Positions 1 through 64,000 of a DNA stretch of 64,000 bases are shown one piece after another. This DNA is from Sinomonas sp. P10A9 (GTDB lineage: Bacteria > Actinomycetota > Actinomycetes > Actinomycetales > Micrococcaceae). The position numbers were made by a program, and so were the translations under genes. The notes beneath the pieces were generated by a model that saw only the letters and a program-made list of their open reading frames with translations, searched no databases and had not been told where the DNA came from. The stretch covers positions 1,240,001-1,304,000 of the forward strand of contig NZ_CP163302.1 of NCBI RefSeq assembly GCF_041022165.1, read 5' to 3'. How positions within the stretch are numbered: position 1 is the first letter of the stretch; each line of letters opens with the position of its first letter.

Positions 1-1302
1 AATCTCCGCGAGCCCCTGCTCGATCGGGTAGGCGTCGACGATGTCGGCGAGGCTCGCCTGGCCGGCGGTCTCGAGGACGGCGTCGATCTGCCCGCGCAGG
101 CGCACGCGGTCCACGGCGAACTGCCCGAAGAGTGCTTCGGCGTCGAGGGCCGTGTCGTCGGCGACCTCGACGGCGTCGTCCACGGGGACGCGTCCGGTCG
201 GCGAGTAGAGCGGGCGCTCGAACGGGAGACCCACATCGACATGCTGGGCCGGCATCTCGGCGACGGGTCCGCGCGGAGGATCCTCCCGCACGGCGAGCGC
301 GTGGGCCTCGATGCTGCGGATGAGGGTGATGATGCGCCTGTTCTCGAGGAAGACCTTGTCATCGAGCAGGCGACGCATCTGCTGGGAGAGCCTGCGCACG
401 GTGGCCTGGGTCTGCTCGACGGCGGGAAGCCAGTCCTGGTGCATCGTCGCGAGGGCGTCGAGTCCGGACGCTCCACGGAGGGCCTCGATCTGGCTCGCGC
501 GCTCGAGCATCTCGAGGAGTTCCGTGCGCTGCCCGGGGGACATGAGGTAGTCCCACAGGCCCTGGAACGTGCGGCCCTGGAGGGATCCTGCGATGTCCTG
601 CCGGTTGGCGAAGATGTCCTCGAGCAGTTCGCCCTGGGTGCCTTCCCACGTGGCGATCCGCTCGCGGACCTGGCGGTCGAGCGTCCTGAAGTTCTGCTCG
701 ACCTCGCGGAAGTCCGCGAGGAGCTCCTTGGCCTGGCCGGTGAGCTGCTGGAAGTGGTCCATCGCCTCGGCGGACGGCATGATCCGGACGTCGCCGCGGG
801 CCACTCGGTCGATCTCGGCGTCAATCCGGTCCCTCTCGGCCCGCAGCTCTGCGAGCCGGACCTCCGGGTCCGATTCCGAGCCCTGCACGAGGGCCTTGAG
901 CAGCGCGAAGATCCCGGTCAGCCTCGACTGGGTCGCGACGAACTCCCGCGCCTCGAGCGACTCGACCCACCGGACCGCGTCCTCGGTCGACGCCGTGAGG
1001 TCGTAGACGGGTTCGTCGCGGCCCTCCGCGTAGTACTTGCGCAGCCAGGCCTTCTCAGGGTTCGCCCACTCGTCCAGGTACTCCGACGCCCGCCGTGGGA
1101 ACGCGTCATCGCCGAGGCTCTCCCGAATCCGGAAGAGCACGTCCTCGAGGGTGTCGACCAGCTCCTGACGGCCGACGTTGCGCCGGTTGGGGCCAGTGAA
1201 CGCCGCCATGAAGAAGCCGAGTGCGAGCGGGGCGGTCTGCGCGCACAGCAGCGACCACCCCGGATGGGTCTCGCGCAGAGCGCGGACGGCGAAGAAATCC
1301 AC
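1..1302 (-). CDS. jetA: JetA (DUF3375), Wadjet condensin subunit, partial at left edge
   Basis: The minus strand reads open from a GTG at 1302 to the window edge, giving about 434 residues without the C terminus. An AGGAGGGG ribosome binding site (1311-1318) lies 6 nt before it. The product starts VDFFAVRALRETHPGWS and contains LTASTEDAVRWVESLEARE, both typical of DUF3375, followed by long acidic and basic helices. DUF3375 is JetA, the kleisin-like subunit of the JetABCD (Wadjet) complex, an SMC-related system that recognises and cleaves small circular plasmids. jetB, jetC and jetD would lie to the left, outside the window. Family usual length is about 480-500 residues, so most of the gene is here. 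An antisense frame at 241-1449 is a high-GC shadow. The system assignment depends on neighbours that cannot be seen. Confidence 0.85.
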   Translation of the reverse strand, partial: MDFFAVRALRETHPGWSLLCAQTAPLALGFFMAAFTGPNRRNVGRQELVDTLEDVLFRIRESLGDDAFPRRASEYLDEWANPEKAWLRKYYAEGRDEPVYDLTASTEDAVRWVESLEAREFVATQSRLTGIFALLKALVQGSESDPEVRLAELRAERDRIDAEIDRVARGDVRIMPSAEAMDHFQQLTGQAKELLADFREVEQNFRTLDRQVRERIATWEGTQGELLEDIFANRQDIAGSLQGRTFQGLWDYLMSPGQRTELLEMLERASQIEALRGASGLDALATMHQDWLPAVEQTQATVRRLSQQMRRLLDDKVFLENRRIITLIRSIEAHALAVREDPPRGPVAEMPAQHVDVGLPFERPLYSPTGRVPVDDAVEVADDTALDAEALFGQFAVDRVRLRGQIDAVLETAGQASLADIVDAYPIEQGLAEI

Positions 1303-1310
1303 TTGTGTCC

Positions 1311-1318
1311 CCTCCTGC
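1311..1318 (-). promoter_or_regulatory. Strong ribosome binding site of jetA
   Basis: Reading the minus strand, AGGAGGGG precedes the GTG codon at 1302 with a 6-nt spacer. This fixes the start of the partial gene at a GTG; no ATG in this frame would retain the conserved N terminus. Confidence 0.6.
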
Positions 1319-1530
1319 GGCCTCTCCCAGCCCTCAATCCTAAAGGGAGCCGGCCAGGACTCCTGCACGCAGCGTGCGCAGGGGGTCCGACATTTCCCGG
1401 CGTCGCCAGATCCGGGAGTGGTCGAGATCCTCTGCCCTCTCACCCTTAGGGCCCGGCGAACCATCGAATGCATCGCCAGCGGCGAGCTGGAATGCCTCAC
1501 GGAGCAGTGACCGCGGGGTAGCGTGGACCC

Positions 1531-2328
1531 ATGGAACGCCTCACCTCAGCTGACGGAACCTCCATCGCCTACGACCGCCTCGGCTCCGGGGCCCCTCTCA
1601 TCCTCGTCTCGGGCGCGACCGCGGACCGCCGGGCGGACGCCCAGCTCGCAGAGGCCCTCGCCGAGACCTTCACGGTCTACAACTACGACCGCCGCGGCCG
1701 CGGCGAAAGCGCCGACACCCAGCCGTTCGCCGTCGACCGCGAGATCGAGGACATCGGCGCGCTCCTTGACATCGCGCGTAGCGCACAAGCGCACGACGGC
1801 GCGGACGCGGCCCTCGTCGGCTTCTCCTCGGGCGCCGCGCTCGCCGGCCGCGCCGCGGCCGTGCTGCCCGTGCGCGCGCTCGTCATGTGGGAACCGCCCT
1901 TCATGACCGACGACGCAGGCCTGGCCCGGGCGAAGCAGTACACCGAGACGCTCGACGCCGCGCTCGCAGCCGAGGACTTCGACGGCGCCCTGACAACGTT
2001 CCTCCGCTACGTGGGCCTCCCGGACGAGGCTATCGACGGCACGCGGCAGTCGCCCTTCTGGGCGGAGGGCGTTCGCCTGGCCCCGACCCTCGCATACGAC
2101 AACGCGGCCATGGGCCACGACGGCGGCGTGCCCGCGGACGTCTTCGGCAGGATCACCGCCCCGACCCTCGTCCTGGCGGGCGGAGCGAGCCCCGCCTTCC
2201 TGCCCGCAGCCGCGCAGGCGGCCGCCGCGGCGATCCCGGACGCGGCGACGGGTGTCCTCGAGGGCCAGACGCACAACGTCGACGCGGCGGTGTTCGCCGA
2301 GGCGGTGCGCGGGTTCCTCGGGACGTAG
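1531..2328 (+). CDS. Alpha/beta hydrolase
   Basis: 265-residue soluble alpha/beta-hydrolase fold protein. The N-terminal strand ends in LILVSGATADRRAD (oxyanion-hole region, with G replacing the usual H-G). YDRRGRGES follows (residues about 51-59). The nucleophile elbow is VGFSSGAA (G-x-S-x-G, Ser near residue 99). The Asp-containing strand is near APTLVLAGG and the likely catalytic His is in GQTHNVD near the C terminus. There is no signal peptide, so it should act in the cytoplasm on a small ester, lactone or C-C bond; the substrate cannot be told. The stop is 38 nt before the next gene, so the two may be co-transcribed. Confidence 0.85.
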   Translation: MERLTSADGTSIAYDRLGSGAPLILVSGATADRRADAQLAEALAETFTVYNYDRRGRGESADTQPFAVDREIEDIGALLDIARSAQAHDGADAALVGFSSGAALAGRAAAVLPVRALVMWEPPFMTDDAGLARAKQYTETLDAALAAEDFDGALTTFLRYVGLPDEAIDGTRQSPFWAEGVRLAPTLAYDNAAMGHDGGVPADVFGRITAPTLVLAGGASPAFLPAAAQAAAAAIPDAATGVLEGQTHNVDAAVFAEAVRGFLGT

Positions 2329-2366
2329 ACTCTGCGCCGCACCCTCAGCGCGGTACCCTCGACCCT

Positions 2367-3125
2367 GTGCCGGAGAACCAGAACCCGACCTCGCCCGAAG
2401 CCTTCGCCGAAGCCGTCGACCGCCTCGAATCCCTCACGCGCACCTTCGCGGAGGAGATCGACCAGGCGGTCGATGAGGCCATGCTCGGCAAGCCCGTCCC
2501 CACCTGCCCGGGGTGGAGGCTTGGCGACCTCATCGACCACCTCGCCGGGATCCACCGGTGGGCCGCCGCGTCGCTCGGCGTTGAGCACGCGCCGGCCGAG
2601 ACGCCCCGCCCACCGGATGCGGACCTCGTGCGCTGGTACCGTGCGAGCGCCGAGCACCTCGTCGAGGCACTCCGGGCTGCCGGTCCCGGCGCCCCAGCGT
2701 GGACCCTGTGGGGTGACCGCGTCGCGGCCTTCTGGGTGCGCCGCCAGGTCCACGAGACGGCTATTCACACGTTCGACCTCCTCACGGCCCTCAGGCTCGG
2801 TGACGAATGGGACCTGGACGAGGACCTCGCCCTCGACGGGATCCGTGAGGTGCTGTTCGGCTTCTACCCCCGCCAGGTGCGGCTCGGGCGCACGAGGGGA
2901 CTGCCCGGCGTCGTGCGCTTCGAGGTGACGCACGACGGCGGTGGGCCGGCCACGGTGCTCGTCTCACCGGTGGCGGAGCCGGACAACCCTGAGGCCGAGA
3001 CGCCGCTGGGCACGGTGACGGGCCCGGCGGCCGAGATCTACCTCGGATTGTGGGGCCGCCGGCCCCTCCCAGGAGCCACGGAGGAGCTCGCGGCGATGAT
3101 CCGGGCGGCCAAGCTCATTCCGTGA
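2367..3125 (+). CDS. Maleylpyruvate isomerase family, mycothiol-dependent enzyme
   Basis: 252 residues from a GTG start at 2367. An in-frame extension reaching back to 1887 overlaps the preceding hydrolase and is not credible. It has the actinobacterial DinB/MDMPI layout: PTCPGWRLGDLIDHLAG near residues 47-63 with the conserved His, then VRRQVHETAIHTFD near residue 125-138 with the second His pair, and a C-terminal sterol-carrier-like domain ending in GLWGRRPLP. In this family three His/Asp residues bind a divalent metal that activates mycothiol. The substrate is unknown; many members are only annotated at family level. It probably shares a transcript with the upstream hydrolase. Confidence 0.85.
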   Translation: MPENQNPTSPEAFAEAVDRLESLTRTFAEEIDQAVDEAMLGKPVPTCPGWRLGDLIDHLAGIHRWAAASLGVEHAPAETPRPPDADLVRWYRASAEHLVEALRAAGPGAPAWTLWGDRVAAFWVRRQVHETAIHTFDLLTALRLGDEWDLDEDLALDGIREVLFGFYPRQVRLGRTRGLPGVVRFEVTHDGGGPATVLVSPVAEPDNPEAETPLGTVTGPAAEIYLGLWGRRPLPGATEELAAMIRAAKLIP

Positions 3126-3222
3126 ACGAGACACGTGGGACTGAATGCCGGTTGACCTGAGACTCAGTTTCAGGGTTCACTGGGTGTGGCCTACGCCACA
3201 GTAACTTCCGTCAGGAGATCCC

Positions 3223-4758
3223 GTGAACCTTGCCGACCATCTCGCCCTGAGCGCCGCCCGTCGCGGCGAGCGCACCGCGATCGTGTGCGGCGAGCAGACC
3301 TGGACCTACGCCGCGCTCGATGCGGCCAGCGCGCGCGTCGCGGGGATGCTCACCCGGGGAGGAGTCGTGCCGGGCGGGCGCGTGGCGGTCATGCTCCCCA
3401 ACGTGCCCGAGTTCGCGGCCCTGTACTACGGGGCGCTGCGGGCGGGCGCCGTCGTGGTGCCCATGAACCCGCTGCTCAAGGAGCGCGAGATCGCCTACTA
3501 CCTCGGGGACTCGGGGGCCGGGGTGCTCTTCGCGGCATCGACCGTGGCAGACGAGGCCATCGCCGGGGCGCGGGAGAGCGGCGCCAGGGTCATCGTCGTC
3601 GAGCCGGGCTCGTTCGCCGTGAGCCTCGCGGACGAGGAGCCGCTTGCGCAGGTCGTGGAGCGGGCAGGCGAGGACACCGCCGTGATCCTCTACACCTCCG
3701 GGACCACGGGCCGGCCCAAGGGCGCGGAGCTGACCCATGACAACCTCATCCTCAACGCGGACCTGACGGTCCGCACGCTTTTGAACCTGACCTCGGACGA
3801 CGTTGTGTTCGGCGGACTTCCCCTGTTCCACACGTTCGGGCAGACGTGCGCGCTGAACACCACCATCATGGCCGGGGCCACGATCGCGCTCCTGCCGCGG
3901 TTCACCGCCCAGGGGGCGCTCGAGGTGATCGAGTCGCAGCGCGTCACGGTGTTCGCCGGGGTCCCCACGATGTACAGCGCGCTCCTCGCCGTCCCCGACC
4001 ACCGCCGCTACGACACGTCCTCGCTGCGCGTGTGCATCTCCGGCGGCGCGGCGCTCCCGGTCGAGGTCCTCCACCGCTTCGAGGACGAGTTCTCGTGCAT
4101 CATCCTCGAGGGCTACGGCCTGTCCGAGACGTCCCCGGTCGCCGCGTTCAACCACCCGGACCGGCTCCGTAAGCCCGGCTCGATCGGCACGGCCGTGGAG
4201 GGGGTCCGGCTGCGAGTCGTGGGCCTCGACGGCGAGGACGTCCCCTGCGGCGAGGTGGGCGAGATCGCCGTCCAGGGGCACAACATCATGAAGGGGTACT
4301 GGAAGCGGCCGGACGCCACGGCGGAGGCGATCCGCAACGGCTGGTTCCTGACCGGGGACATGGGGACGATCGACGCCGACGGGTGCTACTCGATCGTGGA
4401 CCGCAAGAAGGACCTCATCATCCGCGGCGGCTTCAACATCTACCCCCGCGAAGTCGAGGAAGTGCTCTACGAGCATCCCGCGGTCGCCGAGGCCGCGGTG
4501 ATCGGCGTGCCGCACGCCGAGCTGGGCGAGGAGGTGGCCGCCGTCGTCGCCCTGACGAGCCCCGGCGCGGCCACGCCCGACGAGCTCCGCGACTTCGTGA
4601 AGTCCCAGCTCGCCGCGTACAAGTACCCCCGCGAGGTCCACATCGTGCAGCAGCTCCCCAAGGGGCCGACGGGGAAGATCCTCAAGCGCGAGATCCGCAC
4701 CGGGCTGGCCTCGGCGCACGACGCCGCGGGGTCGTCTTCCGCGGTCCGCGCAGGTTGA
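3223..4758 (+). CDS. Acyl-CoA synthetase (AMP-forming), long-chain fatty acid type
   Basis: 511 residues, GTG start at 3223 with an AGGAG site about 7 nt upstream. Adenylate-forming (ANL) superfamily: P-loop-like YTSGTTGRPKG near residue 156, FGGLPLFHTFGQT, GYGLSETSP (A5 motif), TGDMGTIDADG, DRKKDLIIRGGFNIYPREVE (hinge, A8) and a C-terminal Lys in PKGPTGKILKRE. It would activate a carboxylic acid as an acyl-AMP and transfer it to CoA. Length and motifs suit a fatty-acid or aryl-acid CoA ligase; the substrate cannot be fixed. The gene is alone: the K+ channel gene downstream converges on it with a 27-nt gap. Confidence 0.88.
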   Translation: MNLADHLALSAARRGERTAIVCGEQTWTYAALDAASARVAGMLTRGGVVPGGRVAVMLPNVPEFAALYYGALRAGAVVVPMNPLLKEREIAYYLGDSGAGVLFAASTVADEAIAGARESGARVIVVEPGSFAVSLADEEPLAQVVERAGEDTAVILYTSGTTGRPKGAELTHDNLILNADLTVRTLLNLTSDDVVFGGLPLFHTFGQTCALNTTIMAGATIALLPRFTAQGALEVIESQRVTVFAGVPTMYSALLAVPDHRRYDTSSLRVCISGGAALPVEVLHRFEDEFSCIILEGYGLSETSPVAAFNHPDRLRKPGSIGTAVEGVRLRVVGLDGEDVPCGEVGEIAVQGHNIMKGYWKRPDATAEAIRNGWFLTGDMGTIDADGCYSIVDRKKDLIIRGGFNIYPREVEEVLYEHPAVAEAAVIGVPHAELGEEVAAVVALTSPGAATPDELRDFVKSQLAAYKYPREVHIVQQLPKGPTGKILKREIRTGLASAHDAAGSSSAVRAG

Positions 4759-4785
4759 CGTCGGGCCGCGCAGGCTGACGTCGGG

Positions 4786-5583
4786 TTAGGCGCGTTCGGG
4801 CCGCGGGGCGGGGACGGTGTCCGCATCGGCCGCCTCGCGCGCCTCGAGCGCGGCGGCCAGGCGCGCGACCTGGTCCGTGAGGGTCTGGACCTTCGCCGCG
4901 AGCGACTCGTCGAGGGCCTCGACCTCGGCCTCGACTTCGTCGACCTCGGCCTCCAGTTCGGCCTCGAGCTTGGCGGACGTCTGAGCGGAGACGCTCTCCA
5001 CGAGCCACGCCGCGATGGACGCGGTCACGACACCGAGCACCGCGATCCCCGAGATCATGAGGGCAGCCGCGACGAGACGCCCGATGACGGTCACGGGGTA
5101 GTGGTCGCCGTAGCCGACGGTCGTGATCGTCTCGAGCGCCCACCAGATCGCGTCGCCGAAGCTGCGGATGTTCGCCCCGGGCATGTTCTGCTCGACGTCC
5201 TCGACCGTGAGCGCGCCGCAGTAGACGAGGGTCACCGCCGCGGCGACGACGTAGATGAGCAGCCGACCGCTCAGGGCGGCGCCTGCCTTGTTGTGCACCA
5301 CCCGCAGGAACGTCACGAGCCGCAGCGGCCGGAGGGCGGGCAGTGCGAGGATCGCGAGTTCGTGCAGGTTCCTTGCGAACCAGCGCCAGCGGTGCGGCGC
5401 GAGCCACAGCTGCCCCGCGTAGTCGATGAGGAAGACCAACCACGAAGTCCAGACGAGGACCTCTGCCCAGTCTCGGTCGGGGGGAAGGTTGGCGATGACC
5501 TGGATGGAGTAGGCCGTGAGGAACACGAGGGCGGCCGCGAGCGTGGGCCACTCGGTCAGCTGACGCCACCTCTCCTGTGTCAT
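4786..5583 (-). CDS. Voltage-gated-type potassium channel with coiled-coil tail
   Basis: 265 residues. Membrane segments lie near residues 13-32, 42-60, 76-96, 106-125 and 165-190. The P-loop carries the selectivity filter TTVGYGD at residues 154-160, diagnostic of K+ channels. The arginine-containing stretch RPLRLVTFLRVV (residues 85-96) resembles an S4 helix. The tail from about residue 195 is an acidic, heptad-like helix (EAELEAEVDEVEAEVEALD) that likely forms a coiled coil for tetramer assembly. Six-TM Kv-like bacterial channels have this size. There is no TrkA-N/RCK domain. Confidence 0.9.
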   Translation of the reverse strand: MTQERWRQLTEWPTLAAALVFLTAYSIQVIANLPPDRDWAEVLVWTSWLVFLIDYAGQLWLAPHRWRWFARNLHELAILALPALRPLRLVTFLRVVHNKAGAALSGRLLIYVVAAAVTLVYCGALTVEDVEQNMPGANIRSFGDAIWWALETITTVGYGDHYPVTVIGRLVAAALMISGIAVLGVVTASIAAWLVESVSAQTSAKLEAELEAEVDEVEAEVEALDESLAAKVQTLTDQVARLAAALEAREAADADTVPAPRPERA

Positions 5584-5610
5584 GCCCGAAGGGTACCGCG
5601 CGCGCGGGCG

Positions 5611-6648
5611 TCAGCCGATGCCTTTGACGGTGATCGTCACGTGCTGGCTCGTGGTGCCGCCGATCTCGGCCGTGATCCACGTGGTGCCGGCCTCGACGGG
5701 GAACGCCTGGCCCTTGCTGTCCATACGAACGATGTTCGTGTCATTGACGGACCAAGCGACGAGGTCGCTCGGGGCCTTCGTCCCGTCGCTGTAGGTCACA
5801 GTCGCGGTGAACTGGGCCGGCGGCCCGCCCACGGACATCTGAGGCGGCTGGGCCGGGCTCACCTCGACGCGCAGCACGTCGGGCGGAAGGACGGAAATGG
5901 TCGCCGTCGCCGTGAAGGCCTTCCCGCTGGCGTCCTGCGCGGTGGCCGTGACGGTGACCGTCCCCGCCTTGAGGGCGGTGCCGACCGCCTGACCGTCCGG
6001 CTGGGCCTGGACCGTCCCGACGGTGGGGTCGGACGAAGCCCATTCCACGCGGGGAGGTGACGCGGTGGAACCGTCGCTCAGGACGAAGTGCGATGAGAGC
6101 GTGCCCTTCGTGCCAGCCTTGACAGTCAGGGTGGACGGGTCGACCTGCAGCTTGTCTACCGTCGGTAGGGCGCTCGCCGGGCCTTGCGTGCCGGTCAGCA
6201 CCAGTGAGCCGCTGAAGCTGCCGAACCTGGCGCTGATGCGTGCGCTGCCCGCATGGTGGGCCCTGACGAGCCCGTTGTCGTCGACCGTCAAGGCGGCCGG
6301 GTCCGAGCTCGACCATGTGACGCCGTCGGTCAGCTGTCGGGTCCCGCCGTCGCTCAGCGCGGCGGTCGCCGTGGTCTGGACGGCGTCGCCGATCGCGACT
6401 GACGAGTTCGGGGCGCTGACGGCGACCCCGATGACGCTGGCCTGGCCGCCGGCGGGGCCGACCAGCCGCACGGCGATGAGGGCGGCCGCGGCGGCGAGCA
6501 CGGCGACGACGGCGATGATGCTCAATGCCATGAGCCGTGCGCGCAGGCGCGAACGGCCCCGCGCAACAGCGCTGTCGATGTCCGCCGGATGCCGTGCAGC
6601 GAGTGCGGCCGCCTCGGCGTAGAGCCGCTGGCGGAGTTCGCTGTTCAC
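5611..6648 (-). CDS. Membrane-anchored protein with bacterial Ig-like (BIG2) repeats
   Basis: 345 residues: a short cytoplasmic basic N terminus (1-38), one membrane segment near 39-62, then about 280 extracytoplasmic residues. The outside part holds three BIG2-type repeats marked by TWSSSDPAALTVDDNG, EWASSDPTVGTVQ and AWSVNDTNIVRMDSKG, each followed by a G-T-x-x-I/V-T-A strand. Such repeats act in adhesion or as structural spacers. Its ATG overlaps the stop of the sigma-like gene by 4 nt (ATGA), so the two are translationally coupled. Topology resembles an anti-sigma or sensor partner, but no zinc anti-sigma motif is visible. Confidence 0.75.
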   Translation of the reverse strand: MNSELRQRLYAEAAALAARHPADIDSAVARGRSRLRARLMALSIIAVVAVLAAAAALIAVRLVGPAGGQASVIGVAVSAPNSSVAIGDAVQTTATAALSDGGTRQLTDGVTWSSSDPAALTVDDNGLVRAHHAGSARISARFGSFSGSLVLTGTQGPASALPTVDKLQVDPSTLTVKAGTKGTLSSHFVLSDGSTASPPRVEWASSDPTVGTVQAQPDGQAVGTALKAGTVTVTATAQDASGKAFTATATISVLPPDVLRVEVSPAQPPQMSVGGPPAQFTATVTYSDGTKAPSDLVAWSVNDTNIVRMDSKGQAFPVEAGTTWITAEIGGTTSQHVTITVKGIG

Positions 6649-7292
6649 GACGGCCCGCTTCCCAGCGCGAGCTGCGCCTTCTCGTTGGCGGCGCGCAGAC
6701 GGTCGGTGACGGCCGCCGTCGTGCTCTCGGTCAGCCCCGCGATCTCAGCGACGGTGAGCGATGCGAAGTCGTGGAGTACGACGGCGACCCGCTCGCCCGC
6801 GGGGAGCGCGGCCAGACGGCTCGGGTGCTTCGGCTTCTTGGCCGGCGTCCAGCGCTCGCTCGTCTCGAGGAGGTGGACGAGGACGCACAGCGTGTAGAGC
6901 CGAAGCTGCGGAGTCACGGGACCGCGCCAGACCTCGGCGGTGCGGGCCCACGCGGCCTCGAGCAGGGTCTTGGCCTGCTCGGGATCGCCGCACAGCAGCT
7001 GCGCGCACAGCTGGAGGTCGCCGCGCTGCTGCTCGAACACGTCGGTGATGCCCTGCTCACGCCCCGAGAGGGCGGCGGAGAACTTGATGTCCCCCGGCAG
7101 GCCGAGCTCGATGTCGCGGAGGGCGGGGAGCACCGCGGCCAGGAGCACGAGGGAGCCGGCACCGATCGGCACAGCCGAGAGGAGGCCGGGGACCACCCAG
7201 CCTGCGGCAATGGCCGCGAGGCCCACGACGGCGACGACGACCCGCCACGGCCTGATGCCGTTGAGCAGGCGCCGCTTCGGCAGATCGCACAT
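6645..7292 (-). CDS. Membrane-tethered sigma-factor-like protein
   Basis: 215 residues from ATG 7292 (a GTG at 7304 would add four residues; neither has a strong ribosome binding site). Two hydrophobic segments lie near residues 17-35 and 38-58, then a soluble region. The C terminus RVAVVLHDFASLTVAEIAGL followed by TTAAVTDRLRAANEKAQ resembles sigma-70 region 4 (helix-turn-helix). The central part could be a degenerate region 2. An extracytoplasmic-function sigma factor with an N-terminal membrane anchor is unusual. It is coupled by an ATGA overlap to the Ig-repeat protein. It may be a membrane regulator that has lost polymerase binding. Confidence 0.6.
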   Translation of the reverse strand: MCDLPKRRLLNGIRPWRVVVAVVGLAAIAAGWVVPGLLSAVPIGAGSLVLLAAVLPALRDIELGLPGDIKFSAALSGREQGITDVFEQQRGDLQLCAQLLCGDPEQAKTLLEAAWARTAEVWRGPVTPQLRLYTLCVLVHLLETSERWTPAKKPKHPSRLAALPAGERVAVVLHDFASLTVAEIAGLTESTTAAVTDRLRAANEKAQLALGSGPS

Positions 7293-7362
7293 GGAGCACC
7301 CCACGAAGGACTGCCCACATTATATGTCCATCGACTGGTTGAACCTAGAACCTGTGCCCTCC

Positions 7363-7459
7363 GAGGGTCACCACCTGAGGGTCACCACCTGAGGGTCACC
7401 ACCTGAGGGTCACCACCCTTGGGTCGCGCGATGTGACCCCCAGATGGTGACCCCCAGAC
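7363..7459. repeat. Tandem 14-bp repeats with inverted copies; terminator-like
   Basis: Four head-to-tail copies of GAGGGTCACCACCT (7363-7376, 7377-7390, 7391-7404, 7405-7418, the last ending CCC). Two degenerate inverted copies built on GTGACCCCCAGAT follow (7433-7459). The arms can pair into a long hairpin. It lies just after the stop of the minus-strand substrate-binding protein gene, so a terminator/attenuator role is plausible. A related element occurs at 18439-18493. Confidence 0.75.
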
Positions 7460-7490
7460 GAGGGGCGGGACGAGCGGTGCCGGGTGTGCC

Positions 7491-8747
7491 TCAGCCGAAG
7501 TTCGTGGCCGTGGCGTAGCCCTTGCCGTTGTACTTCTGGACGAGGACCTTGGAGATGGCCGGCTGGCCGTCCACGGTCGTGTCGACCGAGGTGCCCTGGA
7601 GCATGAGCGGCGCGGCGTACGACTTGATGCCGCGCAGCGCCGTCATGAACGAGTCGCGGGTCGGCTCAGTCATGTGCTGGAACGCCTGGTCCAGAGTGGC
7701 ACCGGCAATGTAGCTCCACATGCAGTGCGGGAACGCCGGCATGTCCGGGTAGTTGCCGTACTGCTTGAGGTCCGAGAGGAACTGCACCACGTCGGCGTCC
7801 TTGGCGAACTCGGGGCTCTGCGGCGCCTTGGAGAAGGACACCGAGTAGATGCCCGGGTACGCGCCCGCGCCTCCCGGCGCGAGGATCGCCGTGGGGCTCG
7901 ACGTATTGGACGGCAGGAACCAGCTGGGCTTCCAGCCGATCTGCTGCGCCTTCTGCAGCGAAGCGATCACGAGCGGGGTCACCGACATCGCGTTGAAGAA
8001 CACGTCCGCGCCGCTCGCGGCGAGCTGCGTGATCTGCGCATCCACCGAGGTGTCGGTTGCCTCATAGGTCTGCTCGCCGACCACGGTGATGTTCGAGGCG
8101 CCCTTGATGGCGTCCTTGAACCCGGCGACGTATCCCTTGCCGTAGTCGTCGTTCTGGGACAGAAGCGCCACCTTGTGCGCGGTGCCAGAGGAGGCAACGA
8201 GCTTGCCGAACGCCTCGCCTTCGTTCTGGTAGGCCGGCACGAGGCCCAGCTGCCACGGGCTCTGCTTCTGGTCGCTGAAGAGCGGATCGCCCGTCATGAC
8301 CAGCACCTGGGGGACCTTCTGGCTGATGGCCGACTGGCGGAAGGCCCGGTTGGTCGGAGTGCCGAGGCCGATGCCTTCGGCGAACACACCGTCCGAGACC
8401 ATCTGCTGGAAGTTCGAGAGCGACTTCTGTGGATCGTACGCGTCGTCGTACGTCTTGATCTCAACCTTGCGGGTCTTGCCGTCTCCGAACTTGATGCCGC
8501 CCGCGGCGTTCTTCGCACCGAAGTAGGCCTTGGCGCCGGCAACGGTGCACGTGCCCGGGCCGGCGGTGGCACCGCTGAGCGGCGTCGTGATGCCGAGGGT
8601 GATGCTCGTGTCGGTGATCCCCGGCGAGGCCGCCGCGGTGCCTGACGGACTCTGGGCGGTGCCGCGGCAGCCCGTCAGCGAGAGCGCCAGGACTGACGCC
8701 ACCGCGACAGCGCCGAGGAGCCCCCGCGTCCCTTTCCGAACGTTCAT
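7491..8747 (-). CDS. Branched-chain amino-acid-type ABC transporter, substrate-binding lipoprotein
   Basis: 418 residues. Lipoprotein signal ends in LALSLTGC (Cys27), so the protein is exported and lipid-anchored. The mature part is a LivJ/LivK-type periplasmic-binding-protein type 1 fold (ITLGITTPLSG near residue 50, DDAYDPQKSL, LLSQNDDYGKGYVAGF, GADVFFNAMS). Its ATG overlaps the permease stop by 4 nt, and it is last in the five-gene importer operon. The family imports Leu/Ile/Val, amides, short-chain or aromatic acids. Given the demethylase cluster next door, an aromatic or methylated substrate is an inference. Confidence 0.88.
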   Translation of the reverse strand: MNVRKGTRGLLGAVAVASVLALSLTGCRGTAQSPSGTAAASPGITDTSITLGITTPLSGATAGPGTCTVAGAKAYFGAKNAAGGIKFGDGKTRKVEIKTYDDAYDPQKSLSNFQQMVSDGVFAEGIGLGTPTNRAFRQSAISQKVPQVLVMTGDPLFSDQKQSPWQLGLVPAYQNEGEAFGKLVASSGTAHKVALLSQNDDYGKGYVAGFKDAIKGASNITVVGEQTYEATDTSVDAQITQLAASGADVFFNAMSVTPLVIASLQKAQQIGWKPSWFLPSNTSSPTAILAPGGAGAYPGIYSVSFSKAPQSPEFAKDADVVQFLSDLKQYGNYPDMPAFPHCMWSYIAGATLDQAFQHMTEPTRDSFMTALRGIKSYAAPLMLQGTSVDTTVDGQPAISKVLVQKYNGKGYATATNFG

Positions 8748-9865
8748 GATCGCTTCTGCCTCTCTGTACTTTCGGGTGCCTCCGGCGCGGTGCCTGCGGC
8801 TGGAGCCGCCGTCGGATCCTGCGCGGGAGCTTGGTGCGGGGAGTGCCCCGCGGTCGGTTGGGGAGAGCCCCGACGTGCGAGGCGTCGGATCATCCGGGGA
8901 AGGCTCACGAGCCCGTCAGGCAGGAGGAACAGCACGGCGAGCAGGATGACGCCCTGGCTGATCGTCGTGTAATTCGGGTCGATCTGGTTCGTCCACTGCG
9001 GGACGAGGATGTAGTACGCGCCGCCGATGAGCGAGCCGACGATGCTGCCGGCCCCGCCGATCACCATCGCGGCGAGGAGGCTGATGGAGTGTCCGAAGCT
9101 GAGGGTCTCGGGCGAGGTGTACTGCACCACCGCGAGGTAGAGGAAGCCGCTCGCCCCGCCGAAGACCGAGGCGATGGTGAACGCTAGGACCTTGGTCCAG
9201 TACGGCGAGATCCCCATCGAGGCCGCGACCGCCTCGTTGCCCTTCACCACGGCGAACGCCCGCCCGTACTTCCCGCGCACGAGCTTCCGTGCGAGCAGGA
9301 AGCCTCCCGCGGTCACGACCAGGACGATGTAGTACTGCCACTGGTCGTTGAACAGCCCAGACCAGTCCGGCGCGTTGGAGAAGATGGCGGAGATGCCCTG
9401 GGAGCCGCCCGTGATGTCCGAGAAGCGCTTGGCGAGTGGCACGCCCACGATCGGAAGCGCGATCGTGACCATCGCTATCGCGAGGCCGCCCAGGCGGGCA
9501 GCGGCGAGGGCAACGACGAGCCCCACGATCCCCGCGATCAAGCAGGCCGCGATGAACACGAGCACGATGTTCCACCCCTGCGTCACCCCGTACGCCGTGA
9601 CGTAGGCGCCGAGGCCCACGAAGAAGATCTGCCCGAGGTTGACCTGCCCGGTGTAGCCCATCACGATGTTCAGCCCGAGCACGGCCACGGCGTAGACGCC
9701 GATCCTGATGAGGGTCTGGTTGGCGATCTGCGGCAGGATGAACGGCGCCGCGAGCAGGACGACGGCCACGAGCACGACGACGCCGACGCGCACCCACCGC
9801 GATGAGAGGACGGACCGCGTGCGCCCGGGGGACGGCGCGCGCCGGGAGGAGGATGCTGTGCTCAT
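8744..9865 (-). CDS. livM: Branched-chain amino-acid-type ABC transporter permease (LivM-like)
   Basis: 373 residues, about nine or ten membrane segments, typical LivM order. GYTGQVNLGQIFFVGLGAY near residues 78-96 is the conserved LivM signature and GAGSIVGSLIGG lies near residue 275. After the last membrane segment is an unusual 50-residue Pro/Ala/Thr-rich cytoplasmic tail (residues about 325-373) with no known role. It overlaps the next gene (substrate-binding protein) by 4 nt and shares base 9865 with livH upstream. Pairs with LivH to form the translocation pore. Confidence 0.9.
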   Translation of the reverse strand: MSTASSSRRAPSPGRTRSVLSSRWVRVGVVVLVAVVLLAAPFILPQIANQTLIRIGVYAVAVLGLNIVMGYTGQVNLGQIFFVGLGAYVTAYGVTQGWNIVLVFIAACLIAGIVGLVVALAAARLGGLAIAMVTIALPIVGVPLAKRFSDITGGSQGISAIFSNAPDWSGLFNDQWQYYIVLVVTAGGFLLARKLVRGKYGRAFAVVKGNEAVAASMGISPYWTKVLAFTIASVFGGASGFLYLAVVQYTSPETLSFGHSISLLAAMVIGGAGSIVGSLIGGAYYILVPQWTNQIDPNYTTISQGVILLAVLFLLPDGLVSLPRMIRRLARRGSPQPTAGHSPHQAPAQDPTAAPAAGTAPEAPESTERQKRS

Positions 9866-10746
9866 CAGACGCGAACCACGACTTTCCGCCCGAACAGGCC
9901 TTGCGGACGGACGATCAGGATGACGAAGATCAGGACGAAGGGCACCGCGATCTTGAGGTCGTGCCCGACGGCCGGCACGTACACCGAGACAAGGTTCTCG
10001 AGGACGCCGATCGCCCAGGCCGCGGCGACCGCGCCGATCGGGCTGTCGAGGCCGCCCAGGATGACGGCGGCGAGTGCGTAGACGAGGGCGCCGTCGAGCA
10101 TGCCCGGGGTCAGGGTCAGCTGTGGGCCGACGAGGGCTCCCGCGATCGCTCCGAGTGCCGCCGCGAGCCCCCAGCCGACCATGAGCATCCGCCCCACCGG
10201 GAGCCCGGACAGCGCGGCGGAGTCTGGATTGTCCGCGACGGCGCGCAGCGCAAGGCCCAGCTTGGTGCGCATGAAGAGCAGCTGGAGCAGGGCCATGATC
10301 GCCACGATCGTGATGGTGGTCGCGAGGGACCTCACGCTCACCACCGCCCCGAGGATATTGACGCCAGTGAGGGGGAACAGCGAGGGGAACTGGAGGTTGT
10401 TGTACCCCCAGAGCACGGCGGCGATGCCCGTGACGAGCGTGAGGAGGCCGATCGTGACGACGACGGCGGTGTCCGGGTCCCCGCGCTCGAACCGGCGCAT
10501 GAGGACCCGCTCGACGAGGGCGCCGAGGATGAACGAGCCCGCGATCGCGAGCAGCACCGCGAGGAGGAGCGGCATCCCCGTCTGCTGGAGGGCGTACGCG
10601 ATGTAGGCGCTCAGCACGGCGAGGCCGCCCTGGGCGAAGTTGATGAGGCCCGTCGCCTGGTTCACGAGCACGATGGCGAGGGCGAGGGCGCCGTAGATCG
10701 ATCCGGTCGAGAGTCCGTCGATCACGAGCTGGATGAGGGTCTCCAT
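9865..10746 (-). CDS. livH: Branched-chain amino-acid-type ABC transporter permease (LivH-like)
   Basis: 293 residues, eight or so membrane segments. LivH family hallmarks: IDGLSTGSIYGALALAIVL at the N terminus, NFAQGGLAVLSAY near residue 36, and GGLDSPIGAVAAAWAIG near residue 232. It forms the pore with LivM. The start at 10746 lies 6 nt after the livF stop, and its stop overlaps the livM ATG. All five genes are packed as in standard liv operons. Confidence 0.9.
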   Translation of the reverse strand: METLIQLVIDGLSTGSIYGALALAIVLVNQATGLINFAQGGLAVLSAYIAYALQQTGMPLLLAVLLAIAGSFILGALVERVLMRRFERGDPDTAVVVTIGLLTLVTGIAAVLWGYNNLQFPSLFPLTGVNILGAVVSVRSLATTITIVAIMALLQLLFMRTKLGLALRAVADNPDSAALSGLPVGRMLMVGWGLAAALGAIAGALVGPQLTLTPGMLDGALVYALAAVILGGLDSPIGAVAAAWAIGVLENLVSVYVPAVGHDLKIAVPFVLIFVILIVRPQGLFGRKVVVRV

Positions 10747-10751
10747 CGGGT

Positions 10752-11462
10752 TCAGCCCCCCAGATAGGCGCGGCGGATCTCGTCCATGCCCTTGAGCTCG
10801 GCCGAGGTCCCGGTCAGCACGTTGCGTCCCGTCTCGAGCACCGTCGCGGTGTCGACGAGGGAGAACGCGAGGTTGGCATTCTGTTCGACGACGAGCATCG
10901 CGATGCCGGACTCGACCCGTAGCCTGCGGATCGCCTCGTAGACGGTCTTCGCGGTGCTCGGGGCCAGACCGAGGGACGCCTCGTCGAGGAGGAGCAGTTT
11001 CGGCTTGGCCATGAACGCCCGCCCGACCGCGAGCATCTGCTGCTCGCCGCCCGAGAGCGCGGCGGCCCGCGAGCCGATGCGGTTCTTGAGCTGCGGGAAC
11101 AGGTCGAGGCAGTAGTCGATGTCCCCGGAGATGTTCTTGCGGTCCTTGCGCAGGTAGGAGCCCACGGAGAGGTTCTCCCGCACGGTCAGCTGTGCGAGCG
11201 TCCCGCGGCCCTCCGGCACGTGGGCGATGCCGAGCGCGGCGACCTGGTCGGGACGCAGGCCCCGGATGTCCTTCCCTGCGAACCGGATCCGGCCAGCGGT
11301 CCGGACGGTCCCGCTGATGGCGCGCAGCGTCGTCGTCTTCCCGGCCCCGTTCGCCCCGAGGACGCCGACGGCGCCGCCCTCCGGCACGGTGAGCGAGACG
11401 CCGTCGAGCACCTGGACTGGCCCGTACGAGGCCCTCACCTCGTCGAGCTCAAGCAGCGTCAT
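10752..11462 (-). CDS. livF: Branched-chain amino-acid-type ABC transporter ATPase (LivF-like)
   Basis: 236 residues from ATG 11462; the open frame extends upstream inside livG but the extension is an out-of-frame shadow of livG. Walker A is GANGAGKTTTLRAISG (residues about 35-50), signature LSGGEQQMLAVGRAFM, Walker B KLLLLDEASLGLAP. The short form without the C-terminal LivG extension identifies LivF. The gene overlaps the livG end by 14 nt, implying translational coupling. It powers uptake together with LivG. Confidence 0.92.
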   Translation of the reverse strand: MTLLELDEVRASYGPVQVLDGVSLTVPEGGAVGVLGANGAGKTTTLRAISGTVRTAGRIRFAGKDIRGLRPDQVAALGIAHVPEGRGTLAQLTVRENLSVGSYLRKDRKNISGDIDYCLDLFPQLKNRIGSRAAALSGGEQQMLAVGRAFMAKPKLLLLDEASLGLAPSTAKTVYEAIRRLRVESGIAMLVVEQNANLAFSLVDTATVLETGRNVLTGTSAELKGMDEIRRAYLGG

Positions 11463-12231
11463 CCGCGGCGTCCTTCCCGATGTAGGCCTCGATGACCCGG
11501 GGGTCCGACTGCGCCTCGGCCGCGGTTCCCTCCATGAGCTTGCGCCCGTGGTCGAGGACCACCACGCGGTCGGTGAGCGCCGAGATGAGCCCCATGTGGT
11601 GCTCGACGACGATGATCGTGATGTCCCGTTCGTCGCGGACCTGCTTGACGGTGGTGATGAGCTGCTCGACCTCGCCGTGCGAGAGTCCGGCCGCCGGCTC
11701 GTCAAGGAGCAGGAGAGAGGGCCTCGAGAGCAGGGCCCGCCAGAGCTCGATGCCCTTGTGGAGGCCGTGGGAGAGTTCGTCCGCGGGGAGGCCCGCCGCC
11801 CAGCCCAGCCCGGCGCCGTCGAGCATCGCGAGGGCCTCGGCGCGGATCTCCCGCTCGGCGCGCGCGGTGCGCGGAAGCCCGAGCGCCCACTCGAGCGGGC
11901 CGCCGGGGAGGCGGATGTGGCCGCCGAGCAGCACGTTCTCGAGCACCGTGGCGCGCAGCTGGAGGGCCGGGTGCTGGAACGTGCGGGAGAGGCCGAGGCG
12001 GGCCAGGTGCGCGGGGGAGCGGCGGATCGCCTCGGTGCCGTCGATCGTGATGGACCCCGAGCTCGGCTGATAGTGGCCGCTGATGCAGTTGAACAGGGAG
12101 GTCTTGCCCGCGCCGTTGGGCCCCACGAGCCCGAGGATGGACCCGGGCTCGACCTCGAACCCCACCTCCTGGAGCACCTTGACGCCGCCGAAGTGGAGGT
12201 TGACGTCGTTAAGGCTCAGGCGAGCGGCCAT
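11449..12231 (-). CDS. livG: Branched-chain amino-acid-type ABC transporter ATPase (LivG-like)
   Basis: 260 residues from ATG 12231, chosen because AGGAGG stands 6 nt upstream; a longer frame to 12279 has no such site. Walker A GPNGAGKTSLFNCISG near residue 36, the LivG-type insertion after it, Walker B LLLLDEPAAGLSHGE near residue 160, and the C-terminal extension ending in VIEAYIGKDA, which is typical for LivG. First gene of the livG-F-H-M-substrate-binding operon. A candidate operator lies about 80-100 nt upstream at 12313-12329. Confidence 0.9.
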   Translation of the reverse strand: MAARLSLNDVNLHFGGVKVLQEVGFEVEPGSILGLVGPNGAGKTSLFNCISGHYQPSSGSITIDGTEAIRRSPAHLARLGLSRTFQHPALQLRATVLENVLLGGHIRLPGGPLEWALGLPRTARAEREIRAEALAMLDGAGLGWAAGLPADELSHGLHKGIELWRALLSRPSLLLLDEPAAGLSHGEVEQLITTVKQVRDERDITIIVVEHHMGLISALTDRVVVLDHGRKLMEGTAAEAQSDPRVIEAYIGKDAADDAA

Positions 12232-12294
12232 GCTGTACCTCCTGTTGCGCCGTTGCCCGCGGGATGTGTGGTGGATCACCCATCTGGGTTGAAC

Positions 12295-13107
12295 CTACGG
12301 ATCGGAGACGAGATTGTCAACGATATTGGATGGGGTCTGAAGGCCCTTGTCAGAGAGCCTTTCGAGCCACTCGATCGTGCCGTCTGTCATGGGGCGGGAT
12401 GCCCCGAGAGAGTCGAGGAAGGAGCGGGTGGCGCGCATCTCCGCCGCACGCCGCACGGCATGCCGCTGGGTGCTCTCGAGCAGGTGTTCCACGAGCGCCT
12501 CGCCGGAGGGCCCGAGCTCGGAGGCGATCTGCCCGAGGACCCATTCCCGCGCACCGATCGCCTCGGCGGCAGTGGCGGCCTCGAGGACCGTGGCGGCGAG
12601 TCCCTTCATGAACACGCTGCGCAGGAGCTTGAGCCCCGCCGCGACGCCCGCCTCGGGGCCCACGCCCGTCGTGGGGATCCCCAGTGCCGAGAGGCGGTCC
12701 GTGATTGCCGCCTCGGCAGCCCCGCTCACGATGAGCGGGGTGTCGATGCGGGCCCGGGGGACCGGGGCGAGGATCGCGACGTCGCCGAAGGGGATGCCCG
12801 AGGCCGCGGCCCGCAGTGAGAGCCGGCGCTTCTCCTCGGGGCTGGCGGTGTTCATGTCCGCGAAGATCCCCGTGCCGTCCATCGCGGGCAGGGCCGCGGC
12901 GAGGGCCTCCTGGGCAGCGTGGCCGGTCACGAGGCTCAGGATGAGCTCTGCGCCGTCCACCGCCTCTCCCACGCTGGGTGCGAGGCGGACGCCCGACGGC
13001 GCGGACTCCGCCCGCGGGTCGGTCGCGGTGACGGTTGCTCCCCGCCCTGCGAGGTCCGCGGCGTAGATGCTTCCGGCCTCGCCGAGGCCCAGTACAGCGA
13101 TGCGCAT
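12295..13107 (-). CDS. NAD(P)-dependent oxidoreductase, 6-phosphogluconate-dehydrogenase-like (DUF1932)
   Basis: 270 residues. Rossmann motif GLGEAGSIYAADLAGRG at residues 7-23, then a beta-hydroxyacid-dehydrogenase-like core (ADMNTASPEEKR, GVAAGLKLLRSVFMKGL with the conserved Lys). The C-terminal all-helical part resembles DUF1932. The family oxidises a beta-hydroxy acid with NAD(P)+ or reduces the reverse; the substrate is unknown. It is divergent from the GntR regulator with a 17-bp operator-like site between them, and just upstream of the liv operon, so it may handle an imported compound. Its last codons carry another copy of the same operator motif. Confidence 0.8.
   Translation of the reverse strand: MRIAVLGLGEAGSIYAADLAGRGATVTATDPRAESAPSGVRLAPSVGEAVDGAELILSLVTGHAAQEALAAALPAMDGTGIFADMNTASPEEKRRLSLRAAASGIPFGDVAILAPVPRARIDTPLIVSGAAEAAITDRLSALGIPTTGVGPEAGVAAGLKLLRSVFMKGLAATVLEAATAAEAIGAREWVLGQIASELGPSGEALVEHLLESTQRHAVRRAAEMRATRSFLDSLGASRPMTDGTIEWLERLSDKGLQTPSNIVDNLVSDP
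12313..12329. promoter_or_regulatory. Candidate GntR operator upstream of livG
   Basis: ATTGTCAACGATATTGG matches 13 of 17 bases of the site at 13135. It lies inside the 3' end of the dehydrogenase gene, about 82-98 nt before the livG start, where a promoter for the liv operon would sit. Half sites ATTGT/ACRAT are typical of FCD-type GntR operators. Confidence 0.45.
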
Positions 13108-13134
13108 GCGGTTCTCCCGTGGATTGGTTCTAAG

Positions 13135-13151
13135 ATTGTGGACAAAATTGG
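13135..13151. promoter_or_regulatory. Candidate GntR operator in the divergent promoter
   Basis: ATTGTGGACAAAATTGG with inverted half sites TTGT/ACAA lies between the divergently transcribed dehydrogenase (start 13107) and GntR gene (start 13197). This is the usual place for autoregulation. The motif recurs at 12313 and 15309. Confidence 0.55.
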
Positions 13152-13196
13152 GCCCGGTCTCGGGTCCCTGCCATGGAATCCGGAAGTGAGACCCCC

Positions 13197-13850
13197 ATGT
13201 CGGAACCGGCGGTGAACGACTCGGCTTCCGAGGCGCGCGTGACGGACCTGATCCGCAGCGCGATCGTCGCCGGCGAGTATGCGCCCAACCAGCGGCTCAT
13301 CGAGGCGGACCTGAGCGCGGCGTTCTCCGCGAGCCGGGCCACGGTACGCACCGCCCTCCTCGAGCTGGCGGGCGAGGGGCTCGTGGAGCGGCTCCCCAAC
13401 AAGGGATCCCGCGTGCGGGCGATCTCCCTCAATGAGGCCATCGAGATCCTGGAGGTCCGCATCGGCGTGGAGGGCCTGTGCGCCGCGAAGGTCGCCGAGC
13501 ACCTCACCGACGAGGAGGCGGCGGGCTTCGAGCGGCTGCGGGCGGACATGGTCGCATCCGTCGCGGAGGGCGACCTCGTCGAGTACTCGCGCCTCAACCG
13601 CCTGCTGGACGTCCGCGTCCGCGAGCTCAGCCGGCACGCCACGGCCTCGGATATCCTGGCCCGCCTGCACGCCCAGAGCGTCCGGCACCAGTTCAAGCTC
13701 TCCTCGCGCCCTTCGCGCGCCAAGGTGTCCGTGCTCGAGCACGCCGCCATCATCGACGCGATCCTGACCCGCGACCCCGAGGACGCCGAGCGGGCGGTCC
13801 GGAGCCACCTGCTCAACGTCATCGGGGCCTTGCGCGAGCTCGCGGTCTGA
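13197..13850 (+). CDS. GntR-family transcriptional regulator (FCD domain)
   Basis: 217 residues from ATG 13197 (GGAAG lies 10 nt upstream; an ATG at 13173 would add eight residues but has no ribosome binding site). N-terminal winged helix: VTDLIRSAIVAGEYAPNQRL, SRATVRTALLELAGEGLVE and RLPNKGSRV (residues about 15-75). The C-terminal FCD all-helical ligand domain (residues about 80-210) has its usual metal/ligand residues, a D/N in the first helices and His in SVRHQFK and LEHAAII. FCD regulators usually bind carboxylic acids and repress nearby catabolic genes. Operator-like sites at 12313, 13135 and 15309 suggest that it controls the liv operon, itself and the first demethylase. Confidence 0.88.
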   Translation: MSEPAVNDSASEARVTDLIRSAIVAGEYAPNQRLIEADLSAAFSASRATVRTALLELAGEGLVERLPNKGSRVRAISLNEAIEILEVRIGVEGLCAAKVAEHLTDEEAAGFERLRADMVASVAEGDLVEYSRLNRLLDVRVRELSRHATASDILARLHAQSVRHQFKLSSRPSRAKVSVLEHAAIIDAILTRDPEDAERAVRSHLLNVIGALRELAV

Positions 13851-13871
13851 GCCCGGGCGGCGGCTGCGGCG

Positions 13872-15326
<1,455 letters not shown>

Positions 15327-15436
15327 TTAGATGTCTTGACCGAGGGCTAGGGGCGTGGTTGTCTGGCAGAGACCCCACAGCGTGGCCTGACCCGCCGCGA
15401 GCCGTTTCGAACCTCGGCCGAAAGGAGGGGTCAACG

Positions 15437-16834
15437 ATGACCCCAGAATCTCCCGCAGCATCCGAATCGCTCGCGGACGCGATCGAGCGGGCCGGAGGCC
15501 CCGTCGAGCTCCTGCGGAACCAGGACTGGCCGGCCTTCACGTTCCCGGTTGCCCCGGAGTTCACCAACTGGCGCGACGAGCAACGCGCGTGGAACACCAC
15601 GGTGGCGCTCATGGACCAGTCGCACCACATGACCCAGCTCTTCCTCGGGGGCGCCGACCTCCTGCCGCTGCTCGCGTCCATCTCGCCGAACACGTTCGCA
15701 GCCTTCCGCGCCGGCGTCGCGAAGCAGCTCATCGCCGTCAACCAGGACGGCTACCTCATCGGGGACGGCATCCTGTTCTACAACTCCGACATCGACGGCG
15801 ACCCCGAGGGGCTCGTGCTGATCGGCCATCACCTGCTCATCGACTGGGTCCGCTTCAACGTCGAGAAGGCTGCCGCAGCAGGCCGGGACGTCCACCAGCG
15901 CCTCGAGGCGAATTCCCACATGCGCCAGGGGCCGCCCACGTTCTACCGCTACGAGCTCCAGGGCCCGCGGGCCAACGAGGTCATGGAGAAGGTCTTCGCA
16001 GGTCCGATCCCGGAGATCAAGTTCTTCCACATCGGCGACGTCGAGATCGCGGGCCGTCCCGTCAAGGCCCTCCGCCACGGCATGGCCGGGCAGCCCGGAT
16101 TCGAGTTCTACGGGCCGTGGGAGGACCACGAGACCGTGCTCGACGCGCTCATGGAGGCCGGCGCGGAGTTCGACATCCGCCGCGTCGGGGCGAAGGCCTA
16201 CTCGGCCTCGCCGCTCGAATCGGGCTGGGTGCCCACGCCGTTCCCCGCGATCTTCGACGAGGACTTCGCCGAGTACCGGCAGTGGCTGCCCGCGGCCCGG
16301 GCCGGCTCGATCGGCGGATCGCTCTACTCGACCGACGTCCACGACTACTACATGACCCCCTACGACATCGGCCTGGGCAGGTCGGTCCGGTTCGACCACG
16401 ACTTCCACGGCCGTGCGGCCCTCGAGAAGCACGCGGAGAACCAGAACCGCCGCAAGGCCACGCTCATCTGGCATGCGGATGACGTCGCGGCCGTGGTGCG
16501 CTCGCAGATGGAGCCCGGAACGCCGGCCAAGTACCTCGACTTCCCGAAGGCCCGCTACGGGCTCTTCCAGATGGACGAGGTCCTCCGCGACGGCGCCCGT
16601 GTGGGCATCTCGACCGACGCCGGCTACGTCGCCTTCGACCAGCTCTACATGTCCCTTGCGACCCTCGATACAGACGTGCCCGACGGCACCGAAGTAGAGG
16701 TGGTCTGGGGTGAGGACCCGGTGTCCCGCAAGGCCTCGGTCGACGCCGACCACCGCCAGGTGCGCATCCGCGCGACCGTGGCCCCCGCGCCATACCACGA
16801 GTTCGCCCGCACCGTGTACCGCGCGAACTCCTGA
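15437..16834 (+). CDS. THF-dependent demethylase, LigM/GcvT family (copy 2)
   Basis: 465 residues from ATG 15437, fixed by AAAGGAGGGG ending 6 nt upstream. Same GcvT-fold layout as copies 1 and 3 (FTNWRDEQRAW, MDQSHHMTQLFLGGADL, LIGDGILFYN, LRHGMAGQPGFEFYGPWEDH) but clearly diverged: its own N-terminal region, an insertion near residues 120-130 (DIDGDPEGL), and ALWHADD-type substitutions in the C-terminal half. A different methoxylated or methylated substrate is therefore likely. Transfers a methyl group to tetrahydrofolate if it follows the family. The aldehyde dehydrogenase gene follows in the same direction. Confidence 0.8.
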   Translation: MTPESPAASESLADAIERAGGPVELLRNQDWPAFTFPVAPEFTNWRDEQRAWNTTVALMDQSHHMTQLFLGGADLLPLLASISPNTFAAFRAGVAKQLIAVNQDGYLIGDGILFYNSDIDGDPEGLVLIGHHLLIDWVRFNVEKAAAAGRDVHQRLEANSHMRQGPPTFYRYELQGPRANEVMEKVFAGPIPEIKFFHIGDVEIAGRPVKALRHGMAGQPGFEFYGPWEDHETVLDALMEAGAEFDIRRVGAKAYSASPLESGWVPTPFPAIFDEDFAEYRQWLPAARAGSIGGSLYSTDVHDYYMTPYDIGLGRSVRFDHDFHGRAALEKHAENQNRRKATLIWHADDVAAVVRSQMEPGTPAKYLDFPKARYGLFQMDEVLRDGARVGISTDAGYVAFDQLYMSLATLDTDVPDGTEVEVVWGEDPVSRKASVDADHRQVRIRATVAPAPYHEFARTVYRANS

Positions 16835-16853
16835 CCTGATCTGTACCAGACCG

Positions 16854-16895
16854 GATCTGCAACTGACGTGATCTGCAACTGACGTGATCTGCAAC
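16854..16895. repeat. Short 16-bp tandem repeat before the aldehyde dehydrogenase
   Basis: GATCTGCAACTGACGT occurs twice head to tail (16854-16869, 16870-16885), followed by a third partial copy GATCTGCAAC (16886-16895). It lies directly between demethylase copy 2 and the ribosome binding site of the aldehyde dehydrogenase gene. It could be a slippage product or a set of protein-binding sites. Confidence 0.8.
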
Positions 16896-16914
16896 GGAAA
16901 GGAGAGCAGGAGCC

Positions 16915-18408
16915 ATGACCGAGACGCTCAATACGTCCGCGCCGGTGACCACCGGGCTGTACATCGGGGGAGCCGAGCGGCGGGCCGCCGAGACCCTCGA
17001 GGTCCTCGATCCGGGCAAGCCGGGCGTCGTCGTCGGACACGCCGCCGCGGCCAGCGCCGGTGACGTCGACGACGCGATTGCGGCCGCCAAGGCCGCCTAC
17101 CCCGCGTGGAGCGCCCTGAGCCCGCGGGGGCGTGCCGAGCAGATGCAGGCCGCCCTCGCGGGGATCGCCGAGGCGCGCGACGAGGACGCCGCGATCCTCT
17201 CCCAGGAGAACGGCAAGATCCGCATCGAGGCCTGGGTCGACTCCCTCGTCTTCGAGATCCGTTGGAACCTCGCCCTCGCGCTCGCCGACGAAGTCGATGC
17301 CGCCAAGGTCCTCGGACCGGCGCCCGGCATCCCGGTCACGACGACGGTGGCCTACCAGCCGCTCGGGGTCGTGACCGTGATCGTGCCCTTCAACTGGCCG
17401 ATCGCGATCCTCGGTGCTTCCCTCCCGCACGCGCTCCTCGCGGGCAACACCGCGATCGTGAAGCCGCCGCCCACCACGCCGCTCGCCACGACCCGCGTGG
17501 TCCAGCGCATCGCGGAGAAGCTTCCGCCGGGCGTCCTGAACGTGGTGACGGGCAAGGACGCGGACATGTCCGCGCTCATCACGAGCCCGGACATCGCGAA
17601 GGTCTGCTTCACGGGCAGCGTCGCGGGCGGGAAGCGCATCATGCAGATGGCCTCCTCCTCGCTCACGCGCGTCACCCTCGAGCTCGGCGGCAACGATCCC
17701 GCCGTCATCCTCGAGGACGCGACGCTCGACGACGTCGAGCTCGACCGCCTCTACGCGGCGGTCTTCGACACGACCGGCCAGATCTGCATGAACGCCAAGC
17801 GGATCTACGTGCACCGCTCGCGCCTGGACGACGTTGTCGCGGGGCTCTCGGCGCGGCTCGACAGGGCGGTCATCGGGTACGGGCTGGACGAGGGCACCAC
17901 GATGGGGCCCCTGCACTCGCCCGTGCAGAAGGCATTCGTCGCGGAGCTCATCGAGGAGGCCAAGGCCTCCGGGGCCGAGGTCCGCGAGTTCGGGACGCTG
18001 CCGGCCAGCCCGGAACTGCAGGGCGGCAACTTCCTGCGCCCCGCGATCGTGATCGACCCAGACCCGTCGCTGCGCGTCGTGACGCACGAGCAGTTCGGAC
18101 CCGTCATCCCCGTGATCCCGTTCGACACCGAGGAGGACGCAGTGGCGGCTGCGAACGACACGTGGGCGGGTCTGTGCGGTTCGGTCTGGTCATCCGATCC
18201 CGAGCACGCCAACCGGGTCGGCGGCCAGCTCGAGTGCGGCTACGTGTGGGTCAACGACCACGGCGCCACGCGGCTCGACCTTCGGGCGCCGTTCGGCGGC
18301 ATGAAGCAGTCCGGCTTCGGCCGCGAGCAGGGCATCGAGGGCGTCCGGGCGTTCCAGGACACCCGCTCCATCGCCCACCTCGACCCGGACGCCCTCGCGG
18401 CCGGCTGA
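16915..18408 (+). CDS. Aldehyde dehydrogenase (NAD(P)+)
   Basis: 497 residues with a good GGAAAGGAG-type site upstream. Complete ALDH motifs: oxyanion Asn in VPFNWPIAI (Asn160), coenzyme loop FTGSVAGGK (residue 232-240), general base Glu256 in LELGGNDP, catalytic Cys291 in GQICMNAKR, and C-terminal FGGMKQSGFGRE. It oxidises an aldehyde to the acid. In this setting an aromatic aldehyde such as vanillin, or an aldehyde from the imported compound, is plausible but not proven. Probably co-transcribed with demethylase copy 2; a strong hairpin follows at 18439. Confidence 0.88.
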   Translation: MTETLNTSAPVTTGLYIGGAERRAAETLEVLDPGKPGVVVGHAAAASAGDVDDAIAAAKAAYPAWSALSPRGRAEQMQAALAGIAEARDEDAAILSQENGKIRIEAWVDSLVFEIRWNLALALADEVDAAKVLGPAPGIPVTTTVAYQPLGVVTVIVPFNWPIAILGASLPHALLAGNTAIVKPPPTTPLATTRVVQRIAEKLPPGVLNVVTGKDADMSALITSPDIAKVCFTGSVAGGKRIMQMASSSLTRVTLELGGNDPAVILEDATLDDVELDRLYAAVFDTTGQICMNAKRIYVHRSRLDDVVAGLSARLDRAVIGYGLDEGTTMGPLHSPVQKAFVAELIEEAKASGAEVREFGTLPASPELQGGNFLRPAIVIDPDPSLRVVTHEQFGPVIPVIPFDTEEDAVAAANDTWAGLCGSVWSSDPEHANRVGGQLECGYVWVNDHGATRLDLRAPFGGMKQSGFGREQGIEGVRAFQDTRSIAHLDPDALAAG

Positions 18409-18438
18409 TCCCCAGGGCCGCCCGGCTGAAGCCACCAT

Positions 18439-18493
18439 CTGAGAGTCAGCTCCTGGGAGTCACTAGACGTGACTCCCAGGAGCTGACTCTCAG
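18439..18493. terminator. Perfect 25-bp inverted repeat (terminator-like)
   Basis: Arms 18439-18463 and 18469-18493 are perfect reverse complements of 25 nt around a 5-nt loop TAGAC. It has no T-run, so it is either a factor-assisted terminator or an extragenic palindrome. It separates the aldehyde dehydrogenase from metF. The internal GAGAGTCA/GGGAGTCAC units resemble the 14-bp units at 7363-7418. Confidence 0.75.
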
Positions 18494-18607
18494 GCGTTTG
18501 GGGCGAGGGCGCGGGGTCGGGGCAAAATACCTATAGACATTCCCTATCTACATAGTTACATTCGGAGAAGGACGCACCGTGGCGCCCGAGAACAGGAGTG
18601 ACGGACC

Positions 18608-19495
18608 GTGGCCAGAACCGCAACCGTGCAGAACCGCCGGGCATCGCTCGAACTCATCGACGACTTCTCCCTGGAGATGACCGGCAAGGACATCCCCGGC
18701 CTCGTCGAGGCGAAGGACCACATCCCGTCCGGGACCAGGATCAACGTCACGTTCCTCGGCAACGAGGACCTCGAGATGCGGGTCGCGGCCGCGAAGGCTG
18801 TCCGCGACCACGGCTTCATCCCCGTCCCGCACATCTCGGCGCGCAGGCTCAAGTCGACGGCGCACCTCGAGGAATTCCTCGGCCGGCTGCAGGAGGTCGG
18901 CGCCACAGAGCACGTCTTCACCGTGGGCGGCGATCCCGCCGATCCAGAGGGTCCCTACGAAGACTCCCTGGCCGTCATCAGCAGCGGCCTCCTGCAGAAG
19001 TACGGCGTCCGCGAGGTCGGCGTCGGGGGATACCCCGAGGGCCATCCGGACATCGGCACGGACGTTCTCTCGCGCGCTCTCGATGAGAAGGTCGCGGCGC
19101 TCAAGGAGCAAGGGCTGGGAGCCGTGATCCTCACCCAGTTCGCCTTCGACACCGAGCCCGTCGCGGCGTGGATCGCGGGGGTGCGGTCCAGTGGCATCGA
19201 AGCAGCGGTCCGGGTCGGCGTGCCGGGGCCAGCGGGCATCAGGCGCCTTCTCGGCTTCGCGCGGCGCTTCGGCGTGGGCGCGAACGCGATGATCGTCAAG
19301 AAGTACGGGTTCTCCCTCACCAACCTGATCGGCGAGGCGGGCCCCGAGCACTTCGTCGATGATCTCGCCGGGGCACTGACAGACTCATGGCCTGGCCCCG
19401 GGATCCCGGGACGGGTGGGGCTGCACTTCTACACGTTCGGGGGACTGAAGGCGACCGCAGACTGGGCGAACAAGTTCATCGCCGAGAGGAGCTGA
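18608..19495 (+). CDS. metF: Methylenetetrahydrofolate reductase (MetF family)
   Basis: 295 residues, GTG start at 18608 (GGAG about 9 nt upstream). MTHFR TIM-barrel features: SLEMTGKDI (in place of the usual SFE motif), INVTFLGNEDLEMR, FTVGGDPADPEGPYEDSL (matches the GGDP/DP region), GVGGYPEGHPD (GYPEGHP-type signature) and GLHFYTFGGL at the C terminus. It would oxidise the methyl-THF made by the demethylases to methylene-THF (the reverse of the biosynthetic direction), as the ligM-linked metF does in Sphingobium SYK-6. Divergent from housekeeping MetF sequences, which fits a catabolic role. purU follows with a 9-nt gap. Confidence 0.85.
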   Translation: MARTATVQNRRASLELIDDFSLEMTGKDIPGLVEAKDHIPSGTRINVTFLGNEDLEMRVAAAKAVRDHGFIPVPHISARRLKSTAHLEEFLGRLQEVGATEHVFTVGGDPADPEGPYEDSLAVISSGLLQKYGVREVGVGGYPEGHPDIGTDVLSRALDEKVAALKEQGLGAVILTQFAFDTEPVAAWIAGVRSSGIEAAVRVGVPGPAGIRRLLGFARRFGVGANAMIVKKYGFSLTNLIGEAGPEHFVDDLAGALTDSWPGPGIPGRVGLHFYTFGGLKATADWANKFIAERS

Positions 19496-19504
19496 GCTGC
19501 GGCC

Positions 19505-21830
<2,326 letters not shown>

Positions 21831-21899
21831 CCCGTCCGGCTGGCGCGGGAGACCGTGAGGCCGCCCGCGCCGGTCTGATACATCCATGGAGGTGGCCCT

Positions 21900-22517
21900 G
21901 TGAGCCTGAGATTCGCGCTGCTCGCCCTGCTGAGGGTCGGCCCGCTCTCGGGGTACGACCTGCAGAAGCAGTTCGCGGTGTCCGTCGGGCACGTGTGGCA
22001 CGCGCCCGACTCACAGATCTATCCCGAGCTGCGCAAGATGGAGGCCGCGGGCCTCATCGAGGGTGAGGAGAGGCCCCGGGGCGAGCGTGGCACCCGCAAG
22101 GTCTACCACATGACCGATGCCGGCGAGCGCGCCTTCCTCGACTGGATGCGCACCCCGCTCGAGTACGCGCGCGTCCGCGACCCCGCGCACCTTCGCGCAG
22201 CCTATCTCGAGGCCACGACGCCCGCGGCAGCACGCGAGTTCTTCCGGGCCCACATCTCCGAGTGGGAGGGAGAACTCGCCCAGTGGGAGGGGGAGCTCGC
22301 GCGGATCGCCGCCGTCTCCAACCCGATGCTCGCCCTCCGGCTCGCGGTCACGCCGCCCGAGGACCGCGAGCGCACGATCGCCTTCAAGCGGTTCACGTAC
22401 GAGGGCCTCGTGGAACGCGCGCAGGGCGAGATCGCCTGGGCTCAGAGGGGACTGGCGCTCGTCGACGCCCTCGCCGAGGACGGCGCCTGGTCATCGGCCG
22501 CGGAGCTCGGGGCGTAG
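21900..22517 (+). CDS. PadR-family transcriptional regulator
   Basis: 205 residues, GTG start with GGAGG 8 nt upstream. Winged helix at the N terminus (RFALLALLRVGPLSGYDLQ, SQIYPELRKMEAAGLIEGEE, KVYHMTDAGERAF) followed by a helical C-terminal domain (VirR/AphA-like, Vir_act_alpha_C). PadR proteins commonly repress phenolic-acid or efflux genes. Located 69 nt after demethylase copy 3 on the same strand, so it may regulate that operon. The ligand is unknown. Confidence 0.85.
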   Translation: MSLRFALLALLRVGPLSGYDLQKQFAVSVGHVWHAPDSQIYPELRKMEAAGLIEGEERPRGERGTRKVYHMTDAGERAFLDWMRTPLEYARVRDPAHLRAAYLEATTPAAAREFFRAHISEWEGELAQWEGELARIAAVSNPMLALRLAVTPPEDRERTIAFKRFTYEGLVERAQGEIAWAQRGLALVDALAEDGAWSSAAELGA

Positions 22518-22907
22518 GACGGCGCACGGCCGCCGCTTGCTGGGGCAGTCGCCGTGCGCTCGCGAAGGGCGCCGCCGGCTCGCGGAGGGTGCCGCCGGCT
22601 CCGGGACGCGGCCGGGGAACACGAAGTCATGCCCACAAGGGTCTTGACGTGCGGCCATCCTAGTTAATAAAATCGAGTTACAAATTAATCCGGTCGGTCC
22701 GAGATCCCCAGCACTCGGGCCGACGCCCGTCAGCAGGGCGCCCCGTCCGCCACCCGGCGGGCGGGGCACCCCGCCGACCCGGCGCCGTCGTCCGCGCCAG
22801 AACCCGCTCGCGCCGGAACGCTCCAGCGCCAGAGCCCGAGGCCATGCCCACGACAGCTGGGGTTCCATTCCCCCGGCGGCCACGCCACTTCCTGGAAGTC
22901 CTCGGAC
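22518..22907. other. Intergenic stretch, no gene
   Basis: 390 bp. Two near-identical direct repeats of GGGYGCCGCCGGCTC (within 22564-22603) can form GC-rich stems and may act as a terminator after the PadR gene. A notably AT-rich run (22660-22692) in this high-GC window is a candidate promoter area for the peptidase gene, although no clear -35/-10 pair stands out. No credible open frame on either strand. Confidence 0.6.
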
Positions 22908-23687
22908 ATGACCACTCAAGCAGATTCCCGCGCAGCCCACGCCTACGGCTGGGTACCGGACGTCCCCGACCAGCGCGATTTCCTCTACGCCGCCCCGCAT
23001 ACGGTGCTCGCCTCGCTCCCACCCTCCGTGGACCTCACCGCGGAGTGTCCGCCGGTCTATGATCAGGGCCAGCTCGGCTCCTGCACGGCCAACGCGATCG
23101 GCGGGGCCCTCGAGTTCGATGCAGGCAAGCAGGGCATCGCCGGCTACACGACGCCCTCGAGGCTCTTCATCTACTACAACGAGCGCACCATGGAGCACAC
23201 CGTGGCGAGCGATTCCGGGGCGCAGATCCGCGACGGTGTGAAGTCCGTCGGCACGCAGGGCGCATGCGCCGAGACGGAGTGGCCGTATGTCATCGGCGAG
23301 TTCGCGGCCCAGCCGCCAGCCCAGTGCTACATCGACGCGAAGCTGCACCGTGCGATCGCCTACCAGCGCGTGGCCCGGATCCTGACCCAGATGCAGGGCT
23401 GCCTCGCCGCCGGCTACCCGTTCGTGCTGGGCATCACAGTGTACGAGTCGTTCGAGAGCCCGGCGGTGGCCCAGACCGGCGTGGTGCCGATGCCCGGGCC
23501 GTCCGAACAGGCGCTCGGCGGCCACGCCGTCCTCGCCGTCGGATACGACAACGCGGCCCAGACGTTCCGCGTCCGCAACTCGTGGGGATCCGGCTGGGGC
23601 CAGGGCGGATACTTCACCCTCCCGTACCAGTACCTCCTCTCCTCGGGCCTCTCGAGCGACTTCTGGACCATCCGGACGCTGGCCTGA
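22908..23687 (+). CDS. Papain-like (C1) cysteine peptidase, no signal peptide
   Basis: 259 residues. Papain-family active site: PVYDQGQLGSCTANA with Gln56 (oxyanion hole) and Cys59, GGHAVLAVGYD with His206, and RNSWGSGWGQGGYF with Asn224, all present and spaced as in C1A peptidases. There is no N-terminal secretion signal and no inhibitory propeptide, so it is likely made as an active cytoplasmic enzyme or exported by an unusual route. The gene stops 4 nt before the start of the 920-residue membrane protein, so the two form an operon. The pairing is unusual. Confidence 0.88.
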   Translation: MTTQADSRAAHAYGWVPDVPDQRDFLYAAPHTVLASLPPSVDLTAECPPVYDQGQLGSCTANAIGGALEFDAGKQGIAGYTTPSRLFIYYNERTMEHTVASDSGAQIRDGVKSVGTQGACAETEWPYVIGEFAAQPPAQCYIDAKLHRAIAYQRVARILTQMQGCLAAGYPFVLGITVYESFESPAVAQTGVVPMPGPSEQALGGHAVLAVGYDNAAQTFRVRNSWGSGWGQGGYFTLPYQYLLSSGLSSDFWTIRTLA

Positions 23688-23691
23688 GGCC

Positions 23692-26454
23692 ATGCCGTAC
23701 GAGCGCGATCCCGCCGCTGCGGCGACTGACCCAGCGGCGGCGGACCCCGAGCCCCACATCCTCGAGCTGCGCGTGCATGGTGTCCGCAACACCCCGCCGC
23801 AGGAGATGCTCGGCACCAGTGTGGACCGGATCGCGCTCGTACACGATGGACCGATTCCTCTGGGTGACAAGCTCGCCGGCTTCTACACCACGAGGGACCG
23901 CGACCCGGACGCCCGCACGCGCCTCGAGGCGTACAGCTGGGGCAACCTCGACCGCTTCGCGAAGGGCCGCAGCTTCCTCACCGGCGTGTGGCGCACGGTC
24001 TACAACGTGCTGTGGTTCCTCGTCGCGCCCTTCGGCTTCGCCAACGCCGGCTACTGGGCGCGAGCGTTCGAGACCGACCCGCGCCGCGAGGGCGGCCTGC
24101 GTACGGGCAGCGGCGGCGGGATCACGCGGCTGTTCGCCCTCGCCCTGACCCTGCTGCTCACGGCCGCCGTCTCGACGGTCATGTTCGACCTCGTCGCGGT
24201 CCAGTGCTTCCTCCCCATCGACCAGACCGGCGCGTGGCGCGTGTGTAGCGCCCTTCCGGGCCAGCTCGACGGGCTCGGCCAATGGACGCGCGGCCAGCGC
24301 CTAGCGCTGTTCTCGCTCGCGCCGATCGCCGCCGTCGTGGTCATGGCCGTCCTGGGCCTCATCAGCGACGTCCGCTTCCGCACCAGGATCCACGACGCCG
24401 CGCGGGTCCGCGAGGCGCAGGCCGCGCCGGATGCGCTCCCGCTCGCGGTGCCCGAGATGTGGATGCGCCGGCGGGTCAATTCGCCCACGGGTCTCCTGCA
24501 CCTCGCCGCGGGCGTGGACCTCGTCGTGGCGACCCTCGCATGGGACGCCGTCCCGCACGACGGCGCCGCGGCACCGACGCTGTTCGGCCTCGCCCTCGCG
24601 CACCTCGCCGCATCGGCGGCGGTGATCGCGTTCTGGGCGAGGTCCGTGCGCGCGCCGCATCCGGTCCCCGGCGGCGAGGGGCTGACCCAACGGATCCGCG
24701 ACAGCAGGGATGCGCAGGCCAGCATCCTCCTCGGCATCGCCGTCGCGGTCTACCTCGCGTGCCTCGGCCTGGAGATCTGGGGCTCCGGCACCAACGTGCC
24801 CGGTCCGTTCGGCGGCGGCCAGATCACCCCGACCCTGATCCTCGTGGCCCTCACGGTCCTCGCCACGGCCGGCTGCGTGGTCCGCGCGGGCTACAACGAG
24901 TGGATCGCCGCCGCCGTCCTGACCGTCGGCACGGCCGCGCTCTGGGCGGTCCTGGCCGGATGGCTCGACTCCTTCGGGTGGGGTGCCAACGCGGCGGCGC
25001 TCGCCGTCGTCGTCCTCAGCGGCGGACTGGTCGTGGTCCCGTACCTGACGATGCGGCGACGGAATGCGAGGGTTCGCGAGGAGGCCTGGCACGGCGCCGG
25101 CCCGGGTGTGTTCATGATGCTCGGGCTCCTCCTCGGAGCGTTCCTCGCGAGCGCCCTCGCGCTTGGCGCCGGCTCCTACCTGCGCTCGGGCCGGTTCCAG
25201 ACCCGCGGCGTGCCGGGTGACCCGCTCTTCCGCGACGTTTCGCTGCCCTCGGGCGCCCACGACATCACCGTCCCGATTGCCTTCTGGGCCTTCGGCGGGG
25301 TCCTCGGGCTCATGGCCGCCATCGTCATGCTCGTGCTCATTGTGGTCGGGCTCCTCAAGCTGGGCCGCTCGACCATCGACACGCCCGCCATCGACCAGTC
25401 CGAGGAGGTCTACCGTCTCGAGATCGTCAAGCAGCGCCGCGCGAGCGCGTTCCTTCAGCGGGCCGAGCCGCTCCTGCACTTCCTCGCGTGGACTGTGGGC
25501 ATCGCCGTGGCAGCGTCGATGGCGCTCGCCATCCTGTGGGAGAACAGGGAACACAGCGGACGCTGGGCGTGGGTTCGGGGCGTGCTCACGGGCGCCTTCG
25601 GCGGGGACTCCGTGACCGCGATGTGGCAGGCCGGCCAGCTCGTGGTCCTCACAGCAGTGGTGCTCGGCGGCACCGCCGTCCTCGGGATGGCCGTGACCAA
25701 GGCCGCCTCGCCGGACGCCGCTCGGCCGCTCGGGCTCCTGTGGGACCTCATGGCGTGGCTCCCGCGCGCCGCGCACCCGTTCGGGCCTGCCTGCTACAGC
25801 GAGCGCGCCGTGCCCGAGCTCGCCGACCGGATGATCCGCTGGCTCGAGCCGGACCCGCGCCGCCGCGTGCTCCTCTCGACCCACAGCCTCGGGACCGTCC
25901 TAGGCGTCGCGGCTCTCTTCCACCTGACCGCGATCGGCCGCGCCGACCTCATACCGCGCGTGCGGTTCCTGAGCTTCGGTATGCAGCTGCGCCCGTACTT
26001 CGGGCGGTTCTTCCCCGAGCTGTTCGGCCCCGATGTGCTCGGAACCCCCGGGGTCGGCGCGCCGTCGTTCTGGACCGCAGACCCGTGGAAGGGCAAGGAC
26101 CTGCCGGTTGTCGGCACGCCTCCGCGCAGCCGCGCCCGGGTCCTCGAGCGGGCGCGCATCCTCGCGGATCCCGAACTGGAAGGGCACGACGGCGTCCGCT
26201 CGCCCGCTGCGGGGCCCCTCACCACGCTGCTGGGGACTGCTCCGGCTCCGCAGCCGGTGTGGATCAACCTGTGGCGGCGCACGGACTTCCTCGGGTTCCC
26301 GGGCTACTCCTACTCCCAGGAGGCCAACGTGCTTGATCGCCTCACCCTCGAGATGGAGCCCGACTCGTACATGGCACAGGTCGCGACCCACGGCAACTAC
26401 CTGCCGACCGTGGCCTACCTCACCGCGCGGCGCGACCTCATCGCGGACTGGTAG
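23692..26454 (+). CDS. Large polytopic membrane protein with alpha/beta-hydrolase-like ends
   Basis: 920 residues, no family name recognised. The N-terminal cytoplasmic part (1-95) begins with HILELRVHGVRNTPPQEML, which looks like the first strand and oxyanion loop of a hydrolase. About 13 predicted membrane segments follow (roughly 100-120, 150-172, 204-226, 262-285, 297-318, 345-366, 378-397, 404-422, 430-450, 470-495, 530-560, 590-612, 640-668). The C-terminal 220 residues carry RRVLLSTHSLGTVLGVAALF, a S-H-S-L-G nucleophile elbow, and INLWRRTDFLGFPG. This suggests a membrane-embedded lipase or esterase whose catalytic domain is split by the membrane part. Operon partner: the C1 peptidase. 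Confidence 0.6.
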   Translation: MPYERDPAAAATDPAAADPEPHILELRVHGVRNTPPQEMLGTSVDRIALVHDGPIPLGDKLAGFYTTRDRDPDARTRLEAYSWGNLDRFAKGRSFLTGVWRTVYNVLWFLVAPFGFANAGYWARAFETDPRREGGLRTGSGGGITRLFALALTLLLTAAVSTVMFDLVAVQCFLPIDQTGAWRVCSALPGQLDGLGQWTRGQRLALFSLAPIAAVVVMAVLGLISDVRFRTRIHDAARVREAQAAPDALPLAVPEMWMRRRVNSPTGLLHLAAGVDLVVATLAWDAVPHDGAAAPTLFGLALAHLAASAAVIAFWARSVRAPHPVPGGEGLTQRIRDSRDAQASILLGIAVAVYLACLGLEIWGSGTNVPGPFGGGQITPTLILVALTVLATAGCVVRAGYNEWIAAAVLTVGTAALWAVLAGWLDSFGWGANAAALAVVVLSGGLVVVPYLTMRRRNARVREEAWHGAGPGVFMMLGLLLGAFLASALALGAGSYLRSGRFQTRGVPGDPLFRDVSLPSGAHDITVPIAFWAFGGVLGLMAAIVMLVLIVVGLLKLGRSTIDTPAIDQSEEVYRLEIVKQRRASAFLQRAEPLLHFLAWTVGIAVAASMALAILWENREHSGRWAWVRGVLTGAFGGDSVTAMWQAGQLVVLTAVVLGGTAVLGMAVTKAASPDAARPLGLLWDLMAWLPRAAHPFGPACYSERAVPELADRMIRWLEPDPRRRVLLSTHSLGTVLGVAALFHLTAIGRADLIPRVRFLSFGMQLRPYFGRFFPELFGPDVLGTPGVGAPSFWTADPWKGKDLPVVGTPPRSRARVLERARILADPELEGHDGVRSPAAGPLTTLLGTAPAPQPVWINLWRRTDFLGFPGYSYSQEANVLDRLTLEMEPDSYMAQVATHGNYLPTVAYLTARRDLIADW

Positions 26455-26474
26455 CCGCCGGCCGGGCTGGCGCG

Positions 26475-27815
26475 TCAGCGCGGGGCCATCCGCTCCAGCC
26501 GGCGCGCCCAGCTCGGCGTGTGCTCGGGCCGCGGGCCGATCGCGATGAACCGCGCCGGGATGGACTGCAGGATGGGGAACCGCGTGAGCACCCGCAGAGG
26601 CAGCGGAACGGCGGTCCGGGACGTCGCGACCTGACCCTTGAGCGCCCTGCTCACGACGCCGCGCGCGGCCGCGCGCTGGAACGCCTGCACGAGCGCGGTG
26701 GGCCGGAGCCTGCGCCGCCGCACGCCGGACAGGACGTCCGCAGGCACCGGGCCGGGATGGTGCCGCATCCACTGACCCACAAGCTGGGCCGCCGCGACGG
26801 CGTCCTGGATCGCGAGGTTGATGCCGACGCCGCCCACGGGGGACATCGGGTGGGCCGCGTCGCCGATCAGGAGCAGCCCATCGCGGTGCCACTCCTCGAG
26901 CCGCTCGACCCTGATGTCCAGGAGCTTCACGTCGTCGAGGGTCTTGGGCCAGGTGTCCAACCGGTCCGCGAGCCACGGCTGGAGGCGAGCGAGCTTCGCC
27001 CTGAACGCGTCGAGCCCCTCGCCACGCAAGGCTGCGTCGGCCCCCTTGGCCAGGAGGTAGCCGCATTGCCACGTGTCACCGCGGTCGATCATGATCATGA
27101 ACTCATGGCCCGAAAGGCGCCCGACCCCGCCGTCGGGATCGCCCTCATGGCGCGGGAGGCGGAACCACCAGATGTCCACGGGCGAGCCGAACTCGCGCGG
27201 GACCAGGGCGGCCGCTTCTCGGACTGTCGACCAGCGCCCGTCGCACGCCACGACGAGGTCGGCGGCGAGGACGTGCTCAGCGGGTTCCGGCTCCGCTGCG
27301 CTGCGCTTAACCCCGGCAAGCTCAGCCACTGCTGGCTCAACCGCCGCAGGCTCAGCCACCGCATAATCCCGCCAGCGCACCCCGGCGACGCGCCCGCCGT
27401 CACGCGTCAGGCCCACCACCTCGGCCGAGCGGACGAGGGTGAAGTGCGGCTCGTGCTCGGCGGCGTCGGCGAGCATCTCGAGGAAGTCCCACTGCGGGAC
27501 GAAGGCGACGTACGGATGGAGGCCGGGGAGTGCGCGGCCGAAGTCGGCGAGCCGGACGGTCCCCGCGTCGAGCTGGATCTCGACCGAGTCCACGCGTCGC
27601 TGGGGGAGCGCGGCGAACGCGGAGCCGAGGCCCAGTTCGTCGAGGAGCCCCAGCGTTGAGGCGTGCACGGTGTCGCCGCGGAAGTCGCGCAGGAAGTTGG
27701 GGTGCTTCTCGAGCACCACGGTGTCGATCCCGCCCCGCGCGAGCAGGAGTCCCAGGAACATCCCGGCGGGCCCGCCGCCGACCACCGCCACGCGTGTCCG
27801 CTCCGGTGCAGCCAT
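26475..27815 (-). CDS. FAD-dependent aromatic monooxygenase (PheA/TfdB-like)
   Basis: 446 residues from ATG 27815; an in-frame extension to 27884 is possible because no ideal ribosome binding site decides it. FAD motifs of class A flavoprotein hydroxylases: VAVVGGGPAGMFLGLLLARG near residue 9, the DG motif LVVACDGRWSTVREA (near residue 190) and the GD motif LLLIGDAAHPMSPVGGVGI. It should hydroxylate an aromatic or related ring using NAD(P)H and oxygen. Between the second and third blocks is an odd Ala/Glu/Pro/Val-rich stretch encoded at 27290-27370 (AEPAAVEPAVAELAG), absent from usual relatives, probably a translated repeat. Converges on the 920-residue protein. Confidence 0.82.
   Translation of the reverse strand: MAAPERTRVAVVGGGPAGMFLGLLLARGGIDTVVLEKHPNFLRDFRGDTVHASTLGLLDELGLGSAFAALPQRRVDSVEIQLDAGTVRLADFGRALPGLHPYVAFVPQWDFLEMLADAAEHEPHFTLVRSAEVVGLTRDGGRVAGVRWRDYAVAEPAAVEPAVAELAGVKRSAAEPEPAEHVLAADLVVACDGRWSTVREAAALVPREFGSPVDIWWFRLPRHEGDPDGGVGRLSGHEFMIMIDRGDTWQCGYLLAKGADAALRGEGLDAFRAKLARLQPWLADRLDTWPKTLDDVKLLDIRVERLEEWHRDGLLLIGDAAHPMSPVGGVGINLAIQDAVAAAQLVGQWMRHHPGPVPADVLSGVRRRRLRPTALVQAFQRAAARGVVSRALKGQVATSRTAVPLPLRVLTRFPILQSIPARFIAIGPRPEHTPSWARRLERMAPR
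27288..27372. repeat. Translated low-complexity insertion, REP-like
   Basis: On the minus strand the segment repeats GTGGCTGAGC/GGTTGAGCC-type units and a GCGCAGCGCAGCGGAGCC block, like the GGTTGAGCGGAGCGCAACGG element at 34299-34354. It stays in frame within the monooxygenase gene and encodes an Ala/Glu/Pro-rich loop. Confidence 0.5.
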
Positions 27816-27938
27816 GCCTCCAGCGTACGCGGCGGAGGCTTCCCTCCGGGGGTGGGACGCCGAAGCGGCGACGAGAGCGTCCATACTCGTCGCCGCACCC
27901 GGCGCCGTGACGTCGGTGGCCTGAGGCGTCCGCGCGGG

Positions 27939-29153
27939 CTAGTTCTTGATGTACCCGTTCGGGTTGAGGACATACTTGCTGGCCGCGCCGGAATCGAACT
28001 CGGCGTAGCCGCGCGGAGCGTCTTCGAGGCTGATGGCCTTCGCGTTGACGTTCTTCGCGATCGACACCCGATCGTGGAGGATCGCCATCATGAGCTGGCG
28101 GTTGTACTTCATGACCGGGCACTGGCCCGTGGTGAAGGACAGCGACTTGGCCCAACCGGTGCCCAGGCTCAGCGAGAGCGAGCCCTTCTTCGCGGCTTCG
28201 TCGACGCCGCCGGGATCGCCGGTCACGTAGAGGCCGGGGATGCCGAGGGCCCCGCCGGCCGCCGTGATGTCCATGAGCGAGTTGAGCACTGTGGCCGGAG
28301 CTTCGCTCGCGCCCGCGCCGTGGCCCTTCGCCTCGAACCCGACAGCGTCCACGCCGCAGTCCACGAGGGGCTCGCCGAGTATCTGCTCGATCTGCTCCGC
28401 CGGGCCGCCCTGGGTGAGGTCTACCGTCTCGCAGCCGAAGCTCGCGGCCTGCTTGAGTCGGTCCGCGTTCATGTCACCGACGATCACGACGGCGGCCCCC
28501 AGCAGGAGCGCGCCCGTCGCCGCCGCGAGGCCCACCGGTCCGGCTCCCGCGACGTACACGGTCGAACCCACGCCAACGCCCGCCGTGACGGCACCGTGGA
28601 AGCCAGTCGGGAAGATGTCCGAGAGCATGGTGAGGTCCATGATCTTCTCGAGCGCCTGGTCCTTGTCCGGGAACTTGAGGCAGTTGAAGTCCGCGTACGG
28701 CACGAGCACGTAGTTGGCCTGGCCGCCGACCCACCCGCCCATGTCCACGTACCCGTAGGCCGAGCCAGGCCGGTCGGGGTTGACGTTGAGGCAGATCCCC
28801 GTCTTGCGCTCCTTGCAGTTCCGGCAGCGCCCGCAGGCGATGTTGAACGGGACGGAGACGAGGTCTCCGACCTGGAGGAACTCTACGTCCGGCCCCGTCT
28901 CGACCACCTCGCCGGTGATCTCGTGCCCGAGCACGAGGTCCGGGGGAGCCGTGGTGCGCCCGCGGACCATGTGCTGGTCGGAGCCGCAGATATTGGTCGC
29001 GACGGTCTTGAGGATGACGCCGTGCGGGACCTTCCGCCCAACGTTGGCCGGATTGACGCCGGGCCCGTCCTTGAGCTCGAACGTCGGGTAGTCGATGTCG
29101 ATGACCTCGACCTTGCCCGGGCTCTTGTACGCGACTGCATTGTTGCCTGCCAT
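27939..29153 (-). CDS. fdhA: Glutathione-independent formaldehyde dehydrogenase (zinc-dependent)
   Basis: 404 residues from ATG 29153 (AGAGAGG site; the upstream open frame is noise). Zinc alcohol dehydrogenase family of the Pseudomonas putida FdhA type: catalytic zinc ligands Cys56 (NICGSDQHMVRGR) and His77-Glu78 (LGHEITGE), structural zinc Cys107, 110, 113 and 121 (ACGRCRNCKERKTGIC), Rossmann VAGAGPVGLAAATGALLLG, and the long middle insertion of this group. It oxidises formaldehyde to formate with tightly bound NAD+ and can dismutate aldehydes. Useful next to a demethylation cluster, although THF-dependent demethylases do not themselves release formaldehyde. Confidence 0.9.
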   Translation of the reverse strand: MAGNNAVAYKSPGKVEVIDIDYPTFELKDGPGVNPANVGRKVPHGVILKTVATNICGSDQHMVRGRTTAPPDLVLGHEITGEVVETGPDVEFLQVGDLVSVPFNIACGRCRNCKERKTGICLNVNPDRPGSAYGYVDMGGWVGGQANYVLVPYADFNCLKFPDKDQALEKIMDLTMLSDIFPTGFHGAVTAGVGVGSTVYVAGAGPVGLAAATGALLLGAAVVIVGDMNADRLKQAASFGCETVDLTQGGPAEQIEQILGEPLVDCGVDAVGFEAKGHGAGASEAPATVLNSLMDITAAGGALGIPGLYVTGDPGGVDEAAKKGSLSLSLGTGWAKSLSFTTGQCPVMKYNRQLMMAILHDRVSIAKNVNAKAISLEDAPRGYAEFDSGAASKYVLNPNGYIKN

Positions 29154-29343
29154 AGTTCTGGTACCTCTCTGCTCAGTGAAGCAGGGGCCCCAGCCCCTGC
29201 GGTGCTGATTCAGCGGACCGTCCATGACGCCGGCTGCGGCCTTTGGGGGACCGCTCGCGATGCCGCCAGCGTCGTTGAGTGGCGGTTTTTCGACCGTAGG
29301 CACGGCCAAGGGCAGGGGTCAAGGCCCGGAGGCCTGATCCGGC

Positions 29344-30066
29344 TTAGGACGCGAGGGGCCAGCCGATCACCTTCTTGGGCCGCGGCGCCGCGTACGTGCG
29401 GACCTTGGACGTGCTCAGCCCGAGCCGGACGAGCCCCTCGGCCACCGCGACGGCGGCGGCCACGCCGTCGACCACCGGGACACCGCAGCGTTCGCGGATC
29501 TGGGCGTCGAGACCACTCATGCCGCCGCAGCCGAGCACGATCACCTCGGCCCTGTTGTCCCCGACAGCGCTCTCCGCCTGGGCGACGATCTCTTTCACGG
29601 CCCGCTCTGGATCGGTCTCGAGTTCGAGGACGCCGAGCCCGGACGCGCGCACCGAGGCGCAGCGGGCATCGAGCCCGGCGAGCTTGAGTCGGTCCTCGAT
29701 GAGCGGGACGGTGCGGTCGAGGGTTGTGACCACGGAGTACTTGTGCCCCAGGAACATCGCGGTCGATGCCGCGGCCTCGGTGATGTCCACGACCGGGACG
29801 TCCAGCAGCTCCTGGAGGCCCTCGCGGCCGTGTTCGCCGTAGCCGGCCTGGATGACGGCGTCGAAATCGCCCTCGTAGCGCGTGATGGCGTCCATGACGG
29901 CGACCGCCGCGAGGTAGGACTCGAAGTTGCCCTCACAGGAGGCCGCGCCGAACCGCGGCGTGATGCCCACGATCTCGGTGCCTTCCGACGCCGCGGCCCG
30001 TGCGGCCTCGGCGATCGAGTCCGTCATGGACTGGGTGGTGTTGACGTTGGCGACGAGGATGCGCAT
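29344..30066 (-). CDS. Hydantoin racemase (Asp/Glu racemase superfamily)
   Basis: 240 residues from ATG 30066, with GGAAGG upstream. Starts ILVANVNTTQSMTDSI, the typical hydantoin/Asp-Glu racemase N terminus. The catalytic cysteines are probably ITPRFGAASCEGNFES (near residue 45) and VIVLGCGGMSGLD (near residue 180). It would interconvert 5-substituted hydantoin (or allantoin-like) enantiomers by two-base proton exchange. It follows the NCS1 permease in the same direction, and a 157-bp gap with a hairpin separates them. No hydantoinase or carbamoylase gene is next to it. Confidence 0.85.
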   Translation of the reverse strand: MRILVANVNTTQSMTDSIAEAARAAASEGTEIVGITPRFGAASCEGNFESYLAAVAVMDAITRYEGDFDAVIQAGYGEHGREGLQELLDVPVVDITEAAASTAMFLGHKYSVVTTLDRTVPLIEDRLKLAGLDARCASVRASGLGVLELETDPERAVKEIVAQAESAVGDNRAEVIVLGCGGMSGLDAQIRERCGVPVVDGVAAAVAVAEGLVRLGLSTSKVRTYAAPRPKKVIGWPLAS

Positions 30067-30120
30067 GGCGGCTTCCTTCCGTTGGTGCGTTGGCATAAAT
30101 GCGTTGGCATAGAGGGGTAA

Positions 30121-30169
30121 GCACGACGCCGGCGGGCCGGGTGCGGGGGCCGGCCAGCCGACGTCGTGC
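30121..30169. terminator. Hairpin between NCS1 permease and racemase genes
   Basis: Arms GCACGACG (30121-30128) and CGTCGTGC (30162-30169) are perfect complements enclosing a GC-rich inner stem. It follows the minus-strand permease gene and precedes the racemase, so it may act as an attenuator. Next to it, TGCGTTGGCATA is repeated directly (about 30087-30112). Confidence 0.5.
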
Positions 30170-30223
30170 GTTGTGGCGGTGTGGGCGGGGCGGTTCCGAC
30201 CTTTTGCCCCACCAGCCACGCGC

Positions 30224-31759
30224 TTAGTGGACGCTCGGGACGGCGATGGCCTCGCCTTCGACGTCCTCGAACGTGCACTTGCGGTCGGCCAGGAAGTAGA
30301 AGTTGACCGCCGCGATGCCGGCACCGAAGAACCACGTGAACGAGCTCAGCGGCGCGAGGACTGGGACAAACCCGATGACCAGCGCCACGGCCGCCGCGGG
30401 GATGAGCGCCGCGATGGCCTTCGGGTTGATGCCCCTCGCGTAGTGGTACGTGCCGTCGCGGGCCTCGGAGTAGAGGGCCGGGACGTTGACCCTGCCGCGG
30501 CGGACGAGCCAGTAGTCGGCCATGATCACGCCGAAGAGCGGGCCGAGGAGGGCACCGAGGCCGCCGAGGAAGTACTCGATCACCGCGGGGTTGTTGTACA
30601 GGTTCCAGGGCAGGATCACGAGTCCGATCACGGCCGAGACGAGCGCTGCGCGGCGGAAGTTGAGCCTGCGCGGGAACAGGTTGGTCAGGGCGTACGTCGG
30701 TGCGACGAAGTTGGCCATGAGGTTCACGGCGACGGTCAGGACCAGGAGCGCGGTGGATGCTGCTGAGAGCAGGAACGTGTTGGGGATCGAGGCAACGATG
30801 TCCGAGGGGCTCCCGATGATGTGGCCGTTGATCTTGAACTGGGCACCGACGAGGACCACAGTGATGGTGCCGAAGAGGAGCATATTGATCGGGATGCCCC
30901 AGAAGTTGCCCTTGACGATCGACTTCTTGGACCGCGCCGAGCGCGTGAAGTCGCAGAAGTTCAGGACGAACGTGCCGTAGATCGAGACCCACAGGGCGCC
31001 GCCGCCGAGGACCTTGAGCCACATGTCGCCGCCGCTGAGCTCGTGGCCCGTGTTCCACGCGATCGAGAATCCGGCCTGCGAGAACATCCAGATCGCGAGA
31101 GCCGCCATCGTGGCGAGGATGACGGGGCCGGCGAAGGCCTCGTACTTGCGGATCATCTCCATGCCGTAGGAGACGATGACGACCTGGACGATCCAGAGGG
31201 CGACGAACGCCATCCAGCCGAGCGCGGAGAGTCCCAGGATCGAACCCTCGTCGAGCGGCTTGAGGTCCGGGAAGACGGCGATCAGGAGGACCCGCAGCAC
31301 TACGGACGCGAGGTATGTCTGGATGCCGAACCACGCAACGGCCACGCCGCCGCGGATGAGCGCCGCGATCTGGGCGCCGTGGATGCCGAACGCGATCCGG
31401 CTCATGACGGGGAAGGGGACACCCGTCTTCTGGCCCATGAAGCCGGAGAGGGTCAGGAGGGCGAAGAGCAGTGCCGCGCCAACTCCGAGGGCCGCGAGGA
31501 CCTGCCAGCCGCCCAGGCCGAGGGCGAAGAGCCCGATGGCGAAGGCGTAGTTGCCGAGGCTGTGCACGTCGTTGGCCCACAGCGTGAAGATGCTGTAGGC
31601 GGTCCAGCTGCGGCCCTCGCGCCGGGTCGGCGCGAGGTCCCTGTTGTAGAGGCGGGGGCTGAGGCCGGTCGGCACCGCGGATGCTGCGTGCCTGGCCTCC
31701 GTGTGGGCCACGTCTTCAGTGTCCAGCGTCTGGACGGCGGTGTCCTGTGTGCTGTTCAT
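30224..31759 (-). CDS. NCS1-family permease (hydantoin/allantoin/nucleobase-type)
   Basis: 511 residues from ATG 31759 (AGAGAG site). Twelve membrane segments and NCS1 motifs: NRDLAPTRREGRSWTAYSIF at the N terminus, WANDVHSLGNYAFAIGLF (TM1), GGVAVAWFGIQTYL, FCDFTRSARSKKS, and the LAPTYALTNLFP/NLYNNPAVIEYFL region. Like Mhp1 or PucI it should be a Na+ or H+ symporter for hydantoins, allantoin or purines. With the racemase gene next in the operon, a 5-substituted hydantoin is the simplest guess. Twin operator-like sites lie upstream at 31899-31935. Confidence 0.88.
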   Translation of the reverse strand: MNSTQDTAVQTLDTEDVAHTEARHAASAVPTGLSPRLYNRDLAPTRREGRSWTAYSIFTLWANDVHSLGNYAFAIGLFALGLGGWQVLAALGVGAALLFALLTLSGFMGQKTGVPFPVMSRIAFGIHGAQIAALIRGGVAVAWFGIQTYLASVVLRVLLIAVFPDLKPLDEGSILGLSALGWMAFVALWIVQVVIVSYGMEMIRKYEAFAGPVILATMAALAIWMFSQAGFSIAWNTGHELSGGDMWLKVLGGGALWVSIYGTFVLNFCDFTRSARSKKSIVKGNFWGIPINMLLFGTITVVLVGAQFKINGHIIGSPSDIVASIPNTFLLSAASTALLVLTVAVNLMANFVAPTYALTNLFPRRLNFRRAALVSAVIGLVILPWNLYNNPAVIEYFLGGLGALLGPLFGVIMADYWLVRRGRVNVPALYSEARDGTYHYARGINPKAIAALIPAAAVALVIGFVPVLAPLSSFTWFFGAGIAAVNFYFLADRKCTFEDVEGEAIAVPSVH

Positions 31760-32102
31760 GATTGAACTCTCTGGGATCGGGTCAAGGACGGCGCGCAACT
31801 TGGTGATGCACTGGCCTCTGGGATCTTCTGAGGCTCAGCAGTGCGGTCCGAGGGGCCGCATGTGGTGCAAGTCTCGGGGAGGTGTGACCCGCGTCTCGCT
31901 TTGGTATTCCAAAGTTAGTCCACTGGTATCCCAAATGGCAATGGGTTTGAGGGGTCAAAAAATGACGCCGCGGTGGGGCACGCCGTGATTCCGTGGAACC
32001 GTGCGTGTCCCGACGCGGCGTCGGGGAGGGCCGGGGCTGGGCCTCAGGGGGGAAGGCCCAGATCCTGCCCTCGATTCCGGCGTGGTGCCGGAGGCTCGCC
32101 TA
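31760..32102. other. Intergenic region upstream of the permease
   Basis: 343 bp without a gene. It contains the twin GGTATYCC sites (31899-31935) that probably regulate the permease/racemase operon. The rest (31940-32102) holds the 3' flank of the Rpf gene and no clear ORF, hairpin or repeat. Confidence 0.6.
31899..31935. promoter_or_regulatory. Twin operator-like palindromes upstream of NCS1 permease
   Basis: CTTTGGTATTCCAAAG (31899-31914) is a perfect palindrome with 6-bp arms around TATT. A second copy of the core, TGGTATCCCAAA (31924-31935), lies exactly 22 bp (two helical turns) after the matching TGGTATTCCAAA at 31902. Such GGTAT-x-CC sites are typical of GntR-family repressors. The regulator is not in the immediate neighbourhood. 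Confidence 0.6.
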
Positions 32103-32849
<747 letters not shown>

Positions 32850-32991
32850 TCAGGTCATGGTGGCTGCGCAGACGGCGGCGAACGGTGGACGGCAGCACCC
32901 GGCATATGTGGCCAGCGGCCGTGGGCCACAGGCTTTGTTGGCGCCTCGCTGGGGGATGGCGGGCGGTAGGTCCGTTATCGAACTGACACCT

Positions 32992-33020
32992 ACCGTAGGG
33001 TACTAATCCGTCGTTGCCAA
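32992..33020 (-). promoter_or_regulatory. Candidate rpf promoter
   Basis: On the minus strand TTGGCA (33020-33015) and TACGGT (32997-32992) are separated by 17 nt, close to a sigma-70 -35/-10 pair, about 220 nt before the rpf start. This leaves a long untranslated leader. Weak evidence. Confidence 0.3.
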
Positions 33021-33063
33021 ATTGTGACCAATTCCGCGCGTCGTCCGCGTAACCTCCGGAGGC

Positions 33064-36000
33064 CTACTCGAGGAGTCCCCGGACGTCGTCTGCAGTCAGC
33101 GTCGAGGAGAACATCGCGTCGTCATCCATGACCGAGGAGAACAGGGCTGCCTTCTTCTCCTTGAGGGCAATGACCTTGTCCTCGATGGTGCCCTTGGCCA
33201 CCAGACGATACGTCATCACACGCCGGGTCTGTCCAATCCGGTGGGCGCGGTCCACCGCCTGGGCCTCGGCCGCGGGGTTCCACCAGGGGTCGAGCAGGAA
33301 GCAGTAGTCCGCCTCCGTCAGGTTCAGCCCGAACCCGCCTGCCTTGAGAGAGATGAGGAAGACCGGAGCCTCGCCCTGCTTGAACCTGCCAACGACCTCG
33401 CCGCGGCGCTTCGTGGACCCGTCCAGGTACTCGTACGGAACCCCCGCCGCATCCAGTCGGGCGGCGGCCTTCTTCAGGAAGGACGTGAACTGGCTGAACA
33501 CGAGCGCGCGGTGGCCCTCCGCCACCACGTCGTCGAGCTGCTCGAGGAGGGTGTCCAGCTTGGCCGGGGACACGCCGCTGTGCGTCTCGTCGACGAGCGA
33601 CGGGTCCAGCGCCATGAGCCGCAGCAGCGTGAGGGAGCGGAACACGATGAACCGGTTCCGGTCAAGGTCCTCGACGAGGCCGAGGACCTTCTCGCGCTCG
33701 CGCTGGAGGTACTGCTCGTAGAGCTTGCGGTGCCTCGGGTCGAGCTCGACGTCGAGGCGCTGCTCGAGCTTCTCCGGCAGCTCAGTGGCGACCGCCTCCT
33801 TGGTGCGGCGCAGCATGAGCGGCCGCGCACGACGGCGCAGCCTCGCCAGACGCTCGGAGTCGCCGTTCTTCTCGATCGGCTTCGCGAAGTCCTGCCCGAA
33901 GTGGTTCGCGGCCGGGAACAGGCCCGGGGCGACGATCGCAAAGAGGGACCACAGCTCCATGAGATTGTTCTCGAGGGGCGTTCCGGTCAGGGCGAGTTTG
34001 AACGGGGTCTCGAGGTCCCTCGCGAACTGGTGGGCCTTGGTGGCACGGTTCTTGAGGAATTGGGCCTCGTCCATGATGAGGCCCGCCCAGGGGAGGGCAG
34101 CGTAGGCCTCGTAGTCCAGGCGGAACAGGGCATAGCTCGTCACGACGATGTCCGCGGCCTGCGCCGATTCCGAGATCGGGGTGCGGGACTTGCCCTCGGT
34201 ATCCGTGAGGGCCACGGTGCGCAGCCCCGGGGCGAACCTGGCGGCCTCGGCCTCCCAGTTCGAGACGACGGAGGTCGGGGCGACGACGAGGAACGGGGGC
34301 TTCGACTCCGTTGCGCTCCGCTCAACCACGGGTGGTTGAGCCGTGTCGAGACCCCTCGTGTGCAGGATGAGGGCAAGCGTCTGGAGGGTCTTGCCGAGGC
34401 CCATGTCATCGGCGAGGATGCCGCCGAGCCCGTGCCGGTGCAGGAAGGCGAGCCACTGGAACCCCTCGTCCTGGTAGGGACGGAGCTCGGCGTTGAGCCC
34501 GCTGGGCACGGGAACCCTGTCCAATGCGGTCGGGTCCAGGAGCCCCGCAACGGTCTGCTTCCAGCGCGGCGGCTCGACTGTCTCGCCGGCGATTTCGGCG
34601 AGCTCGTCCCACAGGCCCGCCTGGTAGACGCTCAGACGCGGGGGCTTCTTGGATGACGGACCCTCGACGCGCCACTCGCGCAGCTCGTGGGACTCGTCGA
34701 TGATCCGCTTGAGCCGCTCGATTTCTGGGGTATCGATCCGGAACCAGCTCTTGTCCGGCATGAGCACCTTGGTGCGGCCGCGGGCCAGGGCAGTGAAGAT
34801 GTCCTGGAAGGGGATGTTCCGGCCGGCGATCGTGACCATGAGGCCCAGATCGAACCAGTCGTTCTTGTCGGATTCGACGGCGCTGAGCACGAGCCTCGGC
34901 GTCCCTTCGAGGCGCCGGTAGTCCGGCTTCGTCCCCTCGACCCTGACGGTGACGCCGCCGAGCCCATCGAGGGCCGGCAGGATCCGTTCGGTGAACTCGG
35001 CCGTCTCGAGGTCTTCCAGCCGGGCAGGCCCTACGGGGTGGCCTCGCAACGGGCTGTCTGCGAGGATTGCCGCCACTCGCGCGAGCGTCTCCTCCTCGGC
35101 TGCATCGTCCCGCCGCACCGCCTCGTCCGGCGACGGCACGAGTGGGTGCTGGCGCACGCCGTCGCCCGTCCGGTACTCCCAGTGCCACGCGAGCCGCAGC
35201 ACGTCCTGGGGTTCGAACATCGCGGTGAGCACCAGCAGGGGCGGCTCGATCGGCGGGAGGTCGAGCGCGGCGTCGACCGCCAGCGTGACCGACCGGGCCA
35301 GATCGGGGTAGAACTCGGCGAGGAAAGCCTCGCGGTCCGAGGCCGGGATGATCACGCCGTCCTGGGCCGCAAGCAGGGCGCGCTCTCGATCTCCCAGGCG
35401 GGACGCGGCACGGGCCAGGACGATCATGTCCTCGCGCTCGCCGGTGCGCACGACGGCGTAGGCGCCGTGGTCTCCGATCGTTCCCGCCCTGTCGGTCGGC
35501 AGGGCGACGTCGCCGACCGACAGGGACGGGACGAGCCGGAGCGCGCCCTCGTCCGCTGAGGGGAGGACATCGAGCCGGATGGCCGCGATGTCGTCGGACA
35601 CGACGACGTGGCTTCCCCGGGCCGAGCCCATGAGCTCGATACCGAGCTCTGCCGCAGCGTCGAGCAGGGTCCACAGGAGGGGGCTCGCGAACTCGTCGAG
35701 GTAGATCCACGGGTCGCTGCCGTTCCAGTAGCCCGACTCCGTGCCAAGCCTCAAGGCCTGGATCTCGCGGAAGAGGTCGAAGTGGGCCGGCACGAATTCG
35801 CCCAAGGCGTCCTGCCGTCCGAACTTACTCCAGACCATGTCGCCGCGAAGCCATCTGCCGGTGGCGGGGTTGAGCGCTACGGGGCGCACGCCGAGCTTGT
35901 GGCCCGACCGAACCCTGCTGGGCAGCGACCGCGAGTATCGCGCGCCCAGCATGGCCGTCATATCGCGGAGCTCGAACTGGAGGCCGAGCGACTTGGGTTC

Positions 36001-36477
36001 CGTGAAGCGCCTACGGTCGCCCGGTGGGCTGATGATGCGCCGCAGGTCCTGCTTCCACACAGGCTCCGATCGTCTCGCAGCAGTCAGCTCTGCGGCCTCT
36101 GCGCGGAGCCGGGTGGTGTTGGCCGTGAGCACGACCGCGGCCAGGTGCTTGCAGTCCGTAGTGACAGGGCACGTGCACCAGCCGCCGGCGTACCGGTACG
36201 ACCCCTGATGCTTCTCGAGGTACACGCCGACCTCGTAGGGCTCGTCGTCGCTGCCGAAGACCTGCGCCGTGAGCTCGGCGATCTCCGGGTGCCATGCGAG
36301 ATGCTCGACGCGCCCCTCCCGGGCGTAGGTGTGCGCCCGTGCCATGGCCGCCGGCCCCACCCGGTTGACCATCCCCGCCATGTCCACGAGGGGCAGGGCA
36401 GAGCCTTCGCCCGGCTCGGGGAAAGGGAAGGAGGCCACGGATTCATCGTCCCACGCCTCTCCGACAGCCTTCACCAC
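33064..36477 (-). CDS. SWIM zinc-finger and SNF2-family helicase
   Basis: 1137 residues (GTG 36477; the exact start is uncertain because no clear ribosome binding site is seen). SWIM zinc finger near residues 99-111 (CTCPVTTDCKHL: C-x-C..C-x-H). A long central domain precedes the helicase core. Helicase motifs: DDMGLGKTLQTLALI (Walker A), VVAPTSVVSNW (Ia), IMDEAQFLKNRAT (II, DEAQ), ALTGTPLENNLMELWSLF (III), LVFSQFTSFL (IV), ISLKAGGFGLNLTEAD (V) and DPWWNPAAEAQAVDRAHRIGQTRRV (VI, abridged). ATP-driven translocase on DNA, role unknown. Between motifs I and Ia an in-frame REP-like hairpin adds about 20 residues (ARRGLDTAQPPVVERSATES region). Confidence 0.88.
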   Translation of the reverse strand: MVKAVGEAWDDESVASFPFPEPGEGSALPLVDMAGMVNRVGPAAMARAHTYAREGRVEHLAWHPEIAELTAQVFGSDDEPYEVGVYLEKHQGSYRYAGGWCTCPVTTDCKHLAAVVLTANTTRLRAEAAELTAARRSEPVWKQDLRRIISPPGDRRRFTEPKSLGLQFELRDMTAMLGARYSRSLPSRVRSGHKLGVRPVALNPATGRWLRGDMVWSKFGRQDALGEFVPAHFDLFREIQALRLGTESGYWNGSDPWIYLDEFASPLLWTLLDAAAELGIELMGSARGSHVVVSDDIAAIRLDVLPSADEGALRLVPSLSVGDVALPTDRAGTIGDHGAYAVVRTGEREDMIVLARAASRLGDRERALLAAQDGVIIPASDREAFLAEFYPDLARSVTLAVDAALDLPPIEPPLLVLTAMFEPQDVLRLAWHWEYRTGDGVRQHPLVPSPDEAVRRDDAAEEETLARVAAILADSPLRGHPVGPARLEDLETAEFTERILPALDGLGGVTVRVEGTKPDYRRLEGTPRLVLSAVESDKNDWFDLGLMVTIAGRNIPFQDIFTALARGRTKVLMPDKSWFRIDTPEIERLKRIIDESHELREWRVEGPSSKKPPRLSVYQAGLWDELAEIAGETVEPPRWKQTVAGLLDPTALDRVPVPSGLNAELRPYQDEGFQWLAFLHRHGLGGILADDMGLGKTLQTLALILHTRGLDTAQPPVVERSATESKPPFLVVAPTSVVSNWEAEAARFAPGLRTVALTDTEGKSRTPISESAQAADIVVTSYALFRLDYEAYAALPWAGLIMDEAQFLKNRATKAHQFARDLETPFKLALTGTPLENNLMELWSLFAIVAPGLFPAANHFGQDFAKPIEKNGDSERLARLRRRARPLMLRRTKEAVATELPEKLEQRLDVELDPRHRKLYEQYLQREREKVLGLVEDLDRNRFIVFRSLTLLRLMALDPSLVDETHSGVSPAKLDTLLEQLDDVVAEGHRALVFSQFTSFLKKAAARLDAAGVPYEYLDGSTKRRGEVVGRFKQGEAPVFLISLKAGGFGLNLTEADYCFLLDPWWNPAAEAQAVDRAHRIGQTRRVMTYRLVAKGTIEDKVIALKEKKAALFSSVMDDDAMFSSTLTADDVRGLLE
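34299..34354. repeat. REP-like palindrome inside the SNF2 gene
   Basis: Perfect 9-bp arms CTCAACCAC (34321-34329) and GTGGTTGAG (34332-34340) with TTCGACTCCGTTGCGCTCCG and GTCGAGACC flanks. This is the layout of the extragenic GGTTGAGCGGAGCGCAACGG elements common in Micrococcales genomes. It is inside the coding region and keeps the frame. Confidence 0.7.
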
Positions 36478-36500
36478 ACGGACCCCATGGCCCCGAGCCG

Positions 36501-37376
36501 CTAGGAGCAGCCGGGGCCCGTGGGGTTGGTGATGCAGTTGTCCGCGTAGAGCTTGACCTCAGAGCGCCAGATGCTAAGGGCTTTCGGCGCGCTGGGTACT
36601 TGGGCCGTGCCGGCGATGGGCTGGTAGGGGCCGCCGTCTACGGAGAAGGTACCGGTGAAGACGGTGGTGAGGCCGATGCTGACGTCGGCGGTCTGGGTGA
36701 AGATGTGGCTCGTGACGGTCTTCTCGCCCCAGCGGGCCTCGGGGATCGGGCCGCCGGGGACCCCGGTGACGAGAGTGGAGCCGTCGCCGTAGGTCCAGCG
36801 GTACTCCAATGGCTTGACCTTGATGTCGACCCGCTTCCCCAGGATGTCGATGCTGAACGTCTGGTCTGCCGGATCGGCGTAGATATTGGTTTCCGCACCC
36901 TTGAGCGTGTGGCGTCCGGGCTGGCTGCCCAGTTCGGGTGCCTTGATCGGGAGCTCGCGGAGCTGCTTCTCGGTCACTGCAATGACGACGTCGCCCGGTC
37001 GCTCGGGGGGTTTGCCCGGATACAGGCAGGCCTGCTCGAGCCGCTGCCACGGCGCGTCCGGATTACGGGTGTCCCTTCGTTCCCAGACGACCATGATCCC
37101 GCCGGGTTCTGAAGTACAGCGGGAATTCAGTGCGGCGCAGGCGGTGGCGTCGATGGTGTCCACGTCATTCGCGCACGCAGGGGCGTAAGAGTAGACGAAG
37201 ACCTCAGCGACGCCCTCCACCTTGGGGAACTTGAACTCGACCTGACCGCCGGTCGTTCCATTAAGTATTGCTGTCTGGCCGTCAAAATATCCGTCAATTC
37301 CGTCTGCCGCAGCCGCGATGGGCGCGGCGAGCGCAAAGAGGATTGACATTAGCAGAGCGCTCAGGCCCGATCTCAC
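36501..37376 (-). CDS. Secreted PKD-domain protein
   Basis: 291 residues from GTG 37376, chosen because it overlaps the stop of the DUF6318 lipoprotein gene by 4 nt (GTGA); the frame remains open upstream to 37403. Signal peptide MRSGLSALLMSILFALAAPIAAA. The middle and C-terminal parts have a PKD-like fold: YRWTYGDGSTLVTGVPGGP and SHIFTQTADVSIGLTTVFTG. Cys pairs (ACANDVD, ATACAAL, SRC, QACLYPG, ADNCITNPTGPGC) suggest disulfides. Such DUF6318-PKD pairs are common in Arthrobacter genomes but have no known role. Confidence 0.75.
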   Translation of the reverse strand: MRSGLSALLMSILFALAAPIAAAADGIDGYFDGQTAILNGTTGGQVEFKFPKVEGVAEVFVYSYAPACANDVDTIDATACAALNSRCTSEPGGIMVVWERRDTRNPDAPWQRLEQACLYPGKPPERPGDVVIAVTEKQLRELPIKAPELGSQPGRHTLKGAETNIYADPADQTFSIDILGKRVDIKVKPLEYRWTYGDGSTLVTGVPGGPIPEARWGEKTVTSHIFTQTADVSIGLTTVFTGTFSVDGGPYQPIAGTAQVPSAPKALSIWRSEVKLYADNCITNPTGPGCS

Positions 37377-37999
37377 GCTTGCCCCAGCTGGCGGGCGGTC
37401 CACGAGCCATTCGCATAGGAGGCGTAAATTGCCTTAGCCTGCCCATTGTTGCCACCGTGTCGCTCTTTGCTTAGCCCCCCGGTGGCCTCGTACCACTTCG
37501 ACGACCCTTCATCGAGCATGAAGTATCCGACTGCCTGACCTAAGGGGTCCAACTTCAGATCCGAGACGAACGAGGTCGATATCCATTTCGGCCCGATCGT
37601 CCAGCCACCTGTTGCTGCGTCCTTCAGATAACCGTTGCAGACCTTGCAGTCCTCGGCCGAGATTGTCTTTAGCGGAGCCCCGTCCCTCGTTTCCAGAGCA
37701 TAAGTTGCGGTGTCGAACCAGTATTGAGTGAACGCCGCGAACCCCGCCTCCGTGTTCTCCCTCGCCGCGGCGGGCATCTCCGGCTTGGGCAGGTTTCGCG
37801 CGGGGCCAGCGGAGCTGGCAGGAGTCGGGCGTGTGTCGACGGCCGGTGTCGGCGTACCAGACGAAGTCCCCGCGGCGCCGGACGCGCTGGGCGAGGCGCC
37901 GGCGTCGGCGTTCCCACCGCAGGCTGTCAGGCCGAGCGCGGCCGTCAGGGCGAAGATGGACAGGGCAGAGCGAAGTGTGCGGCGAATCGCCATTGACAT
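37373..37999 (-). CDS. DUF6318-like lipoprotein
   Basis: 208 residues from ATG 37999 (an ATG at 37993 would also serve). Lipobox ALGLTACGG (Cys27) follows a basic, hydrophobic signal. A Ser/Thr/Pro/Gly linker (residues 30-70) leads to a globular domain starting PEMPAAARENTEAGFAAFTQYWFDT. A C-x-x-C pair (AEDCKVCNGYL) and GGWTIGPKWISTSF match DUF6318. Extracytoplasmic lipoprotein of unknown function, co-transcribed with and translationally coupled to the PKD protein gene. Confidence 0.8.
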   Translation of the reverse strand: MSMAIRRTLRSALSIFALTAALGLTACGGNADAGASPSASGAAGTSSGTPTPAVDTRPTPASSAGPARNLPKPEMPAAARENTEAGFAAFTQYWFDTATYALETRDGAPLKTISAEDCKVCNGYLKDAATGGWTIGPKWISTSFVSDLKLDPLGQAVGYFMLDEGSSKWYEATGGLSKERHGGNNGQAKAIYASYANGSWTARQLGQA

Positions 38000-38123
38000 C
38001 CCCCGACGTCGTTGGTGTGTGTGCGTCGCCGGGTGCAGGCGACGTATCTTCGGCAGTCTACAAGTTCGTGACTATCCCTGTTTCGCGGTATCCACAGGCC
38101 GTCGGCCAGACAGGCCAGCCGGG

Positions 38124-39488
38124 TCAGCCGGCGTGCGTCTCGACAGAGCTGAGGAGCCCGGCGTCGCCGGTCCCCATCCCGTAGAGGTCCCAGCCGGCCG
38201 CGCGCCAGGCGTCGCCGTCGAGCACATTGCGCGCATCGATGATGACCTGCCGGCGCACTCGCGACGCCGTCTCGAACGGGTCGAGGGCACGGAACTCGGG
38301 CCATTCGGTCAGCAGCAGCACGATCTCCGCGCCCTCGAGCGCCGCGGGGGCGGAGGATTCGAACTGCAGCTGGGGGTACCGCATCCACGCGTTGTTGATC
38401 GCTTTGGGGTCGGTCACCACCACGTGCGCACCGGCACCCGCGAGTCGCACGGCGACGTCGAGGGCGGGGGAGTCGCGGATGTCGTCGGTGTCCGGCTTGA
38501 ACGCCGCGCCGAGGACCGCGATGCGGCGCCCTGCCACGGATCCGCCGCACAGGTCCGCCGCCAGCGCAGCGACCCGCCCGCGCTGGCCCACGTTGATCGA
38601 GTCCACGAGCCCCATCCAGGCGTCCACCGAGTCGACGGCGAGATCGCGTGCCTGGGCCCGGAACGAACGGATGTCCTTGGGCAGGCACCCGCCGCCGAAC
38701 CCGAGGCCGGCCGCGAGGTACCGCTGGCCGATGCGCGGGTCGAGGCCCATCGCGGCGGAGAGCTGGGTGACGTCCGCGCCGGCCGCGTCGCACAGCTCGG
38801 CCATGGCGTTGATGTAGGAGAGCTTCGTTGCCAGGTACGCGTTGGCCGCGGACTTGATGAGCTCCGCCGTCGCGGCGTTGCACACGATTCGGGGCACACC
38901 GGCGTGCAGGAGGGGAGCGTAGACCTCGTCGAGGATCCGCACGGCCCTGTGGCCCACGCCGACGCCGGCGTCGTCGTCCGCGTCATCCACCCCGTAGACG
39001 AGGCGGTCCGGCACGAGCGAGTCCTTCACTGCCGTGCCCTGCCGCAGGAACTCGGGGTTCCATGCGAGCTCGAGGTCGTCCCGGCCCAGCCATTCGCGCA
39101 CCCGCCGTACGGTCCCGACCGGCACCGTGGACTTGCCCACGACGGCGGCACCCGCCTTGGCGCGCGCGGCCACGGAGCGGCTGGCAGCCTCGAGGTAGGT
39201 GAGGTCCGCGACATCGCTCGTCTTGGACTGCGGCGTCCCCACGCACAGGAAGTGCATGTCGCAGTCTGCAACGAGGTCCATGTCCGTCGAGAAGGCCAGC
39301 CGGCCCGTATCGCGCCCGTCGGCGAGGAGGTCTTCGAGTCCGGGCTCGAAGAACGGGGCAAAGCCGCGCGCGAGGTGGCCCACCTTGTCGGCATCCGTGT
39401 CGATGCCCACCACCGTGTGGCCCATCGAGGCGAGCGTTGCGGCGTGCACCGCGCCCAGATAACCGCAGCCAATGACCGAGATCTTCAT
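38124..39488 (-). CDS. UDP-glucose 6-dehydrogenase
   Basis: 454 residues from ATG 39488 (GGAAGGAA site); a longer open frame to 41246 is a shadow of the two upstream genes. NAD-binding motif GCGYLGAVHAATLASMGHTV at residues 7-26, VGTPQ near residue 83, STVPVGT near 120, catalytic Cys268 in GFGGGCLPKDIRSF, and the UDP-binding C-terminal domain (VLGAAFKPDTDDIRDSPAL). It oxidises UDP-glucose to UDP-glucuronate in two NAD+ steps. The gene is 14 nt downstream of a glycosyltransferase gene, so the two form an operon. Confidence 0.92.
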   Translation of the reverse strand: MKISVIGCGYLGAVHAATLASMGHTVVGIDTDADKVGHLARGFAPFFEPGLEDLLADGRDTGRLAFSTDMDLVADCDMHFLCVGTPQSKTSDVADLTYLEAASRSVAARAKAGAAVVGKSTVPVGTVRRVREWLGRDDLELAWNPEFLRQGTAVKDSLVPDRLVYGVDDADDDAGVGVGHRAVRILDEVYAPLLHAGVPRIVCNAATAELIKSAANAYLATKLSYINAMAELCDAAGADVTQLSAAMGLDPRIGQRYLAAGLGFGGGCLPKDIRSFRAQARDLAVDSVDAWMGLVDSINVGQRGRVAALAADLCGGSVAGRRIAVLGAAFKPDTDDIRDSPALDVAVRLAGAGAHVVVTDPKAINNAWMRYPQLQFESSAPAALEGAEIVLLLTEWPEFRALDPFETASRVRRQVIIDARNVLDGDAWRAAGWDLYGMGTGDAGLLSSVETHAG

Positions 39489-39502
39489 GGTGTTCCTTCC
39501 TC

Positions 39503-40663
39503 TCACCCTGCGATGCTCTTGGCACGCAGCGAGATGACGTCTTCGTAGTGGTTGATGAGCTGGTCGCAGATCGCCTTCCAGGAGCGGCCCTGGACGCTCT
39601 GCCAGGCGGCGCCGGCAAAGGCTGCCCGCATCGCGTCGTCGTCGAGCAGGCCCTGCAGGTACTCGCGCATCTGGTCCAGATCGCCGGGCGTGTAGAGCCA
39701 ACCGGTCTTGCCGTTCTCGACGAGGTCGAGCGGGCCGCCGCGGCCGGTGGCAACCACCGGGACGCCACAGGCCATGGCCTCCTGGATGGTCTGGCAGAAC
39801 GTCTCGAACTCGCCCGGATGCACAAACAGGTCGAAGCTCGCGAGGAGACGTGGCAGGTCGTCGCCTCCCTGGAAGCCGGCAAAGTGCGCCCTGGGAAGCT
39901 GGGCCTCGAGCTGGGCGCGCATCGGCCCGTCGCCCACGATCACGAGCCGCGTGCCGGGCAGGTCCATGAGGACGCGCAGGTCCTCGACCTGCTTCTCGGC
40001 GGCGAGCCGGCCGACGTAGCCGATGACCTTGACCGGGCTTCCGTCGGCGTTGGTCCCTGCCACGCTCTCTCGCCACGCGTCGTCGCGCCTGCCCGGGTTG
40101 AAGCGTGCGGTGTCGACGCCACGGCGCCACATCTCGATCCGCGGGATCCCGTGCTTCCGCAGCTGTTCCACGGCGAAGGTCGACGGCGCGAGGGTCCGGT
40201 CCGCGAGTCGGTGGATATTCTCGACCCGCTGCCACGCCCAGGACTCGAGGAAAGGCACGCCGTATCTTGCTGCATAGCCCGGAACCTCGGTCTGGTACAC
40301 GGCGACGGTGGGGACGTGCAGTTGCTTGGCGGCCCGCACGCCGCGCCAGCCGAGCTCGAAGGGGGAGGCGAGATGGACCACGTCGGGCTTGAAGTCCCTG
40401 AGGATCCGCCGGACCTTGGGGACGGCCCCGAACGCGACCCGGACGTGCGGGTAGCCAGCCATCGGGAAGGCCGGCATGCGCACCACTCGGGCGCTGTTCA
40501 CGGTCTCCGTCACCGGGAAGACTCCGATCGCACCCTCTCCGGAGGGGGCGATCACTAGGACGTCGTCGCCTCGCTCCTGGAGATGGTCGAGGATCCGCAG
40601 GATGGAGTGCGTTACTCCGTTCATCTGCGGCAGGAACGACTCGGCAACAATCGCGATCCTCAC
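39503..40663 (-). CDS. GT4-family glycosyltransferase (MgtA/PimB-like)
   Basis: 386 residues from GTG 40663. GT-B fold: MNGVTHSILRILDHLQERGD near the N terminus, VHLASPFELGWRG, the second Rossmann domain VIGYVGRLAAEKQVEDL, and the donor motif HPGEFETFCQTIQEAMACG (E-x7-E). Related actinobacterial enzymes transfer mannose or glucuronic acid to diacylglycerol on the inner membrane face. Paired with UDP-glucose dehydrogenase, a UDP-glucuronate:diacylglycerol transferase like Corynebacterium MgtA is a good working guess. Confidence 0.8.
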   Translation of the reverse strand: MRIAIVAESFLPQMNGVTHSILRILDHLQERGDDVLVIAPSGEGAIGVFPVTETVNSARVVRMPAFPMAGYPHVRVAFGAVPKVRRILRDFKPDVVHLASPFELGWRGVRAAKQLHVPTVAVYQTEVPGYAARYGVPFLESWAWQRVENIHRLADRTLAPSTFAVEQLRKHGIPRIEMWRRGVDTARFNPGRRDDAWRESVAGTNADGSPVKVIGYVGRLAAEKQVEDLRVLMDLPGTRLVIVGDGPMRAQLEAQLPRAHFAGFQGGDDLPRLLASFDLFVHPGEFETFCQTIQEAMACGVPVVATGRGGPLDLVENGKTGWLYTPGDLDQMREYLQGLLDDDAMRAAFAGAAWQSVQGRSWKAICDQLINHYEDVISLRAKSIAG

Positions 40664-40845
40664 GCCTCCACCATCCTGTGACCACTTGACTGGGCGGCAG
40701 AGCACGCGTGACGTGTCGGAGAAGGCTAGATGAACGGGCGGGTGGCGTTCCGCGGGATTCCGCGGGACGCGTGGCTGGGTCCGGCGTATGACGGCGCCCG
40801 GCCGGCCCCGGCTGTCCAGCCCACCTCGGGCGGATCGGCCGAAGG

Positions 40846-42066
40846 CTACCCGGGCGCAGTGTCGGAGCGGTGTGCGGGGTCCCGCGGTACGGCGAATCCG
40901 GCGAGGGCCACGGCAGCGGCGAGGGACGCGAGCCCCCAGCCCAGACCTGCGCTCGCGGCGACGGCCCCGACGAGAAGCGGCCCGCCGGCGTCGCCCGCCT
41001 CGCGGCCGAGCTCCGCGGACCCCATCGTCCTGCCCATCCGCTCCGCGGGCGTCGCATCGGCGAGGTGCGCGAACGCGAGGGGCGTCGCGATGCCGATCCC
41101 CGTGCCGACGAGCAGCGCGGCAGCGTATACCCCGACGGCGCCGAAGACCCCGGGCGCGAGCGGGACGAGCGCGGCGGCCGCTGCCCCGAGCACGATCGCC
41201 CCGAGTCCCGCCATGATGCCGGTCCTGTCCGTGAGCCTGCCCTCATCGCGGAGCCGACCGATCCGTGGCTGGATGAGGGACGACGCGACTGCGAGCACCG
41301 TCACTGCGGCCACTGCCGCGGCCGTCGGAAGGCCGGTGTGGGCCGCGAGGGCGGGGAGGAAGCCGACGGCCGCGCCGAGCGACCCGGTCGAGGCCGCGAG
41401 CACGATCGTGGGTCCGAGGAACGAGCGCTCGCCGAGCTGGCGGGCGAGGTCCGCGACCGTGTACCGGGGGCGGGGGAGCGGCTCGAGCCGCGGCATCGCG
41501 ACGGCCACCCAGACGGCCACGGCCGCGCCGAGGACCGCGAGGACCCCGAACAGGACGGGAAAGCCCCCCAGGAAGAGGGCTGCAGCACCGAGCAGCGGGC
41601 CGATCGCATAGCCGAGCCCCTTCCACGAGCCGTACCTGCCGAAGTACTTCCCCGTGAGCGGCCCTGCGAGGCGCGCCACGCTTGCTGAAGAGGCCGGTGA
41701 GAATGCCGATGCTGCCGCGCCCTGCCCGAGGCGCACGACTGCGAGGGCCCAAGGGCCCTGCACCACGATGCCCACGAGCGAGGCCAGCGCGAACGCCGCG
41801 AGGCCGCCCACCACGACGGGCTTGGACCCGATCCGGTCCGACAGCGAGCCGAACACGGGCTTGAGGAACACCTCGGCGAGATCATAGAGCGCAAGCAGGA
41901 CGCCCAGCGTGAGCAGGTCCAGACCGATCTGGCCGCTCTCGGCCCCGAGGCCGGCGGCGATGCTGTGGGCGCCGAACGCGGTGGTGAAGCCGGCCGCATA
42001 GAGGGGCAGGACGGCGCTCGCGGGGGGTCCGCTGAGCGGCCCGGGCGGGGTGGCTGGTCGGTTCAC
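40846..42066 (-). CDS. MFS transporter
   Basis: 406 residues from GTG 42066 (ribosome binding site weak; a frame to 42237 exists but overlaps the divergent gene). Twelve membrane segments. The MFS loop motif GSLSDRIGSKPVVVGG (between TM2 and TM3) and a related RIGRLRDEGRLTDRTGIMAG (between TM8 and TM9) are present. Probably a drug or metabolite exporter. Divergent from the OYE gene across 131 bp, with no visible shared operator. Confidence 0.85.
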   Translation of the reverse strand: MNRPATPPGPLSGPPASAVLPLYAAGFTTAFGAHSIAAGLGAESGQIGLDLLTLGVLLALYDLAEVFLKPVFGSLSDRIGSKPVVVGGLAAFALASLVGIVVQGPWALAVVRLGQGAAASAFSPASSASVARLAGPLTGKYFGRYGSWKGLGYAIGPLLGAAALFLGGFPVLFGVLAVLGAAVAVWVAVAMPRLEPLPRPRYTVADLARQLGERSFLGPTIVLAASTGSLGAAVGFLPALAAHTGLPTAAAVAAVTVLAVASSLIQPRIGRLRDEGRLTDRTGIMAGLGAIVLGAAAAALVPLAPGVFGAVGVYAAALLVGTGIGIATPLAFAHLADATPAERMGRTMGSAELGREAGDAGGPLLVGAVAASAGLGWGLASLAAAVALAGFAVPRDPAHRSDTAPG

Positions 42067-42197
42067 GGCGCCGAGTCTATGCCCGCCCGGTGCCGGGCAC
42101 GGATCTGCGCTTCTCAGAGCAGATGATGTGTTGAAGGTCACAGGGGGTCCGGACGCTGCGTCGGAATGCGCCGGGAACACGACGGGTTGGGTCCAGC

Positions 42198-43364
42198 ATG
42201 ACTCTTGAGCACACCGAGCCCATCGACTCGTCCGCACAGCCCGGAATCGGAGAACTCTTCACGCCCTTCAGCCTCGGCACCCTCACCGTGCCGAACCGCT
42301 TCGTCATGGCCCCCATGACGCGTGAGTTCTCGCCGGACGGCACGGTGACGGACGACGTCGCGGGCTACTACGCGCGGCGGGCCGCGGCCGGCGTCGGGCT
42401 CATTATCACGGAGGGTGTGTACGTTTCCGAGGACTCGGGTCCGAGCACCCGCGTGCCGCGCCTGTTCGGCGAGGCCCAGCTCGCCGCGTGGCGTGCACTG
42501 GTGGCCGAGGTCCATGCGGCCGGCGGCCGGATTGTGCCCCAGCTGTGGCACCTCGGCGCGGCACGCGGCGACCACGCAGACTTCAACCCGGACCTGCCGT
42601 CCCTGAGCCCATCGGGCATCGCGCCCAACGGCGCGGAGCGCGGGCGCGCCGCGACCCTCGAGGAACTCGCCCGCATCCGCGACGACTTCGCCCGCGCCGC
42701 CGCGGCCGCCAGGGAGGCGGGCTTCGACGGCGTCGAGCTGCACGGCGCGCACGGCTACCTCCTGGACCAGTTCCTCTGGGCCGGCACCAACCGGCGCGAG
42801 GACCAGTACGGCGGATCCCTCGAGGCGCGGCTGCGCTTCCCGGCCGAGGTGGTCGCGGCGGTCCGCGCGGCCGTCGGCCCCGACTTCCCGGTGATCTTCC
42901 GCTTCTCGCAGTGGAAGTCCGGAGACTACGGCGCGCGCATCGCCGAGACCCCCGAAGAGCTCGGCACTGTCCTACGGACGCTCGCGGACGCTGGCGTCTC
43001 GGCGTTCCACCCTTCGACCCGGCGTCATTGGGAGCCGGCATTCCCGGAACCGGCAGATGCGGCTGGCGGCGAGGACGCCCGCCTCGGGCTGGCCGGCTGG
43101 ACCAAGAAGCTCTCGGGACTCCCCGTGATCACGGTCGGGTCCGTGGGCCTCGACAACGAGTTCGAGGTCACCTGGCAGGAGGGCGGGCGTTCCGGCGTCC
43201 GCGGGCTGGGCGAGCTGCTGGCGCAGTTCGGCCGCGGCGAGTTCGATCTCGTCGCCGTGGGCCGCGTGCTCCTCTCCGACCCGGCGTGGGTCGCGAAGGT
43301 CCGCGAGGGCCGGACCGAGGAGATCCGTGCGTTCAGCGCCGAGGACCGCCTGCACCTGTCCTGA
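42198..43364 (+). CDS. Old yellow enzyme-type NADH:flavin oxidoreductase
   Basis: 388 residues. FMN-binding TIM barrel with OYE markers: NRFVMAPMTREFSPDG (residues about 36-51), IITEGVYVSEDSGP, VPQLWHLGAAR (active-site His-Leu-x), GVELHGAHGYLLDQFLW (HGAHGYL signature with catalytic His), NRREDQYGGSLEAR, and FDLVAVGRVLLSDP at the phosphate site. It reduces activated C=C bonds of enones or nitro-compounds using NAD(P)H. The exact substrate cannot be told. Divergent from the MFS gene. Confidence 0.9.
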   Translation: MTLEHTEPIDSSAQPGIGELFTPFSLGTLTVPNRFVMAPMTREFSPDGTVTDDVAGYYARRAAAGVGLIITEGVYVSEDSGPSTRVPRLFGEAQLAAWRALVAEVHAAGGRIVPQLWHLGAARGDHADFNPDLPSLSPSGIAPNGAERGRAATLEELARIRDDFARAAAAAREAGFDGVELHGAHGYLLDQFLWAGTNRREDQYGGSLEARLRFPAEVVAAVRAAVGPDFPVIFRFSQWKSGDYGARIAETPEELGTVLRTLADAGVSAFHPSTRRHWEPAFPEPADAAGGEDARLGLAGWTKKLSGLPVITVGSVGLDNEFEVTWQEGGRSGVRGLGELLAQFGRGEFDLVAVGRVLLSDPAWVAKVREGRTEEIRAFSAEDRLHLS

Positions 43365-43463
43365 CCGTCACCGGGCCGGGGGCTGGCGCCCGCCACCGGC
43401 GTTCGCCCGGGCTCCGGTGCGCCTGAACTGCCCGGGGCCGCGGCCGTGGCACAGTGGAGGGCG

Positions 43464-44774
43464 ATGAAACTGCGTGCCGACCAGTCCGGTCTCCGGGGCC
43501 TGCCCATGCCGCTGTGGCTCCAGGGCGTCGCGGAGGCAGTCCAGGCCATCCTGATCTCTGCCGTCCTTGCCCTCGTCCCGGTCTTCGGTGTGTGGATGAC
43601 TGGCGGGCTCGGCGCGTGGCAGCCCGAGGGCGTTGCGCGTCTGGCGGGCCAGCTCTGGCTTCTGGCCCACGGGGTCCCGCTGCAGCTGGCCATCACGCCG
43701 AGCACGGGGGAGTCGGCCGCACCCGTCGTGGGGACGCTCTCCCTGATCCCCCTCGGGCTCACGGTCATCCCAGTGCTCCTGACCTGGCGCAGCGGGCGGA
43801 GGCTGGCGCGAGCGTCCTACGCGGACACGCTGTGGCAGGGGCTCGCCGGTGCGGGTGCGGCCTATGCGGCCTTCGCGTTCGCCACCGCGTTCGTGTGCCG
43901 CACCCCGCAGGTCAACGTCGGCATGGTGGCCGCGACGTTCATCCCGCTCGCCCCTGTGGGCCTCGGCCTCGTGGTCGGGGCACGGCGCGAGGCCGGGTCG
44001 TGGGCGCGGCTCATCGGCGTCGACGCCGTCGACTGGATCGCCCGCACCGGGCAGTACTCGCGCTGGGCCGGGAGCTACGCGTGGTCTGTGCTCCGTGCCG
44101 GGTTCGTCGCACTCATGGCCGCTCTCGCGCTCTCGTCGGCTGTCCTCGCGGTGGACCTCTTCGGCCATTGGGCCGAGGCCGTCACGGTCTACGAGGGCGT
44201 GGGGGCCGACGCGGTGGGCGGCGCAGCCATGGCACTCGGCCAGGCGGGCTACCTCCCGCATCTCGTGGTGTGGACCCTCGGATGGGCCTCCGGCGCGGGA
44301 GTGACCCTCGGATCGGGATCCACTGCGGGCGCGCTCGCGACCGCCGTCGCGCCCCTTCCGCCGATCCCCGTCCTCGCGGCGATCCCCGCGGGCCCCCTGC
44401 CGTTCGGGCCCGCGGCGCTCGTCATTCCGGTGCTCGCCGGGCTCATCGGCGGCTGGTGGTTTGTCCGCGAGGGCGAGGACCACTTCGACGAGTGGCTCTC
44501 TATCAAGATCCACGCCCGGTGGTTCTCCGCACCGGTCTCCGCGCTCGTCGTCGGTGTGCTGGTCGGCGCCGCCGCGGGTGCCCTCGCGGCCGGGCTCGCG
44601 TGGCTCACGAGCGGATCAGTCGGGATCGGACGGTTCACCGAACTCGGAGTGAGCCCCCTGTGGATGCTTGTCTGGGTCGGCGCCGAGACCGCGATCGGCG
44701 CATGCCTCGGCTACGCCCTCGGGCCGTGGCTAGAGCACGCCCGCGCTGAGGAGGCCGGGCGGGCCGCAGTCTGA
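43464..44774 (+). CDS. DUF6350 integral membrane protein
   Basis: 436 residues from ATG 43464, with GGAGG 3 nt upstream. Ten or so hydrophobic segments, with PLWLQGVAEAVQAILISAV at the N terminus and GLIGGWWFVREGEDHFDEW in a cytoplasmic loop. DUF6350 proteins sit directly before purN in many Micrococcales genomes, as here (71 nt). Function unknown; polar expression with purN is likely. A possible role in cell-envelope or purine-precursor transport cannot be inferred from sequence. Confidence 0.75.
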   Translation: MKLRADQSGLRGLPMPLWLQGVAEAVQAILISAVLALVPVFGVWMTGGLGAWQPEGVARLAGQLWLLAHGVPLQLAITPSTGESAAPVVGTLSLIPLGLTVIPVLLTWRSGRRLARASYADTLWQGLAGAGAAYAAFAFATAFVCRTPQVNVGMVAATFIPLAPVGLGLVVGARREAGSWARLIGVDAVDWIARTGQYSRWAGSYAWSVLRAGFVALMAALALSSAVLAVDLFGHWAEAVTVYEGVGADAVGGAAMALGQAGYLPHLVVWTLGWASGAGVTLGSGSTAGALATAVAPLPPIPVLAAIPAGPLPFGPAALVIPVLAGLIGGWWFVREGEDHFDEWLSIKIHARWFSAPVSALVVGVLVGAAAGALAAGLAWLTSGSVGIGRFTELGVSPLWMLVWVGAETAIGACLGYALGPWLEHARAEEAGRAAV

Positions 44775-44845
44775 CGCCGCACGACACAGCGAGCTGTCGC
44801 CGCCCGTCGGCACCCGGAGCATTCCCCGCCGGTAAGGTGGACGCC

Positions 44846-45430
44846 ATGCGCATCGTAGTCCTCGTCTCCGGCACCGGTTCCAACCTGCAGGCCGTCATCG
44901 ACGCCGTGAAGGCCGGGGCGCTCAACCTCGAGATCGCGGCCGTGGGCGCCGACCGCGAGGGGACCTACGGGATCGAGCGCTCCGACGAGGCTGGCATTGA
45001 CACCTTCGTCGTCAACTTCAACTCCTTCGAGACCCGCGAGGAGTGGGACGCCGCGCTCGCCGCGAAGGTTGCGTCATACGAGCCGGACGTTGTCGTGTCC
45101 TCGGGCTTCATGCGGATCGTGAGCCCCGAGTTCATCGCCCGCTTCGGCGGCCGCTACCTCAACACGCACCCCGCACTCCTGCCTGCTTTCCCAGGCGCGC
45201 ACGGCGTCCGCGACGCGCTCGAGTACGGCGTCAAGGTCACCGGCTGCACCGTTCACTGGGCAGACGCCGGCGTGGACACCGGTCCGATCATCGCCCAGGA
45301 GGCCGTGGCGATCGCGGACAGCGACGACGAGGAATCCCTCCACGAACGCATCAAGGTCGTTGAACGGCGCCTCCTGATCGACGTCCTGCGCAGCCTCGCG
45401 GACGGCGAACTCGAGGCGCGCGCCGGCTGA
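44846..45430 (+). CDS. purN: Phosphoribosylglycinamide formyltransferase (GART)
   Basis: 194 residues from ATG 44846 (AAGGTGG site; a GTG at 44837 would add three residues). PurN motifs: SGTGSNLQAVIDAV (phosphate loop), SGFMRIVSPEF (folate-site), NTHPALLPAFPGAHGVRDAL with catalytic Asn-x-His, and DAGVDTGPIIAQEAV with catalytic Asp. Transfers a formyl group from 10-formyl-THF to GAR in purine synthesis, which links it to the folate pool served by the demethylase island. Followed by a convergent SRPBCC gene with a strong hairpin between. Confidence 0.95.
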   Translation: MRIVVLVSGTGSNLQAVIDAVKAGALNLEIAAVGADREGTYGIERSDEAGIDTFVVNFNSFETREEWDAALAAKVASYEPDVVVSSGFMRIVSPEFIARFGGRYLNTHPALLPAFPGAHGVRDALEYGVKVTGCTVHWADAGVDTGPIIAQEAVAIADSDDEESLHERIKVVERRLLIDVLRSLADGELEARAG

Positions 45431-45483
45431 GGCATCCTGCAGCGGACAGCCCTGCCGATGCGCGACCCAGCCCCCCGGACGCA

Positions 45484-45521
45484 CGACGGCGCGTGCCCAC
45501 TCAGGTGGGCACACGCCGTCG
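45484..45521. terminator. Bidirectional hairpin between purN and the SRPBCC gene
   Basis: 17-bp arms 45484-45500 and 45505-45521 with one mismatch enclose the 4-nt loop TCAG. It sits between two convergent genes. Confidence 0.75.
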
Positions 45522-45536
45522 CGCGTCAGAGACGGG

Positions 45537-46010
45537 TCAGAAGACGCCGCCGGTCTGCGGGGGTGAGTCGATGTCTCCGCGCCAAGCCCCGGTGGGACCC
45601 TGGGCCTCGACGAAGTCCTTGAACTTCTTCAGGTCCTTCTTGACCTGGGCGCTGTCGGCGCCGAAGAAGGCCCCGATCTTCTCCGTTGTTGAGTCCGGGA
45701 TCCACTCGAACTGGGCCGAGACGCGTGATTCGGCATTGTTGAGCCGGTGGAAGGTCACGACTCCGGCGTGCCCCACCCCGTCGATGCTCTTCCACGCGAT
45801 GCGCTCATCCGGCGTCTGCTCTGTGATCACGGTGTTGAACTCGCGGGTCTGTCCGGCGACCTTCGCCGTCCAATGGAGATGGGTGTCGTCCTGCTGGACA
45901 ACAGACTCCACCCCGCCCATGAACTCGGGGAAACTCTCGAACTGGGTCCACTGGTTGTACGCGGCAGCTACGGGGACTGCGACGTCGATGGATTCCTGCA
46001 CGGTGGACAT
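45537..46010 (-). CDS. SRPBCC (START/Bet v1-like) family protein
   Basis: 157 residues from ATG 46010 (AAGGAG site). Polyketide cyclase/dehydrase-like fold: VQESIDVAVPVAAAYNQWTQ (typical opening), FPEFMGGVESVVQQDD, ERIAWKSIDGVGHAGVVTFH and a helical C terminus ending in FVEAQGPTGAWRG. Binds a hydrophobic ligand in a cavity. Substrate unknown. With the DoxX gene upstream it forms a minus-strand pair located between purN and purH. Confidence 0.85.
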   Translation of the reverse strand: MSTVQESIDVAVPVAAAYNQWTQFESFPEFMGGVESVVQQDDTHLHWTAKVAGQTREFNTVITEQTPDERIAWKSIDGVGHAGVVTFHRLNNAESRVSAQFEWIPDSTTEKIGAFFGADSAQVKKDLKKFKDFVEAQGPTGAWRGDIDSPPQTGGVF

Positions 46011-46187
46011 GCGTTGCTCCTTACGGTTGGCGCTTGTTCGACGGCAGTGGCGGGCAACGCCCCTCGAGGACATCGCCCCTGCCTGCGGCCTCTTTTTCGA
46101 CCGACCCCACCGTGGTACCCAAAGCTGCACTGGCGCAAACACACCCTGCGCGGCCTAGCGGAGTGTGGGTGGGCGCGTCTTTGAAGG

Positions 46188-46649
46188 CTACCGGCCGGGC
46201 TGTGTCGCGACGGCCTTGTGCTTGGACTCCTTGGCCGGCTTGCGGTGCTTCCGGTCCACGAGCAGGGCAATGCCGATCGCGACGAGCCAGGAGTCCTTCG
46301 CCATGGGCACGCCCGCGGCAGTCGGGCGGATGCCGTCCGGCTGGGTGAGGCCCGGGGTCTTGAGGTAGGTCGCGAGGAGGCCGCCCGAGAAGGCCGTGAG
46401 GGCCAGCGCGGCAAGCTTGGTCGGGACGAACGGGGCGAGCAGCGCTGCCCCGAGGCCGATTTCGGCCCCTGCGAGCACCTTGCCGAAGGTTGCCGGGGGG
46501 ATCTGCCGGATCTGGGGGAGGGCATTGGCTGCCATACCCTGGAGGTTGCCTGCGCCCTCTTCGTCGAGAGAGAGCTTGCCCACTCCGGCATTGACCATGT
46601 AAGCGCCAGTGACAAGGCGGAGGACGGCGTGGCTGAGCTTGAATCCCAT
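46188..46649 (-). CDS. DoxX-like membrane protein
   Basis: 153 residues. Four hydrophobic segments (near 7-26, 57-75, 77-95, 119-136). The N terminus LSHAVLRLVTGAYMVNAGVGKL and the FGKVLAGAEIGLGAALL block fit DoxX/DoxD-like proteins. The C terminus is basic (DRKHRKPAKESKHKAVAT). Likely a small inner-membrane protein in redox or sulfur/thiol stress. It is 178 nt upstream of the SRPBCC gene on the same strand. Good GGAGAG ribosome binding site. Confidence 0.7.
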   Translation of the reverse strand: MGFKLSHAVLRLVTGAYMVNAGVGKLSLDEEGAGNLQGMAANALPQIRQIPPATFGKVLAGAEIGLGAALLAPFVPTKLAALALTAFSGGLLATYLKTPGLTQPDGIRPTAAGVPMAKDSWLVAIGIALLVDRKHRKPAKESKHKAVATQPGR

Positions 46650-46757
46650 GGCTTCTCTCCTTGGCCGGCGGTCCGGCCCTCGGGTTCCGTTCCGGGATCA
46701 GCCTAGGCGATAGACTGGCACCAAACCCACCCTCCCCGAAGACCCGGAGTGTTGTCT

Positions 46758-48470
46758 GTGAGCCCTGAGACCTCTGCCCGCACCATCGAGCTGGACCTCG
46801 TCCCGATCCGCCGGGCCCTCATCTCGGTCTACGACAAGACAGGTCTCGAGGAGCTCGCCCGCGGTCTGAGCGAGGCGGGCGTCCGCATCGTCTCGACCGG
46901 ATCGACGGCCAAGCGGATCGCCGCGGCAGGCGTTCCGGTGCAGGAGGTCGAGGAGGTCACGGGCTCGCCCGAGATGCTCGATGGCCGCGTCAAGACGCTC
47001 CACCCGCGGGTACACGGAGGCATTCTCGCGGACCGCCGCGTCCCGGCCCATGTGCAGACGCTCAAGGACCTGCAGATCGAGCCGTTCGACCTCGTCGTCG
47101 TCAACCTGTACCCGTTCGTGGAGACGGTGAGGTCCGGCGCGGCGATGGACGACGTCGTCGAGCAGATCGACATCGGCGGGCCCGCCATGGTGCGCTCGGC
47201 CGCGAAGAACCACGCCGCCGTCGCTATCGTCGTAGACCCGGGCGCCTACGGCGACGTGATTGCCGCCGCGAAGTCGGGAGGGTTCAGCCTCACGACCCGC
47301 CAGCGCCTCGCGGCCAAGGCGTTCGCGCATACCGCGGCCTACGACACGGCGGTTGCGACGTGGACGGCGAGCCAGTTCCTGGATGAGGACGGCGCCGGCG
47401 CAGCCGGAGACAAGGTCGCGTGGCCCGCCTACGCCGGCCTCGCGCTCGAGCGCTCCGAGGTGCTCCGCTACGGCGAGAATCCGCACCAGCAGGCAGCCCT
47501 GTACGTCGACAAGGCCGCTCCGGCAGGTATTGCCCAGGCAGACCAGCTCCATGGCAAGGCCATGAGCTACAACAACTACGTCGACGCCGACGCCGCCCTC
47601 CGCGCCGCCTTCGACTTCGACGAGCCCGCCGTCGCTGTCGTCAAGCACGCCAACCCGTGCGGCATCGCGGTCGCAACCCCCGGGGCGGCCGATCCGATCG
47701 CGGACGCCCACCTCAAGGCCCACGCGTGTGACCCGGTCTCGGCGTTCGGCGGCGTCATCGCCGCCAACCGAACCGTGACGAAGGGCATGGCCGAGACGGT
47801 AGCGGGGATCTTCACCGAGGTCGTGATCGCCCCAGACTTCGAGCCGGAGGCCGTCGAGATCCTCTCGAAGAAGAAGAACATCCGACTCCTCGCCCTCCCG
47901 GACGGCTACGGGCGCTACCCGACCGAGATCAAGCAGATCTCGGGCGGCGTGCTCGTCCAGGTCTCCGACACGCTCGATGCCGAGGGCGACGACCCGGCGA
48001 ACTGGACCCTCGCCGCGGGTGAGGCCGCCGACGACGCCACCCTCGCGGACCTCGTCTTTGCGTGGAGGGCCTCCCGCGCCGCGAAGTCCAACGCGATCCT
48101 CCTCGCGCACAACGGCGCCTCGGTGGGCATCGGCATGGGGCAGGTGAACCGCGTCGACTCGTGCCGCCTCGCGGTCGAGCGCGCGAACACGCTCGGCGTC
48201 GAGGTTGCCTCGGGGGTTGACGCTGCCGGTGGTGCCGCGAACGTCGGCACGAGCGACGCCGGTGCTGCCGCACCCGTTCGAACGCGAGGCGCCGTCGCGG
48301 CGTCGGACGCGTTCTTCCCCTTCGCCGACGGACTCCAGATCCTCATCGACGCCGGCGCGCGCGCCGTCGTGCAGCCGGGCGGCTCGGTCCGCGATGAGGA
48401 GGTCGTAGAGGCCGCGAAGGCCGCGGGCATCACGATGTACTTCACGGGCGCGCGCCACTTCTTCCACTGA
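46758..48470 (+). CDS. purH: Bifunctional AICAR transformylase/IMP cyclohydrolase
   Basis: 570 residues from GTG 46758 (GGAG 8 nt upstream; a GTG at 46749 overlaps that site). N-terminal IMP cyclohydrolase domain ([49 protein letters not shown]) and C-terminal AICAR formyltransferase domain ([32 protein letters not shown] with catalytic Lys-His, [14 protein letters not shown]). Performs the last two steps of IMP synthesis using 10-formyl-THF. An Ala/Gly/Ser-rich surface loop (near residues 495-520) is longer than in E. coli. A strong terminator follows. Confidence 0.95.
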
Positions 48471-48489
48471 GTCCAGAGGCCACACACTG

Positions 48490-48519
48490 AGAGGGAGGCC
48501 GGGTGACCGGCCTCCCTCT
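48490..48519. terminator. Bidirectional terminator after purH and peptide cluster
   Basis: Perfect 13-bp arms 48490-48502 and 48507-48519 with loop GTGA, followed by TTGCGTTGG. It ends both purH (plus) and the convergent peptide operon (minus). Confidence 0.85.
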
Positions 48520-48532
48520 TGCGTTGGCGTCG

Positions 48533-48724
48533 TCAGGACTGGGCGACGACGATGCCCTGGAGGGCGGCGCTGCTGGCGCTCGAGCACACAGTCAGGACGT
48601 TTGCGGCCAGGGATGCGTTCGAAGCCGAGATCAACGCGACGTTGAAGTCCGCGAGGAGAGTTTCGCGTCCGGGGAGGAGCTCGACGGACTCGGCCGCGAG
48701 CTCAGCGATGGTGAGCTTCTGCAT
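48533..48724 (-). CDS. 63-residue repeat-family peptide E
   Basis: 63 residues from ATG 48724, with GGAGG 8 nt upstream; the in-frame extension begins with the site itself. Leader-like half LTIAELAAESVELLPGRETL, then alternating conserved residues N28-A30-A34-N36-S38-A40-N42 and A54-Q56-I58-V60-Q62. It is the only family member with a Cys (position 47). Last of the minus-strand operon, before the terminator at 48490. Likely a precursor processed by the M50 protease. No known RiPP class recognised. Confidence 0.8.
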   Translation of the reverse strand: MQKLTIAELAAESVELLPGRETLLADFNVALISASNASLAANVLTVCSSASSAALQGIVVAQS

Positions 48725-48773
48725 TTGGTTCACCTCCTTCCGCAGGTCAGGTTATTCGGGTGCCATGAGACGG

Positions 48774-48965
48774 TCAGCTCTGGACGACCAGGATGCCCTG
48801 GACGGCCGTGCTGGTTGCGTGCGAGAAGAAGGTGTCGACGTTGGCGGCCAGCGACATGTTGGAGGCCCAGATGCCGGCAAGGTTGGTGTCCAACGTGAGG
48901 GTCTCGCGGGACGGAAGCAGCTCGACGGTCTCGGCGGCGAGGTCGGTGATGGTCAGCTTGGTCAT
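48774..48965 (-). CDS. 63-residue repeat-family peptide D
   Basis: 63 residues from ATG 48965 (CAGGAG site). Matches the other family members without gaps: LTITDLAAETVELLPSRETL leader, core NLAGIWASNMSLAANVDTFF with the conserved N, A and N at 28, 40 and 42, ending TAVQGILVVQS. Upstream open-frame extension overlaps peptide C and is a shadow. Separated from peptide C by a stem-loop (49013-49039). Product probably secreted or processed after the leader; no Cys. Confidence 0.8.
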   Translation of the reverse strand: MTKLTITDLAAETVELLPSRETLTLDTNLAGIWASNMSLAANVDTFFSHATSTAVQGILVVQS

Positions 48966-49012
48966 GGAACTCAACTCCTGATGGGTGATCGTGTGTGCGG
49001 GAAAGGGAGGTG

Positions 49013-49039
49013 GGGGAGGCTGGAAGGCCCAGCCTCCCC
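49013..49039. terminator. Hairpin between peptides C and D
   Basis: Perfect 11-bp arms 49013-49023 and 49029-49039 with a 5-nt loop, downstream of peptide C on the minus strand. It may partly stop transcription or protect the RNA, tuning the amounts of D and E. Confidence 0.6.
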
Positions 49040-49110
49040 GGAGCCGGCAGGTCCGGGCACCGTGCGGGGGGTGAGCCCGCGGGGTGCCGGGTCCCGGCTG
49101 GCTCGGCGGC

Positions 49111-49302
49111 TCAGTGCTGGAGCACGCCGATGAGTTGTACCGCCGTGGCGTTGGCTGTCGAACCCCACGTTGCGGCGTTGACCGCGATCGCGAGGTTGAC
49201 CGCCACGACGGGGGCGATGTTGATGTCGAACAGCATGGTGTCGCGCTGCGGAAGCAGTTCGGCCTGCTGGTCGGCGATCTCGGCAATCGTGAGTGCCGTC
49301 AT
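49111..49302 (-). CDS. 63-residue repeat-family peptide C
   Basis: 63 residues from ATG 49302 with AGGAGG 5 nt upstream. Most divergent leader of the five (LTIAEIADQQAELLPQRDTM) but all 23 invariant positions of the family are kept. Core NIAPVVAVNLAIAVNAATWG, tail TAVQLIGVLQH. No Cys, and few charged residues in the second half. Follows peptide B with a 59-nt gap. Confidence 0.8.
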   Translation of the reverse strand: MTALTIAEIADQQAELLPQRDTMLFDINIAPVVAVNLAIAVNAATWGSTANATAVQLIGVLQH

Positions 49303-49362
49303 GATGTCCTCCTGATGGAGTCGGGTCCGAGGCGCCGGTTCAGGATGGCGACTCGATCGGGG

Positions 49363-49554
49363 TCAGCTCTGGTGCACGCTGATGAGCTGGACGGCGGTGC
49401 TGTTGGCGCTTGAGAACCAGGTGCCCGCGTTGAGCGCAACCGAGGTGTTGGAGGCGGCGATGAGCGCCGTGTTCCAATCGAGGACGAGGGTTTCGCGTGA
49501 GGGAAGCATCTCAACGGACTCGGCGGCCAGATCGGCCATGGTGAGCTTCTGCAT
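49363..49554 (-). CDS. 63-residue repeat-family peptide B
   Basis: 63 residues from ATG 49554; GGAGG lies 8 nt upstream, while the GTG at 49563 overlaps that site. Leader LTMADLAAESVEMLPSRETL, core NTALIAASNTSVALNAGTWF, tail TAVQLISVHQS. The core closely resembles the second repeat of the secreted protein at 51447 (GTWFSSA versus GDWASSA). First peptide gene after the M50 protease gene (60-nt gap). Confidence 0.8.
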   Translation of the reverse strand: MQKLTMADLAAESVEMLPSRETLVLDWNTALIAASNTSVALNAGTWFSSANSTAVQLISVHQS

Positions 49555-49614
49555 TGAATTCACCTCCTTTCAAGGGTGTTGTGTTCTTCTCGTGACGGCA
49601 GTGGGACTCGGGGT

Positions 49615-50961
49615 TCAGCTGTGATGGCCGATTCGAAGTCCGGGCCGGTATGCCGCGTGGCGTGGCATCGGCCTGGGCAGGCTGGGCGCGAGGCGTCGTA
49701 TCAGGGTGGCGAGGATTGAACGAGCGAATTGACCGAGGACCAGCACTGATCCGGCCGCGGGCAGGGTGAGCATCACCAGTGCCAGACCGGACAGGACCGC
49801 TTCGAAGGGGTGTCCGCCGGCGATGGATGTGACGAGGTTCTGCGCGTGGATCGAACCCGCGGCATACGCCTGCTGGAGGATGAACGGCAGACTCACAGCG
49901 AGCCATACCAGCACGCCGCCAAGGAAGGGGATCACGATGAGCACCCAGGATGTGACGATCCAGCGCGTTGCGGGGCGCAGCTCGAGAACCCGTGGATCGG
50001 TCTCCCGGCCCGGGATCAGGCTGCGCAGCACCGGACCCACACGGGCGAAGAGGTCCGGGACGCCCGCGAGATCGGCGAGGACAAAGTAGCCGTCGAGTCT
50101 GATCGTCGGGGGGAGCTGCTGTGCCATCTGGAGCTGGGTCGTGATGACCAGGAGCAGCAGGAGAGGGCTACCGCTCATGAGGTATCCAGCGCCCGCTGCG
50201 ACGACCCACAGGAGATGGAAGTACAGGCCTCCGAGGTCCGTGCGGATGCGTCCAGCGCGGCTGAGCCTGTAGGCGTCCGTCACGTCCGTGTAGAAGGCAG
50301 GGAAGACGAGGTAGAGGCCGAACCCGACGACCCCCGGTTGTGCGCCGCCGTAGCGGCACGCAGCTGCATGGCCTAGCTCGTGGACCAGGGCTCCGACCGT
50401 CATGAGCGCGAAGAGGAGGACGAGCATGCTCGGCGTCATGAGCACGTCTTTGAGGGCGCTCACGGCATCGGCAACGGCGAACAGCCAGACGTCGAGGGCG
50501 ATGAGGCCCAGGACGGCGGCGATGACGACCGGGGGCGCGTACAGGGGGCTCAGGATCCAGGAGAGCTTGTCGACGGCCGCTCGCGGGAAGATCGTGGCCT
50601 TTGCCCTGAGCGCGAGGAGCGGCTTTGCCGTGGGCGCCGGGGCGGGGGAGGCCGCGCTGCCCTCCCGCTTGAGCATGCCGAGTGGCTCGAGTTTGGCCTC
50701 GGCGAGGAGCCTGAGGCCGTCGGCGTCGAGTTCGCGGCCGAATTCGTCGCTCACGCGCCGGGCGAGTTCTTCAGACGCAAGGGGATGTTCCGCCTTGGCG
50801 AGGATGAGGTGGAGGAGTTCGCTGATCTGGACGACCTGTCCGTCCACGCGGCGCACGAGGTAGGTGCTGTGGTTGAGGCCGGATCCCCGCACGGGGCCCA
50901 AGAGCTCGACGCCGTCGGCCCGCTGCCAACTGTCGATCGCTGGGGCGAGGTTCTGCGACAT
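49615..50961 (-). CDS. M50 (site-2-type) zinc metalloprotease with PqqD-like N terminus
   Basis: 448 residues from ATG 50961 (AGGAG site). Residues 1-105 form a predicted small winged-helix/PqqD-like region (LNHSTYLVRRVDGQVVQISE, then LASEELARRVSDEFGREL), as in 'peptide zinc metalloprotease' proteins and RiPP recognition elements. Membrane segments near 140-168, 175-195, 210-225, 245-285, 330-355 and 378-415. Active site HELGH (His194, Glu195, His198) in a membrane segment, with Asp290 in LDGYFVLADLAG as likely third ligand. It would cut substrates within or near the membrane. Five 63-residue peptide genes flank it, so they are the natural substrates. Confidence 0.85.
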   Translation of the reverse strand: MSQNLAPAIDSWQRADGVELLGPVRGSGLNHSTYLVRRVDGQVVQISELLHLILAKAEHPLASEELARRVSDEFGRELDADGLRLLAEAKLEPLGMLKREGSAASPAPAPTAKPLLALRAKATIFPRAAVDKLSWILSPLYAPPVVIAAVLGLIALDVWLFAVADAVSALKDVLMTPSMLVLLFALMTVGALVHELGHAAACRYGGAQPGVVGFGLYLVFPAFYTDVTDAYRLSRAGRIRTDLGGLYFHLLWVVAAGAGYLMSGSPLLLLLVITTQLQMAQQLPPTIRLDGYFVLADLAGVPDLFARVGPVLRSLIPGRETDPRVLELRPATRWIVTSWVLIVIPFLGGVLVWLAVSLPFILQQAYAAGSIHAQNLVTSIAGGHPFEAVLSGLALVMLTLPAAGSVLVLGQFARSILATLIRRLAPSLPRPMPRHAAYRPGLRIGHHS

Positions 50962-51000
50962 GGGGGTTCTCCTGGCTGGGACTCGGATGGTTGGCGGGCA

Positions 51001-51043
51001 GCCCAGAGGCGGCCGGGCTGGGGGCGGGCGGCCGCCTCTGGGC
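51001..51043. terminator. Perfect 14-bp hairpin between peptide A and the M50 gene
   Basis: Arms GCCCAGAGGCGGCC (51001-51014) and GGCCGCCTCTGGGC (51030-51043) pair perfectly with a 15-nt loop. It lies directly after the stop of peptide A on the minus strand and before the protease gene. This could lower protease expression relative to peptide A. Confidence 0.7.
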
Positions 51044-51057
51044 GCGTTGAGGGGGGA

Positions 51058-51249
51058 CTAGCCCTGCCAGACGGCGATCCCCTGGACCGCCATGCTGTTG
51101 GCGACCGATCCGAACGTGGCGGCGTTCAGTGCGAGCGACGTGTTGGTCGCGACGATGCCGGCCCAGTTGGCGTCGAGCAGGAGGGTGTCGCGAGAGGGGA
51201 GCAGCTCGACGGTCTCAGCAGCGAGTTCAGCAGCGGTGATCTTCGTCAT
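51058..51249 (-). CDS. 63-residue repeat-family peptide A
   Basis: 63 residues from ATG 51249 (AGGAG 9 nt upstream; an ATG at 51258 directly abuts the site). Leader ITAAELAAETVELLPSRDTL, core NWAGIVATNTSLALNAATFG, tail MAVQGIAVWQG. First peptide of the cluster and just upstream of the protease gene. No Cys. The conserved block E15-L17-P18-R20-T22 suggests a recognition leader for the protease's N-terminal domain. Confidence 0.8.
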   Translation of the reverse strand: MTKITAAELAAETVELLPSRDTLLLDANWAGIVATNTSLALNAATFGSVANSMAVQGIAVWQG

Positions 51250-51446
51250 GTGAATCATCTCCTTGTTGGTTGGCGACTGGGGATCAATCGCTGCGGTAAG
51301 TACATTCGATGGAGTGTTACCTTCGCGTTATCAACCCGTTATCGCGCTGACGTGGGGCGATGCCTGGCCGGGCATGCAGAAGGCCCCGCCGCAGCGGCGC
51401 TGCAGCGGGGCCAGGATGGCGTCTGGGAGTAAGCAGACTGGGGGCG

Positions 51447-52205
51447 CTACTCCCCGCTGTCGACGTCCACGTTCGCCCGCACGGCGGCGCCCGTGTCGGC
51501 GGAGATGACAGCGCGAGCCCTCTCGACGGCGTCGTTCGTTGCTGAATGCGCGCGGGCCGAGCGTTCGCCGGCGGGGGCCGACGCGAACGCGTTCAAGGAG
51601 ACCCCGAGGGCCTGCTCGATCCCGAGCACAATGCTCCGGGCGGTTGGCGAGAGGTCGCGCTGCTGCCCGCCGACGAGGATGTACTGGATGGCCACGGTCT
51701 GGGTGCTGCACCCCGTGCAGCCCTCGTTGACGGCGATCGAAGCGTTGTTGGCGATGATGGAGCGTGCGTCGGCCGTCGCGATGATCTGGACGGATACAGC
51801 GGCCGACGACGCCCAGTCCCCTGTCGTGTAGGCCGTCGCCAGATTGTTGGCGAGCAGGGTCGAGACGCCGGGCGAGGTGAGGACCTGGAGCGTCACGGCG
51901 GTGCCTGAGCAGCCTGCGCATGAGTTCTCCACGGTGGCGGAGGCGGAGGCCGGGCCGCCGTTGGGGCGCAGCGGACCCACAACGACGGCAGAGTCAACGG
52001 CATTCGGGCGGTGAGGGCTGGGGATTGCTCGGGAGGCGACGTGCATATAGTGCCCCCATGCGACTCCCTGACCCGTCCCAGGAGCAGCCGACGCCGGCAG
52101 CATCGGGGCCATCATCAGGCCTACGGCGAGGAGGCCCACGGCGGACGCTCTGAGCAGGGAAACGCTGGTTGGGCGGGGGTGTGAGGTGTCGGCACGATGT
52201 GTCAC
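51447..52205 (-). CDS. Secreted repeat protein with peptide-like cores
   Basis: 252 residues from GTG 52205, which overlaps the regulator's TAG by one base (TAGTG). Signal peptide: cleavage after ASA near residue 40. Residues 84-181 hold three repeats of about 33 residues: R1 with CAGC (C96, C99), R2 ANNLATAYTTGDWASSAAVS, and R3 ANNASIAVNEGCTGCSTQTV (C163, C166). R3 aligns without gaps to positions 34-60 of the 63-residue peptides, with N36, S38, A40, N42, A54, Q56, I58 and V60 all kept. Likely an extracellular beta-rich scaffold or acceptor for the peptides. No family name recognised. Confidence 0.75.
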   Translation of the reverse strand: MTHRADTSHPRPTSVSLLRASAVGLLAVGLMMAPMLPASAAPGTGQGVAWGHYMHVASRAIPSPHRPNAVDSAVVVGPLRPNGGPASASATVENSCAGCSGTAVTLQVLTSPGVSTLLANNLATAYTTGDWASSAAVSVQIIATADARSIIANNASIAVNEGCTGCSTQTVAIQYILVGGQQRDLSPTARSIVLGIEQALGVSLNAFASAPAGERSARAHSATNDAVERARAVISADTGAAVRANVDVDSGE

Positions 52206-52957
52206 TAGAGCTCCTTCGGGGGTTGGCGATGCCTCCCTGCCGCGTGTGTCACGGGCCGGGCTCCTGCATTCTCGAGCGGCTCGGCGCTCAGGAGCTGCGC
52301 GAGTCGTGTGGAGGGCTCGAGGCCCATCTCCTCGGCGAGGCGTCGCCGGAAGTCCTCGTAGGTGCGGCGCGCTCCCGCCGCATTACCTGCTCTCACCTGA
52401 CCCCGGATCACCAGGGCATGCGCGGACTCGCGCAATGGCTCAATGGCCGCGGCTCGCATCGCGGCGGCGACTGCGGCCTCGGGACGGCCCTCGCCGAGAT
52501 GGCGGCGAGCGAGGGCCTCCAGTGCGGCGATGCGCGTCTGCCGGAGGCGTTCCTGCTCGAACAGGAGCCAGTCGTCGTACCACCCGGGGAGGAGCTCGGC
52601 GGCGTACAAGAGGTCCGTCAGGCCGGCGGCAGGCTCGGTGCCGGCAAGGGCGGAGTCGGCGCCGTCGCGGAGCCGATCGACGTCAACATGGACATCGTCG
52701 GACAAGCGGAGCGGCTCTGCGCCGTCTGCGAGCAGGCCCGGAAGCTGGTGGCGGATCTTGAAGACCGTGACGCGGAGACTGCTTGCGGCCTGCTCCTCAG
52801 TGCTCTCGGGCCACAGGAGGCCAGCGAGGTAGCGGCGGGTGCGTGCGCCCAAGAGGGCTAGGGATGCGATGAGACGCTGCTGTCGGGCGCCGACGGTCTG
52901 AGGCGTGCCACGCCTGTCGAGCTGCCAGCAGCCCAGAAGATGAAGTTCCCACGACAT
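52205..52957 (-). CDS. BTAD/SARP-type transcriptional regulator
   Basis: 250 residues from ATG 52957 (an ATG at 52972 is also in frame). N-terminal OmpR-like winged helix (WELHLLGCWQLDRRGTPQTV, RQQRLIASLALLGARTRRYL, SSLRVTVFKIRHQLPGLL). Then a bacterial transcriptional activation domain of TPR-like helices (LPGWYDDWLLFEQERLRQ, LARRHLGEGRPEAAVAAAM, YEDFRRRLAEEMGLEPS). Single-domain SARP regulators activate secondary-metabolite and RiPP clusters in actinobacteria. Its stop overlaps the start of the secreted protein gene, so it heads the peptide operon. Confidence 0.85.
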   Translation of the reverse strand: MSWELHLLGCWQLDRRGTPQTVGARQQRLIASLALLGARTRRYLAGLLWPESTEEQAASSLRVTVFKIRHQLPGLLADGAEPLRLSDDVHVDVDRLRDGADSALAGTEPAAGLTDLLYAAELLPGWYDDWLLFEQERLRQTRIAALEALARRHLGEGRPEAAVAAAMRAAAIEPLRESAHALVIRGQVRAGNAAGARRTYEDFRRRLAEEMGLEPSTRLAQLLSAEPLENAGARPVTHAAGRHRQPPKEL

Positions 52958-53145
52958 GCGACCCGCCCCCATGAAACTTAGGTTCCCGGAATGCGGCCGC
53001 TCCGAATCGGTTGAGGGGAGTGGAGGCGTTCCTGATGAACGAAACCAGCATGACGAGGGGGATATAGTCCAGTCAATGGATTTATTGCAGTTTTCAGAAC
53101 TGTCATGCAATCAGCAGCGCACTGTCGCTCCTAGGCGAGATCCTG

Positions 53146-53391
53146 TCAGGACGGCACGTCGCCCTCGAGTTGTTCCTCGAGCCATGCCCTGACTGCCGCA
53201 AGCGTGGCCTCAACGTCCGTGGCAAGGGCCGTCGATGTGGGCTCCTGGCGCCCATGGGAGGTGAGAATGCGCACCCTGAGGCCCTGTGCGGCGTCGGGCT
53301 CGCGCCATACCCGCAGTACCAGGGTGCCGAATTCTAAGAGCTCGGCCTCGGGGGGATCGCCACGGTTGACGTCCGCGGAATGCTGTGCCAT
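53146..53391 (-). CDS. Small hypothetical protein
   Basis: 81 residues from ATG 53391 (GAGGG site). No known family. An acidic, soluble protein with a predicted beta hairpin (ELLEFGTLVLRVWREPD, GLRVRILTSHG) and a C-terminal amphipathic helix (DVEATLAAVRAWLEEQLEGD). No Cys and no signal. It lies 188 nt upstream of the BTAD regulator on the same strand and could belong to the peptide locus, or be an independent gene of the icd neighbourhood. Confidence 0.55.
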   Translation of the reverse strand: MAQHSADVNRGDPPEAELLEFGTLVLRVWREPDAAQGLRVRILTSHGRQEPTSTALATDVEATLAAVRAWLEEQLEGDVPS

Positions 53392-53555
53392 GTCCCTCTG
53401 GGTGCCTTTCGCGTGGTGAGGGCTTGACGCCCCGAACTTTCCTGTCCCCTGAGAGGGAGTCTAGGCGTGAACGTGACGCGAGTTGCGTTGGCGTGCCCGG
53501 CGTGTAGAACCGTCACGAAACAGGCCATGGCCCATGCTCCGGTAGATTAGGGACG

Positions 53556-53583
53556 TTGACATAGCAGCACCCACGCATACTGC
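53556..53583 (+). promoter_or_regulatory. Candidate icd promoter
   Basis: TTGACA (53556-53561) and TACTGC (53578-53583) with a 16-nt spacer, 63 nt before the icd ATG. The -35 box is perfect; the -10 is weak. Remaining bases 53392-53555 show no gene. Confidence 0.4.
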
Positions 53584-53646
53584 GGCGATTGCTCACGCGC
53601 ACATCGGCGCCGCGGTCTGCATCAGCTCCGCAGGAGGCGCCCACCC

Positions 53647-55869
53647 ATGGCCACCATTATCTACACGCACACGGACGAGGCGCCGATGCTGGCGACCCAC
53701 TCCTTCCTCCCGATCGTCCAGGCGTACTCCTCGGCGGCCGGCGTCCGGATCGAGACCCGTGACATCTCCCTGGCAGGGCGCATCGTCGCCACATTCGGCG
53801 ACTACCTCACGCCGGACCAGCAGGAGTCTGACGCGCTCGCGGAGCTTGGTGCCCTCGCGAAGACGCCAGAGGCCAACATCGTCAAGCTGCCCAACATCTC
53901 TGCCTCGATTCCGCAGCTCAAAGCCGCCATCGCGGAGCTTCAGGCCCACGGCTACGCCCTCCCGGACTACCCGGACAACCCCTCTTCCGATGAAGAGACG
54001 GACATCCGCTCGCGCTACGACAAGATCAAGGGCTCCGCGGTCAATCCCGTGCTCCGTGAGGGAAACTCGGACCGCCGCGCCCCCCTGTCCGTCAAGAACT
54101 ACGCGCGCAAGAACCCGCATTCGATGGGTGCCTGGAGCGCCGAGTCGAAGACCAACGTCGCGACGATGGCCGAAGGCGACTTCCGCGCGAACGAGAAGTC
54201 CGTGGTCCTGCCGGCCGACGACTCGCTCACCATCCAGCTCGTGCTCGCCGACGGAGCGGTCAAGGAACTCAAGAAGGGCCTCAAGGTCCTCCAGGGCGAG
54301 GTTGTTGACGGCACCGTGATGCGCGCTTCGGCGCTCGACGGGTTCCTCGCGGCCCAAGTGGAGCGGGCCAAGCAGGATGGCGTCCTCTTCTCGGCGCACC
54401 TCAAGGCTACGATGATGAAGGTCTCCGATCCGATCATCTTCGGCCACGTGGTCACGGCGTACTTCTCCGAGCTGTTCGACACCTACGGCAAGCAGCTCGC
54501 CGCTGCGGGGCTGAGCCCGAACAACGGCCTCGCCTCGATCCTCGGCGGGCTCGACGCGCTGCCCGAGGAGGTCCGCGACGGCGTCAAGTCACTCATCCAG
54601 AAGGGCCTCGCCGACGGTCCGGCGCTTGCGATGGTCGATTCGGACAAGGGCATCACGAACCTGCACGTCCCCTCCGACGTGATCGTTGATGCCTCGATGC
54701 CGGCTATGATCCGCATCGGCGGCCACATGTGGGGCGCCGACGGCCAGGAGCATGACACGCTCGCCGTCCTGCCCGACTCCTCCTACGCGGGGGTCTATCA
54801 GACGGTCATCGACGACTGTCGTGAGCACGGCGCGCTGGACCCGACGACCATGGGCACCGTCCCGAACGTCGGCCTCATGGCCCAGGCGGCCGAGGAGTAC
54901 GGCAGCCATGACAAGACGTTCGAGATCCAGACCGCAGGCAAGGTACAGCTCGTCAATGAGGCAGGCGATGTCCTGATCGAGCACGACGTCGAGCCCGGCG
55001 ACATCTGGCGTGCGTGCCAGACCAAGGACCTGCCGATCCGTGACTGGGTCAAGCTCGCCGTGAACCGTGCGCGGGCAACTGGCTCCCCTGCGGTGTTCTG
55101 GCTCGACGAAAGCCGCGCGCACGACCGCAACCTGATCTCCAAGGTCAACCAGTACCTCGCCGAGCACGACACCGAGGGCCTCACTATCAAGGTCCTCGAC
55201 CCGGCCGAGGCCACCGCCTACACGCTCGAGCGCCTCCGCAAGGGCGAGGACACGATCTCCGTCACGGGCAATGTGCTCCGCGACTACCTCACGGACCTCT
55301 TCCCGATCCTCGAGCTGGGCACGAGCGCCAAGATGCTCTCGATCGTCCCGCTCATCGCCGGGGGCGGCCTCTTCGAGACGGGCGCGGGCGGCTCCGCGCC
55401 GAAGCACGTGCAGCAGCTCGTCAAGGAGAACTACCTGCGCTGGGACAGCCTCGGCGAGTTCTTCGCGCTCGTGCCCTCGTTCGAGCTCTACGCCGAGCAG
55501 GCCGGGGTACCCGCGGCGAAGGTCCTCGCGGATACGTTGGACCGCGCGACGGGGACCTTCCTCGAGGAGAACCGGTCTCCGGGCCGCAAGCTCGGCACGC
55601 TCGACAACCGCGGCTCGCACTTCTACCTTGCCCAGTACTGGGCGCAGGAGCTCGCGCAGCAGACGGACGACGCCGCGCTGGCCGCCTCGTTCGCGCCCGT
55701 CGCCGAGGCGCTGACCTCGCAGGAGGAGACGATCGTCTCCGAGCTCCTCGCGGCCCAGGGCTCGCCCGTGGACCTGGGCGGTTACTACCGCCCGGACGAG
55801 GCGAAGGCCACCGCGGTCATGCGCCCCTCCGCAACACTCAACGCTGTGGTCGACGGCCTGCGCAAGTAG
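53647..55869 (+). CDS. icd: Isocitrate dehydrogenase, NADP-dependent, monomeric type
   Basis: 740 residues, the expected size for the monomeric IDH (about 740). Starts [20 protein letters not shown] as in Corynebacterium and Azotobacter enzymes. Substrate-binding block [20 protein letters not shown] and [14 protein letters not shown] near residues 138-175 are the hallmark; [20 protein letters not shown] and the NADP-site [20 protein letters not shown] are present. Oxidatively decarboxylates isocitrate to 2-oxoglutarate in the TCA cycle. Single gene with its own promoter and a 16-bp terminator. Confidence 0.96.
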
Positions 55870-55893
55870 CGCACGGCCGCTGCCTGCGGCCAA

Positions 55894-55947
55894 CGACGGC
55901 GCCCCGCGCACTGGCGAGATCATTCGTCACGGCGCGGGGCGCCGTCG
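55894..55947. terminator. Terminator of icd
   Basis: Arms CGACGGCGCCCCGCGC (55894-55909) and its reverse complement (55932-55947) are perfect, 16 bp, with a 22-nt loop. Located 25 nt after the icd stop. Confidence 0.8.
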
Positions 55948-56025
55948 CGCGTTAGACGGCACGAAGGGTTGCGCGACGCCTCTTTGACACAAGGCAGGCC
56001 TTCACGACAAGATCATGCTTGAAAC

Positions 56026-56035
56026 TTCAATTGAA
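56026..56035. promoter_or_regulatory. Possible MarR-type operator upstream of doxX
   Basis: TTCAATTGAA is a perfect 10-bp palindrome in an AT-rich stretch 68 nt before the DoxX start. MarR-type sites look like this, but the short length makes chance possible. Confidence 0.3.
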
Positions 56036-56102
56036 TATTGGAGTATGTGTTCGCAAGCCTAGCGGTCAGCGAGCCGACGACCACCAATAGAAAGGGGCCT
56101 CC

Positions 56103-56549
56103 ATGGCCACGATCCACCGCCCCGCCCTCGCCGACGCCGCGCGCACGATCCTCCGGGTTGCGCTCGGCGCAGTGTTCTTCGCCCACGGCTGGCAGAAGTT
56201 CTTCGAATTCACGATTCCGGGCGCACAGGGCGCCTTCGCCCAGATGGGAGTCCCCGGCGCTCAGTTCGCCGCGCCGATGGCGGCTGGCCTCGAACTTGCT
56301 GGGGGTGCGCTCCTGATTGTTGGTCTCCTGACCCGCGTGGCTGGCGCCCTGCTGGCCGTCGAGATGCTCTCGGCCCTCTTCCTCGTGCACGTCTCTGCCG
56401 GGATGTTTGTCGAGAAGGGCGGCATGGAGCTCGTGCTCGTCCTTGCTGCCGGCGCTGCGGCCGTTGCGCTCGTCGGTCCCGGCCGCGCCTCTGTGGACGG
56501 TCTGATCTTCGGACGCCGCACGGACCGTTGGGCCGCTTTGGCCGCGTGA
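56103..56549 (+). CDS. DoxX family membrane protein
   Basis: 148 residues, GAAAGGGG-type site upstream. Four membrane segments (near 14-34, 57-78, 82-100, 110-128). Family marks: LRVALGAVFFAHGWQKFFEF (the L-R-x-x-x-G..F..H-G..K pattern), GVPGAQFAAPMAAGLELAGG and LLIVGLLTRVAGALLAVEM. In mycobacteria a DoxX homologue supports thiol/oxidative-stress membrane complexes. Monocistronic, with a terminator just after. Confidence 0.88.
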   Translation: MATIHRPALADAARTILRVALGAVFFAHGWQKFFEFTIPGAQGAFAQMGVPGAQFAAPMAAGLELAGGALLIVGLLTRVAGALLAVEMLSALFLVHVSAGMFVEKGGMELVLVLAAGAAAVALVGPGRASVDGLIFGRRTDRWAALAA

Positions 56550-56564
56550 TCGCAGCCCGCAACT

Positions 56565-56623
56565 GACAGCGGCGCCTCGGGCCCCGGCGAGACAGTTCGC
56601 CAGGGCGCGGGGGCGCCGCTGTC
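56565..56623. terminator. Terminator after doxX
   Basis: Arms GACAGCGGCGCC (56565-56576) and GGCGCCGCTGTC (56612-56623), 12 bp perfect, enclosing further pairing GC-rich sequence. Confidence 0.75.
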
Positions 56624-56675
56624 GTGATGGCCAGCACGGGTTTGTGAGGAGTTTTGTTCAACAAATCATTCATAT

Positions 56676-56694
56676 TTAGGTTACCCTAACTTTT
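56676..56694. promoter_or_regulatory. DtxR/IdeR-box-like palindrome before the ABC operon
   Basis: TTAGGTTACCCTAACTTTT matches the 19-bp iron-regulator consensus (TTAGGTTAGSCTAACCTAA) at about 15 of 19 positions. It is framed by CAACAAA (56659-56665) and TTTGTTG (56692-56698). About 160 nt before the substrate-binding protein start. Iron control is a possibility, not shown. Confidence 0.45.
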
Positions 56695-56855
56695 GTTGGT
56701 AGTTAACTCTCATGTCATCTTGCTGTCTCCTAGGTGCAATCCGGACTCGATGAAGTATTCATGCGTGTTGCTCGGGCGGGGAGTGACCGACCATCTGGCA
56801 CCCACCGAGATTTCCTGGGCAGAATCCTGCCCTCGCGCCTACAGGAGACATCTTC

Positions 56856-58013
56856 ATGCAGTTCTCAACCGTTCTCCGTGCCGCCGCGTACACCGCGGCC
56901 CTCGGATTGGCCCTCACGGGCTGCGCCCAGAGCAGTACGGCCGCCAAGACGAACGCCGGCGATGCTGGCATCAAGACCGTCAAGGTCTTCATCAGCGGTG
57001 ACATGAACATCCAGAGCCTGTGGGAGAAGGACCTTGCCCCGGCGTTCGAGAAGGCGAATCCGGGGTACAGGGTCCAGGTGCAGATCGACCTGCACGGCGA
57101 GCACGATGCGCAGACGCTCGCCAAGCTCACGAGCTCGGTGGAGCAGAAGAAGGACGCGGACTTCGACCTGGTGGACGGCGGATTCGTCGCCAAGGCCTCT
57201 GGGGCCAGCCTCCTGGAGAAGGTGGACACCTCCTCGGTCGGGGCCCTGGCCGACATCCCAGCGGACGTGGTCAAGGCCGGCGGCACCGGCGGGATCCCGT
57301 ACCGCGGGTCCTCGGTCCTGCTCGCGTATGACACGAAGACCGTCGCTGCCCCGCCGAGGACCCTCGACGACCTCCTCGAATGGATCAAGGCCAACCCCGG
57401 CAGGTTCACGTACAACTCCCCGAAGTCCGGCGGGTCGGGCGCGGCGTTCGCCGCGACCGTCCTGGACAAGTACGTCCCGGCGGATGCCCGACAGAAGATG
57501 ACCGTGGGCTACGAGAAGGACCTTGAGTCGACCTGGGACCAGGGCTTCGAGACACTGCGCGGCCTGAACCCGTCCGTGTACCAGAAGGGCGTCTACCCGA
57601 ATGGCAACAAGCAGACCCTCGAGCTGCTGGCCAGCGGCCAGATCTCGATGGCCCCGGTCTGGTCCGACCAGTTCCTCACCGGCTCGGCCAACGGCACGAT
57701 CCCGGCGAGCGTGAAGGCCGCGCAGATCACCGGCCCGTCGTTCACCGGCGGCGCCGCGTACCTCGGTGTCCCGGTCAACGCGCCGAACAAGGATGCTGCG
57801 CTCAGGCTCGCGAACTTCGTCCTGCAGCCCGAGCAGCAGGCGGAGATCGTGAAGGAGATCTCCGGCTACCCGGCCATCTCCATCGACAGGCTCCCGGCGG
57901 ACATCAGGGACAGGTTCGCCAATGCGGACACGAACAATCTCCGCAAGGGGTACTTCGACCAGATGTCCAAGGACATGAACAACCTCTGGGACCAGAAGGT
58001 CCCCGGCCAGTGA
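56856..58013 (+). CDS. ABC transporter substrate-binding lipoprotein (family 1)
   Basis: 385 residues. Lipobox GLALTGCAQ (Cys23). Type-2 periplasmic-binding fold with the usual opening VKVFISGDMNIQSLWEKDLA and PAFEKANPGY, a hinge PYRGSSVLLAYDTK near residue 150, and NLVLQPEQQAEI-like helix near the end. Family members bind sugars, iron, phosphonates or glycerophosphodiesters. Head of a five-gene operon: permease, permease, ATPase, GDPD-IMPase; all neighbours overlap or are spaced by under 10 nt. The last gene favours a phosphodiester or polyol phosphate as the substrate. Confidence 0.85.
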   Translation: MQFSTVLRAAAYTAALGLALTGCAQSSTAAKTNAGDAGIKTVKVFISGDMNIQSLWEKDLAPAFEKANPGYRVQVQIDLHGEHDAQTLAKLTSSVEQKKDADFDLVDGGFVAKASGASLLEKVDTSSVGALADIPADVVKAGGTGGIPYRGSSVLLAYDTKTVAAPPRTLDDLLEWIKANPGRFTYNSPKSGGSGAAFAATVLDKYVPADARQKMTVGYEKDLESTWDQGFETLRGLNPSVYQKGVYPNGNKQTLELLASGQISMAPVWSDQFLTGSANGTIPASVKAAQITGPSFTGGAAYLGVPVNAPNKDAALRLANFVLQPEQQAEIVKEISGYPAISIDRLPADIRDRFANADTNNLRKGYFDQMSKDMNNLWDQKVPGQ

Positions 58014-58978
58014 CCTCCCAGTCCACCGCGGTCCGGCAGCCGGACCGTCCCATCCCGTCTCCCCCCGCGCGCTCGGCCTCGGCCCAGCGCGCGGGGGCGG
58101 GGCGCGCCGCCGGCTTCGCCATGGCGCTGCCGCCCATCGTCCTCATCGCCCTGTTCATCGGCTTCCCGATCGTGCTCGCCTTCGCCTTCAGCCTCGGGTT
58201 CACGGGCGGACTCAACCGCACCATCGCCCTCATCGGCCAGAATGTCCACGAGGCCCAGGGCGGCCCCACGTTCGGCGCCTACGCGGACATGTTCACCAAC
58301 CCGCGGTTCCTCGGGGACCTCGCGGTGACGGTCATCGTGACGGTGGTCAGCACCGCCGTCGTGATCCTCCTGGCTGCCGGCATCGGCCTGTACCTCAAGT
58401 TCGTGGGCGGCGTCATCGGGAAGATCCTCTCGGCCCTGGCGGTCATCCCGCTGTTCATCCCCGTGGTCATCGCCTCGTGGGCCATCCTGGGGTTCTACTC
58501 GGCGGACGGGTTCCTGCGCAGCGTCGCCGCGCAGCTCGGCGTGGACTTCCCCGTCTGGTCCTTCACGATGGTGACCGTCATCATCGGCTCGGTGTGGACG
58601 TCGCTTCCCTTCGCGACCCTCCTCATCACGTCCGGGCTCCAGGCGGTCCCGCAGGCCATGATCGACGCCGCGCGCGACGCCGGCGCCTCCTTCTGGCGCG
58701 TGGTCATCAGCGTTGTGGTGCCGATGGCAGGGGTGCCGATCATCATCGCCACCACGTTCACAGCCATCGGGATCCTGGGCTCCTTCACCGTCCCGTACTT
58801 CACGGGCCCGAACTCGCCGAACATGCTCGGGGTGGACATGTCCAACTACTTCTCGGCCTTCAACCAGCCCCAGCAGGCCGTCGTCATGGCCTTCGTCGTG
58901 TTCGCGATCGCCTCGGGCATCGCCGCAGTCTACGTGTGGGCGAACTTCCGCTCGGCCAGGGAAAGCGGTGCCCTCTGA
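58010..58978 (+). CDS. ABC transporter permease 1
   Basis: 322 residues, GTG start overlapping the previous stop by 4 nt. Six membrane segments after a 36-residue Pro/Ser-rich cytoplasmic N terminus. The EAA loop DAARDAGASFWRVVISVVVP lies near residues 220-240, as expected for MalF/UgpA-type permeases, and GILGSFTVPYFTGP lies in the next periplasmic part. Pairs with permease 2. Confidence 0.9.
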   Translation: MTSQSTAVRQPDRPIPSPPARSASAQRAGAGRAAGFAMALPPIVLIALFIGFPIVLAFAFSLGFTGGLNRTIALIGQNVHEAQGGPTFGAYADMFTNPRFLGDLAVTVIVTVVSTAVVILLAAGIGLYLKFVGGVIGKILSALAVIPLFIPVVIASWAILGFYSADGFLRSVAAQLGVDFPVWSFTMVTVIIGSVWTSLPFATLLITSGLQAVPQAMIDAARDAGASFWRVVISVVVPMAGVPIIIATTFTAIGILGSFTVPYFTGPNSPNMLGVDMSNYFSAFNQPQQAVVMAFVVFAIASGIAAVYVWANFRSARESGAL

Positions 58979-59802
58979 TGCAGAACTCCTCCCCACGCCG
59001 CGCCCTCACCGGCACGCTCGTAGTCCTGTTCGCCCTGGCCATGGCCGTGTTCATCATCGGCCCGCTCCTGTGGCTGGCCGTGCGGGCCTTCGCCACGAAC
59101 TGGACATACCCCAACCTGGTCCCGGACGGGTGGACGTTCAAGTGGTGGGAACTCGTCTTCAGCGACAACGCCCTCGGGGTCGCGGTGCAGAACTCCCTCT
59201 TCTTCGCCCCGATCACCGTCCTGGCCTCAGCGCTCATCTGCCTCCCGGCCGCGTACGCCTTCGCGCGCTTCGAGTTCCCCGGGCGGCGGTTCTTCCTCAT
59301 CGGGCTCTTCGCGGCCAACGCGTTCCCCAAGATGGGCCTCTTCGTCTCCCTCGCCGCGCTGTTCTACACCCTGAACCTGATGAACTCGATCCTGGGCATC
59401 CTGATCGTGCACCTCCTGGGCACCGTCGTCTTCATGACATGGATCCCGTCGGCGGCGTTCGCGGCAGTCCCGAGGAGCCTGGAGGAGGCCGCGCGCGACG
59501 CGGGGGCGTCGAGGCTGCGGGTGTTCTCCAGCGTCACCCTTCCCATGGCGCTCCCGGGCATCCTCGTCGCGGCGATCATGAGCTTCCTGGCCTCGTTCGA
59601 CGAGGCCCAGGGCACGTACCTGGTCGGCGCCCCGGACTACTTCACCATGCCGACCCAGATGTACACCCTCGTGCTCAACTACCCCACCCAGGTCGCGGCG
59701 GTCTTCTCGATCCTGCTCGCCATCCCCTCCGTCGCGCTGCTCCTGGCCGCGCACAAGCACATCGTCGGCGGCCAGCTCGCCGAGGGCTTCCAGATCAAGT
59801 AG
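58978..59802 (+). CDS. ABC transporter permease 2
   Basis: 274 residues from ATG 58978, sharing one base with the stop of permease 1 (TGATG). Six membrane segments; EAA loop EEAARDAGASRLRVFSSVTL near residue 170-190. Second half of the importer core (MalG/UgpE-type). A long out-of-frame extension upstream is a shadow of permease 1. The RNFxxP-like end is replaced by LAEGFQIK. Confidence 0.9.
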   Translation: MQNSSPRRALTGTLVVLFALAMAVFIIGPLLWLAVRAFATNWTYPNLVPDGWTFKWWELVFSDNALGVAVQNSLFFAPITVLASALICLPAAYAFARFEFPGRRFFLIGLFAANAFPKMGLFVSLAALFYTLNLMNSILGILIVHLLGTVVFMTWIPSAAFAAVPRSLEEAARDAGASRLRVFSSVTLPMALPGILVAAIMSFLASFDEAQGTYLVGAPDYFTMPTQMYTLVLNYPTQVAAVFSILLAIPSVALLLAAHKHIVGGQLAEGFQIK

Positions 59803-59810
59803 AGGCACCC

Positions 59811-60968
59811 ATGACCACCAACACGACCCCCACCACCCCCGCCACCCCCACCACACCCGACCCCGACACGCCCAGCACAGCCGAGTCGGGGACGCCCAGC
59901 ACAGCCGGGCCCGGGCGGGGCGGACTCGAGGTCAGGGGCGGGCTCGACATCACCGGCCTGCACAAGGCCCTGGGCGGGCGGACCATCATCGACAGCCTTG
60001 ACATGAGCGTCCAGCCGGGCGAGCTCGTCTCCCTGCTCGGCCCCTCCGGGTGCGGCAAGACCACCACCCTGCGCATGATCGCGGGCTTCCTGGCCCCCGA
60101 TGCGGGATCCATCAAGGTCGGCGGCCGCGAGGTCGTCCACCTCGGCCCCGAGCAGCGCCCCAGCGCCATGGTCTTCCAGAACTACGCCCTCTGGCCCCAC
60201 ATGACCGTCGCGAAGAACGTCGCCTTCCCGCTCAGGCTCCGCAAGCGGCCCAGAGCAGAGATCGCCGAACGCGTCGACGCGGCCCTGGCCCTGGTGAACC
60301 TCCTGCACCACCGGGACTCGCGGCCCGCGCGGATCTCCGGCGGGGAGCAGCAGCGCACCGCCCTGGCCCGCGCGCTCGTCCAGGAGCCCGAGCTCCTCCT
60401 CCTGGACGAGCCGCTGTCCAACCTGGACGCGAAGCTGCGCGTGAAGGTCCGCGAGGACATCCGCGAGATCCAGCAGCGCCTGGGCATCACGACCCTGATC
60501 GTCACCCACGACCAGGAGGAGGCGATGTCGATGTCGGACCGGATCGCGGTCATGAACGCCGGCCGGATCGAGCAGTTCAGCACCCCCGCCCAGCTCTACA
60601 GCACCCCCGCCACCGAGTTCGTCGCGACCTTCATCGGCAGCCTCAACCGCCTCCAGGGCCGCCTCCAGGACGGCCGCATCGTCCCCGGCACCGGCGTGGT
60701 CGGCATCCGCCCCGAAGACGTCCTCTTCACCCCCGACGGCCCCGACGCCGCCAAGCACAGCACCGGCGGCGAGGGGATCCCCGCCACAGTCCACCGCGTC
60801 GTCCCCCGCGGGCACTTCGCCGAGGTCCACCTCACCCGCGACGACGCGAGCCTGCGCAGCTACGTCACAGGCAACCCGCCCCCAGTCGGGACACAGGGCC
60901 ACGCCCGGATCACCAAATGGCTCACCTTCGAAGACGGCAAGCTGGCCACCACGGGGGACGGCGCGTGA
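59811..60968 (+). CDS. ABC transporter ATPase with Pro/Thr-rich N terminus
   Basis: 385 residues from ATG 59811 (AGAGG 5 nt upstream). A 35-residue Thr/Pro-rich N-terminal extension (PTTPATPTTPDPDTPSTAES) precedes the nucleotide-binding domain. Walker A GPSGCGKTTTLRM, Q-loop VFQNYALWPHMTV, signature ISGGEQQRTALARAL, Walker B LLLLDEPLSNLDAKLR, His switch VTHDQEEAM. A C-terminal TOBE/OB region (GVVGIRPEDVLF) as in MalK/UgpC/FbpC proteins. Its stop overlaps the next start (GTGA). The extension is unusual and low complexity. Confidence 0.92.
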   Translation: MTTNTTPTTPATPTTPDPDTPSTAESGTPSTAGPGRGGLEVRGGLDITGLHKALGGRTIIDSLDMSVQPGELVSLLGPSGCGKTTTLRMIAGFLAPDAGSIKVGGREVVHLGPEQRPSAMVFQNYALWPHMTVAKNVAFPLRLRKRPRAEIAERVDAALALVNLLHHRDSRPARISGGEQQRTALARALVQEPELLLLDEPLSNLDAKLRVKVREDIREIQQRLGITTLIVTHDQEEAMSMSDRIAVMNAGRIEQFSTPAQLYSTPATEFVATFIGSLNRLQGRLQDGRIVPGTGVVGIRPEDVLFTPDGPDAAKHSTGGEGIPATVHRVVPRGHFAEVHLTRDDASLRSYVTGNPPPVGTQGHARITKWLTFEDGKLATTGDGA

Positions 60969-62602
60969 ACGACGCAACGTCGCCCACGACGGCCGCCGCG
61001 CCGCTGGTGACCGCGCACCGCGGAGACGTGGAGCAGCACCGCGAGAACACCCTCGCCGCCGTCCGGGCGGCCGTCGAAGCCGGCGCGGACTTCGTCGAGG
61101 TCGACGTCCGGCTCACCCGCGACGGCTACGCAGTGCTCCTCCACGACCCCACCCTCGAGCGGATGTGGGAGGACCCGCGGGACATCGGGGACGTGGACTG
61201 GGCGGACGTCGCGGCCCTCGGCCGGGGCGAAGGCAAGGACCACCGCATCCCGCTCCTCTCCGACGCCCTCGACCTCGTCGCGGGCACCGGCTCGGTGCTG
61301 CTCATCGACATGGACGAGCCCGGCCCCGCCCAGGCGAGCGTCGCCGTCGTCCGCAGTCATGCCCAGGACGCCCGCGCAGCGGGCACCGAACCCGCCCGCG
61401 TCGCCTGGTGCGGGAACCTCGAGGCCATGACGATCGTGCGTGGCCTCGACACGGACGCGAGCGTGTGGCTCCCCTGGAACCGCCGCGACCTGCCGCCGGC
61501 CGAGCTCCTTGCACGGCTGCGCCCGCACGCCGTCAACTCCGACTACGCCGTCCTCAGCCAGACGCTCGTCGACGCCGCCCACACCGCCGGCGCACTCGCG
61601 GCGTGCTGGACCGTGGACACCGAGGACGGCATGCGCTGGGCACTAGCCCTCGGCGCCGACGCCGTCACCACCAACCGCCTCTCCGTCCTCCGGACCGTCA
61701 TCGCCGAAGGCCGCGCCGCCTGGGAAGCCGCGCCTCATCCCAGACACCTGGCCAGCGCTGAGCTCGCGGCGGCAGCCGCCGTGGCCCACGAGCTGGCCCT
61801 CTGGGCCATCGAGCACACCCGCCAAGCCAACCTCGGCGTCATCTCGACCAAGGCCAACCCCGCCGACCACGTCACCGAGGTGGACCTCGCGGTCGAGCAG
61901 CACGTCCGCCAGGTCATCGCCGCCCGTCTCCCCGGCCACCTCGTGGTCGGCGAAGAACTCGGCGGCACCCCGGCGCCGGGTGTCCCATGCTGGTACGTCG
62001 ACCCGGTCGACGGGACCGCGAACCTCGCCAACGGCATGCCCTGGACCGCCTTCTCACTCGCCCTCGCCATCGACCACGAGCCGCTCGTCGCCGTAGTAGC
62101 CGACATATGGCGCGGGAACGTCCTCGCAGCCGTCGCCGGCTACGGCGCCGAAGCCGACGGCGACCGCCTCGACCTCTCCGACGGGGCGGGGATGCACGAC
62201 GTCGCGTTGCCGGGGGACGCTGTGGTGGGCCTCGCTGGCACCGTGGTCGCCACTGAGCTCCTGGGCCACCTGCCATGGCCGGGCTTCGCCGCGTTCCTTG
62301 ACGAAATGTCCCGGCGGTTCTGCACGGTGCGTGTCATGGGCTCCGGGACGCTCTCGCTCGCAGGGGTTGCCGTGGGGCGTGGCGCCGGCGGCGTCGTGGC
62401 GCGGTTCAGCCCGATCGACCATCTGGCCGCGGTCCTCATCGTGCGCGAGGCCGGAGGGGTCGTCCTCGACGAGGATGGCCGCCCGACGGCGTGGCCAGAG
62501 TCCGGAGGCGTCCTCGCGGCGCGGCCCGAGCATGCTGCCGAGCTGCACGAGGCATGGACTGCGGCATTGCGCGCCGATCTCGAGCCCGCACGTGTGGACT
62601 GA
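60965..62602 (+). CDS. Glycerophosphodiester phosphodiesterase / inositol monophosphatase fusion
   Basis: 545 residues from GTG 60965, overlapping the ATPase stop by 4 nt. Residues 1-245 are a GDPD TIM barrel: LVTAHRGDVEQHRENTL (catalytic His, Arg, Asn), DFVEVDVRLTRDGYAVLLHD (Glu, Asp, His), LLIDMDEPG, and WTVDTEDGMRWALALGADAV. Residues about 265-535 are an inositol monophosphatase-like domain: VVGEELGG (metal site 1), DPVDGTANLANGMPW (metal site 2/3), and FSPIDHLAAVLIVREAGGV. GDPD frees an alcohol from a glycerophosphodiester; IMPase would dephosphorylate the released sugar or inositol phosphate. Two activities in one chain suggest stepwise handling of an imported glycerophosphoinositol-like compound. 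Confidence 0.88.
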   Translation: MNDATSPTTAAAPLVTAHRGDVEQHRENTLAAVRAAVEAGADFVEVDVRLTRDGYAVLLHDPTLERMWEDPRDIGDVDWADVAALGRGEGKDHRIPLLSDALDLVAGTGSVLLIDMDEPGPAQASVAVVRSHAQDARAAGTEPARVAWCGNLEAMTIVRGLDTDASVWLPWNRRDLPPAELLARLRPHAVNSDYAVLSQTLVDAAHTAGALAACWTVDTEDGMRWALALGADAVTTNRLSVLRTVIAEGRAAWEAAPHPRHLASAELAAAAAVAHELALWAIEHTRQANLGVISTKANPADHVTEVDLAVEQHVRQVIAARLPGHLVVGEELGGTPAPGVPCWYVDPVDGTANLANGMPWTAFSLALAIDHEPLVAVVADIWRGNVLAAVAGYGAEADGDRLDLSDGAGMHDVALPGDAVVGLAGTVVATELLGHLPWPGFAAFLDEMSRRFCTVRVMGSGTLSLAGVAVGRGAGGVVARFSPIDHLAAVLIVREAGGVVLDEDGRPTAWPESGGVLAARPEHAAELHEAWTAALRADLEPARVD

Positions 62603-62644
62603 CCCACCGCGGGACGGGAGCGTCTCCGCGGAGGTCGCCACCTG

Positions 62645-62681
62645 GACGCGGCGCACGCGCTTCGAACTTGTCCGCCGCGTC
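62645..62681. terminator. Hairpin after the GDPD-IMPase gene
   Basis: Arms GACGCGGCG (62645-62653) and CGCCGCGTC (62673-62681), perfect, with a 19-nt loop. Likely terminator of the ABC operon. Confidence 0.6.
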
Positions 62682-62933
62682 TAGCTGCCGTTCGCGACCC
62701 ACCATCCTCAAGGCATGACCCTCGCGGCCGGCCGGGTGTTCCTCACGACCGTCAAGGTCCTTGATCCCCCGCATCCGCTGGCCGGCGCGGATGGGGACCC
62801 GTCCCTCCGCGTAGCTGGCCACGGTCGCTCTCACCGGAGCCCGCCCCGGGAACGCTTTACGGGGCAATGAGCGGATCCTCCGGACGACTCGAGCGCCCAG
62901 TCGTCGGGACCACCCCGCAGCAGGGTGGGCTCA

Positions 62934-62965
62934 GGGGACCCGTTGCCTGGAAGCAACGGGTCCCC
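62934..62965. terminator. Perfect 13-bp hairpin before the repeat-protein gene
   Basis: Arms GGGGACCCGTTGC (62934-62946) and GCAACGGGTCCCC (62953-62965), loop CTGGAA. It lies downstream of the minus-strand repeat-protein gene and may end it. Confidence 0.75.
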
Positions 62966-63082
62966 GTCACACGCCCGTGACAGCCATTCGTCAGGCCGCA
63001 AGCCGTGTGCCGTTCATGGAGCCCCAGCCCTTCACGTACGGCGCGCGGCGATAGGCCAGCTTCTGGCCGTCAGCGGACGGGT

Positions 63083-64000
63083 CTACGCCGTCGCGGACAC
63101 CCTTGCGCGACGACGGCTCAGGGCCAACCCCGTCCCGAGGCCGGCTCCGAGGCCGAGGCTCAGGGTCAGGGCTGCCAGCAGCAGGGTGAACGTGAGCGTC
63201 ATGGTGCCGCTCGTTTCCTGCGAGAGCGACGCAAGGCAGGCTTCTGGTGCCGCGCCGCCTTGGGTCGGTGCCTGCGCTTGCGACGCAGCGTACGCCTGAG
63301 TCTGCGTAGCCGCTGGCGTCCACGAGGCAGCCAGAGGTCGAGCCACTGCAGACGTGCCTGCGTTGCCGCCGGGGGCGAGTGTCACGTAGACGACGAAGAC
63401 AGCACGAGCGCCGTCAGTGCCGGGCGCGCTGGCTGCACGGGGCATCCCTGAGGTGCTGGGCATGCCCGAGGTGCCGGGTGTACCCGAGGAGCCCGGTGTA
63501 CCCGAGGCGCCACGAGTGCCGGTCGTGCCGCAGTCGCCCGCAACCATCGCGGCTGGTCCGCCGAAGCCCGCGGAAAGCGGCAGCGCGAGGCACACCTTCG
63601 GGTTCGTCGCGACGTCGACGCCGCCAACCAGGCCGGTCCCCGTGCCGGTGCCAGTGCTCGTGGTGAGCGTGGTGGGTGCGGTGAGGGTGACGGCGGGGTC
63701 GGTGGCTGCGCTGAGTGCGCCTGTGGACCCGCCGACCTGGCCGGTCCCTGTGCCGGTGCCAGTGCTCGTGGTGAGCGTGGTGGGTGCGGTGAGGGTGACG
63801 GCGGGGTCGGTGGCTGCGCTGAGTGCGCCTGTGGATCCGCCGACCTGGCCGGTCCCTGTGCCGGTGCCAGTGCTCGTGGTGAGCGTGGTGGGTGCGGTGA
63901 GGGTGACGGCGGGGTCGGTGGCGGCGCTGAGTGCGCCTGTGGATCCGCCGACCTGGCCGGTCCCCGTGCCCGTGCCAGTGCTCGTGGTGAGCGTGGTGGG
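63083..64000 (-). CDS. Repeat-rich surface protein, partial at right edge
   Basis: Open minus-strand frame from 64000 down to the TAG at 63083, giving the last 305 residues; the start is outside. At least three 36-residue repeats (TLTAPTTLTTSTGTGTGTGQ and VGGSTGALSAATDPAV) lead to a unique part (VATNPKVCLALPLSAGFGGP), a Gly/Ser/Thr/Pro collagen-like run (RGASGTPGSSGTPGTSGMPS), then a C-terminal membrane segment (TFTLLLAALTLSLGLGAGLG) and basic tail LSRRRARVSATA. This is surface-anchor architecture, but there is no LPXTG in the visible part. A repetitive adhesin or envelope protein is likely. Confidence 0.7.
   Translation of the reverse strand, partial: PTTLTTSTGTGTGTGQVGGSTGALSAATDPAVTLTAPTTLTTSTGTGTGTGQVGGSTGALSAATDPAVTLTAPTTLTTSTGTGTGTGQVGGSTGALSAATDPAVTLTAPTTLTTSTGTGTGTGLVGGVDVATNPKVCLALPLSAGFGGPAAMVAGDCGTTGTRGASGTPGSSGTPGTSGMPSTSGMPRAASAPGTDGARAVFVVYVTLAPGGNAGTSAVARPLAASWTPAATQTQAYAASQAQAPTQGGAAPEACLASLSQETSGTMTLTFTLLLAALTLSLGLGAGLGTGLALSRRRARVSATA
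63631..64000. repeat. 108-bp tandem repeats, running off the right edge
   Basis: The unit is 108 bp: GTGCTCGTGGTGAGCGTGG begins at 63654, 63762, 63870 and 63978. Copies are nearly identical (single-base differences such as GGACCC/GGATCC), so recent expansion or homogenisation is likely. The unit is an exact multiple of three and codes for 36 residues. Confidence 0.9.

Follow-up and report, generated by a model that had tools for sequence, protein, structure and literature searches.

The window analysed here is a 64,000-nucleotide stretch of contig NZ_CP163302.1 of Sinomonas sp. P10A9. In it, five short minus-strand genes adjoin genes coding for an M50 protease, a repeat protein with a signal-peptide-like N terminus (SEC) and a BTAD/SARP regulator (Table 1), as reported in the preliminary description of this DNA. 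Read from an ATG preceded by a Shine-Dalgarno site, each short gene is 63 codons long. These starts were adopted because of the ribosome sites and the existence of 63-residue homologues, the mechanical open reading frames being longer (66 residues for three genes and 170 for the gene at 48774, peptide 4). The regulator was assigned with Pfam (PF03704, BTAD; E 6.7e-18, 65.9 bits against a cut-off of 22.1), and its gene overlaps that of SEC by its last base, 52205.

Table 1. Coordinates of the genes and features of the peptide locus within the window.
Feature	Position	Strand	Remarks or basis
Peptide 1, 63 aa	51058..51249	minus	acidic leader 1-27 (motif ELLPSRDTL), core 28-63; SD AGGAG upstream
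Peptide 2, 63 aa	49363..49554	minus	SD AGGAGG
Peptide 3, 63 aa, paralogue diverging most	49111..49302	minus	SD AGGAGG
Peptide 4, 63 aa	48774..48965	minus	SD AGGAG
Peptide 5, 63 aa	48533..48724	minus	SD AGGAGG
M50 / site-2-type intramembrane metalloprotease, 448 aa, predicted multi-pass	49615..50961	minus	NCBIfam, alignment, rough hydropathy
PqqD-like (RRE) N-terminal region of protease, aligned part residues 39-75, predicted leader-binding	50737..50847	minus	hhalign
HELGH metal-binding motif of protease, residues 194-198	50368..50382	minus	alignment
SEC, 252-aa repeat protein predicted to be secreted, GTG start, N terminus resembling a signal peptide	51447..52205	minus	
SEC repeat, residues 146-179, gapless alignment with peptide core	51669..51770	minus	hhalign and shuffled profile scan
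Preceding SEC repeat, residues 116-144	51774..51860	minus	alignment and model
SARP-type regulator with BTAD domain, 250 aa	52205..52957	minus	Pfam BTAD E 6.7e-18
Strong RNA stem, peptide 1 / protease gap, possible attenuator	50985..51055	minus	-39.7 kcal/mol, z -6.66
Strong RNA stem, SEC / peptide 1 gap	51370..51440	minus	-38.7 kcal/mol, z -4.67
Strong RNA stem 3' of peptide 5, locus end	48480..48530	minus	-34.6 kcal/mol, z -6.20
Block diverging as an allele (remainder of peptide 1, protease and peptides 2-5)	48480..51120		edges approximate; vs Sinomonas sp. ASV486

The proposal that these genes form one unit ending at a terminator was not confirmed: the stem at the end of the locus, though strong, lacks a T run, and the locus contains similar stems on either side of peptide 1. 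None of the three stems was matched in a terminator scan, which returned a single site on the opposite strand with 1.8 expected, and a promoter scan found nothing.

The peptides share a repeat with SEC

The five peptides align without gaps, with 23 invariant positions (start methionine included) and 29-42 of 63 positions identical between pairs, and all five contain the leader block E-x-L-P-x-R-x-T noticed earlier. Their second half had been called hydrophobic and uncharged; it is nearly uncharged, but instead of being simply hydrophobic it is rich in Ala, Val, Ser, Asn, Thr and Gln. Among 88 homologues, the leader is acidic (mean net charge -3.4) and 57 cores are devoid of K, R, D and E. The C-terminal residues of the five peptides are S, S, H, S and G. 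A profile built from the five rows retrieved 135 proteins at E<=1e-3, the window's own included, and a 26-row profile retrieved 977, while a search of the whole genome at E<=10 yielded exactly five copies.

Comparison with Sinomonas sp. ASV486 gave dN/dS values of 0.20 for the five leaders pooled and 0.50 for the five cores pooled, which supports protein-level coding selection on the small frames as a set, the gene of peptide 4 alone giving 1.01. Identity to the same strain, computed in 250-base bins, is 69-82% inside a block and 94-100% outside. The peptide-protease block therefore diverges as an allele between sister strains with near-identical flanks; peptides and their cores change between strains, and SEC lies within the conserved flank. 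An antimicrobial role would account for such a swap too. Conserved core residues occupy alternate positions, and in the sister-strain comparison differences fall on 35 of 65 odd strand positions and on 2 of 75 even ones. An alternation of this kind is expected of any buried/exposed strand pair.

Profile comparison identifies the second half of the peptides as the same predicted repeat unit that SEC carries, a relationship missed in the preliminary description. The core profile aligns without gaps to the last SEC repeat over 34 columns (hhalign, E 8e-5, probability 61), and the CxxC of the SEC repeat stands at the TxxS position of the peptides. The invariant core residues N, A and Q belong to a strand pattern common to the peptides and to SEC, which is leaderless. 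When 593 proteins from crude gene calls were scanned with the core profile and with shuffles, 3 of 15 SEC proteins failed to beat their own shuffles. M50 loci fetched from genomes devoid of the peptides encode a SEC-protease fusion in 12 of 18 cases, and the fused protein sits behind a longer precursor bearing such cores; the argument from hydropathy fails in one of three protease-SEC fusions.

The AlphaFold model of SEC consists of consecutive paired strands, and the protein carries a C-terminal helical hairpin. Foldseek against the PDB gave nothing at E<=0.001 (best 0.49). The structural neighbours of SEC, all weak, are mostly beta-solenoids with non-solenoid chains among them, a list that we do not treat as proof of the fold. 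Their VIA Z values are all below 8 and rated middling by the tool, and CsgA superposes at an rmsd of 8.0. For the peptide, a weak model (pLDDT 72.6, pTM 0.35) was obtained, with zero Foldseek matches in the PDB. Searched by sequence, the PDB returned one unrelated chain for SEC (E 0.82) and no chain at E<=1 for the peptide profile. Pfam, NCBIfam and PADLOC provided no family for the peptides or SEC beyond chance-level matches, of which the peptides had a single one in Pfam. One SEC relative weakly matches the NCBIfam model 'bindosome BasB' (E 0.02).

The protease and its distribution

The protease scores below the cut-offs of two NCBIfam models, daptide_HExxH (NF041824; E 1.8e-28, 99.8 bits against 300) and YydH/LiaK (E 2.7e-13, 50.1 bits against 225). 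Its residues H194, E195, H198 and D290 are invariant in a 13-row alignment, and a PDB search by sequence found no match. Because the Pfam PqqD model misses the window copy, matching 1 of 13 protease relatives (E 0.013), we used profile comparison to evaluate the PqqD-like N terminus claimed earlier, which it backs: the N-terminal stretch, compared by hhalign with 11 PqqD-family sequences, reached probability 81 (E 1.2e-5, 37 columns) with a score of 31.3, while 100 column shuffles did not exceed 15.9. Aligning the whole protease left the place unchanged (probability 45, E 2.3e-4).

In a set of 394 sampled genomes, drawn evenly, related to each other and partly draft, M50 was found in 23 of 23 with such peptides versus 36 of the 371 others. 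The view of these genes as a system had been staked on peptide homologues lying beside M50 genes in other genomes, and M50 indeed occurs within the fetched stretch in 32 of 38 peptide loci, our own included, as counted from stop-to-stop frames and profiles. Two of the exceptions are at contig starts (L050 and L105; the genome of the latter, G399, gave no M50 match at E<=1e-10). The others are L061, L062, L069 and L098, three of which belong to family f25, whose genomes carry M50 elsewhere. Of the two partners expected to co-occur with the peptides, SARP is the less constant: tblastn detected it in 6 of 7 named Sinomonas loci; among the 27 other class-survey loci it matched L043, L044 and L045, and weakly L054, leaving 23 without. 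SEC is missing from two of the seven named Sinomonas loci (L007 and L009) and from 9 of 9 f25 loci, in which the same leader precedes a different core. Leader and M50 pairs with Cys/Gly/His cores are present at L133, L134 and L144; such proteases therefore serve more than the peptides proposed below to form rungs.

Across families, the recurrent partners are the peptides, M50, SEC and, less often, SARP. This survey is based on a crude gene caller, which called antisense frames in several loci; the same calls contain no separate gene for immunity or export that recurs. ABC-transporter ATPase-like genes were considered as a partner, and the 13 called genes, which fall into four groups with no constant place, were put down to chance. 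Within the window, the closest ABC set noticed lies on the plus strand at 56.9-61 kb and resembles a solute importer.

Comparison with known systems

Daptides (mpaA-P) are described in excerpts of PMC10036551 as short leader-bearing peptides of Actinomycetota accompanied by a site-2-type protease fused N-terminally to an RRE, and the RRE-fused M50 (MpaP) has its counterpart here at the sub-cut-off score given above. According to the same excerpts, the daptide leader motif is ELExMEAP and the C-terminal Thr is invariant; the leader here is ELLPxRxTL, the C-terminal Thr is absent, and the cores are beta-patterned and have SEC as a partner. Using mpaB, mpaC, mpaD and mpaM from a true daptide locus (L145) as comparison, tblastn at E<=1e-3 gave no match in the window, 65 loci, L143 and L144. 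A daptide assignment was rejected because two of three tested features fail (leader and C-terminal Thr; Mpa enzymes). The resemblance to the YydH/LiaK model extends the comparison to epipeptides (EpeX/EpeP, or YydF/YydH), whose EpeP is thought to perform both cleavage and export (excerpts of PMC10885120). However, the peptide here is unrelated, and a Pfam scan of 16 proteins (8 from the locus and 8 neighbours) found no radical SAM gene.

As in the functional amyloids curli and Fap, the major subunit and a putative nucleator, SEC, would share a repeat, here at profile level (probability 61). In contrast, no sequence relation to the locus proteins was found for CsgA/CsgB or FapC/FapB as covered in excerpts of PMC12822426 (for CsgA/CsgB, no Pfam family beyond chance level and no related PDB chain), and no pore protein of the CsgG/FapF kind was seen. 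Furthermore, the subunit here would be a single rung with a RiPP-like leader, proposed to be released by M50, and the predicted seed is fused to the protease in relatives. Among actinobacterial surface amyloids, excerpts of PMC7766987 describe the chaplins and rodlins of Streptomyces and propose two-domain long chaplins as scaffolds of short one-domain chaplins; chaplins have GN motifs of their own, and long ones a sortase signal. The peptides of our locus differ in having an acidic leader, no Sec signal and an M50 partner, and did not match the Pfam chaplin domain at E<=1. In the open-licence PMC literature we recognised no description of a peptide/M50/SEC system.

A candidate surface fibre and alternative roles

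With confidence barely above even, we propose that the protease frees cores of ~36 residues outside the cell and that each core then adds one rung to SEC, building up a predicted beta-solenoid (amyloid-like) surface fibre. SARP would turn the gene set on. The PqqD-like domain of the protease would bind the E-L-L-P-x-R-x-T-L leader, and the protease would cut at about residues 23 to 28, removing the acidic leader, and move the core across the membrane without further chemistry, leaving it unmodified. SEC, in which several rungs would be stacked and the C terminus capped by helices, may then serve as the seed or anchor, as CsgB does for CsgA, onto which the freed cores would stack as an extracellular fibre. 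Such a fibre might mediate adhesion, form a hydrophobic coat or contribute to biofilm.

More tentatively, and somewhat short of an even chance, Actinomycetota may possess a RiPP-like route to surface amyloid, in which unmodified one-rung peptides, steered by their leaders, are cut and exported by an RRE-bearing site-2 protease onto a homologous multi-rung seed. In many species the seed would be part of the protease, making it both releaser and fibre anchor, and the outward face would be allele-swapped between strains over a fixed inner ladder. If true, this would be a new bacterial way of building a surface fibre, found across several Actinomycetota families, made of ~36-residue peptides with a built-in seed and using a dedicated intramembrane protease as their exit. 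Curli and chaplin subunits are larger than such peptides. RiPP-type leaders would gain a structural rather than a chemical purpose, the strain-variable display fibre would be genetically simple, and genes now annotated as 'hypothetical' or 'putative peptide zinc metalloprotease' would be accounted for. Even if the fibre reading fails, the repeat common to peptides and SEC, together with the protease fusions, marks out an unclassified system that is open to testing with three kinds of gene.

We consider it unlikely that the locus is instead a bacteriocin-like set, whose protease would free small uncharged peptides harming related bacteria, with SEC as an extracellular decoy or immunity protein. 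Allele swaps and strain-variable peptides are typical of bacteriocin loci, and both are seen here. In addition, homologous proteases of the daptide and epipeptide systems act in the maturation of bioactive peptides, according to excerpts of PMC10036551 and PMC10885120. On the other hand, the cores are beta-patterned and nearly uncharged, neither helical nor cationic, and the crude gene calls reveal no separate immunity or exporter gene recurring across families. Moreover, SEC stays in the conserved flank, although one would expect a matching immunity protein to travel with the peptides, and relatives have SEC fused to the protease.

A RiPP class with tailoring enzymes encoded elsewhere in the genome and cores modified before export seems improbable to us, even though the layout of leader, PqqD-like domain and M50 would suit it. 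The recurrent partners in the crude gene calls are limited to those listed above, and none of 68 sequences (the window, 65 loci and two Streptomyces plasmid loci) matched mpaB, mpaC, mpaD, mpaM or the YcaO of one Streptomyces locus at E<=1e-3. LanKC matches three loci weakly (L054, L061 and L069; best E 2.5e-6), and the invariant N, A and Q lie in a strand pattern also found in a protein with no leader. Very improbable is a peptide pheromone or intramembrane-proteolysis signal, with SARP reading the cut fragment or the status of SEC: the overlap of the SARP and SEC genes and the presence of SARP in most named Sinomonas loci and in L043-L045 would favour it, but SARP is unmatched in most of the other class-survey loci, one of its four matches there being weak, and several peptides per locus with one conserved face fit copolymer subunits better than a single signal.

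Peptide genes and their spread

The window (G000:C1:1240001-1304000) belongs to a genome of 4.29 Mb. The peptide set lies on its minus strand between purH and a monomeric isocitrate dehydrogenase gene, in the order SARP (a BTAD regulator), SEC (the predicted secreted repeat protein), peptide 1, M50 protease and peptides 2-5, with the SARP and SEC genes sharing one base. Each peptide gene has 63 codons, an ATG start and a Shine-Dalgarno site, and a gapless comparison of the five in the window sequence confirms the 63 residues and 23 invariant positions of the preliminary description; a search of the host genome at E<=10 returned no further copies. GC-rich strong stems on either side of peptide 1 could allow it to be dosed separately from the protease. 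An ORF of 81 aa upstream of SARP has no Pfam match and occupies the same position in the Sinomonas sp. ASV486 locus (L006) and, judged by its start MAQHSA, apparently also in L009, L011 and L012.

Features of the peptide locus in window coordinates
Feature	Position	Strand
purH	46749-48470	
Block divergent from ASV486	about 48480-51120	
Stem	50985-51055	
Stem	51370-51440	
81-aa ORF	53146-53391	minus
Isocitrate dehydrogenase gene	53647-55869	

The peptides are a large family: 135 proteins matched a five-row profile at E<=1e-3 (the window's own counted) and 977 matched a 26-row profile, the organism names among the matches listed (best 120 per profile) including Sinomonas, Arthrobacter, Specibacter, Mycetocola and Lapillicoccus. 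Among sampled whole genomes, peptide matches at E<=1e-3 occur in 23/394 from the class, own genome counted, and in 12/396 from the phylum, where the count takes in the own genome and a second member of the class; each peptide-found locus has one to five peptide frames. A Streptomyces sp. NBC_00557 plasmid (L143) has the same layout of peptide, M50 and SEC genes, all annotated as hypothetical in its record; the peptide there is 70 aa long (E 4.4e-11).

The protease and its neighbours

An NCBIfam scan placed M50 nearest the daptide and epipeptide proteases, under both cut-offs. Across 13 aligned rows neither HExxH nor a later Asp varies, and the proposed PqqD-like N terminus is upheld by a match to the PqqD-family alignment across 37 columns. 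Passages of PMC7470986 and PMC10036551 connect the PqqD-type fold with leader binding in RiPP systems; we infer that M50 binds and cuts the peptide leader. In L043-L045, M50 is fused to an ATPase domain that is MinD/ParA-like and carries a KGGVGKTT loop.

When all called genes were compared with one another, peptides, M50 and SEC emerged as the partners common to several families. The expectation that peptide homologues adjoin M50 genes in other genomes held, M50 being within the fetched stretch in 32 of 38 peptide-found loci (L043-L070, L070 being the window's own, and L098-L107). Of the six others, L050 and L105 begin at a contig end, the L050 genome having M50 and SEC genes where a different contig ends (L140) and the L105 genome (G399) giving no M50 match; the host genomes of L061, L062 and L069 carry M50 elsewhere; and in L098 SEC adjoins the peptides, with M50 on other contigs. 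At E<=1e-20, M50 was found in 59/394 genomes: in 23/23 peptide-bearing genomes versus 36/371 peptide-less ones (Fisher p 1.4e-21, relatedness ignored).

SEC is present in 22 of 29 peptide-found loci once f25, nine loci with the same leader and a different core, is excluded; in the remaining seven (L050, L051, L100, L102-L105) the contig ends no more than ~0.8 kb downstream of the last gene seen that belongs to the system. Peptides, M50 and SEC follow in this order on one strand in 15 loci (L043-L049, L052, L054-L059, L101), L058 having an extra, divergent SEC-like frame. One member is divergent in L053, L060, L099 and L106, SEC lies 3.6 kb upstream of the peptides in L107, L098 has an order without M50, and L070 has the window's own. 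Seven named Sinomonas loci located by M50 match all contain peptides, and five contain SEC (not L007, L009). SARP, put forward earlier as a partner, stands within Sinomonas (6/7, not L007) but is shared by fewer groups than the other three.

Peptide cores, SEC repeats and fusions

SEC has a signal-like N terminus (a hydrophobic stretch in 14/15 aligned proteins by rough scan), repeats that turn at CxxC, and a helical hairpin. When a profile of 88 peptides was aligned with one of 15 SEC proteins, a single gapless match of 34 columns resulted (E 8e-5, probability 61), in which peptide T45 and S48 align with SEC's two cysteines. In a profile scan, 12/15 SEC proteins exceeded all 200 shuffles; those of L043, L058 and L060 did not. 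At profile level, the peptide core corresponds to a SEC repeat unit. Conservation in the 88-row alignment falls on every second residue of both strands (N28 A30 V/I32 A34 N36 S/A38 A40 N42; T45, S48; A50 S/A52 A54 Q56 I/V58 V60 Q62), and five orthologous peptide pairs of P10A9 and ASV486 differ at 2/75 even versus 35/65 odd strand positions. A rung whose inner ladder is fixed while its outer face is free to vary would produce this pattern, as would any buried/exposed strand pair.

We fetched 18 loci from 36 genomes with M50 but without a peptide match. In 12, a single frame (756-1098 codons between stops) encodes both M50 and SEC, and a longer precursor frame lies upstream in every case, found using a profile made from eight such sequences. 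Ten precursor frames were read, of 228-427 codons stop to stop except L135 (718), and an LPxKEV leader is visible in nine of them (the L126 frame was cut); for L127 and L142 the precursor was detected by profile only. The peptide profile detects two cores in the L124 and L135 precursors, reading finds two in others, and L102 and L104 have double-core peptides. Together, these forms bridge the predicted one-rung peptides and multi-rung SEC. By rough hydropathy, an extra hydrophobic segment precedes SEC in 2/3 fusions examined (not L123) and Ser/Pro-rich tails in 3/3, and is missing in 3/3 ATPase fusions, which would make SEC extracellular and the ATPase intracellular. Many SEC-only proteins among P0181-P0300, a set of listed proteins, are labelled 'putative peptide zinc metalloprotease protein' by JGI, a name that M50-SEC fusions probably passed on to them.

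Assembly, allelic exchange and other products

The best fit, which we favour by slightly more than an even chance, is that the leader steers the peptide to the protease, which would release unmodified one-rung subunits that polymerise outside the cell on multi-rung SEC as a seed. The kinds of component are already known (RiPP-like leader, RRE-M50, SARP). A fibre is the predicted product. Neither the peptides nor SEC fit a family described in Pfam or NCBIfam or, at the sequence level, in the PDB. For each of daptides, epipeptides, curli and chaplins, the set lacks one or more of the features tested, and no system in the literature searched was recognised as this set.

ASV486 is a close strain (94% identity over 42.0-59.0 kb). 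Compared with it in 250-base bins, the flanks, SARP and SEC are 94-100% identical, and identity drops sharply to 69-82% across a block between these near-identical flanks. The block has its edges at the final stem and within peptide 1. Synonymous differences per site are 0.23-0.57 in the peptide and M50 genes versus 0.02-0.06 in SARP and SEC. On the simplest reading, the peptide-protease block would be an allele swapped by homologous exchange, comparable by analogy to bacteriocins or to surface parts that vary. A bacteriocin system in which SEC would serve as decoy is an unlikely alternative to extracellular polymerisation; a modified RiPP is more doubtful still, and a signalling system very improbable.

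The other six of the 18 loci from genomes without a peptide match encode leader-like peptides with different cores. Those of L129, L130, L131 and L137 resemble f25 and, like L063-L068, combine an ELLPxRxTL-kind leader and M50 with very different cores (NSPGSNN-type in several read); SEC was not found in these ten loci, where the same machinery may make a second type of product. L133 and L134, with an ELLPERxVL leader and Cys/Gly/His cores, and L144, from a Streptomyces changanensis plasmid, have ELLPER-type leader peptides adjoining M50; these contain Cys as well as stretches rich in Gly or His, and are a putative third product type.
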